DNA of 64,000 nucleotides, taken from positions 1 through 64,000 of the forward strand of contig QMIW01000002.1 of assembly GCA_024434165.1 (NCBI GenBank). The letters run 5' to 3'. Positions 1 to 64,000 of the stretch are shown here, piece after piece. Positions within the stretch are counted from its first letter, which is position 1. Every line of letters begins with the position of its first letter. Origin of the DNA: Chloroflexota bacterium. GTDB lineage: Bacteria > Chloroflexota > Anaerolineae > Anaerolineales > Villigracilaceae. The notes below the pieces were generated by a model that saw nothing but the letters and a program-made list of their open reading frames with translations, had not been told where the DNA came from and searched no databases. A program made the translations under genes and the position numbers.

Positions 1-136
1 CCAATAGATTTTCTAGGTTCCCCGCCCAAAGCCCTCACCCTGCCCTCTCCCATCGGGAGAGGGGGAAGTCATCCCAGAAGATATAACCTTGTTTGGGGTA
101 AGGGAAGCCTCTTGAAACCAAGGCAGCAACTCGGTT
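1..136 (-). repeat. MITE-like repeat, copy A (cut by window edge)
   Basis: This stretch is nearly identical to the reverse complement of 32207..32342. Shared blocks include the part reading CCCGCCCAAAGCCCTCACC and the part around ATATAACCTTGTTTGGGGT. Its inner end (about 120-134) corresponds to the inverted-repeat end of the complete copy. The other end lies outside the window. A small hairpin (CCCTCTCCC ATC GGGAGAGGG) sits at about 43-65. No open reading frame in it looks real, so it is probably a non-autonomous mobile or extragenic repeat. Confidence 0.75.
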
Positions 137-203
137 TTTTTACCTCGCTCAAGGCAGCGTCCTCGGCGGCGGGAGCATTTATACAAGAGGTCTACCTTTA
201 CTC

Positions 204-845
204 CTATTTGACGGTAGAGAGTTTTTGTTTATTTCCGGTTTTGAACGTCTTTCGATGGACGGGGGAATGTCCGAGTTGTTCGATCTTCTTCCGATGCAGC
301 AGCGTGCCGTATCCCTTGTGGCAGGCGAATTTGTATTCGGGGTAATCCTCGCCCAGTTTCAGCATCCATTCATCGCGCGCGGTTTTGGCGAGGATGGAGG
401 CGCTGGCGATGCTCAGGGAACGCTGGTCGCCTTTGACGATGGCGGCTTGGGGTATATCCAGTTCGGGGAGTTCGAGGCGGAAATCGGTCAGCAAAAATTC
501 GGGGAGGAGGGGCAGGGCTTCCAGCGCGCGGCTCGCGGCAAGACGGGTGGCTGATACGATGCCAAGCGAGTCTATTTCCTGGGCGAGGGCGAAGCCGATG
601 CCCCAGGCAAGGGAGGTCTCCTTGATGAGCGGCGCAAGCCGGGTCCGCTCGCGGGGAGTCATCTGCTTGGAGTCGCGCACCCCGCTCAAAGTCCGAAGAA
701 GATGCGGGTGGTCGCGGGGCAGAATCACCGCGCCCACACAGACCGGTCCGGCGAGCGCGCCGCGTCCGGCTTCGTCCAGTCCGGCTATGTATTTGCAGGC
801 GCTCCAGAGGTCTGATTCGTAGGAGAGGTCAGGGCTGGAGGTCAT
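204..845 (-). CDS. rnhB: Ribonuclease HII
   Basis: 213 aa, the usual length for RNase HII, which removes RNA from RNA-DNA hybrids and ribonucleotides misincorporated in DNA. The N-terminal signature GLDEAGRGALAGP carries the Asp-Glu metal pair. A second acidic motif (LLTDFRLELP) and the conserved block SIASASILAKTARD follow, and the C-terminal part has HKGYGT as in the family. The start at 845 overlaps the end of the glycosyltransferase gene by 17 bases, which suggests translational coupling in one minus-strand unit. The region after the stop is only the repeat at the window edge. Confidence 0.95.
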   Translation of the reverse strand: MTSSPDLSYESDLWSACKYIAGLDEAGRGALAGPVCVGAVILPRDHPHLLRTLSGVRDSKQMTPRERTRLAPLIKETSLAWGIGFALAQEIDSLGIVSATRLAASRALEALPLLPEFLLTDFRLELPELDIPQAAIVKGDQRSLSIASASILAKTARDEWMLKLGEDYPEYKFACHKGYGTLLHRKKIEQLGHSPVHRKTFKTGNKQKLSTVK

Positions 846-1560
846 ACCTTCCGCGCAGGGCGTTGAGGTGAATGCGGAAGATGTCGCCGATCATGCGCAG
901 GGCGTCGCGCACCGCGCTGACTTTGCTGTCTGCATCGAAGTACCATTGGATCGGCACCTCCCGGATGCGCAGTTTTTTGCGGCGGGCGAGGTACAGGATT
1001 TCGATGTCGAACGACCAGCCCATGAGGGTTTGCTGGCGAAAGAGCGCTTCGCCCACCCCGGCGCGAAAGCATTTGAAGCCGCATTGGGTGTCGTTCAAGC
1101 CGGGCAGAATCGAAAGGCGGATGGCGAGGTTGATGGCGCGCCCGCCCAGGTGACGATAGGAAGGTTCGTTGTAGCGGATGGCGCCCGGCGCTTCGCGCGA
1201 GCCGATGGCGATATCGAAGTCGTTGAGAGCGGGGGGGAGAAATTTGGGAAGTTCTTCGATGGGCATCGAGAGGTCGGCATCGCATAGAAAGCGATATTCG
1301 CCGCGCGCCGAGAGCATTCCACGCCGGACGGCGTTGCCCTTGCCGCGCCGTTCCTCGCGCAATACAGTCAGGTGCGGATGACGCCCCGCGAATTCCTGCG
1401 CGATCTCGAACGTGCGGTCTGAACTGCCGTTTTCGACCACGATGATTTCGTACGTGAAGTTTTGCGTTTCGAGGAACCGGATGACCCGCTCCAGGCTGCG
1501 CGGCAGGCGGCTCTCTTCGTTATGAGCCGGGATGATGATGGATAGGAATGGTGTGTTCAA
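829..1560 (-). CDS. Family 2 glycosyltransferase, dolichyl-phosphate sugar synthase type
   Basis: 243 aa with a GT-A fold start (LSIIIPAHNEESRLPRSL), a second nucleotide-sugar strand (VVENGSSDRT) and a DAD motif within CDADLSMPIEEL that would bind the metal and nucleotide-sugar. The C-terminal part (NDTQCGFKCF, then FDIEILYLA and EVPIQWYFD) is typical of polyprenyl-phosphate glucose or mannose synthases. It probably loads a sugar from a nucleotide donor onto a lipid-phosphate carrier at the cytoplasmic face. No C-terminal membrane helices are present. The exact sugar and lipid cannot be told. It lies 10 bases after the preceding membrane-protein gene and overlaps rnhB. Confidence 0.85.
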   Translation of the reverse strand: MNTPFLSIIIPAHNEESRLPRSLERVIRFLETQNFTYEIIVVENGSSDRTFEIAQEFAGRHPHLTVLREERRGKGNAVRRGMLSARGEYRFLCDADLSMPIEELPKFLPPALNDFDIAIGSREAPGAIRYNEPSYRHLGGRAINLAIRLSILPGLNDTQCGFKCFRAGVGEALFRQQTLMGWSFDIEILYLARRKKLRIREVPIQWYFDADSKVSAVRDALRMIGDIFRIHLNALRGRYDLQP

Positions 1561-1570
1561 ACGGCTTGTT

Positions 1571-2485
1571 TTATTGATTGAAGAGGAATAGGATGACTAC
1601 GCCCGCGGCGAGGACACAACATTCGACCAGCGCCATGCCAACCAGCAGGAAGACCTGGGCGTTGGTCAACCTTCCCCGCTTTTTTGCCGGCGAAACTGCG
1701 TTGGGACGGGGGCGGGCCGGGCTGGTCTCGCGGGTTGCCGACGGAGTGGCGCCCTCTTCTTCCTTGAATTCAAACCCAAATTCGGAGGGGTTGAATTCAC
1801 CGGCGGTTTCGGAGGCGTTGAAGATCGCCTGCGCGCGTGAGACCGATTGGTCTGCCTGGATGGGCACCTCGGCTTCCAGTTCCTCCGGCGTTTTCGGCGT
1901 TACGATGCGGTCGCCGAGCGCGTAGATTGTGTCGGTCCGCAGTTTGGGGGGCATCTGCATGACCGCGTTCGCAAACTGCTTGATGGCGTCGCTGCGCACC
2001 ACGCGCACGATGGGGCGCAGGGATTCGATCTGCGCTCCCGGGTCGCTGGCGATCAGCACAGACTCCACCGGCACGGGCAGTTGGATGCGCTGCCGTTCGA
2101 GGTATTTCTGGAAGGCGCGCGTCAGTTTGGAGATCAGGTCAATCAGATTGCGCCGCGCAGGCACGGGGACGCCGTTGTTGATGAGGGTGTTCCACTCCGT
2201 GCCTTTCGCTTCGAAATGACCCTTGACCGGCGACACCAAAATGACGGAGATCGAACCCGAGGCAATCAGCACCAGCGGAATTACGATCTCGCTGTTGGGC
2301 AGGGTAAAGTTGCGAATCAGCACATACCCCTTGTCCAGGTGGCGGTCCAGCTGCGGGATGACTTTCTTCTGGGCTTCCAGTTCGGGATACCAGTTCATCC
2401 CGTATTTCAGCGTGCCTTGAATGCGGGCAATGATGTTGATATTGCCGTTCGCGTCCTGGAAAGGGGTTTTGTCTATGATTCTCAT
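1571..2485 (-). CDS. Uncharacterised protein with NERD-like N-terminus and one C-terminal membrane helix
   Basis: 304 aa. Residues 30-110 read like a nuclease-related (NERD) domain: a leading acidic and hydrophobic helix, GYVLIRNFTLP, then strands ending SPVKGHFEAKG. I cannot see a full catalytic set, so nuclease activity is doubtful. Residues 200-275 are low-complexity and Pro/Ser/Arg-rich. The last 30 residues form one hydrophobic helix (VFLLVGMALVECCVLAAGVV), giving a tail-anchored layout with the domain in the cytoplasm. It starts 6 bases after the stop of the 100-aa gene, so the two are probably co-transcribed. Function unknown. Confidence 0.6.
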   Translation of the reverse strand: MRIIDKTPFQDANGNINIIARIQGTLKYGMNWYPELEAQKKVIPQLDRHLDKGYVLIRNFTLPNSEIVIPLVLIASGSISVILVSPVKGHFEAKGTEWNTLINNGVPVPARRNLIDLISKLTRAFQKYLERQRIQLPVPVESVLIASDPGAQIESLRPIVRVVRSDAIKQFANAVMQMPPKLRTDTIYALGDRIVTPKTPEELEAEVPIQADQSVSRAQAIFNASETAGEFNPSEFGFEFKEEEGATPSATRETSPARPRPNAVSPAKKRGRLTNAQVFLLVGMALVECCVLAAGVVILFLFNQ

Positions 2486-2491
2486 GAGGTT

Positions 2492-2794
2492 TTAGAAGAG
2501 GGGCGCGTCCTCGATCAGGTCGCGGTCGGCATCTTCGCGCGTGGCGATGACCTCGCGCCCGTTCGACGCGACCAGCAGGACGGGTTTTGAAACGTCGAAC
2601 GTACCTGCCAGCAGGTCCTTCCGCGAGCCGGTGACGATGGTTTTGCCTTTTTGCAGGCGCTCCAGCAGGGATTTGCGGTCCCACAACTGGCTGTCTGAGA
2701 AAGTTGCACCCCGCCGCTCGAAAACGCGAACGAATGAAATTTGTCCGTTTTTATAGCGGACTGCTTCGATAACGCCGTCGAATTTTTTTGCCAT
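2492..2794 (-). CDS. Small hypothetical protein, first gene of the unit
   Basis: 100 aa, start ATG at 2794. It is soluble, charged and has no signal peptide. It looks like a small beta-barrel start (FDGVIEAVRYKNGQISFVRVF) followed by an alpha/beta segment (KTIVTGSRKDLLAGTF, then VLLVASNGREVI). I do not recognise a family. It precedes the NERD-like membrane protein by 6 bases and probably works with it. About 150 bases without a gene lie upstream, and the promoter would be there. Confidence 0.6.
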   Translation of the reverse strand: MAKKFDGVIEAVRYKNGQISFVRVFERRGATFSDSQLWDRKSLLERLQKGKTIVTGSRKDLLAGTFDVSKPVLLVASNGREVIATREDADRDLIEDAPLF

Positions 2795-2941
2795 GTTTCT
2801 TCCTCTGGGGATATTTTAACACAACCGTTAAACGAAAAGACACGAGTCACGAAAATGCAACTCCGTGCCTTTGCCGTGTTTTTGAATTGGACAGACTGTC
2901 GGGGCGGGGAATTTTGCCCTATATCTTCACGTCGTTGGACG

Positions 2942-3193
2942 CTAATCGGGTGGAGCGTATCCAATATCCAAAAGATATCGTCCAATACCGCGCGCCTTGA
3001 TTTTCCGTTCGTGAAGCATTGCATCTGAGCGGTTTTCGAATGATTCGACGTGAATCAATTCCCATGGCGCACCCGCACGCGTGGATTTCGACTTTCCCGC
3101 GTTATGTTCTTGCAGGCGTCTCTCTACATCTTCCGTTGACCCTGCATAGTATCGCTGCAGGCGATGGCTGCGGAGAATATATACGTAAATCAA
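2942..3193 (-). CDS. GIY-YIG domain endonuclease-like protein
   Basis: 83 aa when started at the TTG at 3193. The single domain shows YVYILRS followed by YYAGSTEDVERRLQEHN, the GIY-YIG core with its catalytic Arg, then FENRSDAMLHERKIK carrying the Glu. Small stand-alone GIY-YIG proteins of about 80-100 aa are common in bacteria and mostly uncharacterised. The frame stays open upstream through both tRNA-like sequences, but those residues are not protein-like. The chosen TTG lies one base beyond the 3' end of tRNA-Pro, so the mRNA would have to be released from, or start inside, the tRNA transcript. No ribosome binding site is visible. Confidence 0.7.
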   Translation of the reverse strand: MIYVYILRSHRLQRYYAGSTEDVERRLQEHNAGKSKSTRAGAPWELIHVESFENRSDAMLHERKIKARGIGRYLLDIGYAPPD

Positions 3194-3194
3194 G

Positions 3195-3269
3195 TCGGGG
3201 CGATAGGATTCGAACCTACGACCTCTTGCTCCCAAAGCAAGCGCGCTAACCGGACTGCGCCACGCCCCG
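3195..3269 (-). tRNA. tRNA-Pro (anticodon UGG)
   Basis: Read on the minus strand this folds as a complete cloverleaf. The acceptor stem is CGGGGCG/CGCCCCG with discriminator A, the D stem GCGC/GCGC, and the anticodon stem CTTGC/GCAAG around loop TTTGGGA (anticodon TGG). The T arm is GTAGG TTCGAAT CCTAT. CCA is not encoded. The GIY-YIG gene follows immediately downstream. Confidence 0.93.
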
Positions 3270-3316
3270 ATATATCTTGAAAGATCACATTCACTGGTGC
3301 ACGACGCAATCGTCAA

Positions 3317-3390
3317 TGCACCCTGATGGATTCGAACCGGGGACCTTGGCGCCACAGCGCCACGCGCCAACCGGGTTGCGCTACGCCCCG
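3317..3390 (-). pseudogene. Degenerate tRNA-like sequence upstream of tRNA-Pro
   Basis: The 5' half (CGGGGCG, then GCGC-AACCCGGTTG-GCGC) closely matches the neighbouring tRNA-Pro acceptor and D arms, and GGTTCGAATCC marks a T loop. The 3' acceptor side (AGGGTGC) does not pair with CGGGGCG. The T stem has only two pairs and the anticodon stem TGGCG/CGCCA leaves a six-base loop. It therefore looks like a decayed or recombined tRNA copy rather than a working gene. Confidence 0.5.
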
Positions 3391-3409
3391 TTGCGATAAG
3401 CGTGCCGAG

Positions 3410-3415
3410 TATAAT
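3410..3415 (+). promoter_or_regulatory. -10 box (TATAAT) of esterase gene
   Basis: A perfect TATAAT ends 7 bases before the ATG at 3423, which puts the predicted transcript start at or just before the start codon. No convincing -35 box is seen. Confidence 0.45.
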
Positions 3416-3422
3416 GCGGAGG

Positions 3423-4319
3423 ATGAACCCCCGTCAAGCAGTTCTCATCACAGCCCTGTTCGCGCTTCTTTTCGGACTTTCAGCCTGTTCCGACCCACAA
3501 GAAATTATCCCCACTCCAAGCGTGACCGTCCCCCCGCCCAGCCCGACGGTCACATTGACTCCCAGTCCAATTCCCCTCACTGTCACACCCACCCCGCTGA
3601 CCTGCCTCACCCAGCCCGGCAGGGTCGAGCAGGGAGCGGTCTCCACCACCGAACCGCCGCAGGATTTTCTCATTTACCTTCCGCCCTGTTACTCCGAACT
3701 GACTGACCAGCGGTATCCCGTCCTCTACCTGCTTCACGGACAGACCTACACCCAGGATCAGTGGGTGAGACTGGGCGCGCCGCAAATTGCCGACCGGATG
3801 ATTCTTTCGGGTGAAAACCAACCCTTCATCATCGTCTTTCCCGATGACCGCCACTGGAACCTGAACGCCGGCGCCGGGTTCGGCGACCGCCTCGTCAATG
3901 CCCTCGTCCCGTTCGTGGATGCGAATTACCGCACCATTGCAGACCGCGACCACCGCGCCCTGGGCGGTCTCTCGCGCGGCGGCGGCTGGGCGGTACAGCT
4001 TGGCTTTCAGCGCGTGGATTTGTTCGGCTCGCTGGGGCTGCACTCGCCGGGCATCTTCAAGGAGGACGCTCCTTCCATCGAGCGCTTGATTCGCGGAATC
4101 CCGGAAGAGTCCCGCCCGCGCTTGTGGCTGGATGTGGGAGATAACGATCGGGAGCAGGAAAGTGTCATTCAATTTGAAGAGATGCTCGCGCGCATCGGGT
4201 ATATCCACGAGTTTCACTTGTTTTCCGGCGACCACTCCGAGGCATATTGGGCGGCGCACGTCGGCGATTATTTACGCTGGTACGCCGAAGCATGGCATCA
4301 GGAGCCGGGGGAGCAGTAA
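3423..4319 (+). CDS. Secreted lipoprotein esterase (enterochelin esterase/esterase D-like)
   Basis: 298 aa from ATG 3423; upstream in-frame GTG 3402 and ATG 3414 are less likely because they overlap the -10 box. The N-terminal lipoprotein signal ends LLFGLSAC, and a Pro/Thr-rich spacer of about 35 residues follows. The alpha/beta-hydrolase domain shows YPVLYLLHGQ (oxyanion strand) and the nucleophile elbow GGLSRGGG (Ser in G-x-S-x-G). An Asp (LWLDVGDND) and a His (FSGDHSEAYW) complete the triad. It is probably anchored outside the cell and cleaves an ester; the substrate is unknown. A serine hydrolase of this fold could also be an acyltransferase. Confidence 0.8.
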   Translation: MNPRQAVLITALFALLFGLSACSDPQEIIPTPSVTVPPPSPTVTLTPSPIPLTVTPTPLTCLTQPGRVEQGAVSTTEPPQDFLIYLPPCYSELTDQRYPVLYLLHGQTYTQDQWVRLGAPQIADRMILSGENQPFIIVFPDDRHWNLNAGAGFGDRLVNALVPFVDANYRTIADRDHRALGGLSRGGGWAVQLGFQRVDLFGSLGLHSPGIFKEDAPSIERLIRGIPEESRPRLWLDVGDNDREQESVIQFEEMLARIGYIHEFHLFSGDHSEAYWAAHVGDYLRWYAEAWHQEPGEQ

Positions 4320-4321
4320 GA

Positions 4322-4327
4322 TATAAT
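4322..4327 (+). promoter_or_regulatory. -10 box upstream of galE
   Basis: TATAAT lies 26 bases before the galE ATG, and a ribosome binding site (CAGGAGC) sits between them. No clear -35 hexamer is present. The box falls immediately after the esterase stop codon. Confidence 0.5.
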
Positions 4328-4353
4328 TTCCAAAAATCATTCCAGGAGCAGAA

Positions 4354-5331
4354 ATGAACATTTTCGTCACGGGCGGAGCGGGCTACATCGGCTCCGCCAC
4401 TGCAGCAGCGCTTATCCAGGCGGGACACACCGTCACCGTTTACGACTCCCTCGCCACCGGGCATCGCGCCGCGGTCCCGGCAGAGGCGGAATTCATCCAC
4501 GCCTCGCTGGACGACACGCACGCCCTCGCCGAGGCATTGACCTCCAAAAAGTATGATGCGATCATGCACTTTGCCGCTTTCATCGAAGCGGGCGAAAGCA
4601 TGAAGGACCCCGGCAGGTTCTTTCGCAATAACTTCGGCAACTCCCTGCAATTGATGGAAACCGCCGTCCGCGCGGGCGTGCGGAAATTTGTCTTTTCTTC
4701 CACGGCGGCGGTGTACCAATCCAGCGACGAGCCGCTGACCGAAGATTCCCCGCTCGGACCGACCAATGTATACGGTCACACAAAACTAATGACCGAGCAG
4801 GCGCTGGAATGGTACCGCGGCATCTTTGGCTTGCGTTACGCGGCGCTGCGTTACTTCAATGCCTGCGGCGCACTGCCCGGACGCGGCGAAGCTCACCAGC
4901 CCGAGTCGCATTTGATCCCGCGCGTGCTGCAGATTGCGCTCGGTCAGGCGGAAGCCGCCACGATCTACGGCACAGATTACCCCACGCCGGATGGAACCTG
5001 CATTCGCGATTACATTCACATTTCTGACCTGGTTTCGGCGCACATCCTTGCCCTCGATGCGCTCGACAAACGCGACAGGATGATTTACAACGTGGGCAGC
5101 GGCAACGGTTTTTCGGTAAGGGAAGTGATCGAAGCGGCGCGCAAGGTGACCGGTCATGCCATCCCTGCGATTGAATCTCCCCGCCGCCCCGGCGACCCGG
5201 CGCGTCTGGTCGCTTCACCGAAGCGCATCATCAACGAACTCGGCTGGCAGCCCAACCACACCAACTTACAGGATATTCTTTCCAGCGCGTGGGAGTGGCA
5301 TAGATCGCACCCGAACGGGTACGAGAAATGA
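4354..5331 (+). CDS. galE: UDP-glucose 4-epimerase
   Basis: 325 aa, typical length. An extended short-chain dehydrogenase: NAD-binding GGAGYIG at residues 7-13, the catalytic region with SSTAAVY near 115-121 and Y140-x3-K144 (YGHTK). C-terminal family motifs are RYFNACGA, DGTCIRDYIHISDL and YNVGSGNGFSVREV. It interconverts UDP-glucose and UDP-galactose in the cytoplasm, feeding the Leloir pathway and surface glycans. It sits alone between its own -10 box and a terminator. Confidence 0.93.
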   Translation: MNIFVTGGAGYIGSATAAALIQAGHTVTVYDSLATGHRAAVPAEAEFIHASLDDTHALAEALTSKKYDAIMHFAAFIEAGESMKDPGRFFRNNFGNSLQLMETAVRAGVRKFVFSSTAAVYQSSDEPLTEDSPLGPTNVYGHTKLMTEQALEWYRGIFGLRYAALRYFNACGALPGRGEAHQPESHLIPRVLQIALGQAEAATIYGTDYPTPDGTCIRDYIHISDLVSAHILALDALDKRDRMIYNVGSGNGFSVREVIEAARKVTGHAIPAIESPRRPGDPARLVASPKRIINELGWQPNHTNLQDILSSAWEWHRSHPNGYEK

Positions 5332-5336
5332 GCAAA

Positions 5337-5371
5337 CCGGACGGTCAATATGAAGTGATCGTCCGGCTTTT
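5337..5371. terminator. Terminator between galE and the converging small gene
   Basis: Stem CCGGACG ... CGTCCGG with a 16-base loop, then CTTTTAT on the plus strand. It lies 5 bases after the galE stop, and its T-run overlaps the stop codon of the minus-strand gene. Confidence 0.6.
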
Positions 5372-5621
5372 ATAACCCGAGCCTTGCTTCGAGAGCATCA
5401 ATGACGCTTTTGGCTTCCGCCAGACCGGCATTGGTCAATTCCCGATAAACTTTGACGGCTTCGATCTTGTTGCCGCGTTTGAGAAATTCGATGATGCGGG
5501 GATCGGGGGCGTTGGGATTATCGCTGTATTCAATTCCCAGTCTTTTATAAAGAAAATCCAGACGGTCTTCCAACTCCGCCACGCGGGCACGCAGGTGAAT
5601 CAGGTCCTGTTCGGTGGACAT
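5370..5621 (-). CDS. Coiled coil plus ribosomal L7/L12 C-terminal-like domain protein
   Basis: 83 aa. Residues 4-30 form a short coiled coil (DLIHLRARVAELEDRLDFL). Residues 40-80 (PRIIEFLKRGNKIEAVKVYR, then AGLAEAKSVIDALEARLG) resemble the C-terminal domain of ribosomal protein L7/L12, with its Lys-Val and Glu-Ala-Lys pattern. Stand-alone copies of this domain are found in many bacteria and their role is unknown. It stands alone, with a repeat-filled gap upstream. Confidence 0.65.
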   Translation of the reverse strand: MSTEQDLIHLRARVAELEDRLDFLYKRLGIEYSDNPNAPDPRIIEFLKRGNKIEAVKVYRELTNAGLAEAKSVIDALEARLGL

Positions 5622-5651
5622 GGGTTCTTCTCCTTCAATGGATTAAATCTT

Positions 5652-5820
5652 AGAAAGTGTTTTGAAATTCGTTTATAACCACAGATGAACACAGATAAAT
5701 TGGATTTAAAGCCCTTGAACTGGCATTTCCGTCAAAAATCAACGTTCATCCGCGTTTACACTTGCACCGAACGCAAGTGTGCGGTGTCTGTGGTGAATTT
5801 TGATTTATAAAACACTCTCT
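5652..5820. repeat. Long imperfect inverted repeat filling an intergenic gap
   Basis: The outer arms AGAAAGTGTTTT ... AAAACACTCTCT and ATAACCACAG ... CTGTGGT face each other. The interior has a small hairpin (ACTTGC ACCGAAC GCAAGT). No gene is visible in the gap. It belongs to the many dispersed palindromic repeats of this window. Confidence 0.55.
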
Positions 5821-6449
5821 TACTGCCCGCAGGTGAAACGGTTTAACGCTTCATCGAAAAGCGGACGGGCGCTTTCCACGCTCGGTGTGTAAACCTTCCA
5901 CGCAAAGACGCGGTCTCCGCACGTCCATGCGCCCACGCCCCCGGCGGGAAGCACGGCCGCAGCGGTGGTGGAGATGTCGTCGTACATCACGTTCATGCCG
6001 CGCACGAGAAACACTTCGGTATTGCCGGCGGGAGTATCGAGCGTGTCGTCGAGGAGGGTATCCATGAGGAAGCGCGGGTCGCTGGTGTTGGGCGCGATCT
6101 GCCATATCACCTGAATGAAGAGATTGTTGTTGAACGCCGCCAGCATCCCCTGGCTGTACGTGCTGGTGGCGGCGGGATTCTTCTGCGCGCTGATGTCGAA
6201 GAAGACCACGTCCACGGGGTGACCGATGCAGAATTGATACTCGCAGAACAAACCGGCAAGGCTGAAGGGGGTGGGCGTTGGGTAGGGGGTGGCAGGCGGT
6301 ACCGGCGTGGGGGTTGGAAGCGCTGCGAGGGTTGCGGCAACCGCCTGTTGAATGATCGTGTTCGGATTGGGTGTGACCGTTTTCGGGGCGCACCCCGCCG
6401 CAAGAAACAGGAGCAGGCTCAGGGTCGTCAGAAGCGTTTGTCTTTTCAT
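5820..6449 (-). CDS. Lipoprotein of unknown function
   Basis: 209 aa from ATG 6449. The open frame continues upstream to 6821, but those residues are an out-of-frame shadow of nirK and cross a terminator palindrome. The lipobox LLLFLAAGC is followed by a helical stretch and a Pro/Thr spacer (PTPTPVPPATPYPTPTPF). The mature part of about 140 residues has Cys pairs (FCEYQFC, and Cys in WTCGD and FTCGQ) that may form disulfides outside the cell. I do not recognise the family. It follows nirK but is separated from it by a perfect palindrome that should stop transcription. Confidence 0.65.
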   Translation of the reverse strand: MKRQTLLTTLSLLLFLAAGCAPKTVTPNPNTIIQQAVAATLAALPTPTPVPPATPYPTPTPFSLAGLFCEYQFCIGHPVDVVFFDISAQKNPAATSTYSQGMLAAFNNNLFIQVIWQIAPNTSDPRFLMDTLLDDTLDTPAGNTEVFLVRGMNVMYDDISTTAAAVLPAGGVGAWTCGDRVFAWKVYTPSVESARPLFDEALNRFTCGQ

Positions 6450-6477
6450 CCGGGAGATTATAAAAGGAATAATCGAA

Positions 6478-6515
6478 AAAGACCTGACAGGTTTTCGAAA
6501 ACCTGTCAGGTCTTT
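6478..6515. terminator. Perfect 38-base palindrome, probable terminator
   Basis: AAAGACCTGACAGGTTTTC joined directly to its exact reverse complement. The stem is 19 base pairs with no spacer and ends in TTT on both strands. It separates nirK from the lipoprotein gene and could act in both directions. Its perfection also fits a recently spread extragenic palindrome. Confidence 0.65.
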
Positions 6516-6531
6516 ACTTGCTATGGTTACT

Positions 6532-8313
6532 TTAATGTCCGCTTCCCGAAGTGGGGGTTCCATCAAATATTTCGGGATTGGGTTCGCCTTCCACCACGAG
6601 GTATCCGGCGAGACCGCGCTGCAGCCTGGAGAGGGCATGGTCAACGAGGATGAAATTGCCGGGCACTTCGAGATCGAACTCGACCATGGTTGCGCCGCCG
6701 GGCGGGACGAGGGTGGTTTGCACGTCGGTGAGCGGCGCGCCGGTGAGCGAGGCTTGGTCGTACACGCGGTCGAAGATTTCACCGATGACGTGGAAGGACG
6801 AAGTAAAGTTCGGTCCGCCAACGCCGAAGAAGATGCGCACGCTTTCGCCTACATTGGCTTTGAGCGGTTTCTGATCCACCAGGGCGTTCACCGCGCCGTT
6901 GAAGACGAAGTATTCGGGGTCTTCGTTCAGCAGTTTGGTGGTATCGGACATTTGATGTCCCTGTTCGCCGAATGCGCCTGCGGTGTAAAGTTCGCCCTGC
7001 ATCACGTAGAACTCGCGGTCTACGGGGGGAAGTCCGCCTTCGGGTTCGACGAGGATCAGACCGTACATGCCGTTTGCGATGTGGTCTGCGACCATCGGCG
7101 TGGCGCAGTGATAGACGTATAAACCGGGATTGAGCGCCTTGGCGGTGAACGTGGTTTCCTCACCAGGCTTGGTCTGGGTCATCACCGCGCCTCCGCCCGG
7201 ACCGGTGACCGCATGGAAATCCACGGAGTGATTCATAGTGCTGGAGGTGCTGTTCTTCATGTGGACTTCGATGGTATCGCCGACGCGCACACGGAAGAAC
7301 GGACCCGGAACCTGACCGTTGAAGGTCCAGTAGGTGAAGGTGGTGCCATCTGCCAGTTGACCGTTAATTTCAATCGCTTCGAGGTCAATGCGGACGGTGG
7401 TCGGTTCGCGGTCGCCGATGGGACCCGGCAGGTCGGCGGGGTCACGCACGATGTCTGCGCCGCTGTTATCGGGTTCCTGGGGTGCGGTTATCGTGTCGCC
7501 GGCGGTTGTGCTTTCGGCGTATGCGCCTTCGGGCAGCCCGTTCAGATAAGTCACGATGGCATTGACTTCATCGGTTGTCAACGCTTCAGAGAAGGTGGCG
7601 GGCATTACGTTGGGCGCACAGGCGCCGGTGGGGCAGGAGGGTGAAAGGAACAGGTTCGGGTCGAGGATCGATTCGCGCAGGTATTCCTCGCTGGTGGCAG
7701 CCGTGCCTGTGTAGGCGTCGCTGCTGACGTGTTCCTCCGCCATCATCTTTGCATCGGAAAGGTCGGGACCCACCACGCCCACCGCGCCGGGGATTCCGGG
7801 AATAACGTGACAGCTTCCGCACGCGCCCTTTTGGAAGGCGGCAATCACGGCGGGGTCGCCATTGCTGGTTGTCGCGGCCGCCGGCATGGAGATTTCGCCC
7901 GATTCGGTTACGGTCAATTTTCCGCGCATGCCCAGTTCTGCATGATTGGAGACGCTGTCGTAGTATTCCATTTCTCCGTGAACTTCGGGTACGGTAAATG
8001 TGACCGAAGCCGCTTCGCCTTTTTCCTTGACGATGCCCGTGCTGGCGTTGACTTCGGGGAAGGTGATGTCGTGTTGTCCCATGCCGCCGTTGATCAGCGT
8101 GACGGTGATTCGCTCACCGGGTCTTGCGCTCAGCGTGGGATTGGCGATCCCGTTGATTTCATCGCTGACGCCCAAAAAGATCAGGTTGCCGTCTCTCAGG
8201 TCGGTCGTCAGCACGTATTCTCTGTCAACAGGTTGAAAATTTCCACCTGCGCAGGCGGCGATGAGGATGCCCAGCAGGATGAGCAAAATGGGAAGTTTAA
8301 AGTTTGGTTTCAT
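6532..8313 (-). CDS. nirK: Four-domain copper nitrite reductase with cupredoxin and cytochrome c extensions
   Basis: 593 aa. The lipobox ILIAAC puts Cys21 at the mature N-terminus. Residues 28-137 form a cupredoxin domain that keeps His81, His124 and Met129, but Asp119 stands where the copper-binding Cys is expected. Residues 152-262 are a class I cytochrome c: heme motif C165-G-S-C168-H169, likely Met237 axial ligand. Residues 300-580 are the NirK core. Type 1 copper ligands are His362, Cys403, His411 and Met416. Type 2 ligands are His367, His402 and His559, with catalytic Asp365 and His508. It should reduce nitrite to NO outside the cell, with electrons entering through the fused heme. The DUF1858-like gene is 13 bases upstream and a copper cassette follows divergently. 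Confidence 0.9.
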   Translation of the reverse strand: MKPNFKLPILLILLGILIAACAGGNFQPVDREYVLTTDLRDGNLIFLGVSDEINGIANPTLSARPGERITVTLINGGMGQHDITFPEVNASTGIVKEKGEAASVTFTVPEVHGEMEYYDSVSNHAELGMRGKLTVTESGEISMPAAATTSNGDPAVIAAFQKGACGSCHVIPGIPGAVGVVGPDLSDAKMMAEEHVSSDAYTGTAATSEEYLRESILDPNLFLSPSCPTGACAPNVMPATFSEALTTDEVNAIVTYLNGLPEGAYAESTTAGDTITAPQEPDNSGADIVRDPADLPGPIGDREPTTVRIDLEAIEINGQLADGTTFTYWTFNGQVPGPFFRVRVGDTIEVHMKNSTSSTMNHSVDFHAVTGPGGGAVMTQTKPGEETTFTAKALNPGLYVYHCATPMVADHIANGMYGLILVEPEGGLPPVDREFYVMQGELYTAGAFGEQGHQMSDTTKLLNEDPEYFVFNGAVNALVDQKPLKANVGESVRIFFGVGGPNFTSSFHVIGEIFDRVYDQASLTGAPLTDVQTTLVPPGGATMVEFDLEVPGNFILVDHALSRLQRGLAGYLVVEGEPNPEIFDGTPTSGSGH

Positions 8314-8326
8314 TCTGAACTCCTTT

Positions 8327-8539
8327 TTAAATTTGAACGACTAAATCTTTCGCTTCTTCCAGAAACTTCTTCTCGTCAAGTTGATATGCCTTGACGACAT
8401 CGCCCAGCGTGCAAAACCGCGCAAACCCACAGCCTGCGCACGCCGTGCGCCAGTCCAGAAAAAAGCGGATGGCTTTGGGGGTGGATTTCAAAACAGCTTC
8501 CACATGGGTTTTGGAAATCTCGGAAAAATCGTTCGTCAT
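8327..8539 (-). CDS. DUF1858-like small cysteine-motif protein
   Basis: 70 aa from ATG 8539; an in-frame start at 8557 is also possible. The fold reads like DUF1858 domains: a helix (HVEAVLKSTPKAIRFFLDW), then CAGCGFARFC, then TLGDVVKAYQLDEKKFLEEA. The three Cys (C-x2-C-x5-C) could bind a metal or act in redox chemistry. It starts the operon that continues into nirK 13 bases later and lies just downstream of the operator palindrome at 8573. Related proteins occur near redox and nitrogen-oxide enzymes; its exact role is unknown. Confidence 0.7.
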   Translation of the reverse strand: MTNDFSEISKTHVEAVLKSTPKAIRFFLDWRTACAGCGFARFCTLGDVVKAYQLDEKKFLEEAKDLVVQI

Positions 8540-8572
8540 AAGTACAGAATATCGCAATCTTCCCAGCCTGTC

Positions 8573-8588
8573 TTTGCGCTAGCGCAAA
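8573..8588. promoter_or_regulatory. Crp/Fnr-type operator upstream of the nirK operon
   Basis: TTTGCGCTAGCGCAAA is a perfect 16-base palindrome with half-site spacing like TTGnn-N4-nnCAA sites of the Crp/Fnr family. It lies 34 bases upstream of the DUF1858-like start, a usual activator position. The adjacent gene encodes a Crp/Fnr protein. Binding is inferred. Confidence 0.6.
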
Positions 8589-8611
8589 TTATCACAAATG
8601 AAAAGTCCACC

Positions 8612-9337
8612 TCATTTTTCGAGCCCCTCCGCGATTCGCACCAAATCGTGCGGCTTGAGCACGGTGATTTTCTCCCTGCCGGTTTCGAGAATGCCCTTCC
8701 GCTCCCAGTCGCTGAAGAGGCGGCTGACCGTGTACAGCGTGGTGCCGGTCATCTCTGCAACCTCCTGCCGGGAGAAGGTGAGTTCGCTGCCCGCCTCTTT
8801 TCTGGGCCCTTCGCCCGGCTCAGGACGGCGCCTGATGCCTGTCTGCCCCGCCAGGCGGATCAGTGCGTTCGCCACTCTCTGCTCCACTTTTTCGGTGGCG
8901 AGTTCGCGGTAGCGCGCCTGCATTTCCTGAATGTAGGAGGTCATCAGATTCATCAAGCCAAAGGAAAGATAGGGACGGGTCTGCATCATCGAGCGCAGAA
9001 AGGCGCTCTGAATGGCGAGCGCGGTGCTGTCTTCCAGCGCCTGGGCGGTGGCGGGGTAGGCGGCTCCGTTTGAGCGGACAGCCCCGAGCGCGCCGAACAT
9101 CTGCCAGGGGTAAATCGTCCGCAGGTTGACCTGCTGTCCGCTGGGATTCGACTGGGTCAATTTGACCTGTCCGCTGGTGAGCACGTACAGGTAAACGGCT
9201 TCGTCGCCCTGCAAAAATAAGAAACCTCCTTCCTCGATGGAGCGAAGAATGCTGTTTTTCAGAATCAGGTCCAGGTCGTCTTCGGGAGCGTGTTGAAAAA
9301 CTTCAACCTGTTTCAAGTCTTTCGATGAAATGTCCAT
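8612..9337 (-). CDS. Crp/Fnr family transcription regulator
   Basis: 241 aa. Residues 10-130 are the cyclic-nucleotide-binding-type beta roll (FLFLQGDEAVYLYVLTSGQVKL). Residues 135-160 form the dimer helix, and residues 150-225 a Crp-type winged helix (LTFSRQEVAEMTG, then TVSRLFSDWERKG). There is no cysteine anywhere, so it cannot carry an Fnr-type FeS cluster. An NO-sensing DNR/NnrR-like role with heme, or another ligand, is more likely. In the recognition helix the Glu that reads TTGAT in Fnr is replaced by Tyr, consistent with a different site such as TTTGCGC. It lies immediately upstream of the nirK operon and probably controls it. Confidence 0.88.
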   Translation of the reverse strand: MDISSKDLKQVEVFQHAPEDDLDLILKNSILRSIEEGGFLFLQGDEAVYLYVLTSGQVKLTQSNPSGQQVNLRTIYPWQMFGALGAVRSNGAAYPATAQALEDSTALAIQSAFLRSMMQTRPYLSFGLMNLMTSYIQEMQARYRELATEKVEQRVANALIRLAGQTGIRRRPEPGEGPRKEAGSELTFSRQEVAEMTGTTLYTVSRLFSDWERKGILETGREKITVLKPHDLVRIAEGLEK

Positions 9338-9376
9338 ACGATTATTTTACACCCTAAAGCGATGACATTTATCCAC

Positions 9377-9436
9377 TTGACAGGGCGCGGGGAGGTGCTG
9401 TATATTTCGCTAGCCCCACCCCCCTGGGGGGGGTAA
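9377..9436 (+). promoter_or_regulatory. csoR promoter with overlapping CsoR operator
   Basis: -35 TTGACA (9377-9382), an 18-base spacer and -10 TATATT (9401-9406). Directly over the expected transcript start is a C-run/G-run palindrome, TAGCCCCACC...GGGGGGGTAA (9411-9436). This is the shape of known CsoR sites (a C tract followed by a G tract flanked by TA). Copper-dependent derepression of the whole cassette is the natural reading. Confidence 0.75.
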
Positions 9437-9476
9437 GAGCAAGGCGATATGCCGTTTCTTAGAACTAGAGGTAACC

Positions 9477-9746
9477 ATGGACAATGAAAGCACGCTCAGA
9501 AGACTGAAGACCGTCGAAGGACACCTGCGCGGGGTCATCCGCATGGTGGAAGAAGACGCTTATTGTATTGACGTCATCCGTCAGATTCAGGCAATCGAAG
9601 CCGCCTTGAACAAGGTCAGCGCGCAGATCCTTGAAGGACACCTGAACTCCTGTGTCACGACCGCCATTCAGGGCAATGATAAGAAGGAACGTGAACGGGT
9701 GCTGAAGGAAATTACTGAAGTGTTCGAAATGTCCACGAAAGTTTAG
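9477..9746 (+). CDS. csoR: Copper-sensing repressor of the CsoR family
   Basis: 89 aa, all-helical. It has the CsoR metal site C30, H55 and C59 (in DAYCID and EGHLNSC), equivalent to Cys-His-Cys of the Mycobacterium protein, which binds Cu(I). N-terminal family residues are RRLKTVEGHLRGVIRMVEE. It should repress by binding the G/C palindrome at 9411-9436 and release it when copper binds. First gene of the copper cassette; the ribosome binding site is AGAGGT, 5 bases before ATG. FrmR and RcnR relatives have different metal residues, so copper is the best call. Confidence 0.9.
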   Translation: MDNESTLRRLKTVEGHLRGVIRMVEEDAYCIDVIRQIQAIEAALNKVSAQILEGHLNSCVTTAIQGNDKKERERVLKEITEVFEMSTKV

Positions 9747-9829
9747 CCAATGCTCATGGCGGCGGCTTGAGCTTTTGGCAAATGTTCAAGATGGCTGCGA
9801 AAGTTAAATTCTTTTAGGAGTTGATAAAC

Positions 9830-10240
9830 ATGTTGCTCAAGAAAGTTTTACCCGTTTTTCTAGCGGTTCTCCTTTCCGCGTGTGCAGGCGGATCGGCGCC
9901 GACCAAGGTCACCGTGACCATGAGTGAGTTTGCCTTCGAACCAGCCAGCATCACGGTAACGGCGGGGCAGCCGGTGGAGATCACGCTGGTGAACGAAGGT
10001 GCGATCGAGCACGATTTCGCGATTGAAGTTATTCCGGTGGAAGACGTTTCAACGGAAGGCTCGATGAGCGGGCATGACGAGTCCGGCCAGCATTCGGAGT
10101 TCGATGTGCATACCGCCACCGGACCCGGTGAAACGAGCGTCCTGCGCTTTACGCCCACCCAGCCCGGTACCTATAAAATCATCTGCTCTGTTCCCGGTCA
10201 TCTCGATGCCGGTATGACGGGCGAGTTAATCGTCAAATAA
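9830..10240 (+). CDS. Lipoprotein cupredoxin (plastocyanin-like)
   Basis: 136 aa from ATG 9830, with AGGAG 10 bases upstream. The lipobox is VLLSAC. The mature domain is a single cupredoxin (TVTMSEFAFEPASITVTAGQ) with His in IEHDFAIE and the ligand loop CSVPGHLDAGMTG, giving a full type 1 set (His, Cys, His, Met). A His/Glu/Ser-rich insert (GSMSGHDESGQHSEF) before the last strands may bind extra copper. It could carry electrons to NirK or hold copper outside the membrane. It is the second gene of the CsoR cassette. Confidence 0.85.
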   Translation: MLLKKVLPVFLAVLLSACAGGSAPTKVTVTMSEFAFEPASITVTAGQPVEITLVNEGAIEHDFAIEVIPVEDVSTEGSMSGHDESGQHSEFDVHTATGPGETSVLRFTPTQPGTYKIICSVPGHLDAGMTGELIVK

Positions 10241-10266
10241 AAAACAATTTCTAAGGAGAAAAACTC

Positions 10267-10485
10267 ATGACCACAGTAACTTATTCCGTTCCCGCGATCC
10301 ATTGCGGACATTGCACCCACACCATCGAAATGGAAGTGGGCGAGTTGCAGGGCGTCCAGTCCGTGAAGGCAGATGAAGCCACCAAGAAAGTGACGATCAC
10401 CTTCGATGCCCCTGCCGATGAAGCGAAGATCAAGGCGTTGCTCGCCGAGATCAATTACCCTGCCGAAGGTTTGCTTACTTTGTAA
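10267..10485 (+). CDS. copZ: Copper chaperone with HMA domain
   Basis: 72 aa, one ferredoxin-like HMA fold. The Cu(I) motif is C-G-H-C (AIHCGHCTHTIE), one residue different from the usual M-x-C-x-x-C loop. It should hand Cu(I) to the N-terminal domain of CopA encoded next. The ribosome binding site AAGGAG precedes ATG. It lies 26 bases after the cupredoxin gene in the same cassette. Confidence 0.88.
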   Translation: MTTVTYSVPAIHCGHCTHTIEMEVGELQGVQSVKADEATKKVTITFDAPADEAKIKALLAEINYPAEGLLTL

Positions 10486-10492
10486 TTTCTTT

Positions 10493-10582
10493 AAACACGA
10501 AGGACACAAAGCCTACGAAGGGGAACGAATTAAAAACATTATCTCTTCTCCCTCCTTTGTGTCCTTCGTGCCCTTTGTGTTT
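10493..10582. repeat. Inverted repeat between copZ and copA
   Basis: Arms AAACACGAAGGACACAAAG and CTTTGTGTCC...GTGTTT face each other across about 50 bases, with a second pair (CGAAGGGGA / TCTCCCTCC) inside. It fills the copZ-copA gap and resembles the palindrome at 27116-27178 in its CACAAAGG wording. Confidence 0.6.
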
Positions 10583-10595
10583 GAAAGGTTTTTGA

Positions 10596-13106
10596 ATGAC
10601 CGATACCAAACAACTCACCCTCCCCATCACCGGCATGACCTGCGCCAACTGCGTTGCCACGGTGGAGCGCAATTTGAAGAAACTCGATGGCGTGGACAAT
10701 GCCGTGGTAAACCTTTCTTCGGAACGCGCCACCGTGGATTTCGACGCCTCCAAACTCGGGCTGACCGATTTCATCGCCCGCGTCAACCGCGCCGGGTACG
10801 GGGTCGCCACCGGTGAAGCGGATCTCGTCATCAAGCGTTTGTCTGACGACAACGATGCCCGCCGCCTGGAGAAAGCCCTCGCCAAACTCGAAGGCGTGCT
10901 CGAAGCGCAGGTGACATTTACAACCGAAAAGGCGCGCGTCAAGTACGTGCCGACCATTATTACGCAAGCGGAATTACGCCGCGCGGTTTCCGCCGCAGGG
11001 TTCGAAGCGCTGGAACTGGGCGGCGCGGCGGAAGATGCCGAAGCGCTGGCGCGCGAACATGAAATCAACGAACAGCGCCGGCTGCTCATTATTGGTTTGA
11101 TATTTACAGTCCCGCTCTTTGTTCTTTCCATGAGCAAGGATTTCGGGCTGCTTCCCGATTTCTTCTACACCAGCAACTCCATGGAAGGCATGCGCGACGC
11201 CCAACCCTGGTTTGGCTGGTTGATGCTGGCGCTGGCGATCCCTGTTCAGTTTTATGTCGGCTGGCAGTATTACGTGGGTGCCTTCAAAGCGATTCGCAAC
11301 AAGTCCGCCAACATGGACGTGCTCATTGCAATGGGTTCCTCCGCCGCCTTCTTCTATTCCCTGCCGATCACCTTTGGCTGGCTGATGGGACACGTCTATT
11401 ACGAGACGGCGGCGGTCATTATCACGCTCATCAAATTGGGTAAGTTCCTCGAAGCCCGCGCCAAAGGACGCACCTCTGAAGCCATCAAAAAGCTAATGGG
11501 TCTGCGTGCCAAAACCGCGCGAGTCATCCGCGATGGCGTGGAAACCGAAGTGCCTGTGGACGATGTCCGCGTGGGCGATGTGGTGATGGTGAAGCCGGGC
11601 GAGAAAATCCCGGTGGATGGGGTGGTGGTGGAGGGTCGCAGCGCGATTGACGAATCCATGTTGACGGGTGAGTCGCTTCCGGTTGAAAAGAAGCCCGGCG
11701 ACCCGGTCATCGGCGCAACGCTCAACAAGCTGGGCTTGATCAAGTTCGAAGCCACCAAAGTTGGAAAAGAAACCGCGCTGGCGCAGATCATCAAACTGGT
11801 GGAAGATGCGCAAGGCAGCAAGGCGCCCATCCAGAAGATGGCGGATCAGGTCTCAGCCGTGTTCGTTCCCATCGTCATCGTCATTGCCTTGCTGACGTTT
11901 TTCGGCTGGTACTTCTTCGGTCCGCAATTGCCGATCAACTCGGACATTGATAACTTCACCCGCGCCTTGATTTACATGGTGGCGGTGCTGGTGATCGCTT
12001 GTCCGTGTGCGATGGGGCTTGCCACTCCGACCGCCATCATGGTGGGGACGGGCAAAGGCGCCGAAGCGGGTATTCTCTTTAGAAATAGTGAAGCCTTGGA
12101 ACGCGCGGGCAAGGTCAATGTGGTGGTGCTGGATAAGACTGGGACGATCACAAAGGGGCAACCGGCGGTTACGGATATAGTGGTCAGTGACCAGTTATCA
12201 GTGACCGGTGACGAACTGCTCCGCTTGGCAGCATCTGTGGAAAAAGGTTCAGAGCATCCACTCGGTGAAGCCATCTGGGCGGAAGCGACCACTCGCGGAT
12301 TGAATTTGGTCGAACCGGCTGGGTTCAAGGCAGAGGCTGGGCATGGCGTTCAAGCCGAGGTCGAGGGAAGAAGCGTGATGGTCGGGAACAAGAGAATGTT
12401 CGAGGCGAGAGGAATCTCCCTGGGCAATCTCGAATCCGAAGTGGCGCGTCTTCAATCCGAAGCGAAGACGGCGATGCTGGTTGCGATTGACAACGTCGCG
12501 GCGGGAGTCATCGCGGTGGCGGATACCATCAAAGAGAGTTCACAAGAGGCGATTGCCGACCTGCACAAGATGGGCTTGAAAGTGGCGATGATCACCGGCG
12601 ACAATCAAAAAACTGCCGAAGCGATTGCCAGGCAGGTTGGAATTGATATGGTACTTGCTGAGGTCTTGCCGGAAGGAAAATCTACAGAAGTAAAGCGTTT
12701 ACAAGTTGGAAAGTCGGAAAGTTTACAAGTTGAACCTTTAAACTTGAAAACCTTCAAACCTGAAAACGTAGTAGCGATGGTCGGTGATGGCGTGAACGAC
12801 GCTCCCGCTCTTGCTCAAGCGGACGTTGGTTTGGCGATCGGCACCGGCACCGATGTTGCCATGGCTGCCGCGCCTGTGACCTTGATGAGCGGCGACCTGC
12901 GCGGAGTTTCGCGCGCGATCCGTTTGTCCCGCAAGACGGTCACGACCATCAAACAGAATCTGTTCTGGGCGTTCATTTACAACGTGATCCTGATTCCCGC
13001 CGCGATGCTTGGTTATTTGAATCCCATGCTTGCCGCCGCCGCAATGGCGTTCAGCAGCGTTTTTGTGGTGACGAACAGTTTGAGGCTGCGCGGGGTGAAG
13101 ATATAA
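10596..13106 (+). CDS. copA: Copper-exporting P1B-type ATPase
   Basis: 836 aa. The first HMA domain has C16-A-N-C19. A second HMA-like domain (about 78-145) has lost both Cys. The membrane part has the ion-path motif C469-P-C471 and eight expected helices. The soluble part has phosphorylation Asp513 in DKTGT, HP in SEHPLGEA and GDGVNDAP. It pumps Cu(I) out of the cytoplasm; some relatives supply copper to exported enzymes, which fits the neighbouring NirK. Two unusual segments, about residues 528-536 and 706-727, are translations of short DNA words otherwise seen in intergenic repeats. The first lies in the nucleotide-binding domain, the second just before GDGVND. Both keep the frame. Confidence 0.95.
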
Positions 13107-13109
13107 AAC

Positions 13110-13167
13110 GACGATAGACCGTGGACGATGGAAGGTTTTATGGTCAATGGTCTATCGTCCATCGTCA
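13110..13167. repeat. Inverted repeat between copA and the YHS gene
   Basis: GACGATAGACCGTGGACGAT pairs imperfectly with ATGGTCTATCGTCCATCGTC across a short spacer. It could form a strong hairpin after the copA stop. Confidence 0.5.
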
Positions 13168-13173
13168 AAAAAT

Positions 13174-13392
13174 ATGGATGATCAAGCGCAAACCCCTGAA
13201 ACGCAAGTTTTCAAATCCGCCTGCGGCGGAACCTTGAAAGACCCATCCGCTTACCCAAGCGCGATGTTCAATAGAGAGAGAGTCTATTTTTGTAATCAAG
13301 CCTGCTTGAAAGCCTTTCTGCGTGCACCGGAAGCCTTCATGGCGGGTGAAGTGGAACATCCTTTGGATGAGGATGAGCCATCCGAATCATAA
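13174..13392 (+). CDS. YHS/TRASH-like metal-binding small protein
   Basis: 72 aa from ATG 13174; the frame is open to 13147 but that part is repeat sequence. The layout (SACGG...YPSAMFNRERVYFCNQACLKAFLRAPEAF) is that of YHS/TRASH domains, which bind soft metals through paired Cys. Such domains occur inside or next to CopA pumps, and the position directly after copA supports a copper-binding accessory role. No signal peptide, so cytoplasmic. Confidence 0.7.
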   Translation: MDDQAQTPETQVFKSACGGTLKDPSAYPSAMFNRERVYFCNQACLKAFLRAPEAFMAGEVEHPLDEDEPSES

Positions 13393-13421
13393 ATAGACCC
13401 ATTGAAAAGGAAACCATTAAC

Positions 13422-13931
13422 ATGAAAAAAATAACCGTTCTTCTTCTCGCAGTCCTGCTCCTTACGTTGACTGCCTGTGCCCCCAAAGCCGCCGAAATGC
13501 CCAAAGCGGAATTGCCCGCCGGGAAAGCCTGGGCAGATGGCAAAGAGATCTTCTTCGTTCACACCGAAGCCTCAGACCCCGGTGTTGCTGAAAAACTCAC
13601 CAACATGATGGAGTCTCCGGTAATGCTTGTGCCTTCCCTGGCAAACGTGCCCGATGAATCTTTGGCGAATGTTTACGTTTTCACCAATGGCATCGAAGGC
13701 TCGGGTCCGTTCGGTTTTCAAGCCGATGTCTTCGATAACCCGCCCGGCACTGATGGATACACTCCGCTTCGCCGCCTCAATGTCGTGACCTGGACGGACG
13801 AATCCAAAGCCCGCGAACTGACCCATGTGGACGATGTCCTTGCCGCCGAAGCCGCCGGTGAGTTGACCATCGAACAGCCCGGTGTTGTGATCAACATGCC
13901 GTTCGTCGTTTGGGATGGCGGTCAGCGGTAG
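13422..13931 (+). CDS. DUF7482-type lipoprotein in copper cassette
   Basis: 169 aa. The lipobox is LLTLTAC. The mature domain of about 145 residues begins with VHTEASDPGVAEKLTNMMESP and has PSLANVPDESLANVYVFTNG, GPFGFQADVFDNPPG and a C-terminal INMPFVVW. This pattern matches the DUF7482 family as I recall it from Chloroflexota and archaeal proteins. There is no Cys in the mature part besides the lipid anchor, but many Met and a few His could bind copper. Function unknown; cassette position suggests extracytoplasmic copper handling. Confidence 0.6.
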   Translation: MKKITVLLLAVLLLTLTACAPKAAEMPKAELPAGKAWADGKEIFFVHTEASDPGVAEKLTNMMESPVMLVPSLANVPDESLANVYVFTNGIEGSGPFGFQADVFDNPPGTDGYTPLRRLNVVTWTDESKARELTHVDDVLAAEAAGELTIEQPGVVINMPFVVWDGGQR

Positions 13932-13937
13932 GAAGTA

Positions 13938-14025
13938 AAAACGTAGACAAGTACACAGGTATACAAGTAAGATCTGCCTGTGTACTTGTCTACTTGCCTA
14001 CCTGTTACCTGTTTACCTGTATACT
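13938..14025. repeat. Palindromic word repeat with -10-like end
   Basis: GTAGACAAGTACACAGGTATAC is followed by its near reverse complement and further units of TACTTGTCTACTTGCCTACC and GTTTACCTGTATAC. The final TATACT (14020-14025) lies 17 bases before the next ATG and could be its -10 box. A related repeat occurs at 15546-15656. Confidence 0.5.
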
Positions 14026-14042
14026 TTATCCCGTGAGGTCAA

Positions 14043-15248
14043 ATGAGCAAAAAACAACAACCTTCTGTTGACCCTGTCATTGTGGTAATGATCGGCGTGG
14101 TATTCCTTGCAGTTGCCATCGCCATGATCGTCTTTCAACCCCAAGGCAATTCCATTGATATCGCCGCCGACTCAGGCGTAATAAGCCAGCTTGTTGTTGC
14201 TTTTGTCACCGGCATCACGACTGGCGGTTTGAGCTGCCTGGCGGTGCAGGGCGGCTTGCTCGCCAGTTCGCTCGCACATCAAATCGAACGGGATTATGTC
14301 GAACATGCGGCACAGCATAAAGGCAAAAATTCGAAACACCATGAAGCTGTCCGCACGAACAGCGCATTTCCAATCTCGCTCTTTCTGATTGCAAAACTTG
14401 TTGCATATACATTGCTCGGCACTCTGCTGGGCTGGCTGGGTTCGTATCTGACCTTCAGTCCGATGATGCGGGCCCTTCTGATGTTGTCCGTCGGCATCTT
14501 CATGATCGGCAACGCATTGCGCATGTTCAACGTCCATCCGATCTTTCGTTATTTTTCCGTCGAACCCCCGAAATTTATCACCCGTTATATTCGCAAGACC
14601 GCCAAAGGCACAGACACCGCCACACCGATCTTCCTCGGTCTGCTCACCGTCTTCATCCCCTGCGGCGTGACCCAAGCCATGATGGCGACCGCCCTCGGCA
14701 CCGGCAGTGCCCTGATGGGCGCGGCACTGATGTTTGCCTTTACACTTGGCACCAGCCCTGTCTTCTTCACCATTGCTTACCTAACCACGGAACTTGGCGC
14801 AAGGCTTGAAAAATTCTTTATGAGATTTGTCGCCATCGTGGTTTTGATTCTGGGATTTGTTACCTTCGACAGCGGACTCAACCTGATGGGCTCGCCCCTC
14901 TCGCTTCAAAACCTGACGCGAAGCTGGTTCCCCTCCCAGGCAGAATCCAACCTCGCAGCGGATTCTGCCCCATCCGCCGCGGACGGCGAACTCCTCCTCA
15001 TGGTCCGAAACGGCGGATATTTCCCCGCCACCCTGAAAGCCCCCGCAGGCAAAGACCTCACTCTGAACCTCATCACCAATCAAACCTACTCCTGCGCGCG
15101 CGATTTCGTCATCCCCGCCTTGAATTACTATGAACTTCTGCCGGATACCGGCACCGTCAAAGTGACCATCCCCGCGCAAAAGGCAGGCTCGACCCTCTTC
15201 TTCACCTGCTCGATGGGTATGTACACCGGGCAGATTGTTTTTGAATAG
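14043..15248 (+). CDS. UreH/TauE-like membrane protein fused to a C-terminal cupredoxin-like domain
   Basis: 401 aa. An N-terminal helix (VIVVMIGVVFLAVAIAMIVF) is followed by six or so membrane helices of the UreH/DsbD_2/TauE type (VTGITTGGLSCLAVQGGLLAS, FIPCGVTQAMMATALGTGSAL). Between helices lies a His-rich loop (HAAQHKGKNSKHHEAVR). Residues about 315-401 form a small extracytoplasmic cupredoxin-like domain with SCARDFVIP and FFTCSMGMYTG, where Cys and Met pairs could bind copper. It may move copper or reductant across the membrane; relatives are annotated as sulfite exporters. Ribosome binding site GAGGTC. Confidence 0.75.
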   Translation: MSKKQQPSVDPVIVVMIGVVFLAVAIAMIVFQPQGNSIDIAADSGVISQLVVAFVTGITTGGLSCLAVQGGLLASSLAHQIERDYVEHAAQHKGKNSKHHEAVRTNSAFPISLFLIAKLVAYTLLGTLLGWLGSYLTFSPMMRALLMLSVGIFMIGNALRMFNVHPIFRYFSVEPPKFITRYIRKTAKGTDTATPIFLGLLTVFIPCGVTQAMMATALGTGSALMGAALMFAFTLGTSPVFFTIAYLTTELGARLEKFFMRFVAIVVLILGFVTFDSGLNLMGSPLSLQNLTRSWFPSQAESNLAADSAPSAADGELLLMVRNGGYFPATLKAPAGKDLTLNLITNQTYSCARDFVIPALNYYELLPDTGTVKVTIPAQKAGSTLFFTCSMGMYTGQIVFE

Positions 15249-15254
15249 GTATAT

Positions 15255-15304
15255 GGAGTCAGACGGCTTGCCGCCGTTATTACGAGAGCAAGCCCCCTGA
15301 CTCC
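15255..15304. repeat. Dispersed palindrome, GGAGTCAG family
   Basis: GGAGTCAGACGGCTTGCCGCC...GCAAGCCCCCTGACTCC. The reverse complement of 24239-24313 has the same ends and the same GGCTTGCCGCCGT core. A partial third copy starts near 16990. Confidence 0.65.
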
Positions 15305-15316
15305 AAAGGAAGCAAT

Positions 15317-15529
15317 ATGATCAAAAAAACCTTTAAAGTCCCCGATATGAGCTGCACCAACTGCGCCATGAAACTCGAGGCGCTCGAAGATACCCTCGAA
15401 GGCGTGAAAGAGATCAACGCCAGTTACCACAAACTGGAAATGGTGGTCGAATACGACGAAGCAAAATTGACCGATGATGAAATCGTAGCGGCGGTGAAGA
15501 AGAAGGGATATACGGCCGTCTTGTCGTAA
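15317..15529 (+). CDS. Second HMA-domain copper chaperone
   Basis: 70 aa. A single heavy-metal-associated domain with the standard motif MSCTNC (Cys13 and Cys16) and family residues GVKEINASYHKLEMVVEYD. Last gene of the copper cassette, after the UreH/cupredoxin fusion. It differs from copZ (CGHC), so the two chaperones may serve different partners, for example CopA and the fused transporter. Ribosome binding site AAGGAAG. Confidence 0.88.
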   Translation: MIKKTFKVPDMSCTNCAMKLEALEDTLEGVKEINASYHKLEMVVEYDEAKLTDDEIVAAVKKKGYTAVLS

Positions 15530-15545
15530 TTCCTATAGTATGTTC

Positions 15546-15656
15546 GTAGACAAGGAAACAGGTATACAAGGGCTGCAAGACAGCCTGTGCACCCGTTTCC
15601 TTTTTACTTGTTTACTTTTTGCGTGTCTACTTTTTTTACCCGTTTACGTGTATACT
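15546..15656. repeat. Palindromic word repeat ending in a -10-like box
   Basis: GTAGACAAGGAAACAGGTATAC ... GTTTCC...TTGTTTAC ... GCGTGTCTAC ... GTTTACGTGTATAC. It uses the same words as 13938-14025. TATACT at 15651-15656 ends 7 bases before the DUF2203 ATG and could be its -10 box. Confidence 0.5.
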
Positions 15657-15663
15657 GCCCCTC

Positions 15664-16047
15664 ATGCCCAGGTATTACACGCCCACGGAAGCCAACAACC
15701 TGTTGGAGATCGTCCGCCCAATGGTGGGGGAGTTGATGGGAATCGGGGAGAGAATTCGCTCGCGCCAGCCGGAGATCTGGTCGGTGGTGGAAAAATCCGC
15801 GGGCAATGGCGGCAATTCCGAACTGAGCAGGCTCCTGCCCGATTTCGACCGGCTCGACGCCATCATGCACCGTCTTCAGGACATGGGCATCGAAGTCAAA
15901 GACCTGACCGTCGGCTTGGTTGATTTCCCCGCACAGCGCAATGGCAGGACCATCTATCTGTGTTGGAAGTACGGCGAGGAGAGCGTCCGGTTCTGGCACG
16001 AGATCGAAGCGGGTTTCGCGGGGCGTCAACCGATTGACTGGGAATAA
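15664..16047 (+). CDS. DUF2203 family protein
   Basis: 127 aa from ATG 15664; the frame is open to 15619 but the extra residues translate repeat sequence. It begins YYTPTEANNLLEIVRPMV and ends with a conserved core (DFPAQRNGRTIYLCWKYGEE, then WHEIEAGFAGRQPI), the DUF2203 pattern. It is a small cytoplasmic helical protein found widely in Chloroflexota, Deinococcus and Actinobacteria; function unknown. A -10-like TATACT just before ATG suggests a nearly leaderless transcript. Confidence 0.8.
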   Translation: MPRYYTPTEANNLLEIVRPMVGELMGIGERIRSRQPEIWSVVEKSAGNGGNSELSRLLPDFDRLDAIMHRLQDMGIEVKDLTVGLVDFPAQRNGRTIYLCWKYGEESVRFWHEIEAGFAGRQPIDWE

Positions 16048-16107
16048 CCCGCATCCCCTTTTTCGGAATCCGTAAGCAACCGAATTTCAAAGAACCCTGG
16101 AGAACCG

Positions 16108-16938
16108 ATGGAATTATCCAAAATTGGACGGTATGAGATCGAAGGCGAACTGGCGCTTGGCGGCATGGGCATCATCTTCCTGGCGCGCGACCCGTACATT
16201 CAGCGGCAGGTGATCGTCAAGGTGCTGATGTACAGCCATACGCAGGACGACGTATACCGCGAGTATTTTCAGCGCGAAGCGGAGGTGATCGCCGCACTGG
16301 AACATCCCTGCATCGTGCCGGTGTACGATTTCGGCTGGCACGGCAGGCAGCCCTACATCATTATGCGCTTTATGGCGGGCGGCAGTTTGCAGGACCGCCT
16401 GAAGAAGAGCGAACTCAAACTCACCGAGATCGCGCACATCTTCAAGCGCGTGGCGGATGCGCTGGATGCGGCGCACGCCAGAAACATCATCCACCGCGAC
16501 GTCAAGCCGTCCAACATCCTGTTCGACTCGAACGGAGAAGCCTTCCTCTCCGATTTCGGCATTGCCAAATCCAGGCCCATCACGACTGAAGAAGGAGAAT
16601 GGTTGATAGGCACGCCCGGGTACATGAGCCCGGAGCAGGCGCTGGGTCAGCCGGTGGATGGGCGCGCGGACATCTACGCTCTGGGTGTGGTGTTATACCG
16701 TTTGCTGACCGGCACGATGCCGTTCTCGAGCAGCTCGGTCACGAGTCTGATCAACGCCCACCTGGACCTGCCCATCCCCGATGTGCGCGAGATCAAAGCC
16801 AACATCCCCGCCGTGTGGCAGGAGGTGGTGGCGAAGGCGATGGCGAAGGACCCGAACGACCGTTACAAAACCGCCGGCGACTTCGCCCGCGACGTGAACG
16901 AAGTCGTCTCCGGCAAGTGGTATTTGAGAAAGTTATAG
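16108..16938 (+). CDS. Serine/threonine protein kinase, kinase domain only
   Basis: 276 aa, Hanks-type. Gly-rich loop ELALGGMGIIFLA, Lys38 in VIVKVL, the alpha-C Glu in QREAEV, HRDVKPSN with catalytic Asp131, DFG with Asp149, and the activation end GTPGYMSPEQ. The domain fills the protein; there is no membrane helix or sensor domain, which is short for bacterial kinases of this type. It should phosphorylate proteins in the cytoplasm. Followed by a clear terminator. Confidence 0.93.
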   Translation: MELSKIGRYEIEGELALGGMGIIFLARDPYIQRQVIVKVLMYSHTQDDVYREYFQREAEVIAALEHPCIVPVYDFGWHGRQPYIIMRFMAGGSLQDRLKKSELKLTEIAHIFKRVADALDAAHARNIIHRDVKPSNILFDSNGEAFLSDFGIAKSRPITTEEGEWLIGTPGYMSPEQALGQPVDGRADIYALGVVLYRLLTGTMPFSSSSVTSLINAHLDLPIPDVREIKANIPAVWQEVVAKAMAKDPNDRYKTAGDFARDVNEVVSGKWYLRKL

Positions 16939-16956
16939 CTCTCCGACCTCATCAAA

Positions 16957-16990
16957 GACCTTGCCGTACGGCAAGGTCATTTTTATTTTT
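16957..16990 (+). terminator. Rho-independent terminator after the kinase gene
   Basis: Stem GACCTTGCC GTAC GGCAAGGTC followed by ATTTTTATTTTT. It lies 18 bases after the stop. Confidence 0.85.
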
Positions 16991-17051
16991 GGAGTCAGCC
17001 AGCTTGCCGGCGCTTAACCGCCCGAATCCAAAATCAATCCAAAGGAGAAAA

Positions 17052-17951
17052 ATGAATAAAGGTATCCTCAGCGGCGTTGCCGCGTACGCCATGTGGGGCT
17101 TCTTCCCGATCTATTGGAAACTGCTCCACGATGTCCCCGCCCTGCAATTGCTCGGTCATCGCATTGGGTGGTCGTTCCTGCTGCTCATGGCGTTCATCTT
17201 CGTCACCCGCCAGTGGAAGGATTTTCGCGCGTCCGCTTTTCACCCGAAAGTTCTGGGCATTTATACGGTGGCTGGCGTTTTGCTTTCCGTTAACTGGCTC
17301 ATCTACGTCTGGGGCGTGAATGCCGGCTTCATCGTCGAGACCAGCCTGGGATATTTCATCAACCCGCTGCTCAGTGTGTTGTTTGGCGTGTTCTTCCTGC
17401 GCGAAAAACTGCGCCCCGTGCAATGGGTTCCGGTGGCGCTTGCCGCCGTCGGCGTGACCTACCTCACCCTCACCTACGGACGCCTGCCGTGGATCGCGCT
17501 CTCACTCGCGGTCACCTTCGGCTTGTACGGATTGGTCAAAAAACTTTCACCGCTCGGCTCGGTCTACGGGCTCACGCTCGAAACGGGCATCGTCTTTCCC
17601 GCCGCGCTCATCTATCTGACATTCGTTCAATTCAACGGCACAGGCGCATTCCTGCACGATGGTCCGGCCGTGGACCTGCTCCTCATCGGCGGCGGCATCG
17701 TCACCAGCATTCCGCTGCTGATGTTCGCCTCCGCCGCCAGACAGATTCCGCTCAACATGATCGGCGTCCTGCAATACCTTGCGCCCACCATTCAATTTCT
17801 CATCGGCGTGTTCCTCTATAAGGAGCCGTTCGACACCCAGCGTTTCATCGGCTTCAGCATCGTCTGGCTGGCGCTCGTCATCTTTTGGGTGGAAAACATC
17901 ATCGCCCGCCGCATGCCCGTCGAACCCATCCCGGAGCTGGGAGAGGATTGA
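17052..17951 (+). CDS. rarD: EamA-family transporter RarD
   Basis: 299 aa from ATG 17052, with AAAGGAG 6 bases upstream. The frame is open far upstream but that is a shadow of the kinase. Ten predicted membrane helices in two EamA halves. RarD signatures are GVAAYAMWGFFPIYWKLL, INWLIYVWGVNAG-type text (VNWLIYVWGVNAGFIVETSL), GYFINPLLSVLFGV and YLAPTIQFLIGVFLYKEPF. It is a drug/metabolite-type exporter whose substrate is not established. The stop codon overlaps the next start (TGATG). Confidence 0.9.
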   Translation: MNKGILSGVAAYAMWGFFPIYWKLLHDVPALQLLGHRIGWSFLLLMAFIFVTRQWKDFRASAFHPKVLGIYTVAGVLLSVNWLIYVWGVNAGFIVETSLGYFINPLLSVLFGVFFLREKLRPVQWVPVALAAVGVTYLTLTYGRLPWIALSLAVTFGLYGLVKKLSPLGSVYGLTLETGIVFPAALIYLTFVQFNGTGAFLHDGPAVDLLLIGGGIVTSIPLLMFASAARQIPLNMIGVLQYLAPTIQFLIGVFLYKEPFDTQRFIGFSIVWLALVIFWVENIIARRMPVEPIPELGED

Positions 17952-18958
17952 TGAAAATTTTGTTCATCGGCGGCACGGGTCTCATCAGTTCCGCCTGCTC
18001 CGAACTTGCCGCCGAGCGCGGGCACGAACTTTTTCTTTTGAACCGCTCCGCCTCGAAGAAGTATCCCCCGCCCGAAGGCGCTGTCGTCCTCCAGGCAGAC
18101 GTCCACGCTGACACCGCGCATCTTTCCGCGCTGTTGGCGGATCAGCATTTCGACGCCGTGGCGGACTTCATAGCCTTTACCCCCGACGACATCCGCCGCG
18201 ATCTCGCCCTCTTCCGCGGCAGGACGAGCCAGTTCGTATTCATCTCGTCTGCCAGTGCGTATCAAAAGCCGGTGAAGAATTACCTCATCACCGAAGAGAC
18301 GCCGCTGGAAAACCCCCACTGGGAATATTCACGCAACAAGATCGCCTGCGAAAATCTGCTGATGGATGAATACCGCGCAAACGGATTCCCCGTTACCATC
18401 GTGCGCCCGTCTCACACCTACGGACCGTCGCAAATCCCGTTTATTTATGGCAGCTGGCAGCACCCCTGGACGTTGATCCATCGGATGAAACAGGGCGAAC
18501 CCGTCATCGTCCCCGGCGACGGCACGTCTCTCTGGGTGCTGACCTGGAATGCCGACTTCGCCAAGGGATTCCTCGGCTTGCTCGGCAGCAAAGACGCCGT
18601 CGGCGAAGCGTTCCAGATTACGTCGGACGAAGTTTTGGACTGGAATCAAATCTATCTCGAAGCGTATCAGGCAATCGGTCGGGAACCGAACGTGATTCAC
18701 ATCCCCTCGGATTTCATCGCCCGCTTCGACGAACACGCCTACGGCAGTCTCATCGGCGATAAATCCAACAGCGTGGTTTTCGATAACGGCAAGATCAAAC
18801 GCTTCGTGCCGGAATTCCACTGCGAGGTCAAATGGAGCGAGGGCGTGCGCCGCTCGCTGGCGTGGTTCGAGGCGCACCCCGAATTCCAGACGGTTGACCA
18901 TGAAGCCATCCAAAAATGGGATCGAATTATCGCGGCGTACAATCGGGCGTTTTCATAG
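17951..18958 (+). CDS. NAD-dependent epimerase/dehydratase family protein
   Basis: 335 aa from ATG 17951, overlapping the rarD stop by one base and preceded by GGAGAGG. Rossmann start ILFIGGTGLISSACSELA with a G-x-x-G-x-x-x pattern. The usual Tyr-x3-Lys is not in its normal form: YSRNKIACE provides Tyr and Lys with spacing Y-S-R-N-K, which does fit. The substrate domain has RPSHTYGPSQIP and a C-terminal acidic region. It may act on a nucleotide sugar or an RNA-like ligand as in CSP41-type relatives; the substrate is unknown. Co-transcribed with rarD. Confidence 0.75.
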   Translation: MKILFIGGTGLISSACSELAAERGHELFLLNRSASKKYPPPEGAVVLQADVHADTAHLSALLADQHFDAVADFIAFTPDDIRRDLALFRGRTSQFVFISSASAYQKPVKNYLITEETPLENPHWEYSRNKIACENLLMDEYRANGFPVTIVRPSHTYGPSQIPFIYGSWQHPWTLIHRMKQGEPVIVPGDGTSLWVLTWNADFAKGFLGLLGSKDAVGEAFQITSDEVLDWNQIYLEAYQAIGREPNVIHIPSDFIARFDEHAYGSLIGDKSNSVVFDNGKIKRFVPEFHCEVKWSEGVRRSLAWFEAHPEFQTVDHEAIQKWDRIIAAYNRAFS

Positions 18959-18978
18959 CCTCCCGCCGGGTGCGGGCG

Positions 18979-18984
18979 TATAAT
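18979..18984 (+). promoter_or_regulatory. -10 box (TATAAT) of pfk
   Basis: Perfect TATAAT, preceded by a GC-rich stretch and no good -35, 27 bases before the pfk ATG. Confidence 0.5.
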
Positions 18985-19011
18985 GTGAAAAATCAATTTG
19001 CGAGGTCCCCC

Positions 19012-20211
19012 ATGTCCAACAAAAAGAAAGGCGTCATCGGAATTTTGACGGGCGGCGGCGATGTGCCGGGTTTGAATCCCGCCATCCGCGCTGTGACCAT
19101 TCGCGCATTACGCGAGGGCTATCAAGTGGTCGGCATCCGGCGCGGCTGGGGCGGGCTGATGGACATCGTCCGCGACAAGGATGCGGACAACAGCAACAAC
19201 TACCAGTTCCTGAGCGAAGAGATCGTCAACCGCGCCGGGCGCACAGGCGGGACGTTCCTGCACACCTCGCGCACCAAGCCGAGTTCGGTTAAAAAAGCCA
19301 GCGTTCCCCCTCATCTGCGGGATACATATTCCGGGGAAAAGAACGACCTGACCCCGGAGATTCTCAAAAACCTCGATTTCCTCGGCGTGGACACCCTGAT
19401 TCCCATCGGCGGCGACGATACGTTGAGTTACGGCGTGCGCCTGTATCAGGAGGGCGTCAAGGTGATCGCCATCCCCAAGACGATGGACAACGACGTGCCG
19501 GGTACCGATTACTGCATCGGCTTCAGCACCTGCGTCACCCGCACCATCTCATTGACCAACAGCCTGCGCACCATTGCCGGGTCGCACGAGCGCATTCTCA
19601 TCCTCGAAGTATTCGGACGGTATGCAGGGTTCACCGCCATGCTGCCGACCATGGCGGGCGCGGCGAATCGCTGCGTGATTCCCGAATTCAAATTCAACAT
19701 CGAGAAACTGACCGAACTGCTCATCAAGGACCGGGAGGCGAACCCCAGCCGGTATTCGGTGCTGTTGATTTCGGAGGGCGCGATGTACGAAGGCGGCGAG
19801 ATGGTCTTCGCCGACCGCACCACCGACGCCTACGGGCACGCAAAATTGGGCGGCATCGGAGACCTCGTCTCCGCGCAGATCAAGGAAATCTCACCGAAGT
19901 TCAACGATGGGAAAGCCATTGATGTGGTCAATCAGAAACTCGGCTACATGGTGCGCGGCGGCGACCCGGATGCGATTGACTCCATCGTCCCGATGGCGTT
20001 CGGCAACCTCGCCCTCGACCTGTTGTTGAAGGGCATTCACGGGCGTCTGGTTGTATTGAAGAATGGGCGTTACGACAACGTCCCGTTGGATGTGGTCACC
20101 GCCACCAAGAAACTTGTCAATGTGAAGCAGTTCTACGACACGGAACGCTACCGTCCCATTTACGAGAACTTCGAGATGAAACCGCTCTTTATCATGACCA
20201 GTGAGTTGTAG
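19012..20211 (+). CDS. pfkA: 6-phosphofructokinase, pyrophosphate-type
   Basis: 399 aa from ATG 19012, with GCGAGG upstream. The frame is open from 18916 but that region contains the promoter. PFK family features: ILTGGGDVPGLNPAIRA, the catalytic loop PKTMDNDVPGTD, FSTCVTRT, and GRYAGFTA. Two diagnostic positions point to pyrophosphate instead of ATP as phosphoryl donor: Asp136 in GGDDT (Gly in ATP enzymes) and Lys156 in PKTMDND (Gly in ATP enzymes). It phosphorylates fructose 6-phosphate in glycolysis, and PPi-enzymes can also run in the gluconeogenic direction. Confidence 0.9.
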   Translation: MSNKKKGVIGILTGGGDVPGLNPAIRAVTIRALREGYQVVGIRRGWGGLMDIVRDKDADNSNNYQFLSEEIVNRAGRTGGTFLHTSRTKPSSVKKASVPPHLRDTYSGEKNDLTPEILKNLDFLGVDTLIPIGGDDTLSYGVRLYQEGVKVIAIPKTMDNDVPGTDYCIGFSTCVTRTISLTNSLRTIAGSHERILILEVFGRYAGFTAMLPTMAGAANRCVIPEFKFNIEKLTELLIKDREANPSRYSVLLISEGAMYEGGEMVFADRTTDAYGHAKLGGIGDLVSAQIKEISPKFNDGKAIDVVNQKLGYMVRGGDPDAIDSIVPMAFGNLALDLLLKGIHGRLVVLKNGRYDNVPLDVVTATKKLVNVKQFYDTERYRPIYENFEMKPLFIMTSEL

Positions 20212-20323
20212 GGTCCTGCAATCTGCTGCCCGGATGGATGCGCGCAAAATAAGCGCGTCCATCCGGGCGTTGTGTCCGCTCAGTTTGCGGGCAGGGCAAT
20301 CCATCTGGAATTTTGAGGCGGCT

Positions 20324-20513
20324 GCCCTGAGAGGATTGCCCCTGCAAACTGGTGTGACTCTATGCTCCAGCCGCCGTCTCCGGCGGCGTATTGTGAGGAA
20401 ACCCTGCGCCGGGGAAAGTGCCGCGAAGCGATACGGTGCAAAGAGCGCTCGACGAAGAGTTACCGAGATTTTTGCGGCATACCCGCCCTGAGAGGATTGC
20501 CCCTGCAAACTGG
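20324..20513. repeat. Gap with a 29-base direct repeat
   Basis: The 344-base gap between pfk and ubiA has no convincing gene. It holds a perfect 29-base direct repeat at 20324-20352 and 20485-20513 (begins GCCCTGAGAGGATTGCC and ends CAAACTGG). A shorter inverted version lies at 20282-20301 (AGTTTGCGGGCAGGGCAATC), so the three could pair. Confidence 0.7.
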
Positions 20514-20522
20514 CGCGGCGGG

Positions 20523-20528
20523 TATAAT
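20523..20528 (+). promoter_or_regulatory. -10 box (TATAAT) of the ubiA-type gene
   Basis: TATAAT lies 27 bases before the ATG at 20556, immediately after the second direct repeat unit, with CAAGGAG as ribosome binding site. Confidence 0.5.
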
Positions 20529-20555
20529 CGCACAAAACATCAAGGAGTGGTTCCC

Positions 20556-21587
20556 ATGAATTTCGCAATGTGGAAAAAAGCATTAAACGTAATTCCCGAA
20601 GTCTCGAAAGAGGAATGGGATCGTCTGGATGTCATTTCCAGGTGGTTGATCTCGACCCGCGCCGCCGTTCTCATCATGACCTTTATCTCCGCCGCGCTGG
20701 CGGGTCTGTTCGCCTGGCGCGACGGCTCGTTCGAATTCCTGCCGTGGCTTGCCCTGGCGTTCGGGCTGATCATGGCGCACGCCAGCAACAATATCTTCAA
20801 CGACTACACCGATTTCATCCGCGGCGTGGATAAGGACAATTACTACCGTACCATGTACGGCGCGCAGCCCATCGCTTCCGGCTTGATGACCCAGCGTCAG
20901 CACCTGACCTACTTCGTGGTCACCGGCATCCTCGCCATGCTGGCAGGGTTGTACCTCGTCTGGCATACCGGCTTCAGCGCCACCACATTGATTTTGCTTG
21001 GGCTTGGCTCGTTCTTCGTCCTTTTCTACACCTGGCCTCTCAAAGGGCTCGCCCTCGGCGAAGCGGCGGTGTTGATGGTCTGGGGGCCGCTCATGATCGG
21101 CGGCGGCTACTACGTGCTGACCGGACAATGGAACTGGCCGGTGGTCATCGCCAGCCTGCCCTACGTGCTCGGCGTGACGACGGTCATCTTCGGCAAACAC
21201 ATTGACAAGATTCAAGTGGACCGCGCCAAGAAGATCTACACCCTGCCGGTGGTCATCGGCGAGAAAGCCGCGCGTTACACCGTCATGGCGATGATGATTC
21301 TGCCGTACGTCTTCACCGGCTATTTGATCGCGGCGAAATTCTTCACCCCCGTGATGTTGATCGTCCTCTTTGCCCTGCCCGCCCTGCGGCAAAGCCTCCC
21401 GCCTCTGACTCAGCCGAAGCCTGAAACCCGCCCCGAAGGCTTCCCCGACGGACAGGGCGGCTGGCCCCTCTATTTCGCTCCCATCGCCTTCCGCAACAAC
21501 CGCTCCTTTGGCTCGCTCTTCATGCTCGGTCTCCTGCTGGACGTGGCTCTGCGTCTCCTGCCGTTCACGCAAAACTTCTGGCGGTAA
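20556..21587 (+). CDS. UbiA-family prenyltransferase (MenA-like)
   Basis: 343 aa from ATG 20556. About eight membrane helices. The first aspartate motif is [17 protein letters not shown], a form of N-D-x-x-D. The second Asp-rich loop is [27 protein letters not shown]. Both are needed to bind Mg-prenyl diphosphate. The pattern fits 1,4-dihydroxy-2-naphthoate polyprenyltransferase (menaquinone synthesis) better than heme O or chlorophyll synthase, but no other men genes are in the window. It is longer than usual at its C-terminus, with a Pro-rich loop before the last helix. Confidence 0.75.
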
Positions 21588-21611
21588 TCCCTGCTCGATG
21601 GTCCGTACCAG

Positions 21612-21647
21612 CCTTCCCGCCGCTTCATTCCGGCGGGAGGGTTTTTT
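21612..21647 (+). terminator. Terminator after the UbiA-family gene
   Basis: Stem CCTTCCCGCCG / CGGCGGGAGGG with loop CTTCATTC, followed by TTTTTT. Confidence 0.85.
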
Positions 21648-21724
21648 GCTTTAATGAGGATGAATGTCACTGGACAAGACTTTCAAAGCCTTTGAGACTT
21701 TGGAAGTCTGGCACTGGAGGCAGT

Positions 21725-22798
21725 ATGACAAAGGAAACACGCAAAGGACTTTCATTTCTCGACCGTTACCTGACGCTGTGGATTTTTCTCGCCATGGCGC
21801 TGGGCGTGGGAATCGGCTTTCTCTTCCCCAAAGCCGTGGCAGGCTTCAACACGGCCGTCTCGGTAGGGACGACGAACATTCCGATTGCAATCGGCTTGAT
21901 CCTGATGATGTACCCGCCGCTGGCGAAGGTCCATTACGATGAACTGGGCGATGTCTTCCGCAACTGGAAGGTGCTGGGGCTTTCGCTCGTGCAGAACTGG
22001 GTGATCGGCCCGGTTTTGATGTTTGCGCTTGCCATTCTCTTCCTGCGCGGTTACCCGGAATACATGACCGGCTTGATTCTGATCGGTCTGGCGCGTTGTA
22101 TTGCGATGGTCATCGTGTGGAACGAACTTGCCAAAGGCGACACCGAATACGCGGCGGGGCTGGTCGCTTTCAACAGCATCTTTCAGGTGTTGTTCTACAG
22201 CGTATATGCCTACGTCTTCATCACCGTCCTGCCGACGTGGTTCGGCATGACCGGCAGCATCGTGGAGATCACCATCGGCGAGATCGCGAAGAGTGTATTC
22301 GTCTATTTGGGTATTCCGTTTTTGGCGGGGTTTTTCACGCGCCTGTTCCTCGTCCGCGCGAAAGGGAAGGATTGGTATCACAAGGTCTTTGTGCCGAAGA
22401 TCAGCCCAATGACGTTGATCGCCCTGCTCTTCACCATCGTGGTGATGTTCTCGCTCAAGGGCGATGTCATCGTCCAACTGCCGCTCGATGTGGTGCGGAT
22501 CGCCATCCCGCTGCTGGTTTACTTCGTGGCGATGTTCCTGGTCTCGTTCTTCATGGGGCGCGCCATCGGCGCGGACTATTCCAGGACCGCCACGCTTTCG
22601 TTCACTGCCGCCAGCAACAACTTTGAACTGGCGATTGCCGTGGCGGTGGCGGTGTTCGGCATCAACTCCGGCGCAGCGTTTGCGGCGGTCATCGGTCCGT
22701 TGATCGAAGTGCCGGTGATGATCGCGCTGGTCAACGTGGCGCTTTTCTTCCAGACGAAGTATTTTGCCGCGGGCACCCGGCAGGCGCCTGCCGGGTGA
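21725..22798 (+). CDS. arsB: Arsenite efflux transporter, ACR3 family
   Basis: 357 aa from ATG 21725, with GGAGG 5 bases upstream. Ten membrane helices. The family signature [18 protein letters not shown] carries the essential Cys125, and the C-terminal half has [20 protein letters not shown] and [13 protein letters not shown] with the conserved Glu. It exports As(III) using the proton motive force. No arsR or arsC gene lies beside it. The start sits inside a short A/T-rich leader; a terminator follows. Confidence 0.93.
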
Positions 22799-22837
22799 AA
22801 GACTGTCAGAGTAGAAGCGATTGAATGGCTGGAACCA

Positions 22838-22871
22838 AGCCCCCCGTCGGAATGAAGCGGGGGGCTTTTTG
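22838..22871 (+). terminator. Terminator after the ACR3 gene
   Basis: Stem AGCCCCCCG / CGGGGGGCT followed by TTTTTG. Confidence 0.85.
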
Positions 22872-22898
22872 ATTCAGCAGGGCAGTACCAACATCCTA

Positions 22899-22958
22899 TT
22901 GTGAAAAACTTTACAAATCGGACAAGTTTGGTTAGAATAATGGTGATAAATTTCACAA
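22899..22958 (+). promoter_or_regulatory. ndh promoter with two Rex-like operators
   Basis: -35 TTTACA (22910-22915), a 17-base spacer and -10 TAGAAT (22933-22938). Two sites resemble the Rex consensus TTGTGAAATATTTCACAA: TTGTGAAAAACTTTACAA (22899-22916), covering the -35, and TGGTGATAAATTTCACAA (22941-22958), covering the transcript start. Each matches at 15 of 18 positions by my count. Rex is a NADH/NAD sensor that often represses ndh, so redox control is likely. Confidence 0.7.
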
Positions 22959-22988
22959 ATAATATATCACACCAATTCAGAGGACACC

Positions 22989-24239
22989 ATGAACATCAGA
23001 AAATACCCCCATGTCGTGATCATCGGCGCAGGGTTTGCCGGGCTGGAAACCGCCCGCGGGCTTGCCAATGCGCCCGTGCGCATCACGTTGATTGACAAAC
23101 ACAACCACCACCTCTTCCAACCGCTGCTGTATCAGGTTGCAATTGCCGGATTGCTGCCTTCGCAAATCGCCCAACCCGTGCGCACCATCTTCCGCAGGCA
23201 GAAAAACCTGGCATTCCAAATGGGCGAAGTGACCGAGATCAACCTCGGCGAAAAATTCGTCCGACTCAACGGCTCGGTCATCGCCTACGATTATCTCGTC
23301 ATTGCGGCGGGCGCGCGCACCAACTTCTTCGGTTTCGAGGCGCTCGAAAAACACGGTCTGCAACTCAAAGACCTCGAAACCGCCGTGAAAACACGCAACC
23401 ATTTGCTTTCGATGTTCGAGCAGGCAAGTCACGAAGGCGACCCCGAAAAACGCAAAACCATGCTCACCTTCGTCATTGTGGGCGGCGGCCCCACCGGCGT
23501 GGAAACGGCGGGCGCGCTGGCGGAGTTGATCACGCACGTCATGCGCAAGGATTATCCCCGCCTGAATCTCAAGGAAGCGCGCGTCATCCTGCTCGAAGCG
23601 GGCGCGAATCTCATCGGCGCGTATCCCGACGAACTGCGTCGAGCCACCCTGCGCCTTCTGCAAAAGAAAAAGGTGGATGTGCGCTTGAATTCAAAGATGA
23701 AGGATTTCAACGGTCAGCGCATCCTGCTTGAGGATGGTTCGATCATCGAAACGCAGACGCTGATTTGGACGGCGGGCGCGAAAGCCGCCGAGTTGATAGA
23801 CTCGCTGCCCGTGGAAAAAGCCGGCATGGGACGGGTGCGCGTCACTCCGACCATGCAGCTGCCTCTGTTTCCTGATGCCTTTGTCATCGGAGACGCCGCT
23901 TTCCTCGTCAATGGAAACGGTCAACCTTTGCCGATGCTTTCCACGGTCGCCATCCAGCAGGGACAAGTAACAGCAAAAAATATTCGCCGCATGATTGCAG
24001 GAAAAGAACCGTTCCCGTTCCACTACAAAGACCCTGGTTTGCTGGCGACCATCGGGCGCAATGCCGCCGTCGCCAGAATCTTCGGCATCTCCTTCAGCGG
24101 TTTCATCGCCTGGGTGATCTGGGTCTTCCTGCATATTTACCGCATCATCGGCTTCCGCAACCGCTTGATCGTGATGTTCAACTGGGCGTGGGATTATTTT
24201 TTCTACGATAACCAGGTGAGGTTGATCACGAAAGAGTGA
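22989..24239 (+). CDS. ndh: Type II NADH dehydrogenase
   Basis: 416 aa. Two Rossmann motifs: FAD GAGFAG (13-18) and NADH VIVGGGPTGVETAGAL (about 160). The central block NHHLFQPLLYQVA and the late block FVIGDAAFLV are as in NDH-2. The C-terminal 60 residues include a hydrophobic amphipathic region (FIAWVIWVFLHIYRIIGF) that would hold it on the membrane. It oxidises NADH and reduces quinone without pumping protons. It stands alone, with its own Rex-like controlled promoter. Confidence 0.92.
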   Translation: MNIRKYPHVVIIGAGFAGLETARGLANAPVRITLIDKHNHHLFQPLLYQVAIAGLLPSQIAQPVRTIFRRQKNLAFQMGEVTEINLGEKFVRLNGSVIAYDYLVIAAGARTNFFGFEALEKHGLQLKDLETAVKTRNHLLSMFEQASHEGDPEKRKTMLTFVIVGGGPTGVETAGALAELITHVMRKDYPRLNLKEARVILLEAGANLIGAYPDELRRATLRLLQKKKVDVRLNSKMKDFNGQRILLEDGSIIETQTLIWTAGAKAAELIDSLPVEKAGMGRVRVTPTMQLPLFPDAFVIGDAAFLVNGNGQPLPMLSTVAIQQGQVTAKNIRRMIAGKEPFPFHYKDPGLLATIGRNAAVARIFGISFSGFIAWVIWVFLHIYRIIGFRNRLIVMFNWAWDYFFYDNQVRLITKE

Positions 24240-24313
24240 CTATGGACTCAGGGAGCTTGCTCCCGTAATACCTTGCTCCCATAGTACGGCGGCAAGCCGC
24301 CTGAGTCCATAGT
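24239..24313. repeat. Dispersed palindrome, GGACTCAG family
   Basis: ACTATGGACTCAGG ... CCTGAGTCCATAGT, with inner repeats GGGAGCTTGCTCCCGTA and TTGCTCCCATAGTA. Related in inverted orientation to 15255-15304. It lies directly over the ndh stop and could serve as its terminator. Confidence 0.65.
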
Positions 24314-24328
24314 TATTTCAAGCGCTCG

Positions 24329-24670
24329 TCAAAGAAATGGATAGGGGTCAATTCGGGCATGAGGAAAGGTCAATGAGTAGAAGCAGGTTTGGGGTGGGAA
24401 AGAAGATGGGATGATGATGAGGAGGACGAGCCAGCGTTCGCTCCATTTGTTGATCTGCGCGGCGCCAGGGTCCGCGGGGTCGTGAAGGACTTCCACGCTT
24501 TCACCGACTTCCTAGGCAGGCGGGTACGAAGCGTTGTCGCCTTCGAAGGTGTAGGTCTGCCCGTTGACCTGAAATTCGACAACGGGCGAGTACACACAGC
24601 ACCCGCCTTCGCTCGAGTGGCTCTCTTCGAGCCGCACCACTTCCCCGGTTGTGACGCGGAGGGGTTTCCA
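24329..24670 (-). pseudogene. DUF3592-type membrane protein remnant with in-frame TAG
   Basis: Read on the minus strand, one frame gives a DUF3592-like segment: TGEVVRLEESHSSEGG, then VYSPVVEFQVNGQTYTFEGD, then SYPPA-stop-EVGESVEVLHDPADP and WLVLLIII. The stop is TAG at 24512-24514, exactly where the family usually has Tyr (P-x-Y-x-V-G). No good start codon or N-terminal helix is found, so the copy is also truncated. It is probably a decaying gene; a sequencing error at the TAG is possible. Confidence 0.55.
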
Positions 24671-24785
24671 TGCCGGCGCTGATGGACAATGCGCGCATGG
24701 TCAGCGGAGAAGCGGAAATTGCGGCGTATCTCAAGGAGTTGAGGAGATTTGTCCGCGACTGGCAGATGTTCCAGGGCGATTATTG

Positions 24786-26921
24786 TTACGTGGATGACGA
24801 CGGGGAGACTTGTTGATCCGAGCCGGTTAGCGTCTTTTCGATTTGCAGGAAGACCTCCACCACACGCGGGTCGAAGTGCCTGCCGGATTGCTCGCGGATG
24901 TATTCCAGCACTTTTTCGGAGGACCAGCCTTTTCTGTAGGGGCGGTCGTAGCGCAGGGCGTCCCACACATCTGCAACGGCGAAGATGCGTGCGGAGAGGG
25001 GGATCTCTTCGCCTTTCAGCCCGCGCGGGTAGCCGGTGCCGTCCCATTTTTCGTGGTGGCAGTAGGGGATTTCAAGCGCCTGGCGCAGGAACGAGATCGA
25101 ACGCAGCATTTCGTAGGCGAATTCAGGATGGCGGCGCATGATCGTCCATTCTTCCCCGGTGAGGGCGCTTGTTTTGAGGAGGATGTTGTCGGGGATCGCC
25201 ATTTTACCCATGTCGTGCAGGAGCGCGCCGCGGCGCATGTGCATGATTTCGGTGTCGGTTAATCCCATTGCCTGGGCAATGGCGATGGTCATTTGGGTGA
25301 CGCGCTGGGTATGACCTTCCGTTTCCTTGTCGCGATAATCCATCGCGCGCGACCAGCCTTCCAGGGTTTCTTCGTAGGCTCGCGCCAGGTCGGAGATGTT
25401 GCGAAAGAAGATCGCCGCCACGTTCACTCCGAGCGGAACCGCGTGAAGTTCGAAAACCCCGTTAATGTTCTGATCCAAATACCGGATTTGATCCACGTTG
25501 TATTTTGTCCTGGCGCGGATGACCTCCCTCAACCGCAGCGGCACCTCGGTGCGGGCGAGCGCGGGGAAAGCCTCTTCGATGTTGACGCTCAACAGGGTTT
25601 CGCGGTCCATGTCCAGGACCTGACAGGCGGTATCATTCACGTTGATCAGTTTGATGCGGTCGTGCTCCCCCAGTTCGTAGATCAGCGCGCCGAAGGGGGC
25701 GGAGTTTACGATGTTGCTCAGGTTCTCCTCGCTGGCGAGCAGGGCTTCCTCCATCTTCTTCCGTTCGGTAATGTCGGTCCAGCTGCCAATCGCTTCGATT
25801 GGATTCCCGTCCCGGTCCCGGATGAGGCGCATTTCGTCATGCACCCAGATGATCGAGCCATCCTTGCGCACGAAGCGATACTCGCGAACGAGGGAATCGT
25901 TTTCGTACAGTTCGGGCGCGCGGGCAAGCGCGGCTTCGAGGTCGTCGGGATGGATGGCGGTCTCCCACCATGTGCTGCTGAGCGACTCTTCCACGCTGTA
26001 ACCGAGGATGCGATAGATGTTTTCGCTCTTCCACATGGGGACCCAGATGCGGTCTTTGACCTGCAAGGCGTAGGTAATGGTGGGACTTTTCGTCAGGTAA
26101 TGTTGAAGTTGGTCGGTGAGGGTCTGGATCGCCCTGGTGTTGAGTTCCCTTTCGGTGACATCGCGCATCGCGCCCTGAAAGCCGACGACCCGTCCATGTT
26201 CATCAAAACGGGGGACGACCTGGTCTTCGATGAAGCGGTACTCGCCGGTGCAGCGGTTGAGCAGGCGGTAGACCCGAAGTTTCTTTTCGCCGATTGCGAT
26301 GATCTCCTGGGTGGCTTTTGTAAAATTGGGCAGGTCTTCCGGGTGAATGGATCGCAGCCATAGTTGCAGGTCGGCGGCAAAATCCGTCTGGCTGACGCCC
26401 ATCACATCGTTTATCTGCTGGCTCACGTAGAGCGCTTTCCAGTCTTTTGGGTCATCGGCGAGTTGGATTTGGTAAAAGACCTCGGAGGCGTTTTCCACCA
26501 GCAGGCGGTATTTTTCCTCGCCCTCCTTGAGCGCCGCTTCCATCTCCTTGTGTATGCGGATGTCGTGAATGACCGCCAGGACGTAAAGTTTCCCCTCGAT
26601 TTCCAACGGGCTCAGGCTTATATCCACCGGCATCAATGTCCCGTCCCTGTGCAGGATGGTCAGTTCCTTCCGTTCGCCCATGCGGCGGGCTCTGGGATTC
26701 TTATAGAATGCCTGGCGCTGTTTCGTATGGGTATTTCTGGCGGCGGGAGAGACCAGGACATCCACCTTTTGCCCCGCCAGGTCCCTGATGGAGTAGCCGA
26801 GATATTCCTGCGCATGGGAGTTCAACCCGATAATTGCCCCCTGCCGGTCTGTGACAATTGCGGCATCCGGAATTGCCTCGATTATTTTGCTGAAGACTCG
26901 TTCGGCGCTCTCTGCACTCAT
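24786..26921 (-). CDS. PAS-domain sensor with HD-GYP cyclic-di-GMP phosphodiesterase
   Basis: 711 aa from ATG 26921 (AGGA 7 bases upstream); a TTG at 26954 is the alternative. No membrane helix, so cytoplasmic. Four PAS domains lie in order at about 5-115, 120-245, 265-385 and 390-505. The second and third are followed by PAC-type motifs such as YRFIEDQVVPRFDEHGRV and EYRFVRKDGSIIWV. The C-terminal HD-GYP domain (about 515-690) has HTQRV, ALLHDMGKMAIPD and HHEKWDGTGYPRG. It should hydrolyse cyclic-di-GMP in response to redox, light or ligand signals sensed by PAS; the signal is unknown. Single-gene unit. Confidence 0.92.
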   Translation of the reverse strand: MSAESAERVFSKIIEAIPDAAIVTDRQGAIIGLNSHAQEYLGYSIRDLAGQKVDVLVSPAARNTHTKQRQAFYKNPRARRMGERKELTILHRDGTLMPVDISLSPLEIEGKLYVLAVIHDIRIHKEMEAALKEGEEKYRLLVENASEVFYQIQLADDPKDWKALYVSQQINDVMGVSQTDFAADLQLWLRSIHPEDLPNFTKATQEIIAIGEKKLRVYRLLNRCTGEYRFIEDQVVPRFDEHGRVVGFQGAMRDVTERELNTRAIQTLTDQLQHYLTKSPTITYALQVKDRIWVPMWKSENIYRILGYSVEESLSSTWWETAIHPDDLEAALARAPELYENDSLVREYRFVRKDGSIIWVHDEMRLIRDRDGNPIEAIGSWTDITERKKMEEALLASEENLSNIVNSAPFGALIYELGEHDRIKLINVNDTACQVLDMDRETLLSVNIEEAFPALARTEVPLRLREVIRARTKYNVDQIRYLDQNINGVFELHAVPLGVNVAAIFFRNISDLARAYEETLEGWSRAMDYRDKETEGHTQRVTQMTIAIAQAMGLTDTEIMHMRRGALLHDMGKMAIPDNILLKTSALTGEEWTIMRRHPEFAYEMLRSISFLRQALEIPYCHHEKWDGTGYPRGLKGEEIPLSARIFAVADVWDALRYDRPYRKGWSSEKVLEYIREQSGRHFDPRVVEVFLQIEKTLTGSDQQVSPSSST

Positions 26922-27115
26922 TGATCGTCCTGTATGTAAGCTGCATGGAATCAACAGGCAATAAATAAGCCCAATCGGGGTGTAACATCCTGATTGAGCT
27001 TACCCATGTAACGATTATACAGCCGAATGCGCAGGAATTCGTGATAGGAAGATTGCACCTTATTGGGCCGTTCTTTGAGACCCTAACCCGGACGAGCCGA
27101 AACCAAAAAGGATTC

Positions 27116-27178
27116 AACCACAAAGGTCACGACGGCGCACAAAGGAAAACCTTAATTCCCCGTCGTGTACTTTGTGGT
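27116..27178. repeat. Inverted repeat in a gene-free gap
   Basis: AACCACAAAGGTCACGACGG faces CCGTCGTGTACTTTGTGGT. It lies in the 323-base gap between the sensor gene and the amylase gene, which otherwise shows no gene. Similar in wording to 10493-10582. Confidence 0.6.
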
Positions 27179-27244
27179 AAAAAATTCTTGCACGAAAAAT
27201 GCCGCCACCGCACCGCGCGACGCAAGGATTTCACTTGTAAGATA

Positions 27245-28579
27245 CTATCTCGTCACATACACGGCAAATCCGCGCGCGGGGGCAAAGAATTGACCGCGCC
27301 CGTCGGGACCGGTGGATTGGTCGGCGGGGTGGGAAAGGTCATATTTGCCCCACCAGGCAGCGGGTCGGAATGAGGCGTTTGCCCATTTCGTTGTCACCCA
27401 CTCGCCGCGCCAGCCATCCCCGCGATTGTTCAGCACGTAGATCAAGCCGGGCTGGTTTCCATAGCCGCCCCTCTGCATGATGTAGAGATCGTCGGAGAGA
27501 TATAGAATTGAAGTCTCGCCGCCTGCGAATTTTTCATGCACGCCCACGAGCGCGTCAATGCCGTTGGGCGAATCGCGCAGGGCGAGGTTGTAATTGAAGT
27601 AGTCCTTCCAAAAGACGCAGGGATAACCTTCGTGGGTCATGATGTAGGAGTAGGCAAGCAGTTTGTCATTGGCAATGGGGCGGCCCTCATCGCGCAGGTC
27701 ATGATTTTCGACGAAGGTGACGGTGGTCTGCGGCTGGGCTTTCAAAATCGTGTCGCCGTACACAAGGCTTTTCAAACTGAAGCCATACGAATCGCACAAG
27801 CCTTTGAGCAGTTCGCGCAGCGGAAAATCGAATGCATCCACCGGATTGGTGTTGGAGAAATTCGCAGCATTCACCCAATGAAGCGTGTTGGTGGCATTGT
27901 CCCAATATTCTGCCACGCCGTAGGGTCTGAAATACGCACCGTTCTTCATGTAGCGGTATTCCTGAATGGCGGTGATGGTGTTCGCGCCATAGCCCTTGAC
28001 GAAGTCGTAGCGAAAGCCGTCGAAACCGATTTCCTCGATGAGCCAGCGCGCGAGTTTGAGCAGTTCGGCATACACATACGGGTTGCGGTGCGAAAGATCG
28101 GGCATGTCACCGAAGGTCATCTCATCCCAGCTCTCGTACATGCTGGGATGAAAACATTCCCAGTTGCGCGGGAACTTTCCGCTTTTAGGGTTGAAGAGAG
28201 TCCAGCGCGGCTGCCCGGTGATGGGATTGACCTCCTGCGCATCCGCCCCGGAGTTGTGATTGAGGACCATATCCGCGATCACGCTTAACTGATGGCTGTG
28301 TGCCGTTGAAATGAGCGACTCCAGCTCGGAGCGCGTGCCAAACCAGGTTGGGACGCTTCCCTTCTGGTCGAACTCGCCCAGGTCGTAGAAATCGTACGGG
28401 TCGTAGCCCATCGAGGGTCCCGCCAGGTTCGCGGCTTTGTGCACCGGGGGAAGCCACAGCGAAGTAAAGCCCACTTTCGCAAGGTGAGGGATTTCGCGGG
28501 TGATGGTTTTCCACCATTGGAATTCTTTGTTATCCTCCCTGGGGCAGTCCCAGTAGAAGGTTTGCATCATGACGCCCAT
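27245..28579 (-). CDS. Alpha-amylase family glycoside hydrolase (GH13), cytoplasmic
   Basis: 444 aa with no signal peptide. It starts GVMMQTFYWDCP as in the liquefying-type amylases. GH13 regions: region I DMVLNHNSGAD, region II GFRYDFVKGY with nucleophile Asp192, region III AEYWDN with acid Glu224, and region IV FVENHD with Asp294. A C-terminal beta domain (LIYVLNNRGDGWRGEWV) ends at the stop. It should hydrolyse alpha-1,4-glucans inside the cell. No calcium-binding inserts can be assigned with certainty. A single gene. Confidence 0.9.
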   Translation of the reverse strand: MGVMMQTFYWDCPREDNKEFQWWKTITREIPHLAKVGFTSLWLPPVHKAANLAGPSMGYDPYDFYDLGEFDQKGSVPTWFGTRSELESLISTAHSHQLSVIADMVLNHNSGADAQEVNPITGQPRWTLFNPKSGKFPRNWECFHPSMYESWDEMTFGDMPDLSHRNPYVYAELLKLARWLIEEIGFDGFRYDFVKGYGANTITAIQEYRYMKNGAYFRPYGVAEYWDNATNTLHWVNAANFSNTNPVDAFDFPLRELLKGLCDSYGFSLKSLVYGDTILKAQPQTTVTFVENHDLRDEGRPIANDKLLAYSYIMTHEGYPCVFWKDYFNYNLALRDSPNGIDALVGVHEKFAGGETSILYLSDDLYIMQRGGYGNQPGLIYVLNNRGDGWRGEWVTTKWANASFRPAAWWGKYDLSHPADQSTGPDGRGQFFAPARGFAVYVTR

Positions 28580-28675
28580 GCGTTGTTCTCCTTGTGTGTC
28601 GGAGGTATTTTATAGGGAAATGGCGAATGGAACATGGGTCATAGGTAATAGGGGGTAGGGAGTGACATACACAGA

Positions 28676-29038
28676 TCAGGCGCGAGGATCAAATCCCACC
28701 ACCAGCGCGGTGCGCGCCCATTCGCTGAGGGAGCCGTCTCGTTCGCGTTCCTTGTATTTGTCCGCCATCCGTTCCCGCACCTGCATTTCCTCCTCCTTGT
28801 CGGTCACGATTCGTGCCGTGGCGGGGAAGGTCTGCCCTGCGATTCGCACGGTGACGTTTGGGTCTTTGAGCAGGTTTTTCACCCAATCGGATTTGTCCCT
28901 GCCGCCGGACATGAGATAAAGCGAATTCCCATTGACAACAAACCAGATTTCGATTTCGTGCGGCTTGCCGGTTTTTCGTCCGCGCGTGCTGAGGTAGCAG
29001 TACTCTTCTTTGGCGAATTGGGCGAGGTCCATGGTCAT
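28676..29038 (-). CDS. Deazaflavin/F420-type nitroreductase-like protein
   Basis: 120 aa from ATG 29038; the frame is open to 29092. The flavin-reductase split-barrel motif YLSTRGRKTGKPHEIEIWFVVNG, with SGGRDKSDWVKNLLKDPNVTVRI after it, is typical of the DUF385/F420-dependent nitroreductase family and its relatives. The cofactor (F420, FMN or heme) cannot be told from sequence. Unknown substrate. It ends about 100 bases before the amylase start and is read in the same direction. Confidence 0.75.
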   Translation of the reverse strand: MTMDLAQFAKEEYCYLSTRGRKTGKPHEIEIWFVVNGNSLYLMSGGRDKSDWVKNLLKDPNVTVRIAGQTFPATARIVTDKEEEMQVRERMADKYKERERDGSLSEWARTALVVGFDPRA

Positions 29039-29088
29039 TGCCTGTCTCCATTTGCCGCTTCCGTCCCTCGGATGGGAGGGGGGCGGGG

Positions 29089-29664
29089 TCAAACGTCATA
29101 TTGTCCGATATCGAGCACTTCGTTCGAGAGGAAGTACGTCTGCGCGGGGAGGAGGACGTGCTTGCGCTTCCACGTGGCGTAGACGGTGGTGCAGGACGAA
29201 CGCGGCAGGCGTTTGATGAGCGCCGAGTCGTAGAGCAGGATGGAACGGTTGGTGATCTTTTCGATGACCGTCCAGTGATCGTGATAGCCCTGCAAACCGA
29301 GGATGATCGCGCGCCCGGGTGTGCCGTCCAGAAAGTGTTGCATGGATTTCCAGAAGGTGGTCAGGTCGGGGTTGGGCACGCCGCGAAACGGGATGCGCAC
29401 ATTGGAGATGCGCTTTTTGCCCACCACCTTGTTCAATATGACCAGCATCTCGGTGTGGATGATGCCGCTGATGAGAAATTTGGTCAGCAAGCCCCGCCGC
29501 GAGAGGTAATGGATGAGGTCGTCGAATAACTGCTGGGTGGCATCGTCCGACGTGCGGTTGATGATGCGTTCGGCGTTGATGATGCTGTACAAACCGCAAA
29601 GCGAATCCAGACCGCCTTGTTGAAAGGGGGGAAGCCCGGACATCAAGCGGTTCGACCTGGACAT
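29089..29664 (-). CDS. Papain-like cysteine peptidase domain protein
   Basis: 191 aa. The N-terminal part reads like a C39/papain-type active site: Gln16 (oxyanion), then Cys23 in GLDSLCGLYSIINAERI. His130 (YHDHWTVIEKI) and Asp146 (LLYDSA) complete a triad in the right order. There is no signal peptide and no ABC partner gene, so it is not a bacteriocin exporter domain. It may process a peptide or act on another thiol-ester. The next gene (YqhA-like) ends 7 bases upstream, so the two are probably co-transcribed. Confidence 0.65.
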   Translation of the reverse strand: MSRSNRLMSGLPPFQQGGLDSLCGLYSIINAERIINRTSDDATQQLFDDLIHYLSRRGLLTKFLISGIIHTEMLVILNKVVGKKRISNVRIPFRGVPNPDLTTFWKSMQHFLDGTPGRAIILGLQGYHDHWTVIEKITNRSILLYDSALIKRLPRSSCTTVYATWKRKHVLLPAQTYFLSNEVLDIGQYDV

Positions 29665-29671
29665 GACAGGC

Positions 29672-30124
29672 TCAATCCTTCTTTCCGAAATGGGTAAAGG
29701 CGATCAACGCCGCCGCCACCACCGCCGTGGCAATGCCGCGCTGAAGCAGGTCCGCCGCATCCTCCGCCCCGATCAGTCTTTGCAGGAATTTAACCGCCAT
29801 CACCAGCACGATCATGCTGCTGAGTTTCCCTTTCAGTTCGTACAGGTTGTGTGCCAGCATCCATTCGGGCAGGTCCAGTTTGCCGATGAAGAGTTCGTAC
29901 AGGCTGGCGGCAAAGATGAAAATGGCGGTGGCGATGAGGAAACTGTCGAGGATTTCGATCAGTTCGATGGTGATGCCGGCGTCCCTGCCGAGAGTCTGAA
30001 TCACCAACAGCGTAGTCGAAACCGTCTTGATGGCTCCCCAGGCAAAGGCGGAGAAAGAGGCGATCAGCAGGGAAATAATCCCGACGACAGCAAGGTATCT
30101 CGAACGTTCGATGATGGACTTCAT
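29672..30124 (-). CDS. YqhA/UPF0114 family membrane protein
   Basis: 150 aa from ATG 30124; the frame is open to 30190 but the extra part overlaps the next gene. Three or four membrane helices (YLAVVGIISLLIASFSAFAWG, EILDSFLIATAIFIFAASLYELFIG, LSSMIVLVMAVKFLQ). The stretch ELFIGKLDLPEWM, followed by HNLYELKGKL, is the UPF0114 signature. Function unknown. It is followed after 7 bases by the cysteine-peptidase gene. Confidence 0.85.
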   Translation of the reverse strand: MKSIIERSRYLAVVGIISLLIASFSAFAWGAIKTVSTTLLVIQTLGRDAGITIELIEILDSFLIATAIFIFAASLYELFIGKLDLPEWMLAHNLYELKGKLSSMIVLVMAVKFLQRLIGAEDAADLLQRGIATAVVAAALIAFTHFGKKD

Positions 30125-30182
30125 ATCCGGTCTCCAAAAAATAAAATGTTGCAGCGCGGTCGTCCTCTGCAACATTCCGAGT

Positions 30183-31013
30183 TTACTCACCGTTCAACTG
30201 CTGGTGAAGCGCCCGCAGGTTGCGCCGGTGCAGGGTTTCCGCCAGACCGCCGAGGTACACGCGGCTCTTGCCGCAGTCCTCGATGGTGATCTCTTCGAGA
30301 TGTTCGTCCGCGTTTTTGCGCTTGCCCGCCGCTTTGACAGCCTTCTTGATGTTGTTCAGGTAGTTGAGGTTTTCCTTCACCGCCGCGTCAATCTCGCCGC
30401 GCAGGATGATGTCGCCGTGACCCTGGATGATGTTTTCGAGACCCATGCGCCCGATCTTTTTGACGGAGGCAAGCATATCGTCCACGTCGCCGTCCACCAC
30501 ATAGGGCAGGGGCATGAACGCATCGCCCGCAAAGAGAACGCGGTCTTCCTCCACAAGGACGGAGATGCCGTCCGGGCTGTGACCGGGGGAGTGGGAGATG
30601 ATCAGGTTCTTCTTGCCCACGCGCAGGGTCAGCTCGCCCGAGTCGAAGGTGAAGTGCGGCGGGACGATCTTGACCTGCCGCAGGGCGGGGTTTTGTTTCT
30701 GAGAGGACTCCAGCGATGGGATGCCGTATTCGATGAGATACTCGCGGCACCTGGAGTGACCGATGACCGTTGCGCCGGGGAAGAAGCAGTTGCCCCAGCA
30801 GTGGTCGGCGTGGTAGTGCGTGTTGATGATGTACCGCACCTGCACGCCCAACTCGTGTTCGATGAACTCGCGCATGGTGAGGGATTCTTCCGGGAGGGCG
30901 AGCGTATCAATCACCACCGCCCATTGCGGACCGACGATCACGCCCGCTGTGACCTGCGCGTAGACCTCACTCTGGAACCAAAATACGTTTTCTGATACTC
31001 GTTCACGATGCAT
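30183..31013 (-). CDS. Metallo-beta-lactamase fold hydrolase
   Basis: 276 aa. The zinc motif is H66-Y-H68-A-D70-H71, followed by further ligands (GHSPDG with His, and GHGDII near 210). It is cytoplasmic. The family includes glyoxalase II, lactonases and flavodiiron-type domains; the C-terminal helical tail (LNYLNNIKKAVKAAGKRKN) does not decide between them. It begins at an ATG overlapping no other gene and is followed after 58 bases by the YqhA-like gene. Confidence 0.85.
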   Translation of the reverse strand: MHRERVSENVFWFQSEVYAQVTAGVIVGPQWAVVIDTLALPEESLTMREFIEHELGVQVRYIINTHYHADHCWGNCFFPGATVIGHSRCREYLIEYGIPSLESSQKQNPALRQVKIVPPHFTFDSGELTLRVGKKNLIISHSPGHSPDGISVLVEEDRVLFAGDAFMPLPYVVDGDVDDMLASVKKIGRMGLENIIQGHGDIILRGEIDAAVKENLNYLNNIKKAVKAAGKRKNADEHLEEITIEDCGKSRVYLGGLAETLHRRNLRALHQQLNGE

Positions 31014-31214
31014 GTCTGACCTTCATTCCGCTTTCGCATCCTGGATCCCTGAGGTTTTTCCCGGCGAAAGGCTCAAAAATTGTGACGACTGTTAATAGCA
31101 CACTCCGGGGTAAATTTCAAGTTGACTATACAAATTTTAAGAAATCTCATCCAGCCCAGCATTTTGCATAAGGTAAAATATAGGAGGGTTCAATCTCAAT
31201 TCCAGGAGGAAAGC

Positions 31215-32156
31215 ATGACACGAAAACTCATACTTGCTCTTTTGATTTTGCTGCAGGCGGGATGCAGTTCATTGACCCCGCCCGCATCATCCCCGACGCC
31301 GAGCCTGACTCCGCTCCCCCCGCCTTCGCCCACCCGGACGTTTACCCCCGCTCCCACAGCGACGGCGACTCGAGTCCCTGAAGTTGATCTTGGGGATATT
31401 TCCCTTCTCGTCGCGCTGGATGGATTCACGGTTTCCGTGCCGTACCCATACCTGCATGAGGTTCAAAACAACGTCATCATAATTTCAGACGAAGAGAGGT
31501 CTTTGACCATTTCGTTCGCGGGCGATGCGTACGATGCCTCCCAATCCCTGACCGATGTAATCGAAAGGTATCTGGCAAGCCTTGAACAACGCGGCGGAAA
31601 CTTCGAGACCTCCGAGCCGGCGGCGATCTCCATCAACGGTGTGGAAGGGATTTCTGTGGATGTGAAAGGGAAAATAGGCGACGTCCCCCTGCAAGGGATG
31701 GCTGTGGCGGTTTCCCCCTCTGCCGATTTTGTGCTGTTTGGGCTTGCCACCTCCAACCTGGGCAGCGATGCCGCAATTTGGGAGACCCAACACCGCGCCG
31801 TCTTCGAAGCGTTTCTCAAACGAATCGAGTTCGTGGATGCCGGCGTTGCCTGTCCCGTCTCCAGCGACCCGACCTATGGTTATTCGGAAACCAACCCAAT
31901 CCAGGTGGGAGGCGATATATTTGAAGGACCTTCCAGGGCGCAGGCTTATCTAAATCACTTGCGCGGACCCAACGGCGAAGCCCTCACATACGAAAGGGAG
32001 GGGTCCTTCCCCGGCAATGACACCATCCTGGATGCGTATCGGATTACGGGTCCCGGGATTGACGAAGTGCTTTATGTGGATCAGTACAACTTCTCGCCGC
32101 CGCAAGCGCCGGTCGGGTTTACCTGCTCGGGTGCATTTCCTCTTTCCCAACCTTAA
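31215..32156 (+). CDS. Lipoprotein of unknown function
   Basis: 313 aa from ATG 31215, preceded by CAGGAGGAAAGC. Lipobox LILLQAGC, then about 35 Pro/Thr/Ser-rich residues typical of this genome. The mature domain has beta strands (ISLLVALDGFTVSVPYPYLH) and then a PsbP- or lipoprotein-like part (ISINGVEGISVDVKGK). A C-terminal Cys pair (VACPVSS and FTCSG) may form a disulfide. I do not recognise the family. A strong terminator follows, so this is a single-gene unit. Confidence 0.65.
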   Translation: MTRKLILALLILLQAGCSSLTPPASSPTPSLTPLPPPSPTRTFTPAPTATATRVPEVDLGDISLLVALDGFTVSVPYPYLHEVQNNVIIISDEERSLTISFAGDAYDASQSLTDVIERYLASLEQRGGNFETSEPAAISINGVEGISVDVKGKIGDVPLQGMAVAVSPSADFVLFGLATSNLGSDAAIWETQHRAVFEAFLKRIEFVDAGVACPVSSDPTYGYSETNPIQVGGDIFEGPSRAQAYLNHLRGPNGEALTYEREGSFPGNDTILDAYRITGPGIDEVLYVDQYNFSPPQAPVGFTCSGAFPLSQP

Positions 32157-32160
32157 TGAA

Positions 32161-32198
32161 AGAACTCCGAGGTTTGAAAGCCTCGGAGTTCTGTTTTT
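32161..32198 (+). terminator. Terminator after the lipoprotein gene
   Basis: Stem AGAACTCCGAGG / CCTCGGAGTTCT with loop TTTGAAAG, followed by GTTTTT. Confidence 0.9.
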
Positions 32199-32206
32199 CG
32201 ATTAAA

Positions 32207-32358
32207 TAACCCGAGTTGCCACCTTGGTTTCAAGAGGCTTCCCTCACCCCAAACAAGGTTATATATTCTGGGATGACTTCCCCCTCTCCCATCGGGGCAG
32301 GGTGAGGGCTTTGGGCGGGGAACCTGGAAAATCTATTGGAAGGTGGCAACTTGAGTTA
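32207..32358 (+). repeat. MITE-like element, complete copy
   Basis: 152 bases with terminal inverted repeats TAACCCGAGTTGCCACCTT and TAACTCAAGTTGCCACCTT (17 of 19 alike). The interior is nearly identical to 1-136 in opposite orientation. No coding capacity. The right end supplies the TAA stop codon of lpdA (32356-32358). No unambiguous target-site duplication was found. It is probably mobilised by a transposase encoded elsewhere. Confidence 0.75.
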
Positions 32359-33756
32359 AATATGAATCGGCGTGCCGCTTGCGCCGTGCGCCGCCTCCAT
32401 GATCGCTTCGGAGAGTGTTGGGTGCGCATGGACGTTGCGCGCGATCTCGTGCGGGGTCAATTCCATCATGCGCGCGAGGGTCAGTTCGGGCAGCAGTTCG
32501 GTCACTTCGGGACCGATCATGTGTGCGCCCAAAATCTCGCCATACTTGGCGTCCATCACGATCTTCACGAAGCCCATGTAATCACCGAGACCAAGCGCTT
32601 TGCCGTTCGGCTGGAAGGGGAAGCGTCCGATCTTCACGTCGTAGCCGCGTTCCTTCGCCTGTGCCTCGGTGAGACCGAACGACGCCACCTGCGGATACGA
32701 ATACGTGGCGCGCGGCATCATTTCGTAATCGAGGGTGACCGTTTCCGCGCCTGCGATATTTTCCGCACAGACGATGCCCATTGCCGAGCCGACGTGCGCC
32801 AGCATCAGTTTGCCGGTCACATCGCCGATTGCCCAAATGCCGGGGACGTTGGTCTGCATCTTTTCATTCACTTCGATAAATCCGCGCTCGCTGATCTTCA
32901 CGCCTACTTCTTCGAGTCCCAGCCCTTTTGAGTTCGGACGGAAGCCGATGGCAACCAATGCCTGTTCCGCTTCGAGGACGGTTTCCTTTCCGTCCGCGGA
33001 TACCTTTACCTGCACCCCTGTCTTGGTCGCCTCGACCGATTCGACCTTGTGCCCCGTCAGGACGTTGATCTTTCGCTTCTTGAATTCCTTTTCGAGTTCC
33101 TTCGACACTTCTTCATCTTCGAGCGGAACCATGCGCGGCAGCATTTCCACGATGGTCACGTCCACGCCGTAGGCGCTCCAGATGGTGGAGAACTCCACGC
33201 CAATCGCGCCGGAGCCGATGACGATCACCGACTTGGGTAGTTTCTCCTGAAGGATCGCCTCCAGATACGTGACCACTTTTTCGCCGTCCACTTTCCATGC
33301 AGGCGGGACCATCGCGCTCGCACCCGTGGCGACGATGATATTCTTCGCCTTGAGTTCAGTCACCTTGCCGTCTTTATCGGTGACGCTGAGTGTATCCTTT
33401 GCCTTCAATTTCGCCTCGCCCATGAACACGGCAATATTGTTCTTCTTCATCAAGAAGCCAACGCCTTTGGTAAGCCGGTCGGAGTTCTGCCGCGAGCGCT
33501 TGACCGCCACGCCGTAATCCAGTTTCAGATTCTCGAACGAGAAGCCGAAATCCTTGCCGCGTTCGCGCAGGGTGTGCGCCACCTCTGCATTCTTGAGCAG
33601 GGATTTGGACGGGATGCACCCGACGTTCAAGCATACGCCGCCCATCCATTGCCTGTCCACAATTGCCACTTTCTGTTTCAACTGCGATGCGCGAATCGCC
33701 GCCACATACCCTGCGGGTCCCGCGCCGATCACAACGACATCGAAATTTTCTGCCAT
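32356..33756 (-). CDS. lpdA: Dihydrolipoyl dehydrogenase (E3)
   Basis: 466 aa from ATG 33756; the open frame further upstream crosses palindromes. FAD motif VVIGAGPAGYVAA, the redox pair C42-LNVG-C47 in GGVCLNVGCIPSKS, the NAD motif VIVIGSGAIGVEFSTIW, and the C-terminal dimer-face AHAHPTLSEAIMEA with catalytic His and Glu. It re-oxidises the lipoyl arm of E2 using NAD. It serves the 2-oxoacid dehydrogenase encoded by the E1 and E2 genes upstream on the same strand, but a hairpin at 33778-33813 and repeats suggest a separate transcript. Confidence 0.95.
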   Translation of the reverse strand: MAENFDVVVIGAGPAGYVAAIRASQLKQKVAIVDRQWMGGVCLNVGCIPSKSLLKNAEVAHTLRERGKDFGFSFENLKLDYGVAVKRSRQNSDRLTKGVGFLMKKNNIAVFMGEAKLKAKDTLSVTDKDGKVTELKAKNIIVATGASAMVPPAWKVDGEKVVTYLEAILQEKLPKSVIVIGSGAIGVEFSTIWSAYGVDVTIVEMLPRMVPLEDEEVSKELEKEFKKRKINVLTGHKVESVEATKTGVQVKVSADGKETVLEAEQALVAIGFRPNSKGLGLEEVGVKISERGFIEVNEKMQTNVPGIWAIGDVTGKLMLAHVGSAMGIVCAENIAGAETVTLDYEMMPRATYSYPQVASFGLTEAQAKERGYDVKIGRFPFQPNGKALGLGDYMGFVKIVMDAKYGEILGAHMIGPEVTELLPELTLARMMELTPHEIARNVHAHPTLSEAIMEAAHGASGTPIHI

Positions 33757-33777
33757 GAGAAATATTCTCCTGAATTT

Positions 33778-33813
33778 AAAAAGGTTAAGGGCGATTATAC
33801 CCTTAACCTTTTT
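33778..33813 (-). terminator. Hairpin between the methyltransferase and lpdA genes
   Basis: Stem AAAAAGGTTAAGGG / CCCTTAACCTTTTT with loop CGATTATA. It has A/T runs on both sides, so it can end transcription in either direction. It lies 22 bases upstream of lpdA. Confidence 0.7.
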
Positions 33814-33821
33814 GGCTTTTC

Positions 33822-33849
33822 GTAGAACAAGTCTATAGACTTGTTCTAC
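33822..33849. repeat. Perfect 28-base palindrome
   Basis: GTAGAACAAGTCTA joined to its exact reverse complement. A second half-copy (TCTATAGACTTGTTCTAC) occurs at 33923-33940. Confidence 0.75.
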
Positions 33850-33943
33850 TTCGTTGAGTGCTCCCTGCGCCGTGGACGGAGGCTGGAGCATAGATCACCG
33901 ATAGTTTTGCGCTACACTCAATTCTATAGACTTGTTCTACTTG

Positions 33944-34420
33944 TTACAGCCACCGCCTCACCCTGGACTTGTAGGCTGTGTACTCCTCTTTGAATTTTTT
34001 CTCCAGGTAAGCCTCTTCCTTTTCTATGACCAGCCGACTCATCGTCATGGCGAAGAACGGAGCGACGACCAGACCCCACAACGAACCGGAGTTGAGCGGA
34101 AAGCCGGCGACCATCAGAAAAAACCCGAGATAGATCGGGTTGCGCGTGAAGCGGTAGACCCCGCTTGTCACCAAAGCCCGGACCGAACCGTACAGGTCGA
34201 GGGTCATCCGCATCTTGCGGAATTCGAGATATGCGCCCACGCCGAGCATAAACCCGACGAACGTCAAACCCAAACCGATGTACCTTCCAACTGCCGTCAC
34301 ATCAAAGGGGATGGGGGCGAATCTTTGCAGGATCATTGTCACAACCAGATAGAACAATGCCACAAACGACGGGTGGATGTTTTTGTTGACCTGCGGGCTG
34401 TCTTTTTGCTTATCTGTCAT
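33944..34420 (-). CDS. Isoprenylcysteine carboxyl methyltransferase-like membrane protein
   Basis: 158 aa with four to five membrane helices. The C-terminal signature GVYRFTRNPIYLGFFLMVAGF and EKEEAYLEKKFKEEYTAYKSRVRRWL is that of the ICMT/PEMT family (SAM-binding RNP and Glu). It probably methylates a lipid or small hydrophobic compound; bacterial members are often uncharacterised. It lies between E2 and E3 genes of the dehydrogenase complex and is read in the same direction. Confidence 0.75.
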   Translation of the reverse strand: MTDKQKDSPQVNKNIHPSFVALFYLVVTMILQRFAPIPFDVTAVGRYIGLGLTFVGFMLGVGAYLEFRKMRMTLDLYGSVRALVTSGVYRFTRNPIYLGFFLMVAGFPLNSGSLWGLVVAPFFAMTMSRLVIEKEEAYLEKKFKEEYTAYKSRVRRWL

Positions 34421-34474
34421 ACGCTTCCTTCACTGCCTCATAGCCTGGCATCTGAAACCTGAAACCTGAAACTT

Positions 34475-35686
34475 CTACACCCAATTCTCCAGCGTTTCCT
34501 TGACCTTTGCCAAAAACCAATCCGCCGATGCGCCGTCGAGGATGCGGTGATCGAATACAAACGAGAGATACACCATCGGGCGAATCGCAATCGCGTCATC
34601 TATTACCACCACCCGCTTTTGCATCGCTCCCACGCCGAGAATGCCCGCCTGCGGCTGGTTGATGACCGGAAAGGCAAACAGCGATCCGCTGACGCCGTGG
34701 TTGGTAAGCGTGAACGTGCCGCCCTTCACTTCATCTGGCTGCAATTTCTTCGCGCGGGCGCGGTTGGCAAGGTCATTGACCGCGCGTGCCATCGCCAGCA
34801 GAGACAGGTCTTCTGCCTTCTTGATGACCGGCACGATCAAACCGTCTTCACCCAGCGAAACCGCCATGCCGAGATTGACGTTCTTATGAACGAGCAAGCC
34901 TTCATCTGTCCACGAGGAGTTGACGATCGGATAGGCTTTCAAGCCCGCCACGATTGCCATCATGAAATACGCCGTGAACGTGAGGTTGACCCCATCGCGC
35001 TCGAACGCGGCTTTATTCGCGGCGCGATGCTTTGACACGCGGCTCATATCCGCTTCCATCACCGTCAACACATGCGGGGAGGTATGCTTGGACTCGACCA
35101 TGTGCACCGCGATCTGCTTGCGGATGGTGGTGTGTTTGATCAGGGTTCCAGGTTGCAGGTTGGAAGGTTGAAGGTTTGCAGGGCTTGGCTTTTGACCTTC
35201 AACCTTTGACTTGCGACCTTCAATGAACGCCAGCACATCGTTCTTCGTAATCCGCCCGTTCAACCCCGTGCCGGTGACCTGGGACAAATCCACGCCATGC
35301 TCGGCGGCAATGCGGGCGACGACAGGGGAGATGAAACCCAAATCGGTCGAAGGTCGCAGGTTCAAGGTCGCAGGCTTGGCTTCTGGCCTTTGACTTTCGA
35401 CTTTTGACTCGGTCATTGCTGGAGCACTTGAAACATCCACCGATTCCCCCGGTTGACCGATAATTGCCAAAAGTTCCCCGACCTTCGCAGGCGAGCCTTC
35501 CTGCGCGATGATCTTCAACACCGTTCCCGTTGCTGGGGCGGGGATTTCGGTATCCACCTTGTCGGTATTCACTTCAAGCAGCGGCTCCAACTCCTTGATC
35601 GAGTCGCCTTCCTGCTTGAGCCATTTCGTGACGGTGACTTCATCCACCCCTTCGCCGAGCCGGGGAACGAATACTTTGGTTGCCAT
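34475..35686 (-). CDS. 2-oxoacid dehydrogenase acyltransferase (E2)
   Basis: 403 aa. The lipoyl domain (1-77) has Lys43 in NTDKVD. The E1/E3-binding domain is at about 118-155 (ISPVVARIAAEHGVDLSQV), followed by the catalytic domain with FVFDHRILDGASADWF near the C-terminus. The complex should convert a branched-chain 2-oxoacid, pyruvate or similar to acyl-CoA. The two linkers (about 85-113 and 158-187) translate DNA words of the intergenic repeat type: AGGTTGCAGGTTGGAAGGTT and their reverse complement. They are long and low in sequence constraint, so insertion in frame would be tolerated. Confidence 0.92.
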   Translation of the reverse strand: MATKVFVPRLGEGVDEVTVTKWLKQEGDSIKELEPLLEVNTDKVDTEIPAPATGTVLKIIAQEGSPAKVGELLAIIGQPGESVDVSSAPAMTESKVESQRPEAKPATLNLRPSTDLGFISPVVARIAAEHGVDLSQVTGTGLNGRITKNDVLAFIEGRKSKVEGQKPSPANLQPSNLQPGTLIKHTTIRKQIAVHMVESKHTSPHVLTVMEADMSRVSKHRAANKAAFERDGVNLTFTAYFMMAIVAGLKAYPIVNSSWTDEGLLVHKNVNLGMAVSLGEDGLIVPVIKKAEDLSLLAMARAVNDLANRARAKKLQPDEVKGGTFTLTNHGVSGSLFAFPVINQPQAGILGVGAMQKRVVVIDDAIAIRPMVYLSFVFDHRILDGASADWFLAKVKETLENWV

Positions 35687-35707
35687 AAAATCTCCAGTTG
35701 GTAGTTG

Positions 35708-36082
35708 TCAGTTGGTGGTTGGTAGTGTGTTGATAAGCGCATAAAGTTTCTTGCGTAAGTTCTGAATTTGCTCATCCATCGGGGCAATATCATCTTTGCC
35801 CAAATATCCAAATTCTTGAGCTAGTACAAGTTGTGTATCTACTTCAGCTAATGAACCTAATGCAATATGTAAGAACCTCTTGAAATCTCCCGGCGATTTC
35901 CTGGCTTGACCTTCTGCAATGTTCGAAGGGACTGAAACAACGGCTCGCCGGAGTTGGTCAGCAAGGGCGTAGGTTTCATGCTTGGGAAATTTCCCGGTAA
36001 GTTGATAGACTTCTTTTGCGAGTTTTATCGCATCTTGCCAAACGATCAACTCACGATAATTTCTTGCAGATACCTTTTCCAT
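35708..36082 (-). CDS. Four-helix-bundle protein (S23/IVP-type)
   Basis: 124 aa. Helical with the pattern YRELIVWQDAIKLAKEVYQL, LADQLRRAVVSVPSNIAEG and FLHIALGSLAEVDTQLVLA, which is the four-helix-bundle family first seen as an intervening sequence inside 23S rRNA genes. Copies are common in Chloroflexota, Bacteroidetes and Spirochaetes at scattered loci, suggesting mobility. Here it splits E1 from E2 of a dehydrogenase operon. A second member lies at 63221. Confidence 0.8.
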   Translation of the reverse strand: MEKVSARNYRELIVWQDAIKLAKEVYQLTGKFPKHETYALADQLRRAVVSVPSNIAEGQARKSPGDFKRFLHIALGSLAEVDTQLVLAQEFGYLGKDDIAPMDEQIQNLRKKLYALINTLPTTN

Positions 36083-36115
36083 GTGACCTCGCTGTCAACA
36101 ACCAACTATCAACCG

Positions 36116-38530
36116 TCAACTGAACAGCGGATACGCTGTTGGGTCTACCTCATTCATCATGTCATACACCGCATCAAACACCGTTTCAGGATTCGGCTTC
36201 GACCAGTAATCGCCGTCGCTTCCATACGCTGGACGATGCGCCTTAGCCGACAGCGTGCGCGCAGGCGAGTCCAAATGGAAATACCCGCCCTGCTTCTCGA
36301 TGACTTCCTGCATCATGTACGCCGTCGCGCCGCCGGGGACGTCTTCATCCACGAACAAAATGCGGTTGGTCTTTTTCAGCGACTCGACGATTCTTCCGTG
36401 AATATCGAACGGCATCAGCGTTTGTACGTCAATCACTTCCACGTCAATGCCGGCTTTCGATAATTTCTCCGCGGCATCCATCACGATGCGGCAGCACGCG
36501 CCGTAGGTGACGATGGTGACGTCTTTTCCTTCGCGCAGAATCTCAGGCACGCCCAACGGCACGGTAATTTCGCCGATGTTATCGGGCAGGCGTTCCTTCA
36601 CGCGGTAGCCGTTCAACACCTCGACCACAATCCCGGGTTCGTCGGCTTTCAGGAGTGTGTTATAAAACCCGGCGGCGCGGGTCATATCGCGCGGGACGAG
36701 CACATACATGCCGCGCACCAAATTCAAAATGCCAGACATCGGCGAGCCTGCATGCCACACCCCCTCCAAACGATGACCGCGCGTGCGCACGATGACTGGC
36801 GCCTTTTGCCCGCCGGCAGTGCGCCAGTGCAGGGTCGCCAGATCGTCGCTCATGATTTGCAGGGCATACAGCACATAATCGAGATATTGAATCTCCGCGA
36901 TGGGTCGCAGCCCGCGCATTGCCATGCCAATCGCCTGCCCCAAGATCGTCGCCTCGCGGATGCCCGTATCCGTCACGCGATATTCGCCATACTTTTCCTG
37001 CATTCCCTTGAAGCCCTGGTTCACGTCGCCGAGTTTGCCCACATCTTCACCGAAAGCAATGAGGCGGGGTTCACGCGCAAGCGCGGCGTCGAACGCGGCG
37101 TTGATCACTTCAAAGCCGAACATCGTCGGGGACGAATCCGAATAGGCGGGCTTCACCTCCTCCACCTTCATCGCCGTGCCCGAATACAAGTGCGAGCCGT
37201 ACCGCTCCAAATTCACTTTATCGTTCTCATGCTTCCATTGGATGAGAACCTGCTTGACGGGATTTGACTCATCCCTGAGGATGCGCAGCGCTTCATGCGC
37301 GGTGATGTGGATATCCCGCCTCGTATACGACGGGAGATTTGCCAGCCGGTCCCTGAGCATTCGCAACTCTGACGCATGACTCGACGAGCCTGCGATCTCT
37401 TCGAGCATGTCCATCACCTGGCTGCGCTCCTCGGTGATGGGGGAGAGATACGCCTCCCACGCCGCTTTGCGGAATCCTTCCACGGCTTCGTAATCCGCTT
37501 TCTCAAGGGAATCAAGCTCGGGTCCGGAAACGATGCGGTGCTCGATCATCCACTCGCGCATCTTCCTGAGTCCGTCGAATTCCTCCTCCCACTTGAGCCG
37601 CTCTGGAGTCTTGTATCGTTCGTGACTCCCCGATGTGCTGTGACCCTGCGGCTGGGTCACGTCAATCACATGCACCAGCGCAGGGATGTGATATTCGCGC
37701 GCCACCTCGGCGGCGGTTTGATAGGTTTCGAGCAGGGCGGGGTAATCCCACGCGCGGACGGTGTAGAGGTCGTAGCCGCGCATGCAATCTTCGTCGGGAC
37801 AGGGGTCGCGCTGGAAGCCGCTCAGGATGGCGCCGATATTCTCCTTGACCATCTGGAATTGATTGGGGACGGAGATGCCGTAGCCGTCGTCGTACACGGT
37901 GATGATGGCGGGCGCGTGCAGCACGCCGATGGCGTTGACCGATTCCCAAAACAGACCTTCGGCGGTCGAGGCGTTGCCGATGGTGGCAAAGGTGACTTCA
38001 CTGCCGTTGATGGAAAAGTCCTTGAATTCCTGCAGTTCCCTGAGTTTGCGGTAGACGACCGATGCGTATGCCAGCCCCACCGCGCGCGGCATTTGCGAAC
38101 CGGTGGGGGATATGTCTGAGGCGGTGTTGTACATCTGCGTTTGCGGACGCCACAACCCGTTCGGATACAAATTGCGTGAGGCGAAGTGTGCGTTCATCTG
38201 CCTGCCGCCGCTGGCGGGGTCGTAGGTGATGTCGCTGTGCGCGTACAACTGGGCAAAAAATTCCTGGATGCTCATCGCGCCAAGCATGAACATCCAGGTC
38301 TGGTCGCGGTAATAGCCGGAACGCCAGTCGCCTTTGCGGAAGGCGCGCGCGATGGCAAGTTGGGCGATCTCCTTGCCGTCTCCGAAGATGCCGAATTTCG
38401 CCTTGCCGCTCAAGACTTCTCTTCTGCCGATGAGCGAAGCCTGCCTGCTTTGATAGGCAAGGCGGTAATCCTTGATGATCTCTTCTTTCTCGAGGGGAAG
38501 CGCAATCGTACCCTTCTTTTTACCGGGCAT
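36116..38530 (-). CDS. 2-oxoacid dehydrogenase E1, fused alpha and beta subunits
   Basis: 804 aa from ATG 38530; the frame is open to 38593. The alpha part (about 20-400) has the thiamine-diphosphate motif around TIGNASTAEGLFWESVNAIG and the YDDGYGISVP loop. The beta part (about 460-800) has LIAFGEDVGKLGDVNQGF and the C-terminal FVDEDVPGGATAYM. Fused alpha-beta E1 is a known variant of branched-chain 2-oxoacid dehydrogenase and related complexes. It decarboxylates a 2-oxoacid and passes the acyl group to E2. The substrate is not certain. First gene of the operon, divergent from 38611. Confidence 0.88.
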   Translation of the reverse strand: MPGKKKGTIALPLEKEEIIKDYRLAYQSRQASLIGRREVLSGKAKFGIFGDGKEIAQLAIARAFRKGDWRSGYYRDQTWMFMLGAMSIQEFFAQLYAHSDITYDPASGGRQMNAHFASRNLYPNGLWRPQTQMYNTASDISPTGSQMPRAVGLAYASVVYRKLRELQEFKDFSINGSEVTFATIGNASTAEGLFWESVNAIGVLHAPAIITVYDDGYGISVPNQFQMVKENIGAILSGFQRDPCPDEDCMRGYDLYTVRAWDYPALLETYQTAAEVAREYHIPALVHVIDVTQPQGHSTSGSHERYKTPERLKWEEEFDGLRKMREWMIEHRIVSGPELDSLEKADYEAVEGFRKAAWEAYLSPITEERSQVMDMLEEIAGSSSHASELRMLRDRLANLPSYTRRDIHITAHEALRILRDESNPVKQVLIQWKHENDKVNLERYGSHLYSGTAMKVEEVKPAYSDSSPTMFGFEVINAAFDAALAREPRLIAFGEDVGKLGDVNQGFKGMQEKYGEYRVTDTGIREATILGQAIGMAMRGLRPIAEIQYLDYVLYALQIMSDDLATLHWRTAGGQKAPVIVRTRGHRLEGVWHAGSPMSGILNLVRGMYVLVPRDMTRAAGFYNTLLKADEPGIVVEVLNGYRVKERLPDNIGEITVPLGVPEILREGKDVTIVTYGACCRIVMDAAEKLSKAGIDVEVIDVQTLMPFDIHGRIVESLKKTNRILFVDEDVPGGATAYMMQEVIEKQGGYFHLDSPARTLSAKAHRPAYGSDGDYWSKPNPETVFDAVYDMMNEVDPTAYPLFS

Positions 38531-38558
38531 GAACTCTCTCCTGAGTTGTGATGGGGGG

Positions 38559-38564
38559 ATTATA
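38559..38564 (-). promoter_or_regulatory. -10 box (TATAAT) of the E1 gene
   Basis: On the minus strand TATAAT lies 28 bases upstream of the E1 ATG. The ribosome binding site is CAGGAGAGAG. No firm -35. Confidence 0.5.
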
Positions 38565-38610
38565 ACAAACTCATTTATGATAAGATAAATCAATTTTTAC
38601 AGTCGAAGGA

Positions 38611-40989
38611 GTGGTTCGATTGATTCTTCAAAACCATGCAAGAGCGTGGACCAGGGTTGTGATGCTGCTTTTCATTCTGCTCGCGGCGGCGGGACCTCTC
38701 CGCGCGCAGGCGCAGGCGGACATACGCCTCACTGCCCGCGTGGGGCTGAACGGTTACTGCAAGGAGGATGCCTGGATTCCCGTGCGCGTGCTGGTGGAAA
38801 ACACCGGCGCGGATGTAAACGGGCGCGTGCAAATTTCCTATCGGAACTCGGAGGGCGGGACATCCATCCATGGGCAGGATGTATCGTTGCCGACCACATC
38901 GCGCAAGGAATTCTTTCTTTATTTTCACCCGCACGGATTCATCCGCAGCCTCACGGTCAGCCTGGTGGCGGATGGGAAAAAACTCGCAGGCGACGACCTC
39001 AACCTCTCCTGCCTGGACCGGGACAGTCTCCTCTTCGGCGTGCTGGCAGATGACCCATCCACGTACGATGGCTTGGCAAACATCCAGCCGCTGGGCGGGT
39101 TCGTGAGGGTTGCTCCGCTTCAACTCGCGGATTTACCCGACCGCGTCCAGGGATGGGAAGCATTGGATGCGCTCATCGTCTCCGGCGTGGATACCGGTCC
39201 ATTGAGCGAGGATCAGCGAACCGCTTTGAAGATGTGGGTCGCCAACGGGGGCAGGTTGATGGTCGTGGGCGGACCAGGCTGGGAAGCCGCCTCTGCCGGA
39301 CTGAAAGACCTCCTGCCGCTGGCGTTGAACTCCGTTCAGACGGTGGAAAGCCTTTCGGCGCTGCCCGCTTATTTTCGAGACGATTCCCCGCTGGCGGAAC
39401 CGGCAATTTTGGCGGTGGGACAGGTGGACAAGGATGCGCACACGCTTGTGGAACAGGACGGCATTCCGCTCATCGTTGAAAAGGAAATGGGCTTTGGCAG
39501 GATTGTTTTCCTCTCTGCCGACCCTTCGCTGAAACCTCTCAGCGAGTGGGACGCCATGACGGACGTTTACGCCAGCCTGCTGGGAGTCCGACCCGCCCGG
39601 CTCAATTGGGTGGACGGCTCGTGGGATTCGTACAACGCCAACAGCGCGGTGTCGTCCGTTGGCAATTCCGGCGTGCCGTCGTCGGCGTATGTCTGTGGCT
39701 GGCTGGTCCTGTATGTGCTTGCGGTCGGACCAATCAACTTTTTGCTCATCCGCCGCACGAAGCGGCGCGAACTGGCGTGGATCACCATCCCCGCCGTCGT
39801 GATCGTCTTCAGTGCGGTTGCCTATTTTTACGGTTTCCTATACCGGGGGCAAAAACCCATTTTGAACAGGATTGCCGTGGTGCAGGCATGGGATAATTCC
39901 GAAGCGGCGGCAGTGCGCGCGCTGGTGGGCGTTTACTCGCCGAGCCGCGCGAGATATTTGCTGGAGAGTTCGGACGGTTTCATGTTGTATCCCTACGAAA
40001 GCGGCAGCGGCGGGCTCCAGGGCGGCAATGACTGGTTGACGCTTGCCGAAGGTGCGGGCATGGTCATGCCGGATGTGCGCGTGGAAATCGGCGGGTTGAA
40101 GACTCTGGCGGCGCAGGGGAACATCCCGGCGCTGCAGTTCGACCACGATCTCACCGTAACCGTCAGCGGACAGCCGCCGGTTCTGAAAGGTGCGGTCACC
40201 AATGCCAGCGGTTTCACGCTGAAGGATGCCATCCTGTTCACCTCCGGCGATATGGAAAACCTCGGCGATCTTTCCCCCGGCGAAACAAACTCCATAACCG
40301 TTTCGCTGACCACCTACCCGGATGGACCGAAGTTCTACGCGCTCGATTCGTGGAACCTCCTCAGCCCGAACAACTTAGCCAGCCCGGGCAATCCCGAATT
40401 GTCGCGCCGCCGGGCGATGCTGGATATGCTTCTCAACAGCACCACATATTATTACAACGCCAACGACGGCAACTGGGGCGTATATCTGATGGGCTGGATC
40501 GAAGAGCCGGTTGTGCCGGTGGGCGTGCGGGGTCAATCGTTCGACGCGATTGACACCACGCTTTACGTCGTGAGGCTGACCCCGTCCTTTGAATATACCG
40601 GAGATGTCTGGCGGCTGACTCCCAGCCTGCTTGCCTGGGAATCTTCCCAGCCGGGCGCTTCGCCCTATTACAGTTTCGAAATTCCGGCGGGCGGCTACGA
40701 ACTGCGTTTCCATCCCGTCATCACCGCCCCGTTCGATTCGGTGGAGACGATGATTCTCGATGTGGACGTACGCTCGGCGCTGGGACCGCAGGATATTGCC
40801 GCCTCGCTCTGGGACTTTGAAACCGGGCAGTGGGTGAAGGTCGAAAACCTGCAATGGGGGGAAAACCAAATCCCCGAGCCGCTTCGCTATCTTGGACCGG
40901 GCGGAGAGGTGCGGCTGAGAATGCAAACGCCCACGAACGACTATGTGGAAGTCGCCCGAACCACGATTACGCTGCTGGTGACGCCATGA
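38611..40989 (+). CDS. Large exported membrane protein, first gene of the MoxR/VWA operon
   Basis: 792 aa from GTG 38611; TTG 38620, 8 bases after AAGGAG, may be the true start. An N-terminal signal helix (VVMLLFILLAAAGPLRAQAQA) is followed by a beta-rich extracytoplasmic region. A glutamine-amidotransferase-like segment at about 180-225 reads ALIVSGVDTGPLSEDQ...GGRLMVVGG. Two membrane helices lie near 360 and 395 (YVCGWLVLYVLAVGPINFLLI, WITIPAVVIVFSAVAYFYG). The C-terminal 370 residues are again exported. Function unknown. Its stop overlaps the ABC ATPase start (ATGA), so it works with the exporter. Confidence 0.7.
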   Translation: MVRLILQNHARAWTRVVMLLFILLAAAGPLRAQAQADIRLTARVGLNGYCKEDAWIPVRVLVENTGADVNGRVQISYRNSEGGTSIHGQDVSLPTTSRKEFFLYFHPHGFIRSLTVSLVADGKKLAGDDLNLSCLDRDSLLFGVLADDPSTYDGLANIQPLGGFVRVAPLQLADLPDRVQGWEALDALIVSGVDTGPLSEDQRTALKMWVANGGRLMVVGGPGWEAASAGLKDLLPLALNSVQTVESLSALPAYFRDDSPLAEPAILAVGQVDKDAHTLVEQDGIPLIVEKEMGFGRIVFLSADPSLKPLSEWDAMTDVYASLLGVRPARLNWVDGSWDSYNANSAVSSVGNSGVPSSAYVCGWLVLYVLAVGPINFLLIRRTKRRELAWITIPAVVIVFSAVAYFYGFLYRGQKPILNRIAVVQAWDNSEAAAVRALVGVYSPSRARYLLESSDGFMLYPYESGSGGLQGGNDWLTLAEGAGMVMPDVRVEIGGLKTLAAQGNIPALQFDHDLTVTVSGQPPVLKGAVTNASGFTLKDAILFTSGDMENLGDLSPGETNSITVSLTTYPDGPKFYALDSWNLLSPNNLASPGNPELSRRRAMLDMLLNSTTYYYNANDGNWGVYLMGWIEEPVVPVGVRGQSFDAIDTTLYVVRLTPSFEYTGDVWRLTPSLLAWESSQPGASPYYSFEIPAGGYELRFHPVITAPFDSVETMILDVDVRSALGPQDIAASLWDFETGQWVKVENLQWGENQIPEPLRYLGPGGEVRLRMQTPTNDYVEVARTTITLLVTP

Positions 40990-41948
40990 CCCCGATTGTC
41001 GAAATCCGCAGCCTCAACAAATCCTTCGGCCGGCGCAAAGCCGTGGATAACTTCAACCTGACCATCGAACAGGGCGAAATCTTCGGGCTGGTCGGACCGA
41101 ACGGCGCCGGCAAGACCACCACCATGCGCATGCTGGTCACCCTCCTCAAACCGGACCAGGGCGAGATCGCCGTGGGCGGCTTTTCGGTGGAGGATGCCCC
41201 GCGCGAAGTCCGCAGATTGATCGGTTTCATGCCCGATAACTTCGGCGTGTACGGCGAGATGACCGTGCAGGAATATCTCGACTTCTTCGCCGCCTGCTAC
41301 AATATCCCCGCCCCGCAGCGCGCCCGTCTCATCAACGACCTGCTCGAACTCGTGGATATTTCCCACCGCCGCGACGACATGGTGGATACCCTCTCGCGCG
41401 GACTCAAACAACGCCTCGGAATCGCCCGCGTGCTGATTCACGACCCAAGCCTGCTTGTCCTCGACGAGCCCGCCTCCGGGCTGGACCCGCGGGCGCGCAT
41501 CGAAATTCGAGAACTTTTGCTGGAGATTGCGCGTCTTGGAAAGACGATCCTGTTCTCCAGCCACATTCTGGCAGATGTGGCGGAACTCTGCTCGCGCGTC
41601 GGCATCATGGAAAGCGGCAAACTGGTCGCGCTCGGCACACTGGACCAGCTCCACCAGCGTCTCCTGCCGCACCGGCTCGTCCATGTGGCGCTGCTCAACA
41701 CCGTCCCACCGGAGGATGCGCGCGCCGTACTGGCGAACCTGCCCGGCGTATCCAGTGTCCGCCTGCGCGAGGGCTTCATCCGCGCCGACTGGATCATGTT
41801 CGAAGCCGAATTCCTCGGCGACGATGAAGCGCTGCGAAGCCTGCTTGCCGCACTGCTCGAAAAGGGACTGCCGGTGGTGCACTTCAGTGAAGAGACGCAG
41901 GACCTCGAAGAAGTCTTCATGCGCGCCACGCGCGGAATTGTTTCGTAA
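40986..41948 (+). CDS. ABC transporter ATP-binding protein
   Basis: 320 aa from ATG 40986, overlapping the previous stop by 4 bases. Walker A GPNGAGKTT, signature TLSRGLKQRLGIARVL, Walker B LLVLDEPASGLDP, and His in SSHILADV. The C-terminal 90 residues are the extra domain of drug- and gliding-type ABC-2 ATPases. It powers the permease encoded 13 bases downstream. Substrate unknown; position in the MoxR/VWA operon suggests an envelope component. Confidence 0.92.
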   Translation: MTPIVEIRSLNKSFGRRKAVDNFNLTIEQGEIFGLVGPNGAGKTTTMRMLVTLLKPDQGEIAVGGFSVEDAPREVRRLIGFMPDNFGVYGEMTVQEYLDFFAACYNIPAPQRARLINDLLELVDISHRRDDMVDTLSRGLKQRLGIARVLIHDPSLLVLDEPASGLDPRARIEIRELLLEIARLGKTILFSSHILADVAELCSRVGIMESGKLVALGTLDQLHQRLLPHRLVHVALLNTVPPEDARAVLANLPGVSSVRLREGFIRADWIMFEAEFLGDDEALRSLLAALLEKGLPVVHFSEETQDLEEVFMRATRGIVS

Positions 41949-41961
41949 AAAAGGAACCAGG

Positions 41962-42918
41962 ATGCAAACCGAATCCACACCCGGGTTGATTCCCGCCAAA
42001 GCCCCCAGCCGCTGGAACGTCTTCCAGCGCCTGATGGAAAACCCTGTCATCATGAAGGAACTGCGCGGACGCATGAGAAGCCGCTCCGCCTCCTTTTTGA
42101 TCACCGGCTACCTGGCATTGATCGGGTTGGTGGTGGGCGTCATCTATTCCTCGTTTTCGAGCGGGCTGGCGTTTTCCGCCTGGGACCCGCAAGCCCGCCA
42201 GATGTTGGGGAAGGGCATTTTCGGAACGGTGGTGCTGATGGAGTTGTTCCTCGTCAGCCTGATCGGACCCGCGCTGACCTCCGGCGCCGTCTCCTCCGAA
42301 CGCGAACGGCAAACCTTCGACCTGCTTCGCACCACCACACTCCCGGCGCGCTCCTTCGTGTTTGGCAAACTGGGCTCCTCGCTCGCTTATCTTTTGCTGC
42401 TCATCTTCACCGCCCTGCCCATTCAAAGCATCGCCTTTGTGCTGGGCGGCGTGGGGCTGGCGGAGGTGGTTGTTTCCAGCCTCCTGCTGGTGACGACCGC
42501 CGTCTTCTACTGCACGCTCGGCTTGTTTCTCTCCAGTTTCATCAAACGTACCACCGCCGCCACCGTTACATCGTATGTGATCATCGTGCTGTCGTACATC
42601 CTGCTTGGGGTGGGGTTCTTCCTGCTGTCGTTTATCGGCATCTCCGCCTACTATAACTATGCCGTGAATACGGCGGTTTTCGAAAGGCTGATCACCGTCA
42701 TTCTGTGGCTGTTGGTTTCGACCAACCCGCTCCTGACGGCGATCATCAGCGAAGTGATTCTGGTGGAAGACCAAAGCCTGTTCTATACCACCTCGGTGAT
42801 GGGGAGCAGCAGTTTTCCCATGCCTTCGCCGTGGATCATCTTCCTCGTGATCTATTCGATTTCGACCGTCCTGATGATTCGCCGGAGCATCCGCCTTGTG
42901 GAGCGACCGGATCAATAA
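41962..42918 (+). CDS. ABC-2 type transporter permease
   Basis: 318 aa from ATG 41962, with AAGGAACCAGG upstream. N-terminal NPVIMKELRGRMRSRSA marks ABC-2 permeases of the NatB/gliding type. Six membrane helices follow (FLITGYLALIGLVVGVIYSS, VLMELFLVSLIGPALTSGAV, LGGVGLAEVVVSSLLLVTTAVF and others). Partner of the preceding ATPase. Confidence 0.85.
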   Translation: MQTESTPGLIPAKAPSRWNVFQRLMENPVIMKELRGRMRSRSASFLITGYLALIGLVVGVIYSSFSSGLAFSAWDPQARQMLGKGIFGTVVLMELFLVSLIGPALTSGAVSSERERQTFDLLRTTTLPARSFVFGKLGSSLAYLLLLIFTALPIQSIAFVLGGVGLAEVVVSSLLLVTTAVFYCTLGLFLSSFIKRTTAATVTSYVIIVLSYILLGVGFFLLSFIGISAYYNYAVNTAVFERLITVILWLLVSTNPLLTAIISEVILVEDQSLFYTTSVMGSSSFPMPSPWIIFLVIYSISTVLMIRRSIRLVERPDQ

Positions 42919-42924
42919 ACCGCG

Positions 42925-44502
42925 ATGACAACCTTCGATGAGTTATCCCGCATTTTGACTCACTGGCAAAAACGCCTGCGCCTCCAACGGACGTTGAGCT
43001 GGTCGCTGCGGGGTCTGGCGTTTGGCTTCGCTTTGGGCTTGATTCTGGGAACGGTCGGCGTCCTGCAAGCGCGCCTCCTGCGGACGGAATTCCTCGCGCT
43101 CACCGCCGCACTTGCTCTCGCTGCGCCCCTGCTGGCGGGGATCATTGCCTGGCTCCTGCCGGTGGATGCGCTCAAGTCTGCCCGCACCTTCGACCGGGTC
43201 TTTCATCTCAACGAACGCATCAGCACCGCGCTGGAGATGAAGGACAAACCGCCGAGCCGGATGCTTCAACAACAGTTGGAAGATGCCGTCGCCTCAGCGC
43301 GGAGTGTGAACCCGCGCCGCGGCTTGCCGTTGAAATTCAACCGGCTCGAAGCCGCCTCGACCCTCGTCCTCGCTGCGCTGCTCGCGCTGGTTTGGTTTCG
43401 GGGCGGCGCCTGGTTTCAAGCCTCACAGCAGGCGCGCGCCGTGGAGGAAGCTGTCGCCGCGCAGGAACAAAAGATCGAAGAACTGCTGACCGAGATCAAC
43501 AACAATGATGCGCTGACCGACGAACAAAAGGAAGCGCTCTCCGAGCCGCTCGAACAAGCCTTGAACGAGCTGGAGCAAAATCCTTCCATGGAAAGTTCCG
43601 TCTCGGTGTTGACCAGCACGGGCGAGCAGCTGCAAGCCATGTCTGACCCGCAGGCAGAGCAGACGACGCAAGCCTTGCAGCAGACCGGGCAGGAACTGGC
43701 TTCGCAGGAGGGCAGTCCGCTGGAGGCAGCGGGCGGAGAATTGGCAAATGGCAACTTCATCAACGCCGCCGCGGAACTGGCAAACCTGGATGTCAGCCAA
43801 TTGGATGCAGGCGAAGCGCAGCAGTTGAGCGACCAACTCGAACAGATGGCGGATGCGGTCGAAGCGGCAAACCCGGAACTGGCGGAGAAACTCAACCAGG
43901 CTGCCGAGGCTCTCCAACGCGGCGATTACGATGCCGCGCAGCAGGCGCTGGATGAAGCCGCGCAGGAGATGATGCAGACCGGTCAGCAGGCGGCGTTCTC
44001 CCAGCAGGCGAGTCAAGCCGCGCAGACGATGCAGGAGGGAGCCGGTCAGGTCATGGCGGCGGGCGGCAGCCAGCAGGGACAGGCGCAAGCCGGTCAGCAG
44101 GGGAGCGGTCAGAGTGGGGAAAACTCCGGGAACGACGGATCAGGCAGCGGGTCGGGTGAGGCGGACGGTTCTTCATCCCCCGGCGATGAGGCGGGCAGTT
44201 CTCCCATCGAGCAGGATGCGGTCAGCGACGGCGGCGAATCCACCTACGAGCAGATTTACGCGCCGCAATTCGCCGGCGGCGAGAACGGCGAATCGCTGGG
44301 GCTTCCATCTTCCGGTGAGGATGGCGAGACCATCGGACAGGGACCGGCAGCGCCCTCGGAAGACGGCGAGAGTTTGGTTCCGTACACCGAGGTGTATTCG
44401 CAGTACGAGACGATCAACCAGCAAGCCATCGAAAACGGCGACGTGCCGTTCGAGTTTTTGCAGATCATCCGCAATTATTTTGATTCGTTGAAACCGAAGT
44501 AG
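42925..44502 (+). CDS. Membrane-anchored Gln-rich coiled-coil protein
   Basis: 525 aa. Three N-terminal membrane helices (GLAFGFALGLILGTVG, FLALTAALALAAPLLAGIIAWLL, LEAASTLVLAALLALVWF). Residues 170-370 are Gln/Glu/Ala-rich and helical. Residues 375-440 are low-complexity Gly/Ser/Gln. The C-terminus ends with a folded segment (LVPYTEVYSQYETIN). The layout resembles DUF4175-type proteins found with MoxR and DUF58 in other bacteria, but the match is only general. It probably scaffolds the complex in the membrane. It starts 6 bases after the permease stop. Confidence 0.65.
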   Translation: MTTFDELSRILTHWQKRLRLQRTLSWSLRGLAFGFALGLILGTVGVLQARLLRTEFLALTAALALAAPLLAGIIAWLLPVDALKSARTFDRVFHLNERISTALEMKDKPPSRMLQQQLEDAVASARSVNPRRGLPLKFNRLEAASTLVLAALLALVWFRGGAWFQASQQARAVEEAVAAQEQKIEELLTEINNNDALTDEQKEALSEPLEQALNELEQNPSMESSVSVLTSTGEQLQAMSDPQAEQTTQALQQTGQELASQEGSPLEAAGGELANGNFINAAAELANLDVSQLDAGEAQQLSDQLEQMADAVEAANPELAEKLNQAAEALQRGDYDAAQQALDEAAQEMMQTGQQAAFSQQASQAAQTMQEGAGQVMAAGGSQQGQAQAGQQGSGQSGENSGNDGSGSGSGEADGSSSPGDEAGSSPIEQDAVSDGGESTYEQIYAPQFAGGENGESLGLPSSGEDGETIGQGPAAPSEDGESLVPYTEVYSQYETINQQAIENGDVPFEFLQIIRNYFDSLKPK

Positions 44503-44545
44503 TCGCGCTTGCAGCGTGACGGTCCTTTTTACAAGCGAGGTCATC

Positions 44546-45523
44546 ATGACAGAATTACCCGTCGAACAGTTTCGCCGCATGGCAAGCCGGATCGAAAGCG
44601 AAGTGGGCAAGGTGATCGTGGGGCAGGCGGACGTGGTGCGGCATGTGCTGGTCAGCATTCTTGCGGGCGGGCATGTGCTGCTCGAAGGCGTGCCGGGACT
44701 GGGCAAGACCATGCTCATCCGCACGCTGGCGCAGGCGCTGGACTTGAAATTTTCGCGCATCCAGTTCACGCCCGATTTGATGCCCGCCGATATTCTGGGC
44801 ACGGAAATCCTCGCAGACCAGGACGGACGCCGCGAGTTTCGCTTCCGCCCCGGTCCGTTGTTTGCCAATTTAATTCTCGCGGACGAGATCAACCGCGCCA
44901 CGCCCAAGACGCAATCAGCGCTGCTCGAAGCCATGCAGGAACATTCCGTCACCGTCGCCGAGCGGACGTATTCGCTCGAAGAGCCGTTCTTCGTGCTGGC
45001 GACCCAGAACCCGCTTGAAATGGAAGGGACATATCCGCTGCCCGAAGCGCAGCTGGACCGCTTCTTTTTCAAGGTCAACGTGCCGCTGCCGGATGTGAAC
45101 GAACTCGTGGAGATCTTCGACCGCACCACCGGCAGGGAAACGCCCGCCGCCGCACCCGCCGCCGCCGGCGCGGACATCGTGCAAATGCGCGAACTGGCGC
45201 GCACCGTTCCCATCGCTTCGCATGTGCGCGAATACATTGCTTCCCTGATTCTTGCCACGCATCCCGAAAGCGCGAATGCGTCGCCTCTTGTCAGGAAGTA
45301 TGTGCGCTACGGTTCCTCCCCGCGCGGCGGGCAAGCCCTCGTGCTCGGCGCGAAGGTTACTGCCTTGCTGGCAGGAAGGTACAACGTTGCGTTTGAAGAC
45401 GTTCATGCGGTTGCGCCCGCCGCCCTGCGCCACCGCCTCATCCTCAACTTCGACGGTCTTGCCGAAGGCATCCGCACGGATGATGTCATAGCCGGGTTGA
45501 CGGAACAGGTTAAAAGTAATTAG
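44546..45523 (+). CDS. moxR: MoxR family AAA+ ATPase
   Basis: 325 aa from ATG 44546. Walker A GVPGLGKT (48-55), Walker B LILADEINRATPKTQSALLEAMQE, sensor 1 ATQNPLEMEGTYPLPEAQLDRF, and C-terminal lid helices. MoxR ATPases act as chaperones that, with VWA proteins, help mature or insert metal-enzyme and envelope complexes. The order here, moxR, DUF58, then two VWA genes, is the classical arrangement. Confidence 0.93.
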   Translation: MTELPVEQFRRMASRIESEVGKVIVGQADVVRHVLVSILAGGHVLLEGVPGLGKTMLIRTLAQALDLKFSRIQFTPDLMPADILGTEILADQDGRREFRFRPGPLFANLILADEINRATPKTQSALLEAMQEHSVTVAERTYSLEEPFFVLATQNPLEMEGTYPLPEAQLDRFFFKVNVPLPDVNELVEIFDRTTGRETPAAAPAAAGADIVQMRELARTVPIASHVREYIASLILATHPESANASPLVRKYVRYGSSPRGGQALVLGAKVTALLAGRYNVAFEDVHAVAPAALRHRLILNFDGLAEGIRTDDVIAGLTEQVKSN

Positions 45524-45561
45524 GGATCGGTAATTGCCATTTACCAATCACCGCCTCTCCC

Positions 45562-46443
45562 ATGCTCTTCTCCGAATCCACCCTGCGCAAACTGAATCAA
45601 CTGACGCTGGTCGCGTCGCGGGTGCGCGCGGGCGCGGTCAAAGGCGGGCGGCGTTCGTCGCGGCGCGGCTCCAGCGTGGAATTTGCCGACTATCGCAACT
45701 ACGCTCCCGGCGATGACCTGCGGCGGCTCGATTGGAACATCTACGCGCGGCTCGAACGTCCCTTCATCAAATTATTCGAAGAAGAGGAAGACCTCGCGGT
45801 GTATATCCTGCTCGATGGTTCCCGTTCGATGGATTGGGGCGATGGCGACCTGCACAAGTTTCGATATGCCCAGCGCCTCGCAGCGGGACTGGGAGCGATT
45901 GCGCTGGCTTCGGGCGATTCCCTCTCTGTGGGCTTTCTCCAAAACGGACGGGTTTCCGCCGAATTCGGTTCCACGCGCGGACAAGCCGCCCTGCCGCGTT
46001 TGTTTTCGTTCCTCGAAAATCTTCAGCCCGGCGGCATCACCAACCTTGACGCATCGCTTCAACACTATGCGCTCAAACCGCGCCGCCCCGGTCTGGTCAT
46101 CCTCATCTCGGACCTGCTCGATGCCGGCGGGTATCAAGCCGGCTTGCGCCCCATGCAGGGACGCGGTCACGATGCGGCGTTGGTTCACGTCCTCTCGCCC
46201 GATGAACTCGACCCGCCTTTCTCCGGCGATTTGCAGCTGGTGGACATCGAAAGCGGACAGACGCAGGACATCTCGCTCGACGGCGGCTTGTTAACTCTCT
46301 ACCGCGAACGCGCGCAAGCCTGGCTGCATGAAACGCAGGCGGAATGCCGCAGGCAGTCTGTGCGCTATCTCGGCTTGACCACGCGCGAACCCTGGGATCA
46401 AGCCCTTCTGCTCGAAATGCGCCGCGCCGGAATCGTGAAATGA
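45562..46443 (+). CDS. DUF58 domain protein
   Basis: 293 aa. It begins with an Arg-rich stretch (RRSSRRGSSVEFADYRNYAPGDD), which is the DUF58 signature, then DWNIYARLERPFIKLFEEEED. A VWA-like core has a MIDAS DGSRSMDWG. Unlike many DUF58 proteins it lacks the N-terminal membrane helices. It partners MoxR. Its stop overlaps the next start (ATGA). Confidence 0.9.
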   Translation: MLFSESTLRKLNQLTLVASRVRAGAVKGGRRSSRRGSSVEFADYRNYAPGDDLRRLDWNIYARLERPFIKLFEEEEDLAVYILLDGSRSMDWGDGDLHKFRYAQRLAAGLGAIALASGDSLSVGFLQNGRVSAEFGSTRGQAALPRLFSFLENLQPGGITNLDASLQHYALKPRRPGLVILISDLLDAGGYQAGLRPMQGRGHDAALVHVLSPDELDPPFSGDLQLVDIESGQTQDISLDGGLLTLYRERAQAWLHETQAECRRQSVRYLGLTTREPWDQALLLEMRRAGIVK

Positions 46444-48335
46444 ACTTCCTGCTCCCCGCGGGGCTTGCGCTGCTTGCGCTCGCCATTCCCATTCTTCTGC
46501 TCTACATGCTCAAACTGCGCCGCAAACAGGCGCAGGTCTCTTCGACCCTTTTGTGGGAACAACTCCTGCGCGACCGGCAAGCCAACGCCCCATGGCAGAA
46601 ACTCAAACGCAATCTTCTGCTCATTTTGCAATTGCTCATCCTTGCGGCGCTCGCGCTTGCCTTTGCGCGCCCTGCCGTTCAAACGCCCGTTGTCGCATCC
46701 GGCTCGGTCATCGTTTTGCTCGATGCTTCGGCTTCGATGAACGCAGCGGATGTGGAACCTTCGCGCTTCGAGGCGGCACGGCGTATCGCAGCGGCTCTCA
46801 TCAATGAAACCGCCGCCGCCTCCCGCCTGACCCTGATTCTGGTCGGCGGGACCCCGGAGATTTTGATCGCCGCCGAAAGCGATAAGACCCTCGTGCAGTC
46901 CGCACTGGCGAAAGCGGAGGTCACCCAGGGCGGCGCGGATTGGGCATCCGCGTTTGCGTTGGCGGCAGGCGCCTCGTACGGCAGCGCAGACGTGACCTCC
47001 GTCATCATCTCGGATGGCGGCTTGCCCGAAAGCGGACTGCCCGCCCTGCCCGGCAAGATCCGCTATGTGCCGGTGGGGGAGTCTGGCGCGAACCTTGCCA
47101 TTACGGCTTTGGCGCTGCGTCCTGCCGGGCGGGGCACGGAATTATTTGCCAAGGTCCAAAACTACGGAGGCGGGTCTCGTTCCGTTTTGCTCTCGATCTA
47201 TTTCGGCGAGGACCTCGTCCTGGCTCGGCAGTTCGAGCTCGAAGCGGACTCCAGCAAAAGCCTGACCCTCACAGACCTGCCATCCACCCCCGGCGTGTAT
47301 CGTGCGCGAATCACGCATCCGCAAGAGAATGAAAACCTGGATTCCTTCGCGCTCGATGACACCGCCTTTGCCGTCCATCAAGCCTCCTCGGTGCGGCGGG
47401 CGCTGCTCGTTTCCGAAGGGAATCTGTTCATCGAGCAGGCGCTGGCATCGCTGCCGGGTGTTCGTCCTTTCCGCGCGCTGCCCGCGGACGATGGAACCCT
47501 GCAAATTCCCAACGACCCATTCGGTTTGTATATCTTCGACGGGCTGGCTCCGGCGGAATTGCCCCCGGGAAATTTGCTCTTCATCAACCCGCCGGACAAT
47601 CCGCTTTTTGAAACCGGTGCGGCGTTCACCGATATGAGCAACACGCGCGTAAATGAAAGCCCGCTCACGCGCTATGTAGACTGGAGCACGGTCCACGTGC
47701 TGCAAGCGCGAACGGTGACGCTCCCCGATTGGGCGGAAGCGCTCATCGAAGCGGGAGGCAAGCCGCTGGTGTTTGCAGGCGAAACGGGTGGACGCCGCAT
47801 CGCCGTCCTCACCTTTGATCTGCGCGAAAGCGACCTGCCGCTGCAAGTGGCATACCCGATTCTGTTTTCCAACCTCATCAATTACCTGCTCCCGCCCAGC
47901 CCGTTCGACGCGACGCAATCGTTACAGCCGGGGCAGAGTCTCGTTATCTCGCCGCCGCCGGGGACGGAGCGGGTCGTGGTCGCTTCGCCTTCCAACATCG
48001 CCTACAACCTGCCGTTGAGCGGAAGCGCGCTCACGTTCACCGATACGAACGAACCCGGCTATTACGCGGTCAATTTCATCGCCGGCGATTCTTCGACGGT
48101 GGAATATTTCGCCGTCAATTTGTTCGACCCGGCGGAGTCGGATTTGAGACCGCGCGAGACGATACAGGCGGGACAGGCGGAGGTGACGGCAAACGTCCCG
48201 GATCAGATCGGACAGCGTGAGTTGTGGCGCTGGCTGGCGGGAATTGCATTCGTCATCCTTCTGATCGAATGGCAGGTTTATCATCGCAAGCGTTTGCCCG
48301 CTGCGTTGACCCGCATCCCTGGGGGCAGCCGATGA
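46440..48335 (+). CDS. BatA-like VWA membrane protein
   Basis: 631 aa from ATG 46440. Two N-terminal membrane helices (LPAGLALLALAIPILLLYML, LLLILQLLILAALALAFA) and a VWA domain with MIDAS DASASM at about 97-102. A CARDB-like beta domain follows, and then a glutamine-amidotransferase-like segment near 310-480. A last helix (WLAGIAFVILLIEWQVY) precedes a basic tail. The layout matches Bat/DUF4159-type proteins. It anchors the MoxR system in the membrane. It overlaps both neighbours by ATGA. Confidence 0.85.
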   Translation: MNFLLPAGLALLALAIPILLLYMLKLRRKQAQVSSTLLWEQLLRDRQANAPWQKLKRNLLLILQLLILAALALAFARPAVQTPVVASGSVIVLLDASASMNAADVEPSRFEAARRIAAALINETAAASRLTLILVGGTPEILIAAESDKTLVQSALAKAEVTQGGADWASAFALAAGASYGSADVTSVIISDGGLPESGLPALPGKIRYVPVGESGANLAITALALRPAGRGTELFAKVQNYGGGSRSVLLSIYFGEDLVLARQFELEADSSKSLTLTDLPSTPGVYRARITHPQENENLDSFALDDTAFAVHQASSVRRALLVSEGNLFIEQALASLPGVRPFRALPADDGTLQIPNDPFGLYIFDGLAPAELPPGNLLFINPPDNPLFETGAAFTDMSNTRVNESPLTRYVDWSTVHVLQARTVTLPDWAEALIEAGGKPLVFAGETGGRRIAVLTFDLRESDLPLQVAYPILFSNLINYLLPPSPFDATQSLQPGQSLVISPPPGTERVVVASPSNIAYNLPLSGSALTFTDTNEPGYYAVNFIAGDSSTVEYFAVNLFDPAESDLRPRETIQAGQAEVTANVPDQIGQRELWRWLAGIAFVILLIEWQVYHRKRLPAALTRIPGGSR

Positions 48336-51181
48336 GTTTTTCCGCGCCGCTCTTTTTGCTGTTGCTGCTTTTCGCGCCGGTCATCTTTTGGATGGGGTGG
48401 ACGGGCTCCGGGTCCGTAATGAGGCGGGAACTTGTCTCGCTGATTTTGCGGCTGGTCATTGTCATCGCCATCATCCTTGCGCTGGCGGGAATCGAAATCG
48501 TCCGCAAGGGAAATGACCTGGCGGTGGTTTTCCTCGTGGATGTCTCCGACTCGATGCCGGCGGAGGCGGTGGCGGCGGAGATGAGTTTCCTGCGCGAGTC
48601 GCTCGATGCGATGGGCGCAGACGATCAGGCGGCGGTGATTTTGTTCGGCGCAGATGCGCTTGTGGAGCGTCCGATGCTGGCGGGCGGCGAGTTGGGGCAG
48701 ATTACATCGGTGCCGGTCACAACGCAGACCGACCTTGCAGAGGCGATTCGCCTGGGTATGGCGTTGTTCCCATCCGGCGCGGCAAAGCGGATGGTCATCC
48801 TTTCAGACGGCGCGCAAACAACGGGCGATGCGCTCAAGGCGGCGGAGTTCGCGGCGGCGGCGGGTGTGCAAATCGTCAGCGTGCCGTTCATCGCCGAAGG
48901 CGGGGTGGAAGCGCTGGTTCTGGCAGTGGATGCGCCCGCGCAGCTGCGCGCAGGCGAGCAATTCGATTTGAACATTACGATCCAATCCGATGAAGCCATG
49001 CGCGCCGTGGTGCGAGTGCTTGCCGGGAATGAGATGGTCTATCAGGGAACGCACGACCTGCGGCGCGGCGTGCAGACTCTCAGCCTGCCGCTCAGCGCAG
49101 ATGTGACCGGTTTTGTGCGTTATCAGGTGCAGATCACGCCGGAACAGGATGGGTATTATCAAAACAACACGCTCGATGCGTTCTCGCAGGTGCAGGGCGC
49201 GCCTTCGATTTTGATGGCCGCGCCCAGACCCGGCGACCCGCTCCCCGGCGGCGAACCAAGACCGGATGAATCGGCGGCGGTTTTCCAGGCGCTGAAAACG
49301 GCAGGCTATACCGTGAACCTCGTCACGCCCGGCGCGCTCCCGGCGGATTTGCCCACGCTCGCGCAATACAACTCGGTGGTGCTGGTGAACGTCCCGGCGC
49401 GCGAGTTGGGCAGGAACCAGATGCTTGCCCTGCAAACCTACGTGCGCGACCTCGGCGGCGGACTGGTGGCAATCGGCGGCGCGACCAGTTACGGCGTGGG
49501 CGGTTACTATGGCACCCCGCTCGAAGAGACCCTGCCGGTGGATATGCAGATCAAGGACGAAAAACGCCGCCCTTCGCTTGGCATTGTTTTCATCATTGAC
49601 CATTCCGGCTCGATGGCAGACCTGAGCGGCGGCGTGGAAAAACTGGAACTGGCGAAGGAAGCCGCGGCGCGTTCGATTGAATTGCTTTTCCCCACCGACC
49701 GGGTCGGCGTGATCGCCTTCGACGACACGGCAAGCTGGGTGGTGCCGATGACGGAGTTGGACGACCCCGGCGCGGTCATCAACGCCATCGGTTCGATCCG
49801 CACCGGCGGCGGCACAGACATCATGGCGGGCGTGCAGGCGATGGCGGATGTCTTCCCGAACGATCCTGCCACGGTCAAGCACGTCATCCTGCTCACCGAT
49901 GGCGGCGCAGACCCAACCGGTATTCCGGAACTCGTGCAGAAACTTTATGAAGAGAACGGCATCACCCTTTCCACCGTCGGCATCGGGCGCGACGCCGCGC
50001 CGTTCCTCGACGACCTCGCGGCAGCCGGGGGCGGGCGGTACCACTTCACGAGAGACGCCTCCAGCATCCCCAGCATCTTCACCGAGGAAGTGAGCCTCGC
50101 CTCGCGCGCGTACATCGTCGAAGAACCCTTCTTCCCGAAACTCCACAACTCGTCGCCCATCCTCGCAGGCATTGATGAAGTCCCGCCGCTCCAGGGCTAT
50201 GTCGCCTCCAGCCCGAAAGACCTCGCGCAAGTGATTCTGATTTCACCGAAAGAAGATCCCATCCTTGCGGTGTGGCAGTATGGACTGGGGCGCGCCGTCG
50301 CGTTCACCTCAGACGCCACCGGGCATTGGGCGCGCGATTGGGTGCGCTGGGAAGACTTCCCAACCTTTTGGGTGCAAGCCATCCGCTATTCGCTGGGCGA
50401 GGTGCAGAACGTCTCGCTCGAAATGAGCATCGTCCCCGAGGGCGAGTCCGCGCAGATCGTGCTCGACGCCTTCAGCGCGGGCGGCGATTTCCTCAACGGC
50501 TACGAGATCGAAGCCAGCATCGTCGCGCCAGACGGCGAAGCGGAACTGGTCACGCTCACGCAGGCTGCGCCGGGACGTTACACCGCCGAATTTACTCCCG
50601 CCGGGCAGGGCGTATACCTGATTCATTTTGCAGGGACATCGCAGGAGGGAGCCGCGCTTTCCGAGACGACCGGCTGGACGATGACTTACTCGCCCGAGTA
50701 CCGCCGCCTCCAACCGGACCTGGACCTGCTCGTCCGCCTGACAGCGATCACGGGCGGTGAGGTTGCCTCTGCCAACCCCGCCGACATCTTTACCCACAAC
50801 CTGAGCGGTTCGCGCGCCTCGCGTCCCATTTGGGGCTGGCTGATCCTGCTGGCGACCCTGCTCCTGCCCTTCGACATTGCCGTGCGGCGGTTGATTCTCA
50901 CCAGACAGGATTTCATCCGTTTGCGGGAGTTCATGCGTTCAAGATTGAGTTTCGGAAAACGCGAAATTGCCCCGCAAGAATCCAGCCCGCGCATGGATGC
51001 CTTGATGCAAGCCAAAGTGCGCGCGCGGGAGAATTTGCAAACGCCAGCCAAAGACGAAGAGTCCGTATCCCTGCCCATCGAGCCAGCCGCTCCGCCTGTG
51101 AAAGAATCCCCGCCCAAGCCGGAGGTCTCCACCACGTCTGCGCTGTTGGAGCGGAAGAAGAAAATCAAGAAGAACGAATAA
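48332..51181 (+). CDS. Large membrane protein with two VWA domains
   Basis: 949 aa from ATG 48332. Two N-terminal membrane helices (LFLLLLLFAPVIFWMGW, LVSLILRLVIVIAIILALAG). First VWA with MIDAS DVSDSM at about 71-76. A glutamine-amidotransferase-like segment lies near 300-400 (LGRNQMLALQTYVRDLGGGL). Second VWA with MIDAS DHSGSM at about 425 and a later DGGADPTG. A C-terminal helix (WGWLILLATLLLPFDIAV) precedes a charged cytoplasmic tail. Two intact metal-ion adhesion sites in one chain are unusual. Last gene of the operon. Confidence 0.85.
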   Translation: MSFSAPLFLLLLLFAPVIFWMGWTGSGSVMRRELVSLILRLVIVIAIILALAGIEIVRKGNDLAVVFLVDVSDSMPAEAVAAEMSFLRESLDAMGADDQAAVILFGADALVERPMLAGGELGQITSVPVTTQTDLAEAIRLGMALFPSGAAKRMVILSDGAQTTGDALKAAEFAAAAGVQIVSVPFIAEGGVEALVLAVDAPAQLRAGEQFDLNITIQSDEAMRAVVRVLAGNEMVYQGTHDLRRGVQTLSLPLSADVTGFVRYQVQITPEQDGYYQNNTLDAFSQVQGAPSILMAAPRPGDPLPGGEPRPDESAAVFQALKTAGYTVNLVTPGALPADLPTLAQYNSVVLVNVPARELGRNQMLALQTYVRDLGGGLVAIGGATSYGVGGYYGTPLEETLPVDMQIKDEKRRPSLGIVFIIDHSGSMADLSGGVEKLELAKEAAARSIELLFPTDRVGVIAFDDTASWVVPMTELDDPGAVINAIGSIRTGGGTDIMAGVQAMADVFPNDPATVKHVILLTDGGADPTGIPELVQKLYEENGITLSTVGIGRDAAPFLDDLAAAGGGRYHFTRDASSIPSIFTEEVSLASRAYIVEEPFFPKLHNSSPILAGIDEVPPLQGYVASSPKDLAQVILISPKEDPILAVWQYGLGRAVAFTSDATGHWARDWVRWEDFPTFWVQAIRYSLGEVQNVSLEMSIVPEGESAQIVLDAFSAGGDFLNGYEIEASIVAPDGEAELVTLTQAAPGRYTAEFTPAGQGVYLIHFAGTSQEGAALSETTGWTMTYSPEYRRLQPDLDLLVRLTAITGGEVASANPADIFTHNLSGSRASRPIWGWLILLATLLLPFDIAVRRLILTRQDFIRLREFMRSRLSFGKREIAPQESSPRMDALMQAKVRARENLQTPAKDEESVSLPIEPAAPPVKESPPKPEVSTTSALLERKKKIKKNE

Positions 51182-51221
51182 AAGCGTTCCTGACGCCCAA
51201 CATCTTCATGCTGTTTGGACG

Positions 51222-52772
51222 CTAACAAATCTCTTTCCGCAACTCCGCTTTTTGAACTTTGCCCATCGCGTTGCGCGGCAGGTCGTTTCTGAAAACAATG
51301 GATTTGGGACTTTTATACGGCGCCAGTTTTTCGCGGCAAAAGCGGATCAATTCCTCGCCGGTCACTGATTCCGTTTTATGGAGCACCACCACCGCTGTGA
51401 CCTTTTCCCCCCACTCCGGGTCGGGACAGCCGATCACCGCGCACGCCGCCACCGCGGGATGCTCCGCCAGCACGCGCTCCACCTCGGGCGGGTAGATGTT
51501 GAGTCCGCCGCTGATGATCAGGTCCTTGGAGCGTCCGCACAGGGTCAGGTAGCCGTCCGCCTCAAGGTAGCCCAAATCTCCGGTCTTGAACCAGCCGTCG
51601 GGTGAGAAAGATGCGGCGGTTTTATCCGGTTGACGCCAATAGCCTTTGAAGACGTTCGGTCCGCGAATCTCCAACTCTCCTATTTCTCCATCTGCCAGTA
51701 TCGCGCGTGTTTCTGAATCAACAATTCTCACCTCCACGCCCGGCAAGGGAAGTCCCACCGAGCCGATGCGCCGCTCGCCGTTGAGGGGATTGGAACAGTT
51801 CATGCCGGTCTCGGTCATGCCGTAGCGTTCGAGCAGGGTGTAACCGAAGGTCTTTTGAAAGCCGGTGAAGACTTCATCGGGCAGGCGATCCGAACCGGAG
51901 GTGATGAGGCGAACTTTTGAGAGGTTGAATTGGTCGGCGTTGGGTGTGGTCAGCAATCGCGTATGAATGGTGGGCACCGCCATGAAAACCGTGCAGCGTC
52001 CGCTCGAAAGCAGTTCGAGCGTCTTCTGCGCGTTGAACTCGCGCATGAGCAGTGTCGTCGCGCCAGCGTGGAGCGCGCCGTGCAGCGCGACGAACAGTCC
52101 ATGCACGTGAAAGATGGGCAGGACGTGGAGGAGGACGTCGTCGGGAGTCCAGCCCCAGGCTTCGTGCAGAGATTGAAGATTGGAGATCAGGTTGCCGTGT
52201 GTGATCTCCGCGCCTTTGGGTCTGCCGGTGGTGCCGGAGGTGTAGATGATGACGGCGGTATCATTCAAATCGCCGGTGGTCGAGTAGTCCCGAACGTTCG
52301 TCGCAAGGGACGTATCGAGACCACCACTTAGGTGAGAATTCGAGGTTAGAGAATTAAACTCCTCCGGCTTGGAGGGATCGAGAAAAACGCATTCCTTCAA
52401 CTCAGGCAGTTGCGAAAGGATGGGGACGATTTTTTCTTTGGATGACTCGAGCGCGAAGAAGAGTTTTGCGCCGGAGTCTTCGAGGAAGTATTTCAACTCA
52501 TCGGGCGGGTAGGCGAGATTGAGCGGCAGGGTGATTGCGCCAAGACGAACCGCCGCCAGGTGCAGAAGGATGAACTCAAGACATTTCGAGAGTTGCAGCG
52601 CCACGCGGTCGCCGGGTTGCAATCCGAGGCGTTGCAGGTACGCCGCGGTGCGGTTGACCTGCTCATCCAATTCGGCGTAGGTGAGTCGCTGCAACGGCGG
52701 GTCAAGGAACTCGAGCGCGACCTTATCAGGATACTTGCGGACGTTCTCAGTGAAGGAGTTGAGGAAAGACAT
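51222..52772 (-). CDS. Acyl-CoA synthetase (AMP-forming), MatB-like
   Basis: 516 aa. Adenylation motifs: P-loop IIYTSGTTGRPKGAEITHGNL, ERYGMTETGMN, FKTGDLGYLEADGYLTLCGRSKDLIISGG, and the C-terminal Lys in LPRNAMGKVQKAEL. The hinge GRSKD is intact. Overall it looks most like malonyl-CoA synthetase (MatB) or a medium-chain acyl-CoA ligase. The chain between the N-terminal part and the P-loop carries an odd stretch (FNSLTSNSHLSGGLDTSLAT), perhaps repeat-derived. Substrate unknown. Confidence 0.85.
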   Translation of the reverse strand: MSFLNSFTENVRKYPDKVALEFLDPPLQRLTYAELDEQVNRTAAYLQRLGLQPGDRVALQLSKCLEFILLHLAAVRLGAITLPLNLAYPPDELKYFLEDSGAKLFFALESSKEKIVPILSQLPELKECVFLDPSKPEEFNSLTSNSHLSGGLDTSLATNVRDYSTTGDLNDTAVIIYTSGTTGRPKGAEITHGNLISNLQSLHEAWGWTPDDVLLHVLPIFHVHGLFVALHGALHAGATTLLMREFNAQKTLELLSSGRCTVFMAVPTIHTRLLTTPNADQFNLSKVRLITSGSDRLPDEVFTGFQKTFGYTLLERYGMTETGMNCSNPLNGERRIGSVGLPLPGVEVRIVDSETRAILADGEIGELEIRGPNVFKGYWRQPDKTAASFSPDGWFKTGDLGYLEADGYLTLCGRSKDLIISGGLNIYPPEVERVLAEHPAVAACAVIGCPDPEWGEKVTAVVVLHKTESVTGEELIRFCREKLAPYKSPKSIVFRNDLPRNAMGKVQKAELRKEIC

Positions 52773-52785
52773 CAGATCTGTTCCC

Positions 52786-53403
52786 TTATTGATCAGTCTC
52801 CAAATTTAGTTCGGCGGTTGTCATCCCGTTCTTCAGGGTCCTGATGATAAACGCCGGGACGAGAAGCAACAGCCAGTAGAGGGCAATGGCAATCAAAAAC
52901 GCCTCCAAATTCTTGAATTCAGCGCGTCCCACCCGGATGGCACGCCACACAATTTCATGCACAAAACCAGTTGCTGCAATCAGTGCAGTATCTCTCATCA
53001 AGGCAATCACTTCGTCGAAACCCACCAAGCCCAGCCCTCGCCAGGACACACGTTGTCCATGCCCCGCAGTGGCGAAACCCGCGCGAAACACTTCACTCAG
53101 ACGCGCACCATAATTGACTGCCAGCGCCAGCGAACCAGCCAGAAGACCGGGCAGGAAGATGCCCAATTGCGGAAGCGCCAAAAAGATAAATAGAATCTGC
53201 ACATACAGCGGGGTCGCATCCAGGGCTGAGACAAAAAATGTGCTCGTTACGCGGATGGGTGAATTTGTCGAGCGGCGTCCTAATCCAAGAATCAACGCCA
53301 AAGGGATCGCCAGTAATAACGCAACAACTGCGACACCCAACGTGGCTCCAACTCCACCGGCAATGAATGTCCAGTTTTTCAGCATGAAATCGAAATCCAA
53401 CAT
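52786..53403 (-). CDS. Polar amino-acid ABC permease-like protein lacking the EAA loop
   Basis: 205 aa. Five membrane helices, with HisM/GlnP-like text: FVSALDATPLYVQILFIFLALPQLG, then LAVNYGARLSEVFRAGF, and FDEVIALMRDTALIAATGFVHE. Between GHGQ and the last block about 20 residues are missing, where the family has the EAA loop that docks the ATPase. There are no ATPase or binding-protein genes nearby. It may be an inactive relic or a permease-derived protein with another role. Confidence 0.55.
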   Translation of the reverse strand: MLDFDFMLKNWTFIAGGVGATLGVAVVALLLAIPLALILGLGRRSTNSPIRVTSTFFVSALDATPLYVQILFIFLALPQLGIFLPGLLAGSLALAVNYGARLSEVFRAGFATAGHGQRVSWRGLGLVGFDEVIALMRDTALIAATGFVHEIVWRAIRVGRAEFKNLEAFLIAIALYWLLLLVPAFIIRTLKNGMTTAELNLETDQ

Positions 53404-53459
53404 GGCGACCTCCTAACATGTTTTTGCTGCACTCATCCGATCATACTGCAAATGCAGCT

Positions 53460-54329
53460 TCACCTCCACAACGGAATCCGTTCGGGGATGCGTTGATCGC
53501 CCAACTCATGACAGAACTTTTTCAGTTTGGGATATGCGCCGCGCCATTTCAGGTCATCCAATTTTTCTGTGAGCGGCACATCCGTACGCAGGGTGGAGAG
53601 TTCACGGAACAAGAGCGCGTCCTTGTAATTGTTTTGCAGGTTTTCGACCAACGTAGTGGCACGCCCCGAGCCCAGCGGGATTTGTTTCGGGTCTTTGGGA
53701 ATAGCCTCGATGTGTTTGAACCTCGCCAGCACCGCCGCCGTGGACTTCGCGCCCCAGCCTTGAATGCCCGGATAACCATCTGCCGAGTCACCGACGAGCG
53801 CGAGATAATCGGGAATGGACTCCGGGCTGACGCCGAATTTTTCGATCACGCCCTGTTCATGGAGGAAGATCTCGCGGCGGCGGTCCCAGCAGATCACCCG
53901 GTCGCCATCCACCATTTGCGCCAAATCCTTATCCACCGAACAAATGACGATCTGCTCCACAGATTTGACTTTCTTGAACCGCGCCGCCGCGGTGGCAATG
54001 GCGTCGTCTGCTTCGAACTTGACCATGGGCCACACCACCAATCCCAGCGCCTCTGCCGCCTTCTCCGCCAGCGGGAACTGCGCCAGGAGGACGGGGTCCA
54101 CACCTGCGCCGGTTTTATAGCCGGGATAGAGTTGGTTGCGGAACGACTCGATGACGTGATCAAACGCCACCGCGACGTGAGTGACGTTTGGGTCATTGAG
54201 TAACAGGAGCAGGCTGCGGAGGAGTCCGAGCGTCGCGCCGACTTCGCGTCCGTCCGGCGCTTTTTTCGGCGGCGCGCCGAAATGGCTGCGGAACAGTTCA
54301 TACGTGCCGTCAACGAGATGGATTTTCAT
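53460..54329 (-). CDS. 5'-3' exonuclease/flap endonuclease domain protein
   Basis: 289 aa. Stand-alone relative of the DNA polymerase I 5' nuclease domain: IHLVDGTYELFRSHF, FEADDAIATAA, SVDKDLAQMV and ALVGDSADGYPGIQGWGAKSTAAVL with a helix-hairpin-helix. The acidic residues for two metals are in place. It removes flaps or RNA primers. It overlaps the end of the DUF2877 gene by 20 bases. Confidence 0.9.
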   Translation of the reverse strand: MKIHLVDGTYELFRSHFGAPPKKAPDGREVGATLGLLRSLLLLLNDPNVTHVAVAFDHVIESFRNQLYPGYKTGAGVDPVLLAQFPLAEKAAEALGLVVWPMVKFEADDAIATAAARFKKVKSVEQIVICSVDKDLAQMVDGDRVICWDRRREIFLHEQGVIEKFGVSPESIPDYLALVGDSADGYPGIQGWGAKSTAAVLARFKHIEAIPKDPKQIPLGSGRATTLVENLQNNYKDALLFRELSTLRTDVPLTEKLDDLKWRGAYPKLKKFCHELGDQRIPERIPLWR

Positions 54330-55143
54330 GTGCTGCCAACTCCTTTTCCATGTATACGGTCATTACGCCGATAAATCCCGACATCGCATCCGCGCCGGAG
54401 GTGTGACCGACGGAGAGCAACTTTGTGATCGCAGACCGGACTGCAGCCGAATCGCCGATGTTTAACGCGTGGAACAAATTATGCCACAGGACTCCCGCTT
54501 CGCCTCTCCCCGCGGACCTGATCCACGCCGCCGAAAGGGAGGTGGTCAACGCTGAGGCGGTTTCCGCCACCTCCCACGCCAGGATGCTGGCAATTTCAGG
54601 CGGGTGAATGATCCATGCCGCGTACAACGCGCCCATGATGAAGTCGTCCCCGGAGGGGGTGAGTCCAATGCCCAAACCGGCGAGTTGGGAGGCGAGTATT
54701 TTTGCCGTTGGGATATCGGCGTTGGCAAGGGCGGAGAAGAGATTGGAGGATTGGAGAATTGGAGAGGAGTAATTGGTAATTGGTAATTGCGCAAGGTAAT
54801 TTGGAATGTCTTTTCTTTTGGCGTGCAATGTTTCCCAATCAGGGCTTGGATTCCAGAGTTTCGCGTTTGCGGTGTGGATGATGAAATTGCCGAGGGTAAG
54901 TTGATTGATAGAAGAAGAGACTGGAGACTTGGAACTGAGGTTCTCCCCAAAGCAAATACCCTCTGTAATGACCAGATTGAACGGACCGTCCCCGATTTCC
55001 GGCGTGACGATGGACAGGACTTCCCTGCGCTCGTTGATGAGATTGCAGGCGCGGTCGAAGCGGTGTAAAACGCGCGGGTGACGGGTATCCGCCAGCCAGT
55101 CACGGATGGCGCGAGTGAGGGAAAGGGCGTTTAGAACTCGCAT
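54310..55143 (-). CDS. DUF2877 protein, AllH/YlbF-like
   Basis: 277 aa from ATG 55143. The signature GLGIGLTPSGDDFIMGAL and WHNLFHALNIGD mark the DUF2877 family. The family includes AllH, a subunit of the oxamate carbamoyltransferase of allantoin catabolism. A DUF1116 (AllG-like) gene lies 8.6 kb away. Residues about 143-158 (LPITNYSSPILQSSNLFS) translate DNA of the repeat words TAATTGGTAATTGG and GATTGGAGAATTGG, so a repeat seems to sit in frame here. Confidence 0.75.
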   Translation of the reverse strand: MRVLNALSLTRAIRDWLADTRHPRVLHRFDRACNLINERREVLSIVTPEIGDGPFNLVITEGICFGENLSSKSPVSSSINQLTLGNFIIHTANAKLWNPSPDWETLHAKRKDIPNYLAQLPITNYSSPILQSSNLFSALANADIPTAKILASQLAGLGIGLTPSGDDFIMGALYAAWIIHPPEIASILAWEVAETASALTTSLSAAWIRSAGRGEAGVLWHNLFHALNIGDSAAVRSAITKLLSVGHTSGADAMSGFIGVMTVYMEKELAAHENPSR

Positions 55144-55148
55144 GGGCG

Positions 55149-55154
55149 TATAAT
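55149..55154 (+). promoter_or_regulatory. -10 box (TATAAT) of the DinB gene
   Basis: TATAAT in a 56-base divergent gap, 45 bases before the DinB ATG, with AAAGGAG as ribosome binding site. It overlaps the sequence just upstream of the DUF2877 start on the other strand. Confidence 0.45.
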
Positions 55155-55199
55155 CTGGACAGAGTCTATCATATTGATCTGCCCAAAAAGGAGCCTCGC

Positions 55200-55697
55200 A
55201 TGACCGCAAATTTCCTCGCACGCCTCTTCGAACACAACAACTGGGCAAACCAAAAAATCCTGGAGGCTTGCTCCGCTCTGACCGATGAACAACTCGACGC
55301 CCCGCCGCAATCCGCCACGGAGGGCAGCATTCGCGCTACGCTGATCCATCTGGTATCGGCGCAATACGGTTATCTGAGACTCCTCACCCTCCCGCTGGAA
55401 GAGCGGCGGGATCGCGTTACGGTGCAATTCGATGAATTGCAGGCATCCTTGAAAGACAGCGGTGAACGGCTGCTGGAACTCGCCAAAGACGTTGACAAAC
55501 TCCCCCAATCCCGGCTCCAAACACGGGACGACTACTACGTCGAGCCGTGGGTGCTGATGGTGCAGATCATCAACCACGCCACCGAACACCGCGAACAGAT
55601 CAAGAGCATGCTCACCGCGCTGGGCATCGAACCGCCTTCGATCGATGGCTGGGACTATGGTGATGTGATGAAGGCGCTTGTGCCGATGGAGAAGTGA
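55200..55697 (+). CDS. DinB family protein
   Basis: 165 aa, four-helix bundle: FEHNNWANQKILEAC, the metal His in ATLIHLVSAQYGYL, and IINHATEHREQIKSML with two more His. This is the three-His metal site of the DinB/YfiT family, whose members include thiol S-transferases that use bacillithiol or mycothiol. The substrate is unknown. Divergent from the DUF2877 gene. Confidence 0.88.
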   Translation: MTANFLARLFEHNNWANQKILEACSALTDEQLDAPPQSATEGSIRATLIHLVSAQYGYLRLLTLPLEERRDRVTVQFDELQASLKDSGERLLELAKDVDKLPQSRLQTRDDYYVEPWVLMVQIINHATEHREQIKSMLTALGIEPPSIDGWDYGDVMKALVPMEK

Positions 55698-55707
55698 GTG
55701 GAGAATA

Positions 55708-56568
55708 TCAAGGCTCCGATCCTCGATCTTGAATCATTCGTTGTACAAATGTCTCAAGTGACGTCGGCTCGCGTCTCAAAATCCACCGCAACACGTTGAC
55801 ATTCCCCACCAAGCCCCACTGATCGTAATACTCGAACATCCTCACCAGGTTTTCGACTGCGTACCCGCTCATTCCACCCGTGCGCCTGCTCCAGTCTCGA
55901 ATCGCCTCTTTCTCAGCCTTTACCTTCTTGCCCAAAACCCGCCCGAACACCTCCGCCGCCTCCGCATGAGATGTGGGTCCCGTCCCCGCCAATTCATACG
56001 TCGCATTGAAGTGACCCGGCTCGGTCAGCACGATCCGCGCGGCTTCAGCAAGGTCGTCCAAATCCAGAAAACTGAACTTCGCCTCAACAGAATACGGAAC
56101 ATGCAGTACACCGTCTTCCAAGAGGCTCTTCCACCCTGCCAATAGATTCTGCATATACGGCGCGGGTTGAAGAATGGTGAAAGGTAACCCCGACTCGAAC
56201 AGCCTCTCCTCCACGCGCATCTTTTGCCAGTGATGGTTCATCACTTCGATCTGCGGATGCAACACCGAGTGATAGACAAAATGCTCCACGCCCGCTTTCC
56301 GCGCTTCCCCAATTACTAAATTACCAATTACTCCTTCATCAGGACTCATATTCGGACAAATATGATACACCGCCCGCACCCCCTCCATCGCCGAGCGAAT
56401 CGCAACTTTGTCGCGCAAATCCCCGACGATGATTTTCTCTGCGCCTAACGAGCTCGCAACCGAAACCTGCTCTTCCCGATGAACGAACGCACAAACACCT
56501 TCCGCTTTCGTGAGGGATTTGAGCAGAGCTTTGCCCGTCTTGCCGCTTGCGCCAGTGAGGAGGATCAT
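55708..56568 (-). CDS. NAD(P)-binding NmrA-like protein
   Basis: 286 aa. Rossmann start ILLTGASGKTGKALLKSL. An NmrA-type layout follows: YHSVLHPQIEVMNHHWQKMRVEERLFESGLPFTILQPAPYMQNLL. It lacks the Tyr-x3-Lys active site of true dehydrogenases in the usual place, so it may be a redox sensor or atypical reductase. The DNA for VIGNLVIGEA (56308-56340) contains the TAATT/ACCAATTACT words seen in repeats. It converges on DinB. Confidence 0.8.
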   Translation of the reverse strand: MILLTGASGKTGKALLKSLTKAEGVCAFVHREEQVSVASSLGAEKIIVGDLRDKVAIRSAMEGVRAVYHICPNMSPDEGVIGNLVIGEARKAGVEHFVYHSVLHPQIEVMNHHWQKMRVEERLFESGLPFTILQPAPYMQNLLAGWKSLLEDGVLHVPYSVEAKFSFLDLDDLAEAARIVLTEPGHFNATYELAGTGPTSHAEAAEVFGRVLGKKVKAEKEAIRDWSRRTGGMSGYAVENLVRMFEYYDQWGLVGNVNVLRWILRREPTSLETFVQRMIQDRGSEP

Positions 56569-56656
56569 GGGGCTATTTTAGCAAACTCCCAGCCCAAAGG
56601 ACTTGGTCTATTCATAACACCTTCATCAAGCATTTGATGTTACATACAATATCGTA

Positions 56657-56662
56657 TATAAT
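56657..56662 (+). promoter_or_regulatory. -10 box (TATAAT) of the PIN/RHH pair
   Basis: TATAAT ends 6 bases before the PIN ATG, which implies a leaderless or nearly leaderless transcript. Confidence 0.5.
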
Positions 56663-56668
56663 ACCGCC

Positions 56669-57100
56669 ATGAGCGTCCCCAACATTGTACTGGACACCAA
56701 TGTTATCATCGCCGCCCTGCGTTCAAAGAGAGGCGCTTCGAACAAGTTGTTGACATTAGTCGGAACGCATCAGTTTGAAATCCACGATTCGGTTGCGCTG
56801 ATTCTTGAATACGAAGAGGTCATTCAACGTCACCGGGATGAACTGGGATTATCTGAAGAGGATGCGTCAATTTTCATTGATTCTCTGTGTTCGATGGCGC
56901 ATCATCACCAGATCTATTTTCTGTGGAGACCCTTCCTGACCGACGTAAATGACGAACTTGTCCTTGAATTGGCGGTTTCGGCAGGATGTGAATACATCGT
57001 GACCCATAACATCAGTGATTTCAAAGGGACAGAACAATTTGGAATTCAGGCAATCACTCCAAAAGAGTTTTTGCAGATACTTCGTGAGGTGAATGAATGA
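56669..57100 (+). CDS. PIN domain toxin
   Basis: 143 aa. PIN nuclease layout: VLDTNVIIAALRS with Asp9, Glu near 48 in ILEYEEVI, Asp95 in DVNDELVLELAV, and Asp117 in VTHNISDF. It should cleave RNA with Mg. It overlaps the next gene by 4 bases. It belongs to the putative toxin-antitoxin PIN family (COG1569 type). The toxin comes first, which is less usual but known for this type. Confidence 0.88.
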   Translation: MSVPNIVLDTNVIIAALRSKRGASNKLLTLVGTHQFEIHDSVALILEYEEVIQRHRDELGLSEEDASIFIDSLCSMAHHHQIYFLWRPFLTDVNDELVLELAVSAGCEYIVTHNISDFKGTEQFGIQAITPKEFLQILREVNE

Positions 57101-57333
57101 GCGCATTAAGTTTACGCCTACCCAAATCATTGCATGAACAACTTCGTGAACTGGCAAAGGAGGAGGGTATTTCGGTGAATCAGTTTGTGATGCTTGCCGT
57201 CGCTGAAAAAGTCGCCGCCATTTCAACCATTGAATATTTGGAAAAACGAGCCAAGCGCGGCAGCCGCGAAAAATTGCTTGAAATTCTGAGTAAAGCCCCA
57301 GACGTAGAACCAGAGGAGGCTGACAAGTTGTAG
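57097..57333 (+). CDS. Ribbon-helix-helix antitoxin
   Basis: 78 aa. N-terminal RHH/Arc-like motif SALSLRLPKSLHEQLRELAKEEGISVNQFVMLAVAEKV, followed by a charged C-terminal tail that would bind the toxin. It overlaps the PIN gene (ATGA), so the two are translationally coupled. It should neutralise the toxin and repress the operon. Confidence 0.85.
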   Translation: MSALSLRLPKSLHEQLRELAKEEGISVNQFVMLAVAEKVAAISTIEYLEKRAKRGSREKLLEILSKAPDVEPEEADKL

Positions 57334-57745
57334 CTGTGGTGCGAGTCCCTGTCTTGAGATAAACCTCGCATGTTCCGAGTTGACTTCAACGAACGGACCC
57401 CTCTCCCGTCTACCACTCCGCTACTCTTCGGGTACGATGTCCCCCAACCCCCATTCTGGGGGCAGGGGAGAAGCCAGGCCTCCATCAAACAAGATTATCT
57501 TTGGAACCGATTCGTCTATCATGCAGAAAAGAAACCGACCTCATACCCTCTCCCTTGGGAGCCCCACGGGGGTGCTTCGCGAAGGGGCAAACGGACATGC
57601 CGATCAATCAGGCCAATCAGGGTGAGGTCCAACCCACACGCCGATCAATCGTCGGAATCGGGGGTGAGGTCCATTACGATGCAAGCGCAGGATGGGGGAA
57701 ATACTGGCGTACGCTCAAAGAGCGGTTTGACAAAAATGAGGGGGC
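57334..57745. other. Gene-poor gap between the toxin-antitoxin pair and the AT-rich cassette
   Basis: 412 bases. It contains short hairpins (CCCCATTCTGGGGG at about 57450; CTCCCTTGGGAG at 57550), a short direct repeat (CCGATCAATC near 57599 and 57642), and a low-confidence open frame from 57597 to 57776 that overlaps the next gene. I see no certain gene. It could be the boundary of an insertion. Confidence 0.4.
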
Positions 57746-58468
57746 TTACGTTAATAATTCAACCTTCAGACGCTGATGGGCAAGAGAGACTTTTCCATAG
57801 CGGTATTGCAAATCCTTGATCAGCAGATTAAAGAACTCTGTGGTGTCTTTTGGATTCTCGTCCTTATTCCTTGCTAAGTGAATAATTGCTCTAAATCTAG
57901 GTCGATTTGCAGGATATAGGATTTGATATTCAAACCCTAGGTTTACATCCTTATTAATGCTTTGTGGATCATGGGAGGTAAAGTCCGAGATAAGTTTCTT
58001 GATTTTAGGCGAATTGGCAGATGGTTTCTGAAGTGAGTCTTTCCAAGACAAATCATAGGAAAGATCATAATTCTCATTGTTCTTAGGTTCATTCGTTCGG
58101 AATTCGTTTTTCACAAAAAAATAGAATGATATTTCTCTAAGAAAAGTGAACAGACAATCTTCCTTTGGGCTGGGATCTTTCTTCGAAGATGAGATTAAAG
58201 ACCACAAATATGATTCGAGTTCGCTTCTTAAGTCATTAGTGTATATTGAGTCATGTCTAATTGCGGCTACTAACTCCTCAACTTGATAATTTGGTTGATT
58301 AGTAATGAAAACGTAATTTTTGAACGATACTTTATAGTCTTCGTGTATTTTGACAAACGCCTCCCAAGTTGGTTTAATAAAATTATCATAATACGTATGA
58401 TCCATTTCAGACTTTCGAGCAACAAGTTTCCTGATTAATTCAAGCAGATCTACTACTTCGGATATCAT
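57746..58468 (-). CDS. AT-rich cassette gene 3, unknown function
   Basis: 240 aa. Mostly helical N-terminal half (VVDLLELIRKLVARKSEMDH), an aromatic segment (TFLREISFYFFVKNEF) and a mixed C-terminal part with FEYQILYPANRPRFRAIIHLAR. No family recognised. Codons are A/T-rich, unlike the neighbours. It is transcribed in the same direction as the HEPN-like gene, 68 bases after it. Probably acquired by horizontal transfer. Confidence 0.6.
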   Translation of the reverse strand: MISEVVDLLELIRKLVARKSEMDHTYYDNFIKPTWEAFVKIHEDYKVSFKNYVFITNQPNYQVEELVAAIRHDSIYTNDLRSELESYLWSLISSSKKDPSPKEDCLFTFLREISFYFFVKNEFRTNEPKNNENYDLSYDLSWKDSLQKPSANSPKIKKLISDFTSHDPQSINKDVNLGFEYQILYPANRPRFRAIIHLARNKDENPKDTTEFFNLLIKDLQYRYGKVSLAHQRLKVELLT

Positions 58469-58536
58469 TTTGTTTCTCCTCGAAAGAATTTGGAGCTAAC
58501 GATTTATAACCAATAATAGGAAAATCCATCATATTG

Positions 58537-59343
58537 TCAACCCCTTATGATTTTGGTTTCTACTTCTTCTATACCCAAAGGTGACAAATAAACGATCTCA
58601 TTTGCTTTGTCATATTCAATTAATCGCTCTCCATGAAGTTTAACTAATACATCGCTTTTAAATTCCCTTATGCGTGGATGTTCGACCCACTCGCACAGAT
58701 CTTCCGTAAGCACGCCTGTATCAGGTTCTGTGTAAAGAAGGAGTAAAGTTTGTTGTTTGTAAGAAAGTCCTAACTTCAATACGCGTTTTTTACCAGCAAT
58801 ATTCCATATAAATGGTGATTCCCGTTGAGAAATTGCATCTACGACAGCTTGGGCTTCTTCAAGAGATAGTTTATGATAAATGCGAATCAATTCACAAGTA
58901 ATCCAATCACAAGTGCGGATAATTGTTGCCATATCGATTTGATTAGCTTCAACGTCTCCGCCCACATGCCCTATCCCTCGTTTGCCACGTAGAGTATATA
59001 AATAAATCAGTGCTCGGGGAATAATTACCCGCGTTGATTCGTTTCCGCTTGTTATAGGAAGTTTAATTAATTTCCCACATTCATCGGCAAAGTTTGAAAT
59101 ATGTGTTCCGAAAGGGATAAACGCTCCCGTGAGTTCATTCTGTAAAAACCGCAATATGCCTTCACAAAACTTTCCCGCGCTTAATCCCGCTGCATCCCAT
59201 GACGAATCGCGGCTTGCCCCAGAATATCGCTTTTTCAGTTCCAAATACGCAGTTATTATTTTTTGTCTAAATTTATTTGGAACATTGGAAAGCGCCGTTT
59301 CCAAGTCAATTGAGCTATGTGAAGTACTCGTATTGCCCGTCAT
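58537..59343 (-). CDS. AT-rich cassette gene 2: HEPN-like N-terminus with a C-terminal winged-helix-like part
   Basis: 268 aa. Residues 40-160 are helical and include DAAGLSAGKFCEGILRFL and then R119-G-K-R-G-I-G-H126, which matches the R-x4-6-H motif of HEPN RNases. Residues 185-265 look like a winged helix (YKQQTLLLLYTEPDTGVL, then LCEWVEH and VLVKLHGERLIEYDKA). HEPN RNases are common in defence and toxin systems. Its start overlaps the stop of the next-upstream gene by 29 bases. Function is inference from the motif only. Confidence 0.6.
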   Translation of the reverse strand: MTGNTSTSHSSIDLETALSNVPNKFRQKIITAYLELKKRYSGASRDSSWDAAGLSAGKFCEGILRFLQNELTGAFIPFGTHISNFADECGKLIKLPITSGNESTRVIIPRALIYLYTLRGKRGIGHVGGDVEANQIDMATIIRTCDWITCELIRIYHKLSLEEAQAVVDAISQRESPFIWNIAGKKRVLKLGLSYKQQTLLLLYTEPDTGVLTEDLCEWVEHPRIREFKSDVLVKLHGERLIEYDKANEIVYLSPLGIEEVETKIIRG

Positions 59344-59782
59344 TGTTCTTTTCCCTTTTCAATCTTCCATCACGAACAAATCTAGCAATAGGTCCAGAAA
59401 GTTCATTAGGTTTCAAAGTAGTTGCTTTCTTAGTTTTTGCATGTTCGATAATACTATTTAAAGTTTGGTGTTTGGAAAAGAAATTTTCATCAATCAATGA
59501 TGATAATATCGTCGCGGGTCCTATTGCTCTTGCTTTGGATTTCTTACCTTCAATCTCGGGTGTGCTAGCAGATTTAGTTTTCCTCTTTGGTGACAACTTC
59601 TTCCTATTACTAGAGCGCGTTTTGGGGATTTCGTGTTCCTGGCTAATGCTAACGCCAAGAAATTCACTCAGAACAATTTCCACTACTCTTAACTGAACCG
59701 CTTCAGATTTAAAAGCGTTTACAACTTTTGCTAATTCAGTAAGTTGTATTTTGAGTTCATCAAAATCACGAATAGTTGCCAT
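59315..59782 (-). CDS. AT-rich cassette gene 1: small protein with basic linker and C-terminal winged-helix-like domain
   Basis: 155 aa from ATG 59782 (AGGGAG 8 bases upstream); the frame is open to 59869. Helical N-terminus (ELKIQLTELAKVVNAFKSEAVQ), a Lys/Arg/Ser linker (RKKLSPKRKTKSASTPEIEG) and a C-terminal domain ending LSGPIARFVRDGRLKREKNNDG, which resembles small DNA-binding winged helices. It heads the cassette and overlaps gene 2 by 29 bases, so it is probably its partner, for example an antitoxin or regulator. Confidence 0.55.
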   Translation of the reverse strand: MATIRDFDELKIQLTELAKVVNAFKSEAVQLRVVEIVLSEFLGVSISQEHEIPKTRSSNRKKLSPKRKTKSASTPEIEGKKSKARAIGPATILSSLIDENFFSKHQTLNSIIEHAKTKKATTLKPNELSGPIARFVRDGRLKREKNNDGQYEYFT

Positions 59783-59984
59783 ATCTGCTCTCCCTATCAA
59801 CGAATTTGGACGAAATACGTTGGATGTCATTATACCATTTTCCTGAATTATCTCGTTCTTATTTCTCAATTCACCGTCAGCGTCTCGGGTGGAAGAAATG
59901 CCTGATGGTCGGAATCAACCATCGGCTTGGAAAGAAGCGGGTGCTCTCGATACGCTTCGCTACTCGACCACCAGTATCCACTTT

Positions 59985-62318
59985 CTACTTTCCATTCACA
60001 ATCTCCCACACCCGATTCGAATTCAGCGGGATTTCCAAAATCTCAAAATCCACATCATGTAAAGCGTCTTCCAATGCCTGCGCAAACAGCGGACCGACGG
60101 GGATCGCGCCCGCCTCCCCGGCGCCCTTCACGCCCATCGGGTTGAGCGGCGAGAGCGTTTCGCCGTGTGCAGTTTCGATGCGCGGCACATCCAGGCTGGT
60201 GGGCAGGTGATAATCCATGAACGTGCCGTTGAGCAGCTGCCCATTTTCGTCGTAGGCGAGACGTTCATAAAAGGCGTTACCGATTCCTTGTGCGACACCA
60301 CCGTGAATTTGACCATCGAGAATTAGAGGATTAATCACCTTGCCGCAATCATGCACGACGAGATATTTTTGGATTTTGATTTGCATCGTTTCGGGATCCG
60401 CTTCGAGAATCATCGCGTGGATGCCGCTGGCGGTGGCGCCTCTTTCTGGACCGAAATAGTTGGTCGCCTCCAACCCGGGCTCTGTGCTAGGCTTGACCGC
60501 TCCACGCATCGGATTCGCCTTGCCTGCCAATTCACCCAGTGAAATGGACAGGCGCGGCATGTCCTGCACTTTCACGAAGCCATCTTCGAGTTCGAGTTCC
60601 TCTTCGGGCGCGTTGAGATGTTCGGAGGCAAGTTTGAGAATTTTCTTGCGCACGACCTTTGCGGCCTCGTTGATGGCATTGCCCGCCACGACCGCGCCAC
60701 GGCTGGCAAACGTCCCTGCGCCCCAATAGAACTGGTCGGTGTCGCCCGTGACCACGTCAATCTTATCCACGCTCACGCCGAGCTGCTCTGCAACGATCTG
60801 CGCGTAACTCGTGTAATGACCCTGTCCCTGCGTGCCGACGCCCGTGACGACCGAGACGCGCCCGCTTCCCATCACCTGTACTTTTGCCCCTTCGTAGGGA
60901 CCGATGCCCGTCCCTTCAACATACGCGACGATGCCGATGCCAACGTGTTTGCCTTCGGCGCGTAGTTTCGGCTGTATTTCGTTGACGAATTTGTGATACT
61001 CGATCTTTTCAAGCGTGTGGTCGAGCAGCGGTTCGTAATTTCCGCTGTCGTACACCAGCGGGACAAAATCCTGATAGATGATCTCATTGTTGTACGGGAA
61101 TTGATTTGGCTGGATGAAATTACGCCGTCGGATTTCGGCGCGGTCAATCTTGAGTTCCTTTGCGGCAATGTCCAACAGGCGCTCGATGACAAACGTGCCA
61201 TGCTGACGTCCCGCGCCGCGCTACGGCGTGACGATGGTCTTGCTGGTAAAGACCGCCGTGAACTCGCTGTAATAGTTTCGGATGTCGTACACGCCAAGCG
61301 TGTTGGCTTGCGAGTTGAGTGCCACAGTCAAGCCATACGGAGCATACGCGCCCGTGTCATGCAGAAAGACGTCATGCACGCCGAGAATGCGACCGTCCTT
61401 GTCGAACGCCGCCTCCGCATCGTGAATTTGTCCGCGCTCGTGTGTGGTGGCGACGAAATTCTCGGCGCGGTCTTCGATCCATTTGACGGGGCGGTTCAAC
61501 TTCATCGCCGCCCACGGGACGAGAACTTCCTCTTGATAGAACATCATGATCTTCGGGCCGAATCCGCCGCCGATGAACGGCGCGATGACGCGGACCTGCC
61601 GCTCTGACAGCCCAAGCATGCCCGCCAGCCCGTTTCGAATCACGACGGGAGCCTGAGTGGTGTCCCAGACCGTTAATCTCCCCGCGCGCTTATCCCACTC
61701 CGCGACGATGCCGCGGTTTTCCATCGCCGCGGCGCAGCCGTGCTCGTAATTGAATCGGCGCTTGATGACCAGCGCCGCCTCCTTTTTCGCTGATTCGTAA
61801 TCGCCCTTCGTCTGCACCACATGCGCCGCGACGTTCGAGCCAATCTCTTCATGGATGATTGGACTCTCTGCACCTAAAGCCTTTTCCATATCAACGACGG
61901 CTTCAAGCGGTTCGTAATCCACTTGAATATCCGCCAGCGCATCTTCGGCGATGTAGCGACTCTCCGCCACGACCATCACGATTGGCTCACCCGCAAACTT
62001 GACCTTATCCTTTGCGAGCGGAACTTGAGTCTTTTCATTGAAGATAATATCCTTCACTGGCGGCGGCGAGACGAGCAGTGGTCCAGGCTTCCAGTAATCG
62101 CCCAGGTCATTCGCCGTGTAAACCGCAACTACACCCGCGCGTTGGAGTGCCTGCGAAACATCAATGTTATTTATCTTCGCATGAGCATACGGACTCCGCA
62201 AAAACGCCGCGTGGAGCATGTTAGGCAAATCCACATCGTCCACGTATAAGGCTTGTCCCGTCAGCAGACGCGGGTCTTCGTTACGCTTAATCCGTTCGCC
62301 GAAGTATCGAGTGGTCAT
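59985..62318 (-). pseudogene. Molybdenum hydroxylase large subunit (xanthine dehydrogenase/CoxL family) interrupted by one amber codon
   Basis: Two open frames in the same reading frame, 61221-62318 and up to 59985, join to 777 codons, the full family length. The only interruption is TAG at 61221-61223. It stands where the active-site loop P-Y-RGAGR has Tyr (TP-stop-RGAGRQHGTFVIERLL). Other features are intact: the N-terminal RNEDPRLLTGQALYVDDV, GGGFGPKIMMFYQEE, and GVKGAGEAGAIP with the catalytic Glu near the C-terminus. Loop type agrees with form II CoxL-like enzymes. FAD and FeS subunit genes are not in the window. It could be a recent mutation, a sequencing error or read-through. Confidence 0.85.
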
Positions 62319-62404
62319 AATTCTCCAATTCTCGTTCGTCTAATTCTCCAATCCTCAGACTCACGAAAGCCGAGAATTAGAGAATCATAGAATTTTTCTA
62401 CTTT

Positions 62405-63187
62405 CTACACCCACGCCACCGCTCTGCAAAACGCCGCCTCTCCGCCTTTGAATTTCCATGGGAAGACGCCGAGGGTGATGCGTTTGTTGTGCAGTTCCTT
62501 CAAGCCGATGTCGCCGCCTAGATTCTCCACGTGGATGCAATCGTGCGGGAACAAGGCATTGTGGGTGAGTTGGTATGCTGAATCGGGGAAGAGTTCATCC
62601 ATCTTATCCGCGCCGAATTTCGCTTCCGTCTTCGCACGGACTTTCTGCCAATGCTCTAATCCGCCTTTGCCGAGGAAACGACCAATAGGCAGATTCATAG
62701 GATGATCCGTCGAAATCATATCTACGCCCCAGATGTGGATTTTCTTCTTCAACAGCCAGTCGCAAATGCTGTAATGCGGACCTGGATGGCGATGGATGTA
62801 CTTCTCTTCGTCCGCTTCTTCGCCGAAGAACGAGTACTTGTGCCAGCCTGTGTGAATGAACAATATGTCGCCTTCGCGCACATCCGCCCGCTTTTCGATA
62901 TCTTCAGGCGTAAACAGACCGAGTTCATCGAGCATGTCGCTCAGGTCAACGATGACGCCAGGTCCGTAACACCACTCGATGGGGATTTGGTCAATGGTCT
63001 TGCCTTTGGTCACGAAATGCCGCGGCGCATCCAGGTGCGTGCCCATGTGATTGGAGGTCTGGATGTACTGCGCATTTACTCCCTGTTCCGCTTTGCGCTT
63101 GATGTATTTCACTTCAAATGGCGGGTAGAAGGGCCAGAAGGAACAATCCTGGTTGAGGTCTTGGGATAGATCATAAATCTTAGTCAT
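62405..63187 (-). CDS. Cyclase/kynurenine formamidase family hydrolase
   Basis: 260 aa from ATG 63187, preceded by AAAGGAG. Metal-binding motif HMGTHLDAPRHF, then DILFIHTGWHKY and ISTDHPMNLPIG. The family hydrolyses amides or closes rings (formamidase, isatin hydrolase and others). Next to the DUF1116, DUF2877 and molybdenum hydroxylase genes, an amide or cyclic-ureide substrate is likely. It is read towards the hydroxylase gene with an 86-base gap full of AATTCTCCAATTC words. Confidence 0.85.
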   Translation of the reverse strand: MTKIYDLSQDLNQDCSFWPFYPPFEVKYIKRKAEQGVNAQYIQTSNHMGTHLDAPRHFVTKGKTIDQIPIEWCYGPGVIVDLSDMLDELGLFTPEDIEKRADVREGDILFIHTGWHKYSFFGEEADEEKYIHRHPGPHYSICDWLLKKKIHIWGVDMISTDHPMNLPIGRFLGKGGLEHWQKVRAKTEAKFGADKMDELFPDSAYQLTHNALFPHDCIHVENLGGDIGLKELHNKRITLGVFPWKFKGGEAAFCRAVAWV

Positions 63188-63220
63188 GGGAAACTCCTTT
63201 GTTGAAATCAGATTTGAGAA

Positions 63221-63730
63221 TTAGAGGATTGGAGAATTGGGTGGTGGCGTTTCGAGCCAGGCGATGTCGGTTTCGTCGAAGAAGGTGTTGGGAAAATCAT
63301 CTGGCAGACGTGAGGTGAGATATTCGACAGGGCTTTCTTTCACAGTCTTGGCAACAGTGATTTCCCCCGATTTTTGACCCTTCAGGCTGGAAATATAAAG
63401 GTTGAGTTGACGCGCAATGTCGGTCAAGCGCGTAGCATAGCTTTGCGAATCGGCGGATGGCATCAATTCACGCGCAGAGGCACGATTGAGCCAGTATTTC
63501 GTCTCGAACACACTGCCGCGAGAATAATACAAAAATTGAATCTTCTCCCCAAAATGATAACGCCCAAACGACTCAGCAATGTTTGCTCCGATTGAATCCG
63601 CGGCGCGGGAAATTTGTTTGCCAACTACATCTTTGGCGAAATCGTCCCAATGCGAAGCAACCTTGTATATTGCATCGGCAATTTGTTCGGCGCTTTTCAA
63701 CACTCTTACATCTTCCAATGATGTCGGCAT
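63221..63730 (-). CDS. Four-helix-bundle protein (S23/IVP-type), second copy
   Basis: 169 aa. The family pattern DFAKDVVGKQISRAADSIGANIAESFGRYH, followed by QFLYYSRGSVFETKYWLNRA, is plain. The C-terminal 45 residues (TVKESPVEYLTSRLPDD and so on) are an added tail absent from the other copy at 35708. The tail end is encoded partly by repeat-like DNA (CCAATTCTCCAATCC), again suggesting that a repeat moved the stop. Confidence 0.75.
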   Translation of the reverse strand: MPTSLEDVRVLKSAEQIADAIYKVASHWDDFAKDVVGKQISRAADSIGANIAESFGRYHFGEKIQFLYYSRGSVFETKYWLNRASARELMPSADSQSYATRLTDIARQLNLYISSLKGQKSGEITVAKTVKESPVEYLTSRLPDDFPNTFFDETDIAWLETPPPNSPIL

Positions 63731-63767
63731 ATCAACCTCAATTCTCTAATTCTCCCAATTCTCTTTT

Positions 63768-64000
63768 TTACAACTCATATTTCTCCGCATAAGCAAGCAA
63801 AGCATCCTCGAAAATCTTCAATGGCGGTCTCACCAACCCCGCGCCTACCTGACCAACGCCCGCATTTTTATGAGCGATGCCAGTATTGATGCGCGGCGTG
63901 ATGCCCAACTCCACGACTTTGCGAAGATCAATTCCTGTCGGTGTACCGCGGAAATCGAGTGACGGCATGGTGAAATATTTGCTTTCGGCAAAAGTGATCT
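63768..64000 (-). CDS. DUF1116 protein (AllG-like), C-terminal part only
   Basis: The frame is open to the window edge. The visible 77 residues (FTMPSLDFRGTPTGIDLRKV, then INTGIAHKNAGVGQVGAGLVRPP) match the C-terminus of DUF1116 proteins such as AllG/YlbE, a subunit of the oxamate carbamoyltransferase complex with AllF (FdrA) and AllH. An internal ATG at 63968 is not the true start. The other partners probably lie outside the window. Confidence 0.7.
   Translation of the reverse strand, partial: ITFAESKYFTMPSLDFRGTPTGIDLRKVVELGITPRINTGIAHKNAGVGQVGAGLVRPPLKIFEDALLAYAEKYEL

Follow-up and report, generated by a model that had tools for sequence, protein, structure and literature searches.

A conserved cupredoxin–cytochrome c–NirK lipoprotein family in Anaerolineales with front-end domains that also occur on NirS

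The 64,000-nucleotide stretch of Villigracilaceae DNA analyzed here (the window) encodes a lipoprotein in which a cupredoxin domain (CupA) and a c-type cytochrome domain (C1) precede the nitrite reductase NirK. The layout itself was already reported in 2022. What is new is that it represents a real, conserved family and that its front-end domains are also carried by NirS, whose catalytic part, a cytochrome cd1, is unrelated to NirK. Related front-end domains are placed by this Anaerolineales group on two unrelated enzymes for the same step, sometimes at the same locus, so natural variants that have or lack each part offer a test of the role of tethered redox domains. The copper-binding Cys is replaced by an invariant Asp in 50 natural CupA domains, which makes them a natural counterpart of a classic engineered azurin.

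The nir gene lies on the minus strand (6532–8313; ATG at 8313, stop at 6532) and encodes 593 amino acids, as identified from its open reading frame, Pfam and NCBIfam models and PDB sequence matches; frame 1 of the plus strand is interrupted by stops over the same positions. The protein begins with a lipoprotein signal read from the sequence (residues 1–21, 8251–8313), which ends in the lipobox IAAC with Cys21. It is followed by CupA (residues 28–137, 7903–8232; profile, domain tree, structure model and fold comparison), C1 (residues 152–262, 7528–7860; family models, alignment and tree) and the NirK core (residues 288–585, 6559–7452; TIGR02376 and alignments), all on the minus strand. The four-domain lipoprotein order that the sequence-only reading had proposed is borne out by the domain models, the PDB matches and the lipobox. 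Its suggestion of a membrane tether agrees with the presence of a lipobox in 21/21 CupA-C1-NirK and 9/9 C1-NirK proteins.

The NirK model TIGR02376 scored 321.7 bits against residues 288–585, above its curated cut-off of 296.3. Core residues H362, C403, H411, M416, D365, H367, H402, H508 and H559 were invariant in 30/30 aligned C1-bearing proteins, so the earlier statement that all type-1 and type-2 ligands are present holds. By AcNiR numbering, we take H362, C403, H411 and M416 to be the type-1 ligands, H367, H402 and H559 the type-2 ligands, and D365 and H508 the catalytic residues. The cytochrome had been placed at C165-x2-C168-H169, and the only CxxCH of the chain was located there (CGSCH, residues 165–169; 7807–7821, minus, by alignment), which gives the enzyme a built-in heme site, as had been claimed. 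C165, C168, H169 and the distal Met237 (7603–7605, minus, by alignment) were invariant in 30/30 aligned proteins, and Met237 would be the axial heme ligand. C1 stayed below the curated cut-offs of three cytochrome models, namely PF13442 (15.6 against 27 bits), PF00034 (15.8 against 21.3) and TIGR04485 SoxX (31.6 against 61), the last of which gave the best family stretch (E 2e-7). The window C1 is 54% identical to the C1 of the C1-C2-NirS from the same genome. Two extra cysteines, residues 227 and 232 (CPTGAC; 7618–7635, minus), are invariant in 28/28 aligned C1 domains of NirK and NirS and possibly form a disulfide. Among solved structures, the three-domain NirK of Hyphomicrobium denitrificans (2dv6, 6tfd) is nearest in sequence in its core as well as in its N-terminal cupredoxin, but it has no cytochrome, and its cupredoxin retains the copper Cys that the window's has lost. 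A full-length AlphaFold model from a 30-row alignment was poor (pLDDT 59.2, pTM 0.44) and was not used for domain contacts or distances.

Cupredoxin-C1-NirK ORFs were described in a few Chloroflexi MAGs, where an assembly artefact was suspected (Schwartz et al. 2022, PMC8756737). The legend of Figure A6 of that study lists cupredoxin-C1-NirK as type b, beside C1-C2-NirS and cupredoxin-C1-C2-NirS. By description, the window protein belongs to this class, with an N-terminal cupredoxin, C1 and NirK in one ORF. The window family also shares with those ORFs the domain order, the phylum and a C1 in common with C1-C2-NirS, and the nirS neighbours named for SURF MAG 71 (Fes, GalE, CsoR, a P-type ATPase and DsbD) fit the window locus by name (PMC8756737). 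In contrast to the present family, the available parts of that report describe a few identical ORFs and mention neither the Asp, nor double-cupredoxin relatives, nor NirK and NirS at one locus. No further report of cupredoxin-C1-NirK appeared among the open-licence PMC papers listed.

A four-domain heme-CuNiR is likewise in print for Bradyrhizobium sp. ORS 375 and other Rhizobiales (PMC7775769), in which a heme domain is also added to the core according to the accessible text. Among the catalogued loci, eight distinct cytochrome-cupredoxin-NirK proteins were found in Pseudomonadota (L078 being from Bradyrhizobium), and their cupredoxin keeps its Cys. The ORS 375 protein has this order as well. 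The cores of the eight form a separate starred clade, and the window order is instead cupredoxin-cytochrome-NirK. The premise of the sequence-only reading that extended NirKs add either a cupredoxin or a cytochrome is therefore wrong, as it is contradicted by the order of Schwartz et al., by the published heme-CuNiR and by these eight relatives. A 2024 phylogeny groups many Chloroflexi NirKs with those of Hyphomicrobium and Bradyrhizobium ORS 375 in one clade, and Chloroflexi C1-C2-NirS corresponds to its NirS clade 1g (PMC10999283).

The census was based on 229 loci, made up of the best 80 of at least 587 genome-contig loci and further genome stretches; the class and phylum searches drew on samples of 396 and 400 genomes and contributed at most 30 loci each, supplemented by further stretches. 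The data consist entirely of genomes, almost all of them MAGs. After removal of identical-end proteins, the catalogued NirKs comprised 21 CupA-C1-NirK (window included), 9 C1-NirK, 18 double-cupredoxin and 45 single-cupredoxin proteins, together with 17 without these domains. The catalogued NirS comprised 28 C1-C2-NirS and 14 cupredoxin-C1-C2-NirS in addition to two cupredoxin-C1 pieces, counts in which some genes appear more than once as truncated copies. The CxxCH that the L138 open frame shows at its second residue was not taken as a cytochrome domain. The CupA profile was matched (E up to 1e-30) in 48 of 152 genomes of the window's family.

The other 20 CupA-C1-NirK proteins are 68–87% identical to the window protein. 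The members have uninterrupted reading frames, one of which lies on a contig of 4,742,491 bases (G825) and another on a contig of 1,164,123 bases (L014). Crp/Fnr, CsoR and CopA genes were found upstream in all 13 CupA-C1-NirK loci with at least 3 kb of upstream sequence, and a small lipoprotein gene downstream in 13 of the 14 with 1.2 kb of downstream sequence, as well as in 7 of 8 C1-NirK loci. Schwartz et al. had allowed for an assembly or binning artefact, and it is true that the members come nearly all from MAGs and that the earlier examples, as described in the available part of their report, were identical to one another. An artefact can be given practically no credence here and is ruled out, because there are 21 distinct proteins, which share their neighbours and of which one sits on a contig of 4.74 Mb. 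The cupredoxin-C1-NirK fusion is a real, conserved family.

The proposal that residues 28–137 form a cupredoxin is upheld by alignment and fold comparison with 2dv6 alike. Residues 33–141 align with the N-terminal cupredoxin of this Hyphomicrobium NirK (domain E 1.4e-14), and the CupA profile matches 6tfd at 1.2e-25 and 2dv6 at 1.8e-25. A structure model of CupA alone (pLDDT 93.0, 108-row alignment) superimposes on 2dv6 with a Z of 20.4 and an rmsd of 1.6 Å over 112 residues. The 2dv6 and 6tfd entries reach Z 20.3–20.4 over 111–113 residues, followed by the next rows at 13.4, and the Foldseek E is 3e-13.

Asp119 (7957–7959, minus) stands at the copper-Cys position in the alignments, and H81, H124 and M129 occupy the other ligand positions, which confirms the claim that Asp replaces the Cys while His and Met are kept. 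In the column alignment, Asp occurs at this position in 50/50 non-redundant CupA domains; these are 50 of 55 first or NirS-borne domains, from which the copies L128, L167, L209 and L221 and the Gly-type L151 were left out. The cupredoxins of L035 and L082 carry Cys in the alignment. A sequencing error or recent mutation at D119 was rejected in view of the 50/50 count and of the use of both codons (20 GAC and 1 GAT in the 21 CupA-C1-NirK genes). The type-1 His/Cys/His set is absent from the window CupA and all 50 clade domains, whereas 74/74 cysteine-type relatives (second cupredoxins of double NirKs, single-cupredoxin NirKs and other cupredoxins) keep an intact His/Cys/His/Met.

All four H/D/H/M positions are intact in 37 of the 50 CupA domains, including that of the window, compared with 74/74 intact H/C/H/M sets (Fisher p 2.6e-6, kinship ignored). 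Losses affect the first His in 2 domains, the second His in 13 and the Met in 1. Ligand residues were read from aligned columns, as motif patterns are misled by a shortened loop: the Asp-to-Met stretch is two residues shorter in 20/50 domains, and the position of the second His in these 20 hinges on gap placement. On the domain tree, Asp-type cupredoxins form one clade (support 100/97, 50 rows), within which the deepest branch consists of L041 and L045, double-cupredoxin NirKs with the ordinary loop MDSVPGH. The Cys/Asp difference needs one change on this tree, and the intact/broken ligand state at least four, of unspecified direction. The tree and the change counts used 15 of the 45 CupB-only domains and left out L128, L167, L209, L221 and L153; the domain trees had 115 and 116 columns, with often weak support. 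The copper Cys of the outer cupredoxin was lost at least twice, since L151 (G728), a double-cupredoxin NirK of another family and a separate lineage, has Gly and Tyr at copper-ligand positions of its first cupredoxin. In L153 (G477), a 1420-residue open frame (2919–7178, minus) contains two Cys-type cupredoxin domains.

The median dN/dS was 0.113 for CupA (180 pairs), 0.14 for C1 (119) and 0.085 for the core (206), obtained by a simple counting method with many dS values above 1. Judged by its codons, CupA is under purifying selection and shows no decay. The other ligands are broken in 13/50 domains while the Asp stays; therefore, a copper site conserved across CupA appears unlikely, and we read the Asp as a structural stand-in for Cys rather than a copper ligand, although the window keeps the full H/D/H/M set. 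The two options offered earlier thus fare differently: a red or non-blue copper site is weakened, and a purely structural domain fits better, again with the reservation of the intact window set. A nitrosocyanin-like red copper site was also considered and rejected: nitrosocyanin retains its Cys. It stands in the fold list at Z 12.4, like many cupredoxins, and no match of ligands is asserted.

The favoured interpretation, which we hold to be fairly probable, is an outward-facing, membrane-anchored NirK with CupA as a copper-free spacer or docking module. The enzyme, with its predicted lipid anchor at Cys21, would be held at the outer membrane surface of the cell, where a membrane or soluble carrier may deliver electrons to the C1 heme. 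We infer that this heme passes them to the type-1 copper of the core and that they move on to the type-2 copper, where nitrite would become NO. CupA would be derived from a Hyphomicrobium-type cupredoxin through the one Cys-to-Asp change placed on the tree and, lacking type-1 copper, would most likely serve as a metal-free spacer or in docking. C1 is common to NirS, and C1-NirK exists without CupA, which points to C1 as the electron entry and CupA as an accessory.

An unlikely alternative is that His81, Asp119, His124 and Met129 of CupA coordinate copper or another metal and that the domain relays electrons, like C112D azurin. In this engineered protein an Asp substitutes for the copper Cys and is accompanied by two His and a Met, as in the window CupA, and crystal structures with Cu(II) are described in the accessible text (PMC8915257). 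The locus adjoins copper-handling genes, and a weak or non-type-1 metal site is possible because the window CupA and 37/50 domains keep all four positions. However, the likeness of CupA to C112D azurin is one of sequence, and 13/50 relatives miss a His or Met, with at least four changes on the tree and the Asp retained throughout. The reorganization energy of C112D azurin, reported in the same text as well above that of the wild type (PMC8915257), is unfavourable for a relay, and C1-NirK enzymes do without CupA. As to natural type-zero or Asp cupredoxins, the open-licence PMC literature yielded a single azurin paper. The N-terminal copper of Hyphomicrobium NirK is some 24 Å away from the type-1 copper of the core. 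The accessible part of one paper cites pulse radiolysis in which this copper receives the electron first (PMC7201279), whereas in that of another it is said to be unable to shuttle electrons (PMC6400189); tethering alone is therefore no proof of electron delivery.

It is also rather improbable that CupA serves to reduce or gate activity, for instance through a steric hold on C1 or the core, instead of docking or delivering electrons. Such a role would suit a domain that is conserved and selected while the family does not retain its copper ligands as a set, and the Bradyrhizobium four-domain NirK is reportedly down-regulated by N-terminal tethering. However, CupA also occurs on NirS, which has an unrelated fold, and gating would need to suit both cores. 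A docking or spacer module, by comparison, remains our preferred interpretation of CupA.

CupA and C1 are portable, being carried by NirK and NirS alike. Asp-type cupredoxins were found on double-cupredoxin NirKs, CupA-C1-NirK and CupA-C1-C2-NirS (to which L113 belongs). Both main Asp subclades (99/98, 20 rows; 99/77, 28 rows) contain domains attached to NirK and domains attached to NirS, which requires at least three partner changes. For the C1 tree, copies or near-copies (L002, L128, L163, L165–L168, L209 and L221) were omitted, leaving 23 C1 domains from C1-C2-NirS and 12 from NirS proteins with CupA or from pieces. On this tree, a branch (100/99) separates the 30 rows of NirK C1 from the NirS C1. 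In L219 (G748), the sequence is split over two overlapping open frames, one for CupA-C1 and one for C2-NirS.

The core tree was built from 17 of the final 21 CupA-C1-NirK proteins; it left out L053, L067, L099, L101, L104 and L106–L112, whose cores are two-domain, broken or repeated, as well as duplicates from the genome searches of loci already included. On this tree, 25 of 26 C1-bearing NirK cores fall in one clade (97/93). The remaining core, L016, is placed elsewhere with CupB-NirK cores (100/93), yet its C1 groups with the other NirK C1; because the two placements disagree, the sequences indicate that the front end moved or the core was replaced at L016. The nine C1-NirK proteins without CupA are scattered among CupA-C1-NirK, and starred branches force at least three changes. 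This scatter suggests that CupA was lost repeatedly, and CupA looks dispensable from these sequences. A one-domain swap on the same core, from CupA-CupB-NirK to CupA-C1-NirK, is unsupported by the core tree, on which double-cupredoxin cores branch separately (weak, 90/58) and C1-bearing cores group with those of CupB-NirK (99/91).

Directly upstream of the window nir gene lies a Crp/Fnr-type regulator (8612–9337, minus; ORF and family search), and directly downstream a small lipoprotein without a Pfam match at 0.001 (5820–6449, minus), read from an inner ATG of a longer ORF with its start inferred from the signal sequence; it is possibly an accessory protein. The plus strand encodes a CsoR-type metal-sensing repressor (9477–9746; PF02583), a stand-alone lipoprotein cupredoxin with Cys (9821–10240; ORF and family search), a CopA-like copper P-type ATPase named by eye from its translation (10596–13106) and a DsbD_2 membrane protein with a C-terminal cupredoxin (14043–15248; family search). 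Among loci with 3 kb of upstream sequence, CsoR and CopA were present upstream in 6 of 7 C1-NirK, 2 of 9 double-cupredoxin and 5 of 32 single-cupredoxin loci.

NirK and NirS are rarely found in one genome according to the consulted text (PMC10999283). A second nitrite reductase, C1-C2-NirS, is encoded elsewhere in the window genome, on a different contig that lacks the neighbours of the window locus. In two species, L234 (G858) and L235 (G825), CupA-C1-NirK and C1-C2-NirS form a same-strand tandem at the window's locus, flanked by the Crp/Fnr regulator and the small lipoprotein. Chloroflexi C1-C2-NirS, with its common C1 and, in some genomes, CupA, shares the CsoR locus in 4 of 13 NirS regions with wider flanks, where CsoR adjoins nirS (L236, L237, L238 and L248). 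CopA is present in three of these four (in L236 it would lie beyond the contig end) and the small lipoprotein in three, and no Crp/Fnr gene was detected at 60 bits in the four. CsoR is absent from the other nine regions, five of which carry an upstream Crp/Fnr gene. The idea that NirK and NirS loci have the same fixed neighbours was only partly borne out, as Crp/Fnr, orientation and CsoR differ. In L248 (G064; 6766–10069), C1-C2-NirS is reversed between the small lipoprotein and CsoR, and its frame overlaps the lipoprotein frame.

Together, the Asp-cupredoxin and C1 may tentatively be viewed as a movable adaptor through which different nitrite reductases dock to one shared electron source in the membrane, in which case the shared front end could allow one locus to exchange its NirK or NirS core, and the Asp-cupredoxin would be a conserved class that traded copper for a protein–protein role. 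This broader idea is held to be less likely than not, and its probability is lowered somewhat because the NirK and NirS loci share their neighbours only partly.

NosZ gave no match above cut-off in the window genome and likewise none in 14 control genomes, which leaves that search without a positive control. In the window genome, matches above cut-offs were obtained for a cytochrome c assembly protein, the respiratory nitrate reductase NarG and members of the heme-copper oxidase family. The far flank of the conserved locus contains an esterase (3402–4319, plus; PF00756) and a GalE-like epimerase named by eye (4354–5331, plus). An ORF on the minus strand (2942–3370), presumably resembling a GIY-YIG-type protein, overlaps a tRNA-Pro at 3194–3269.
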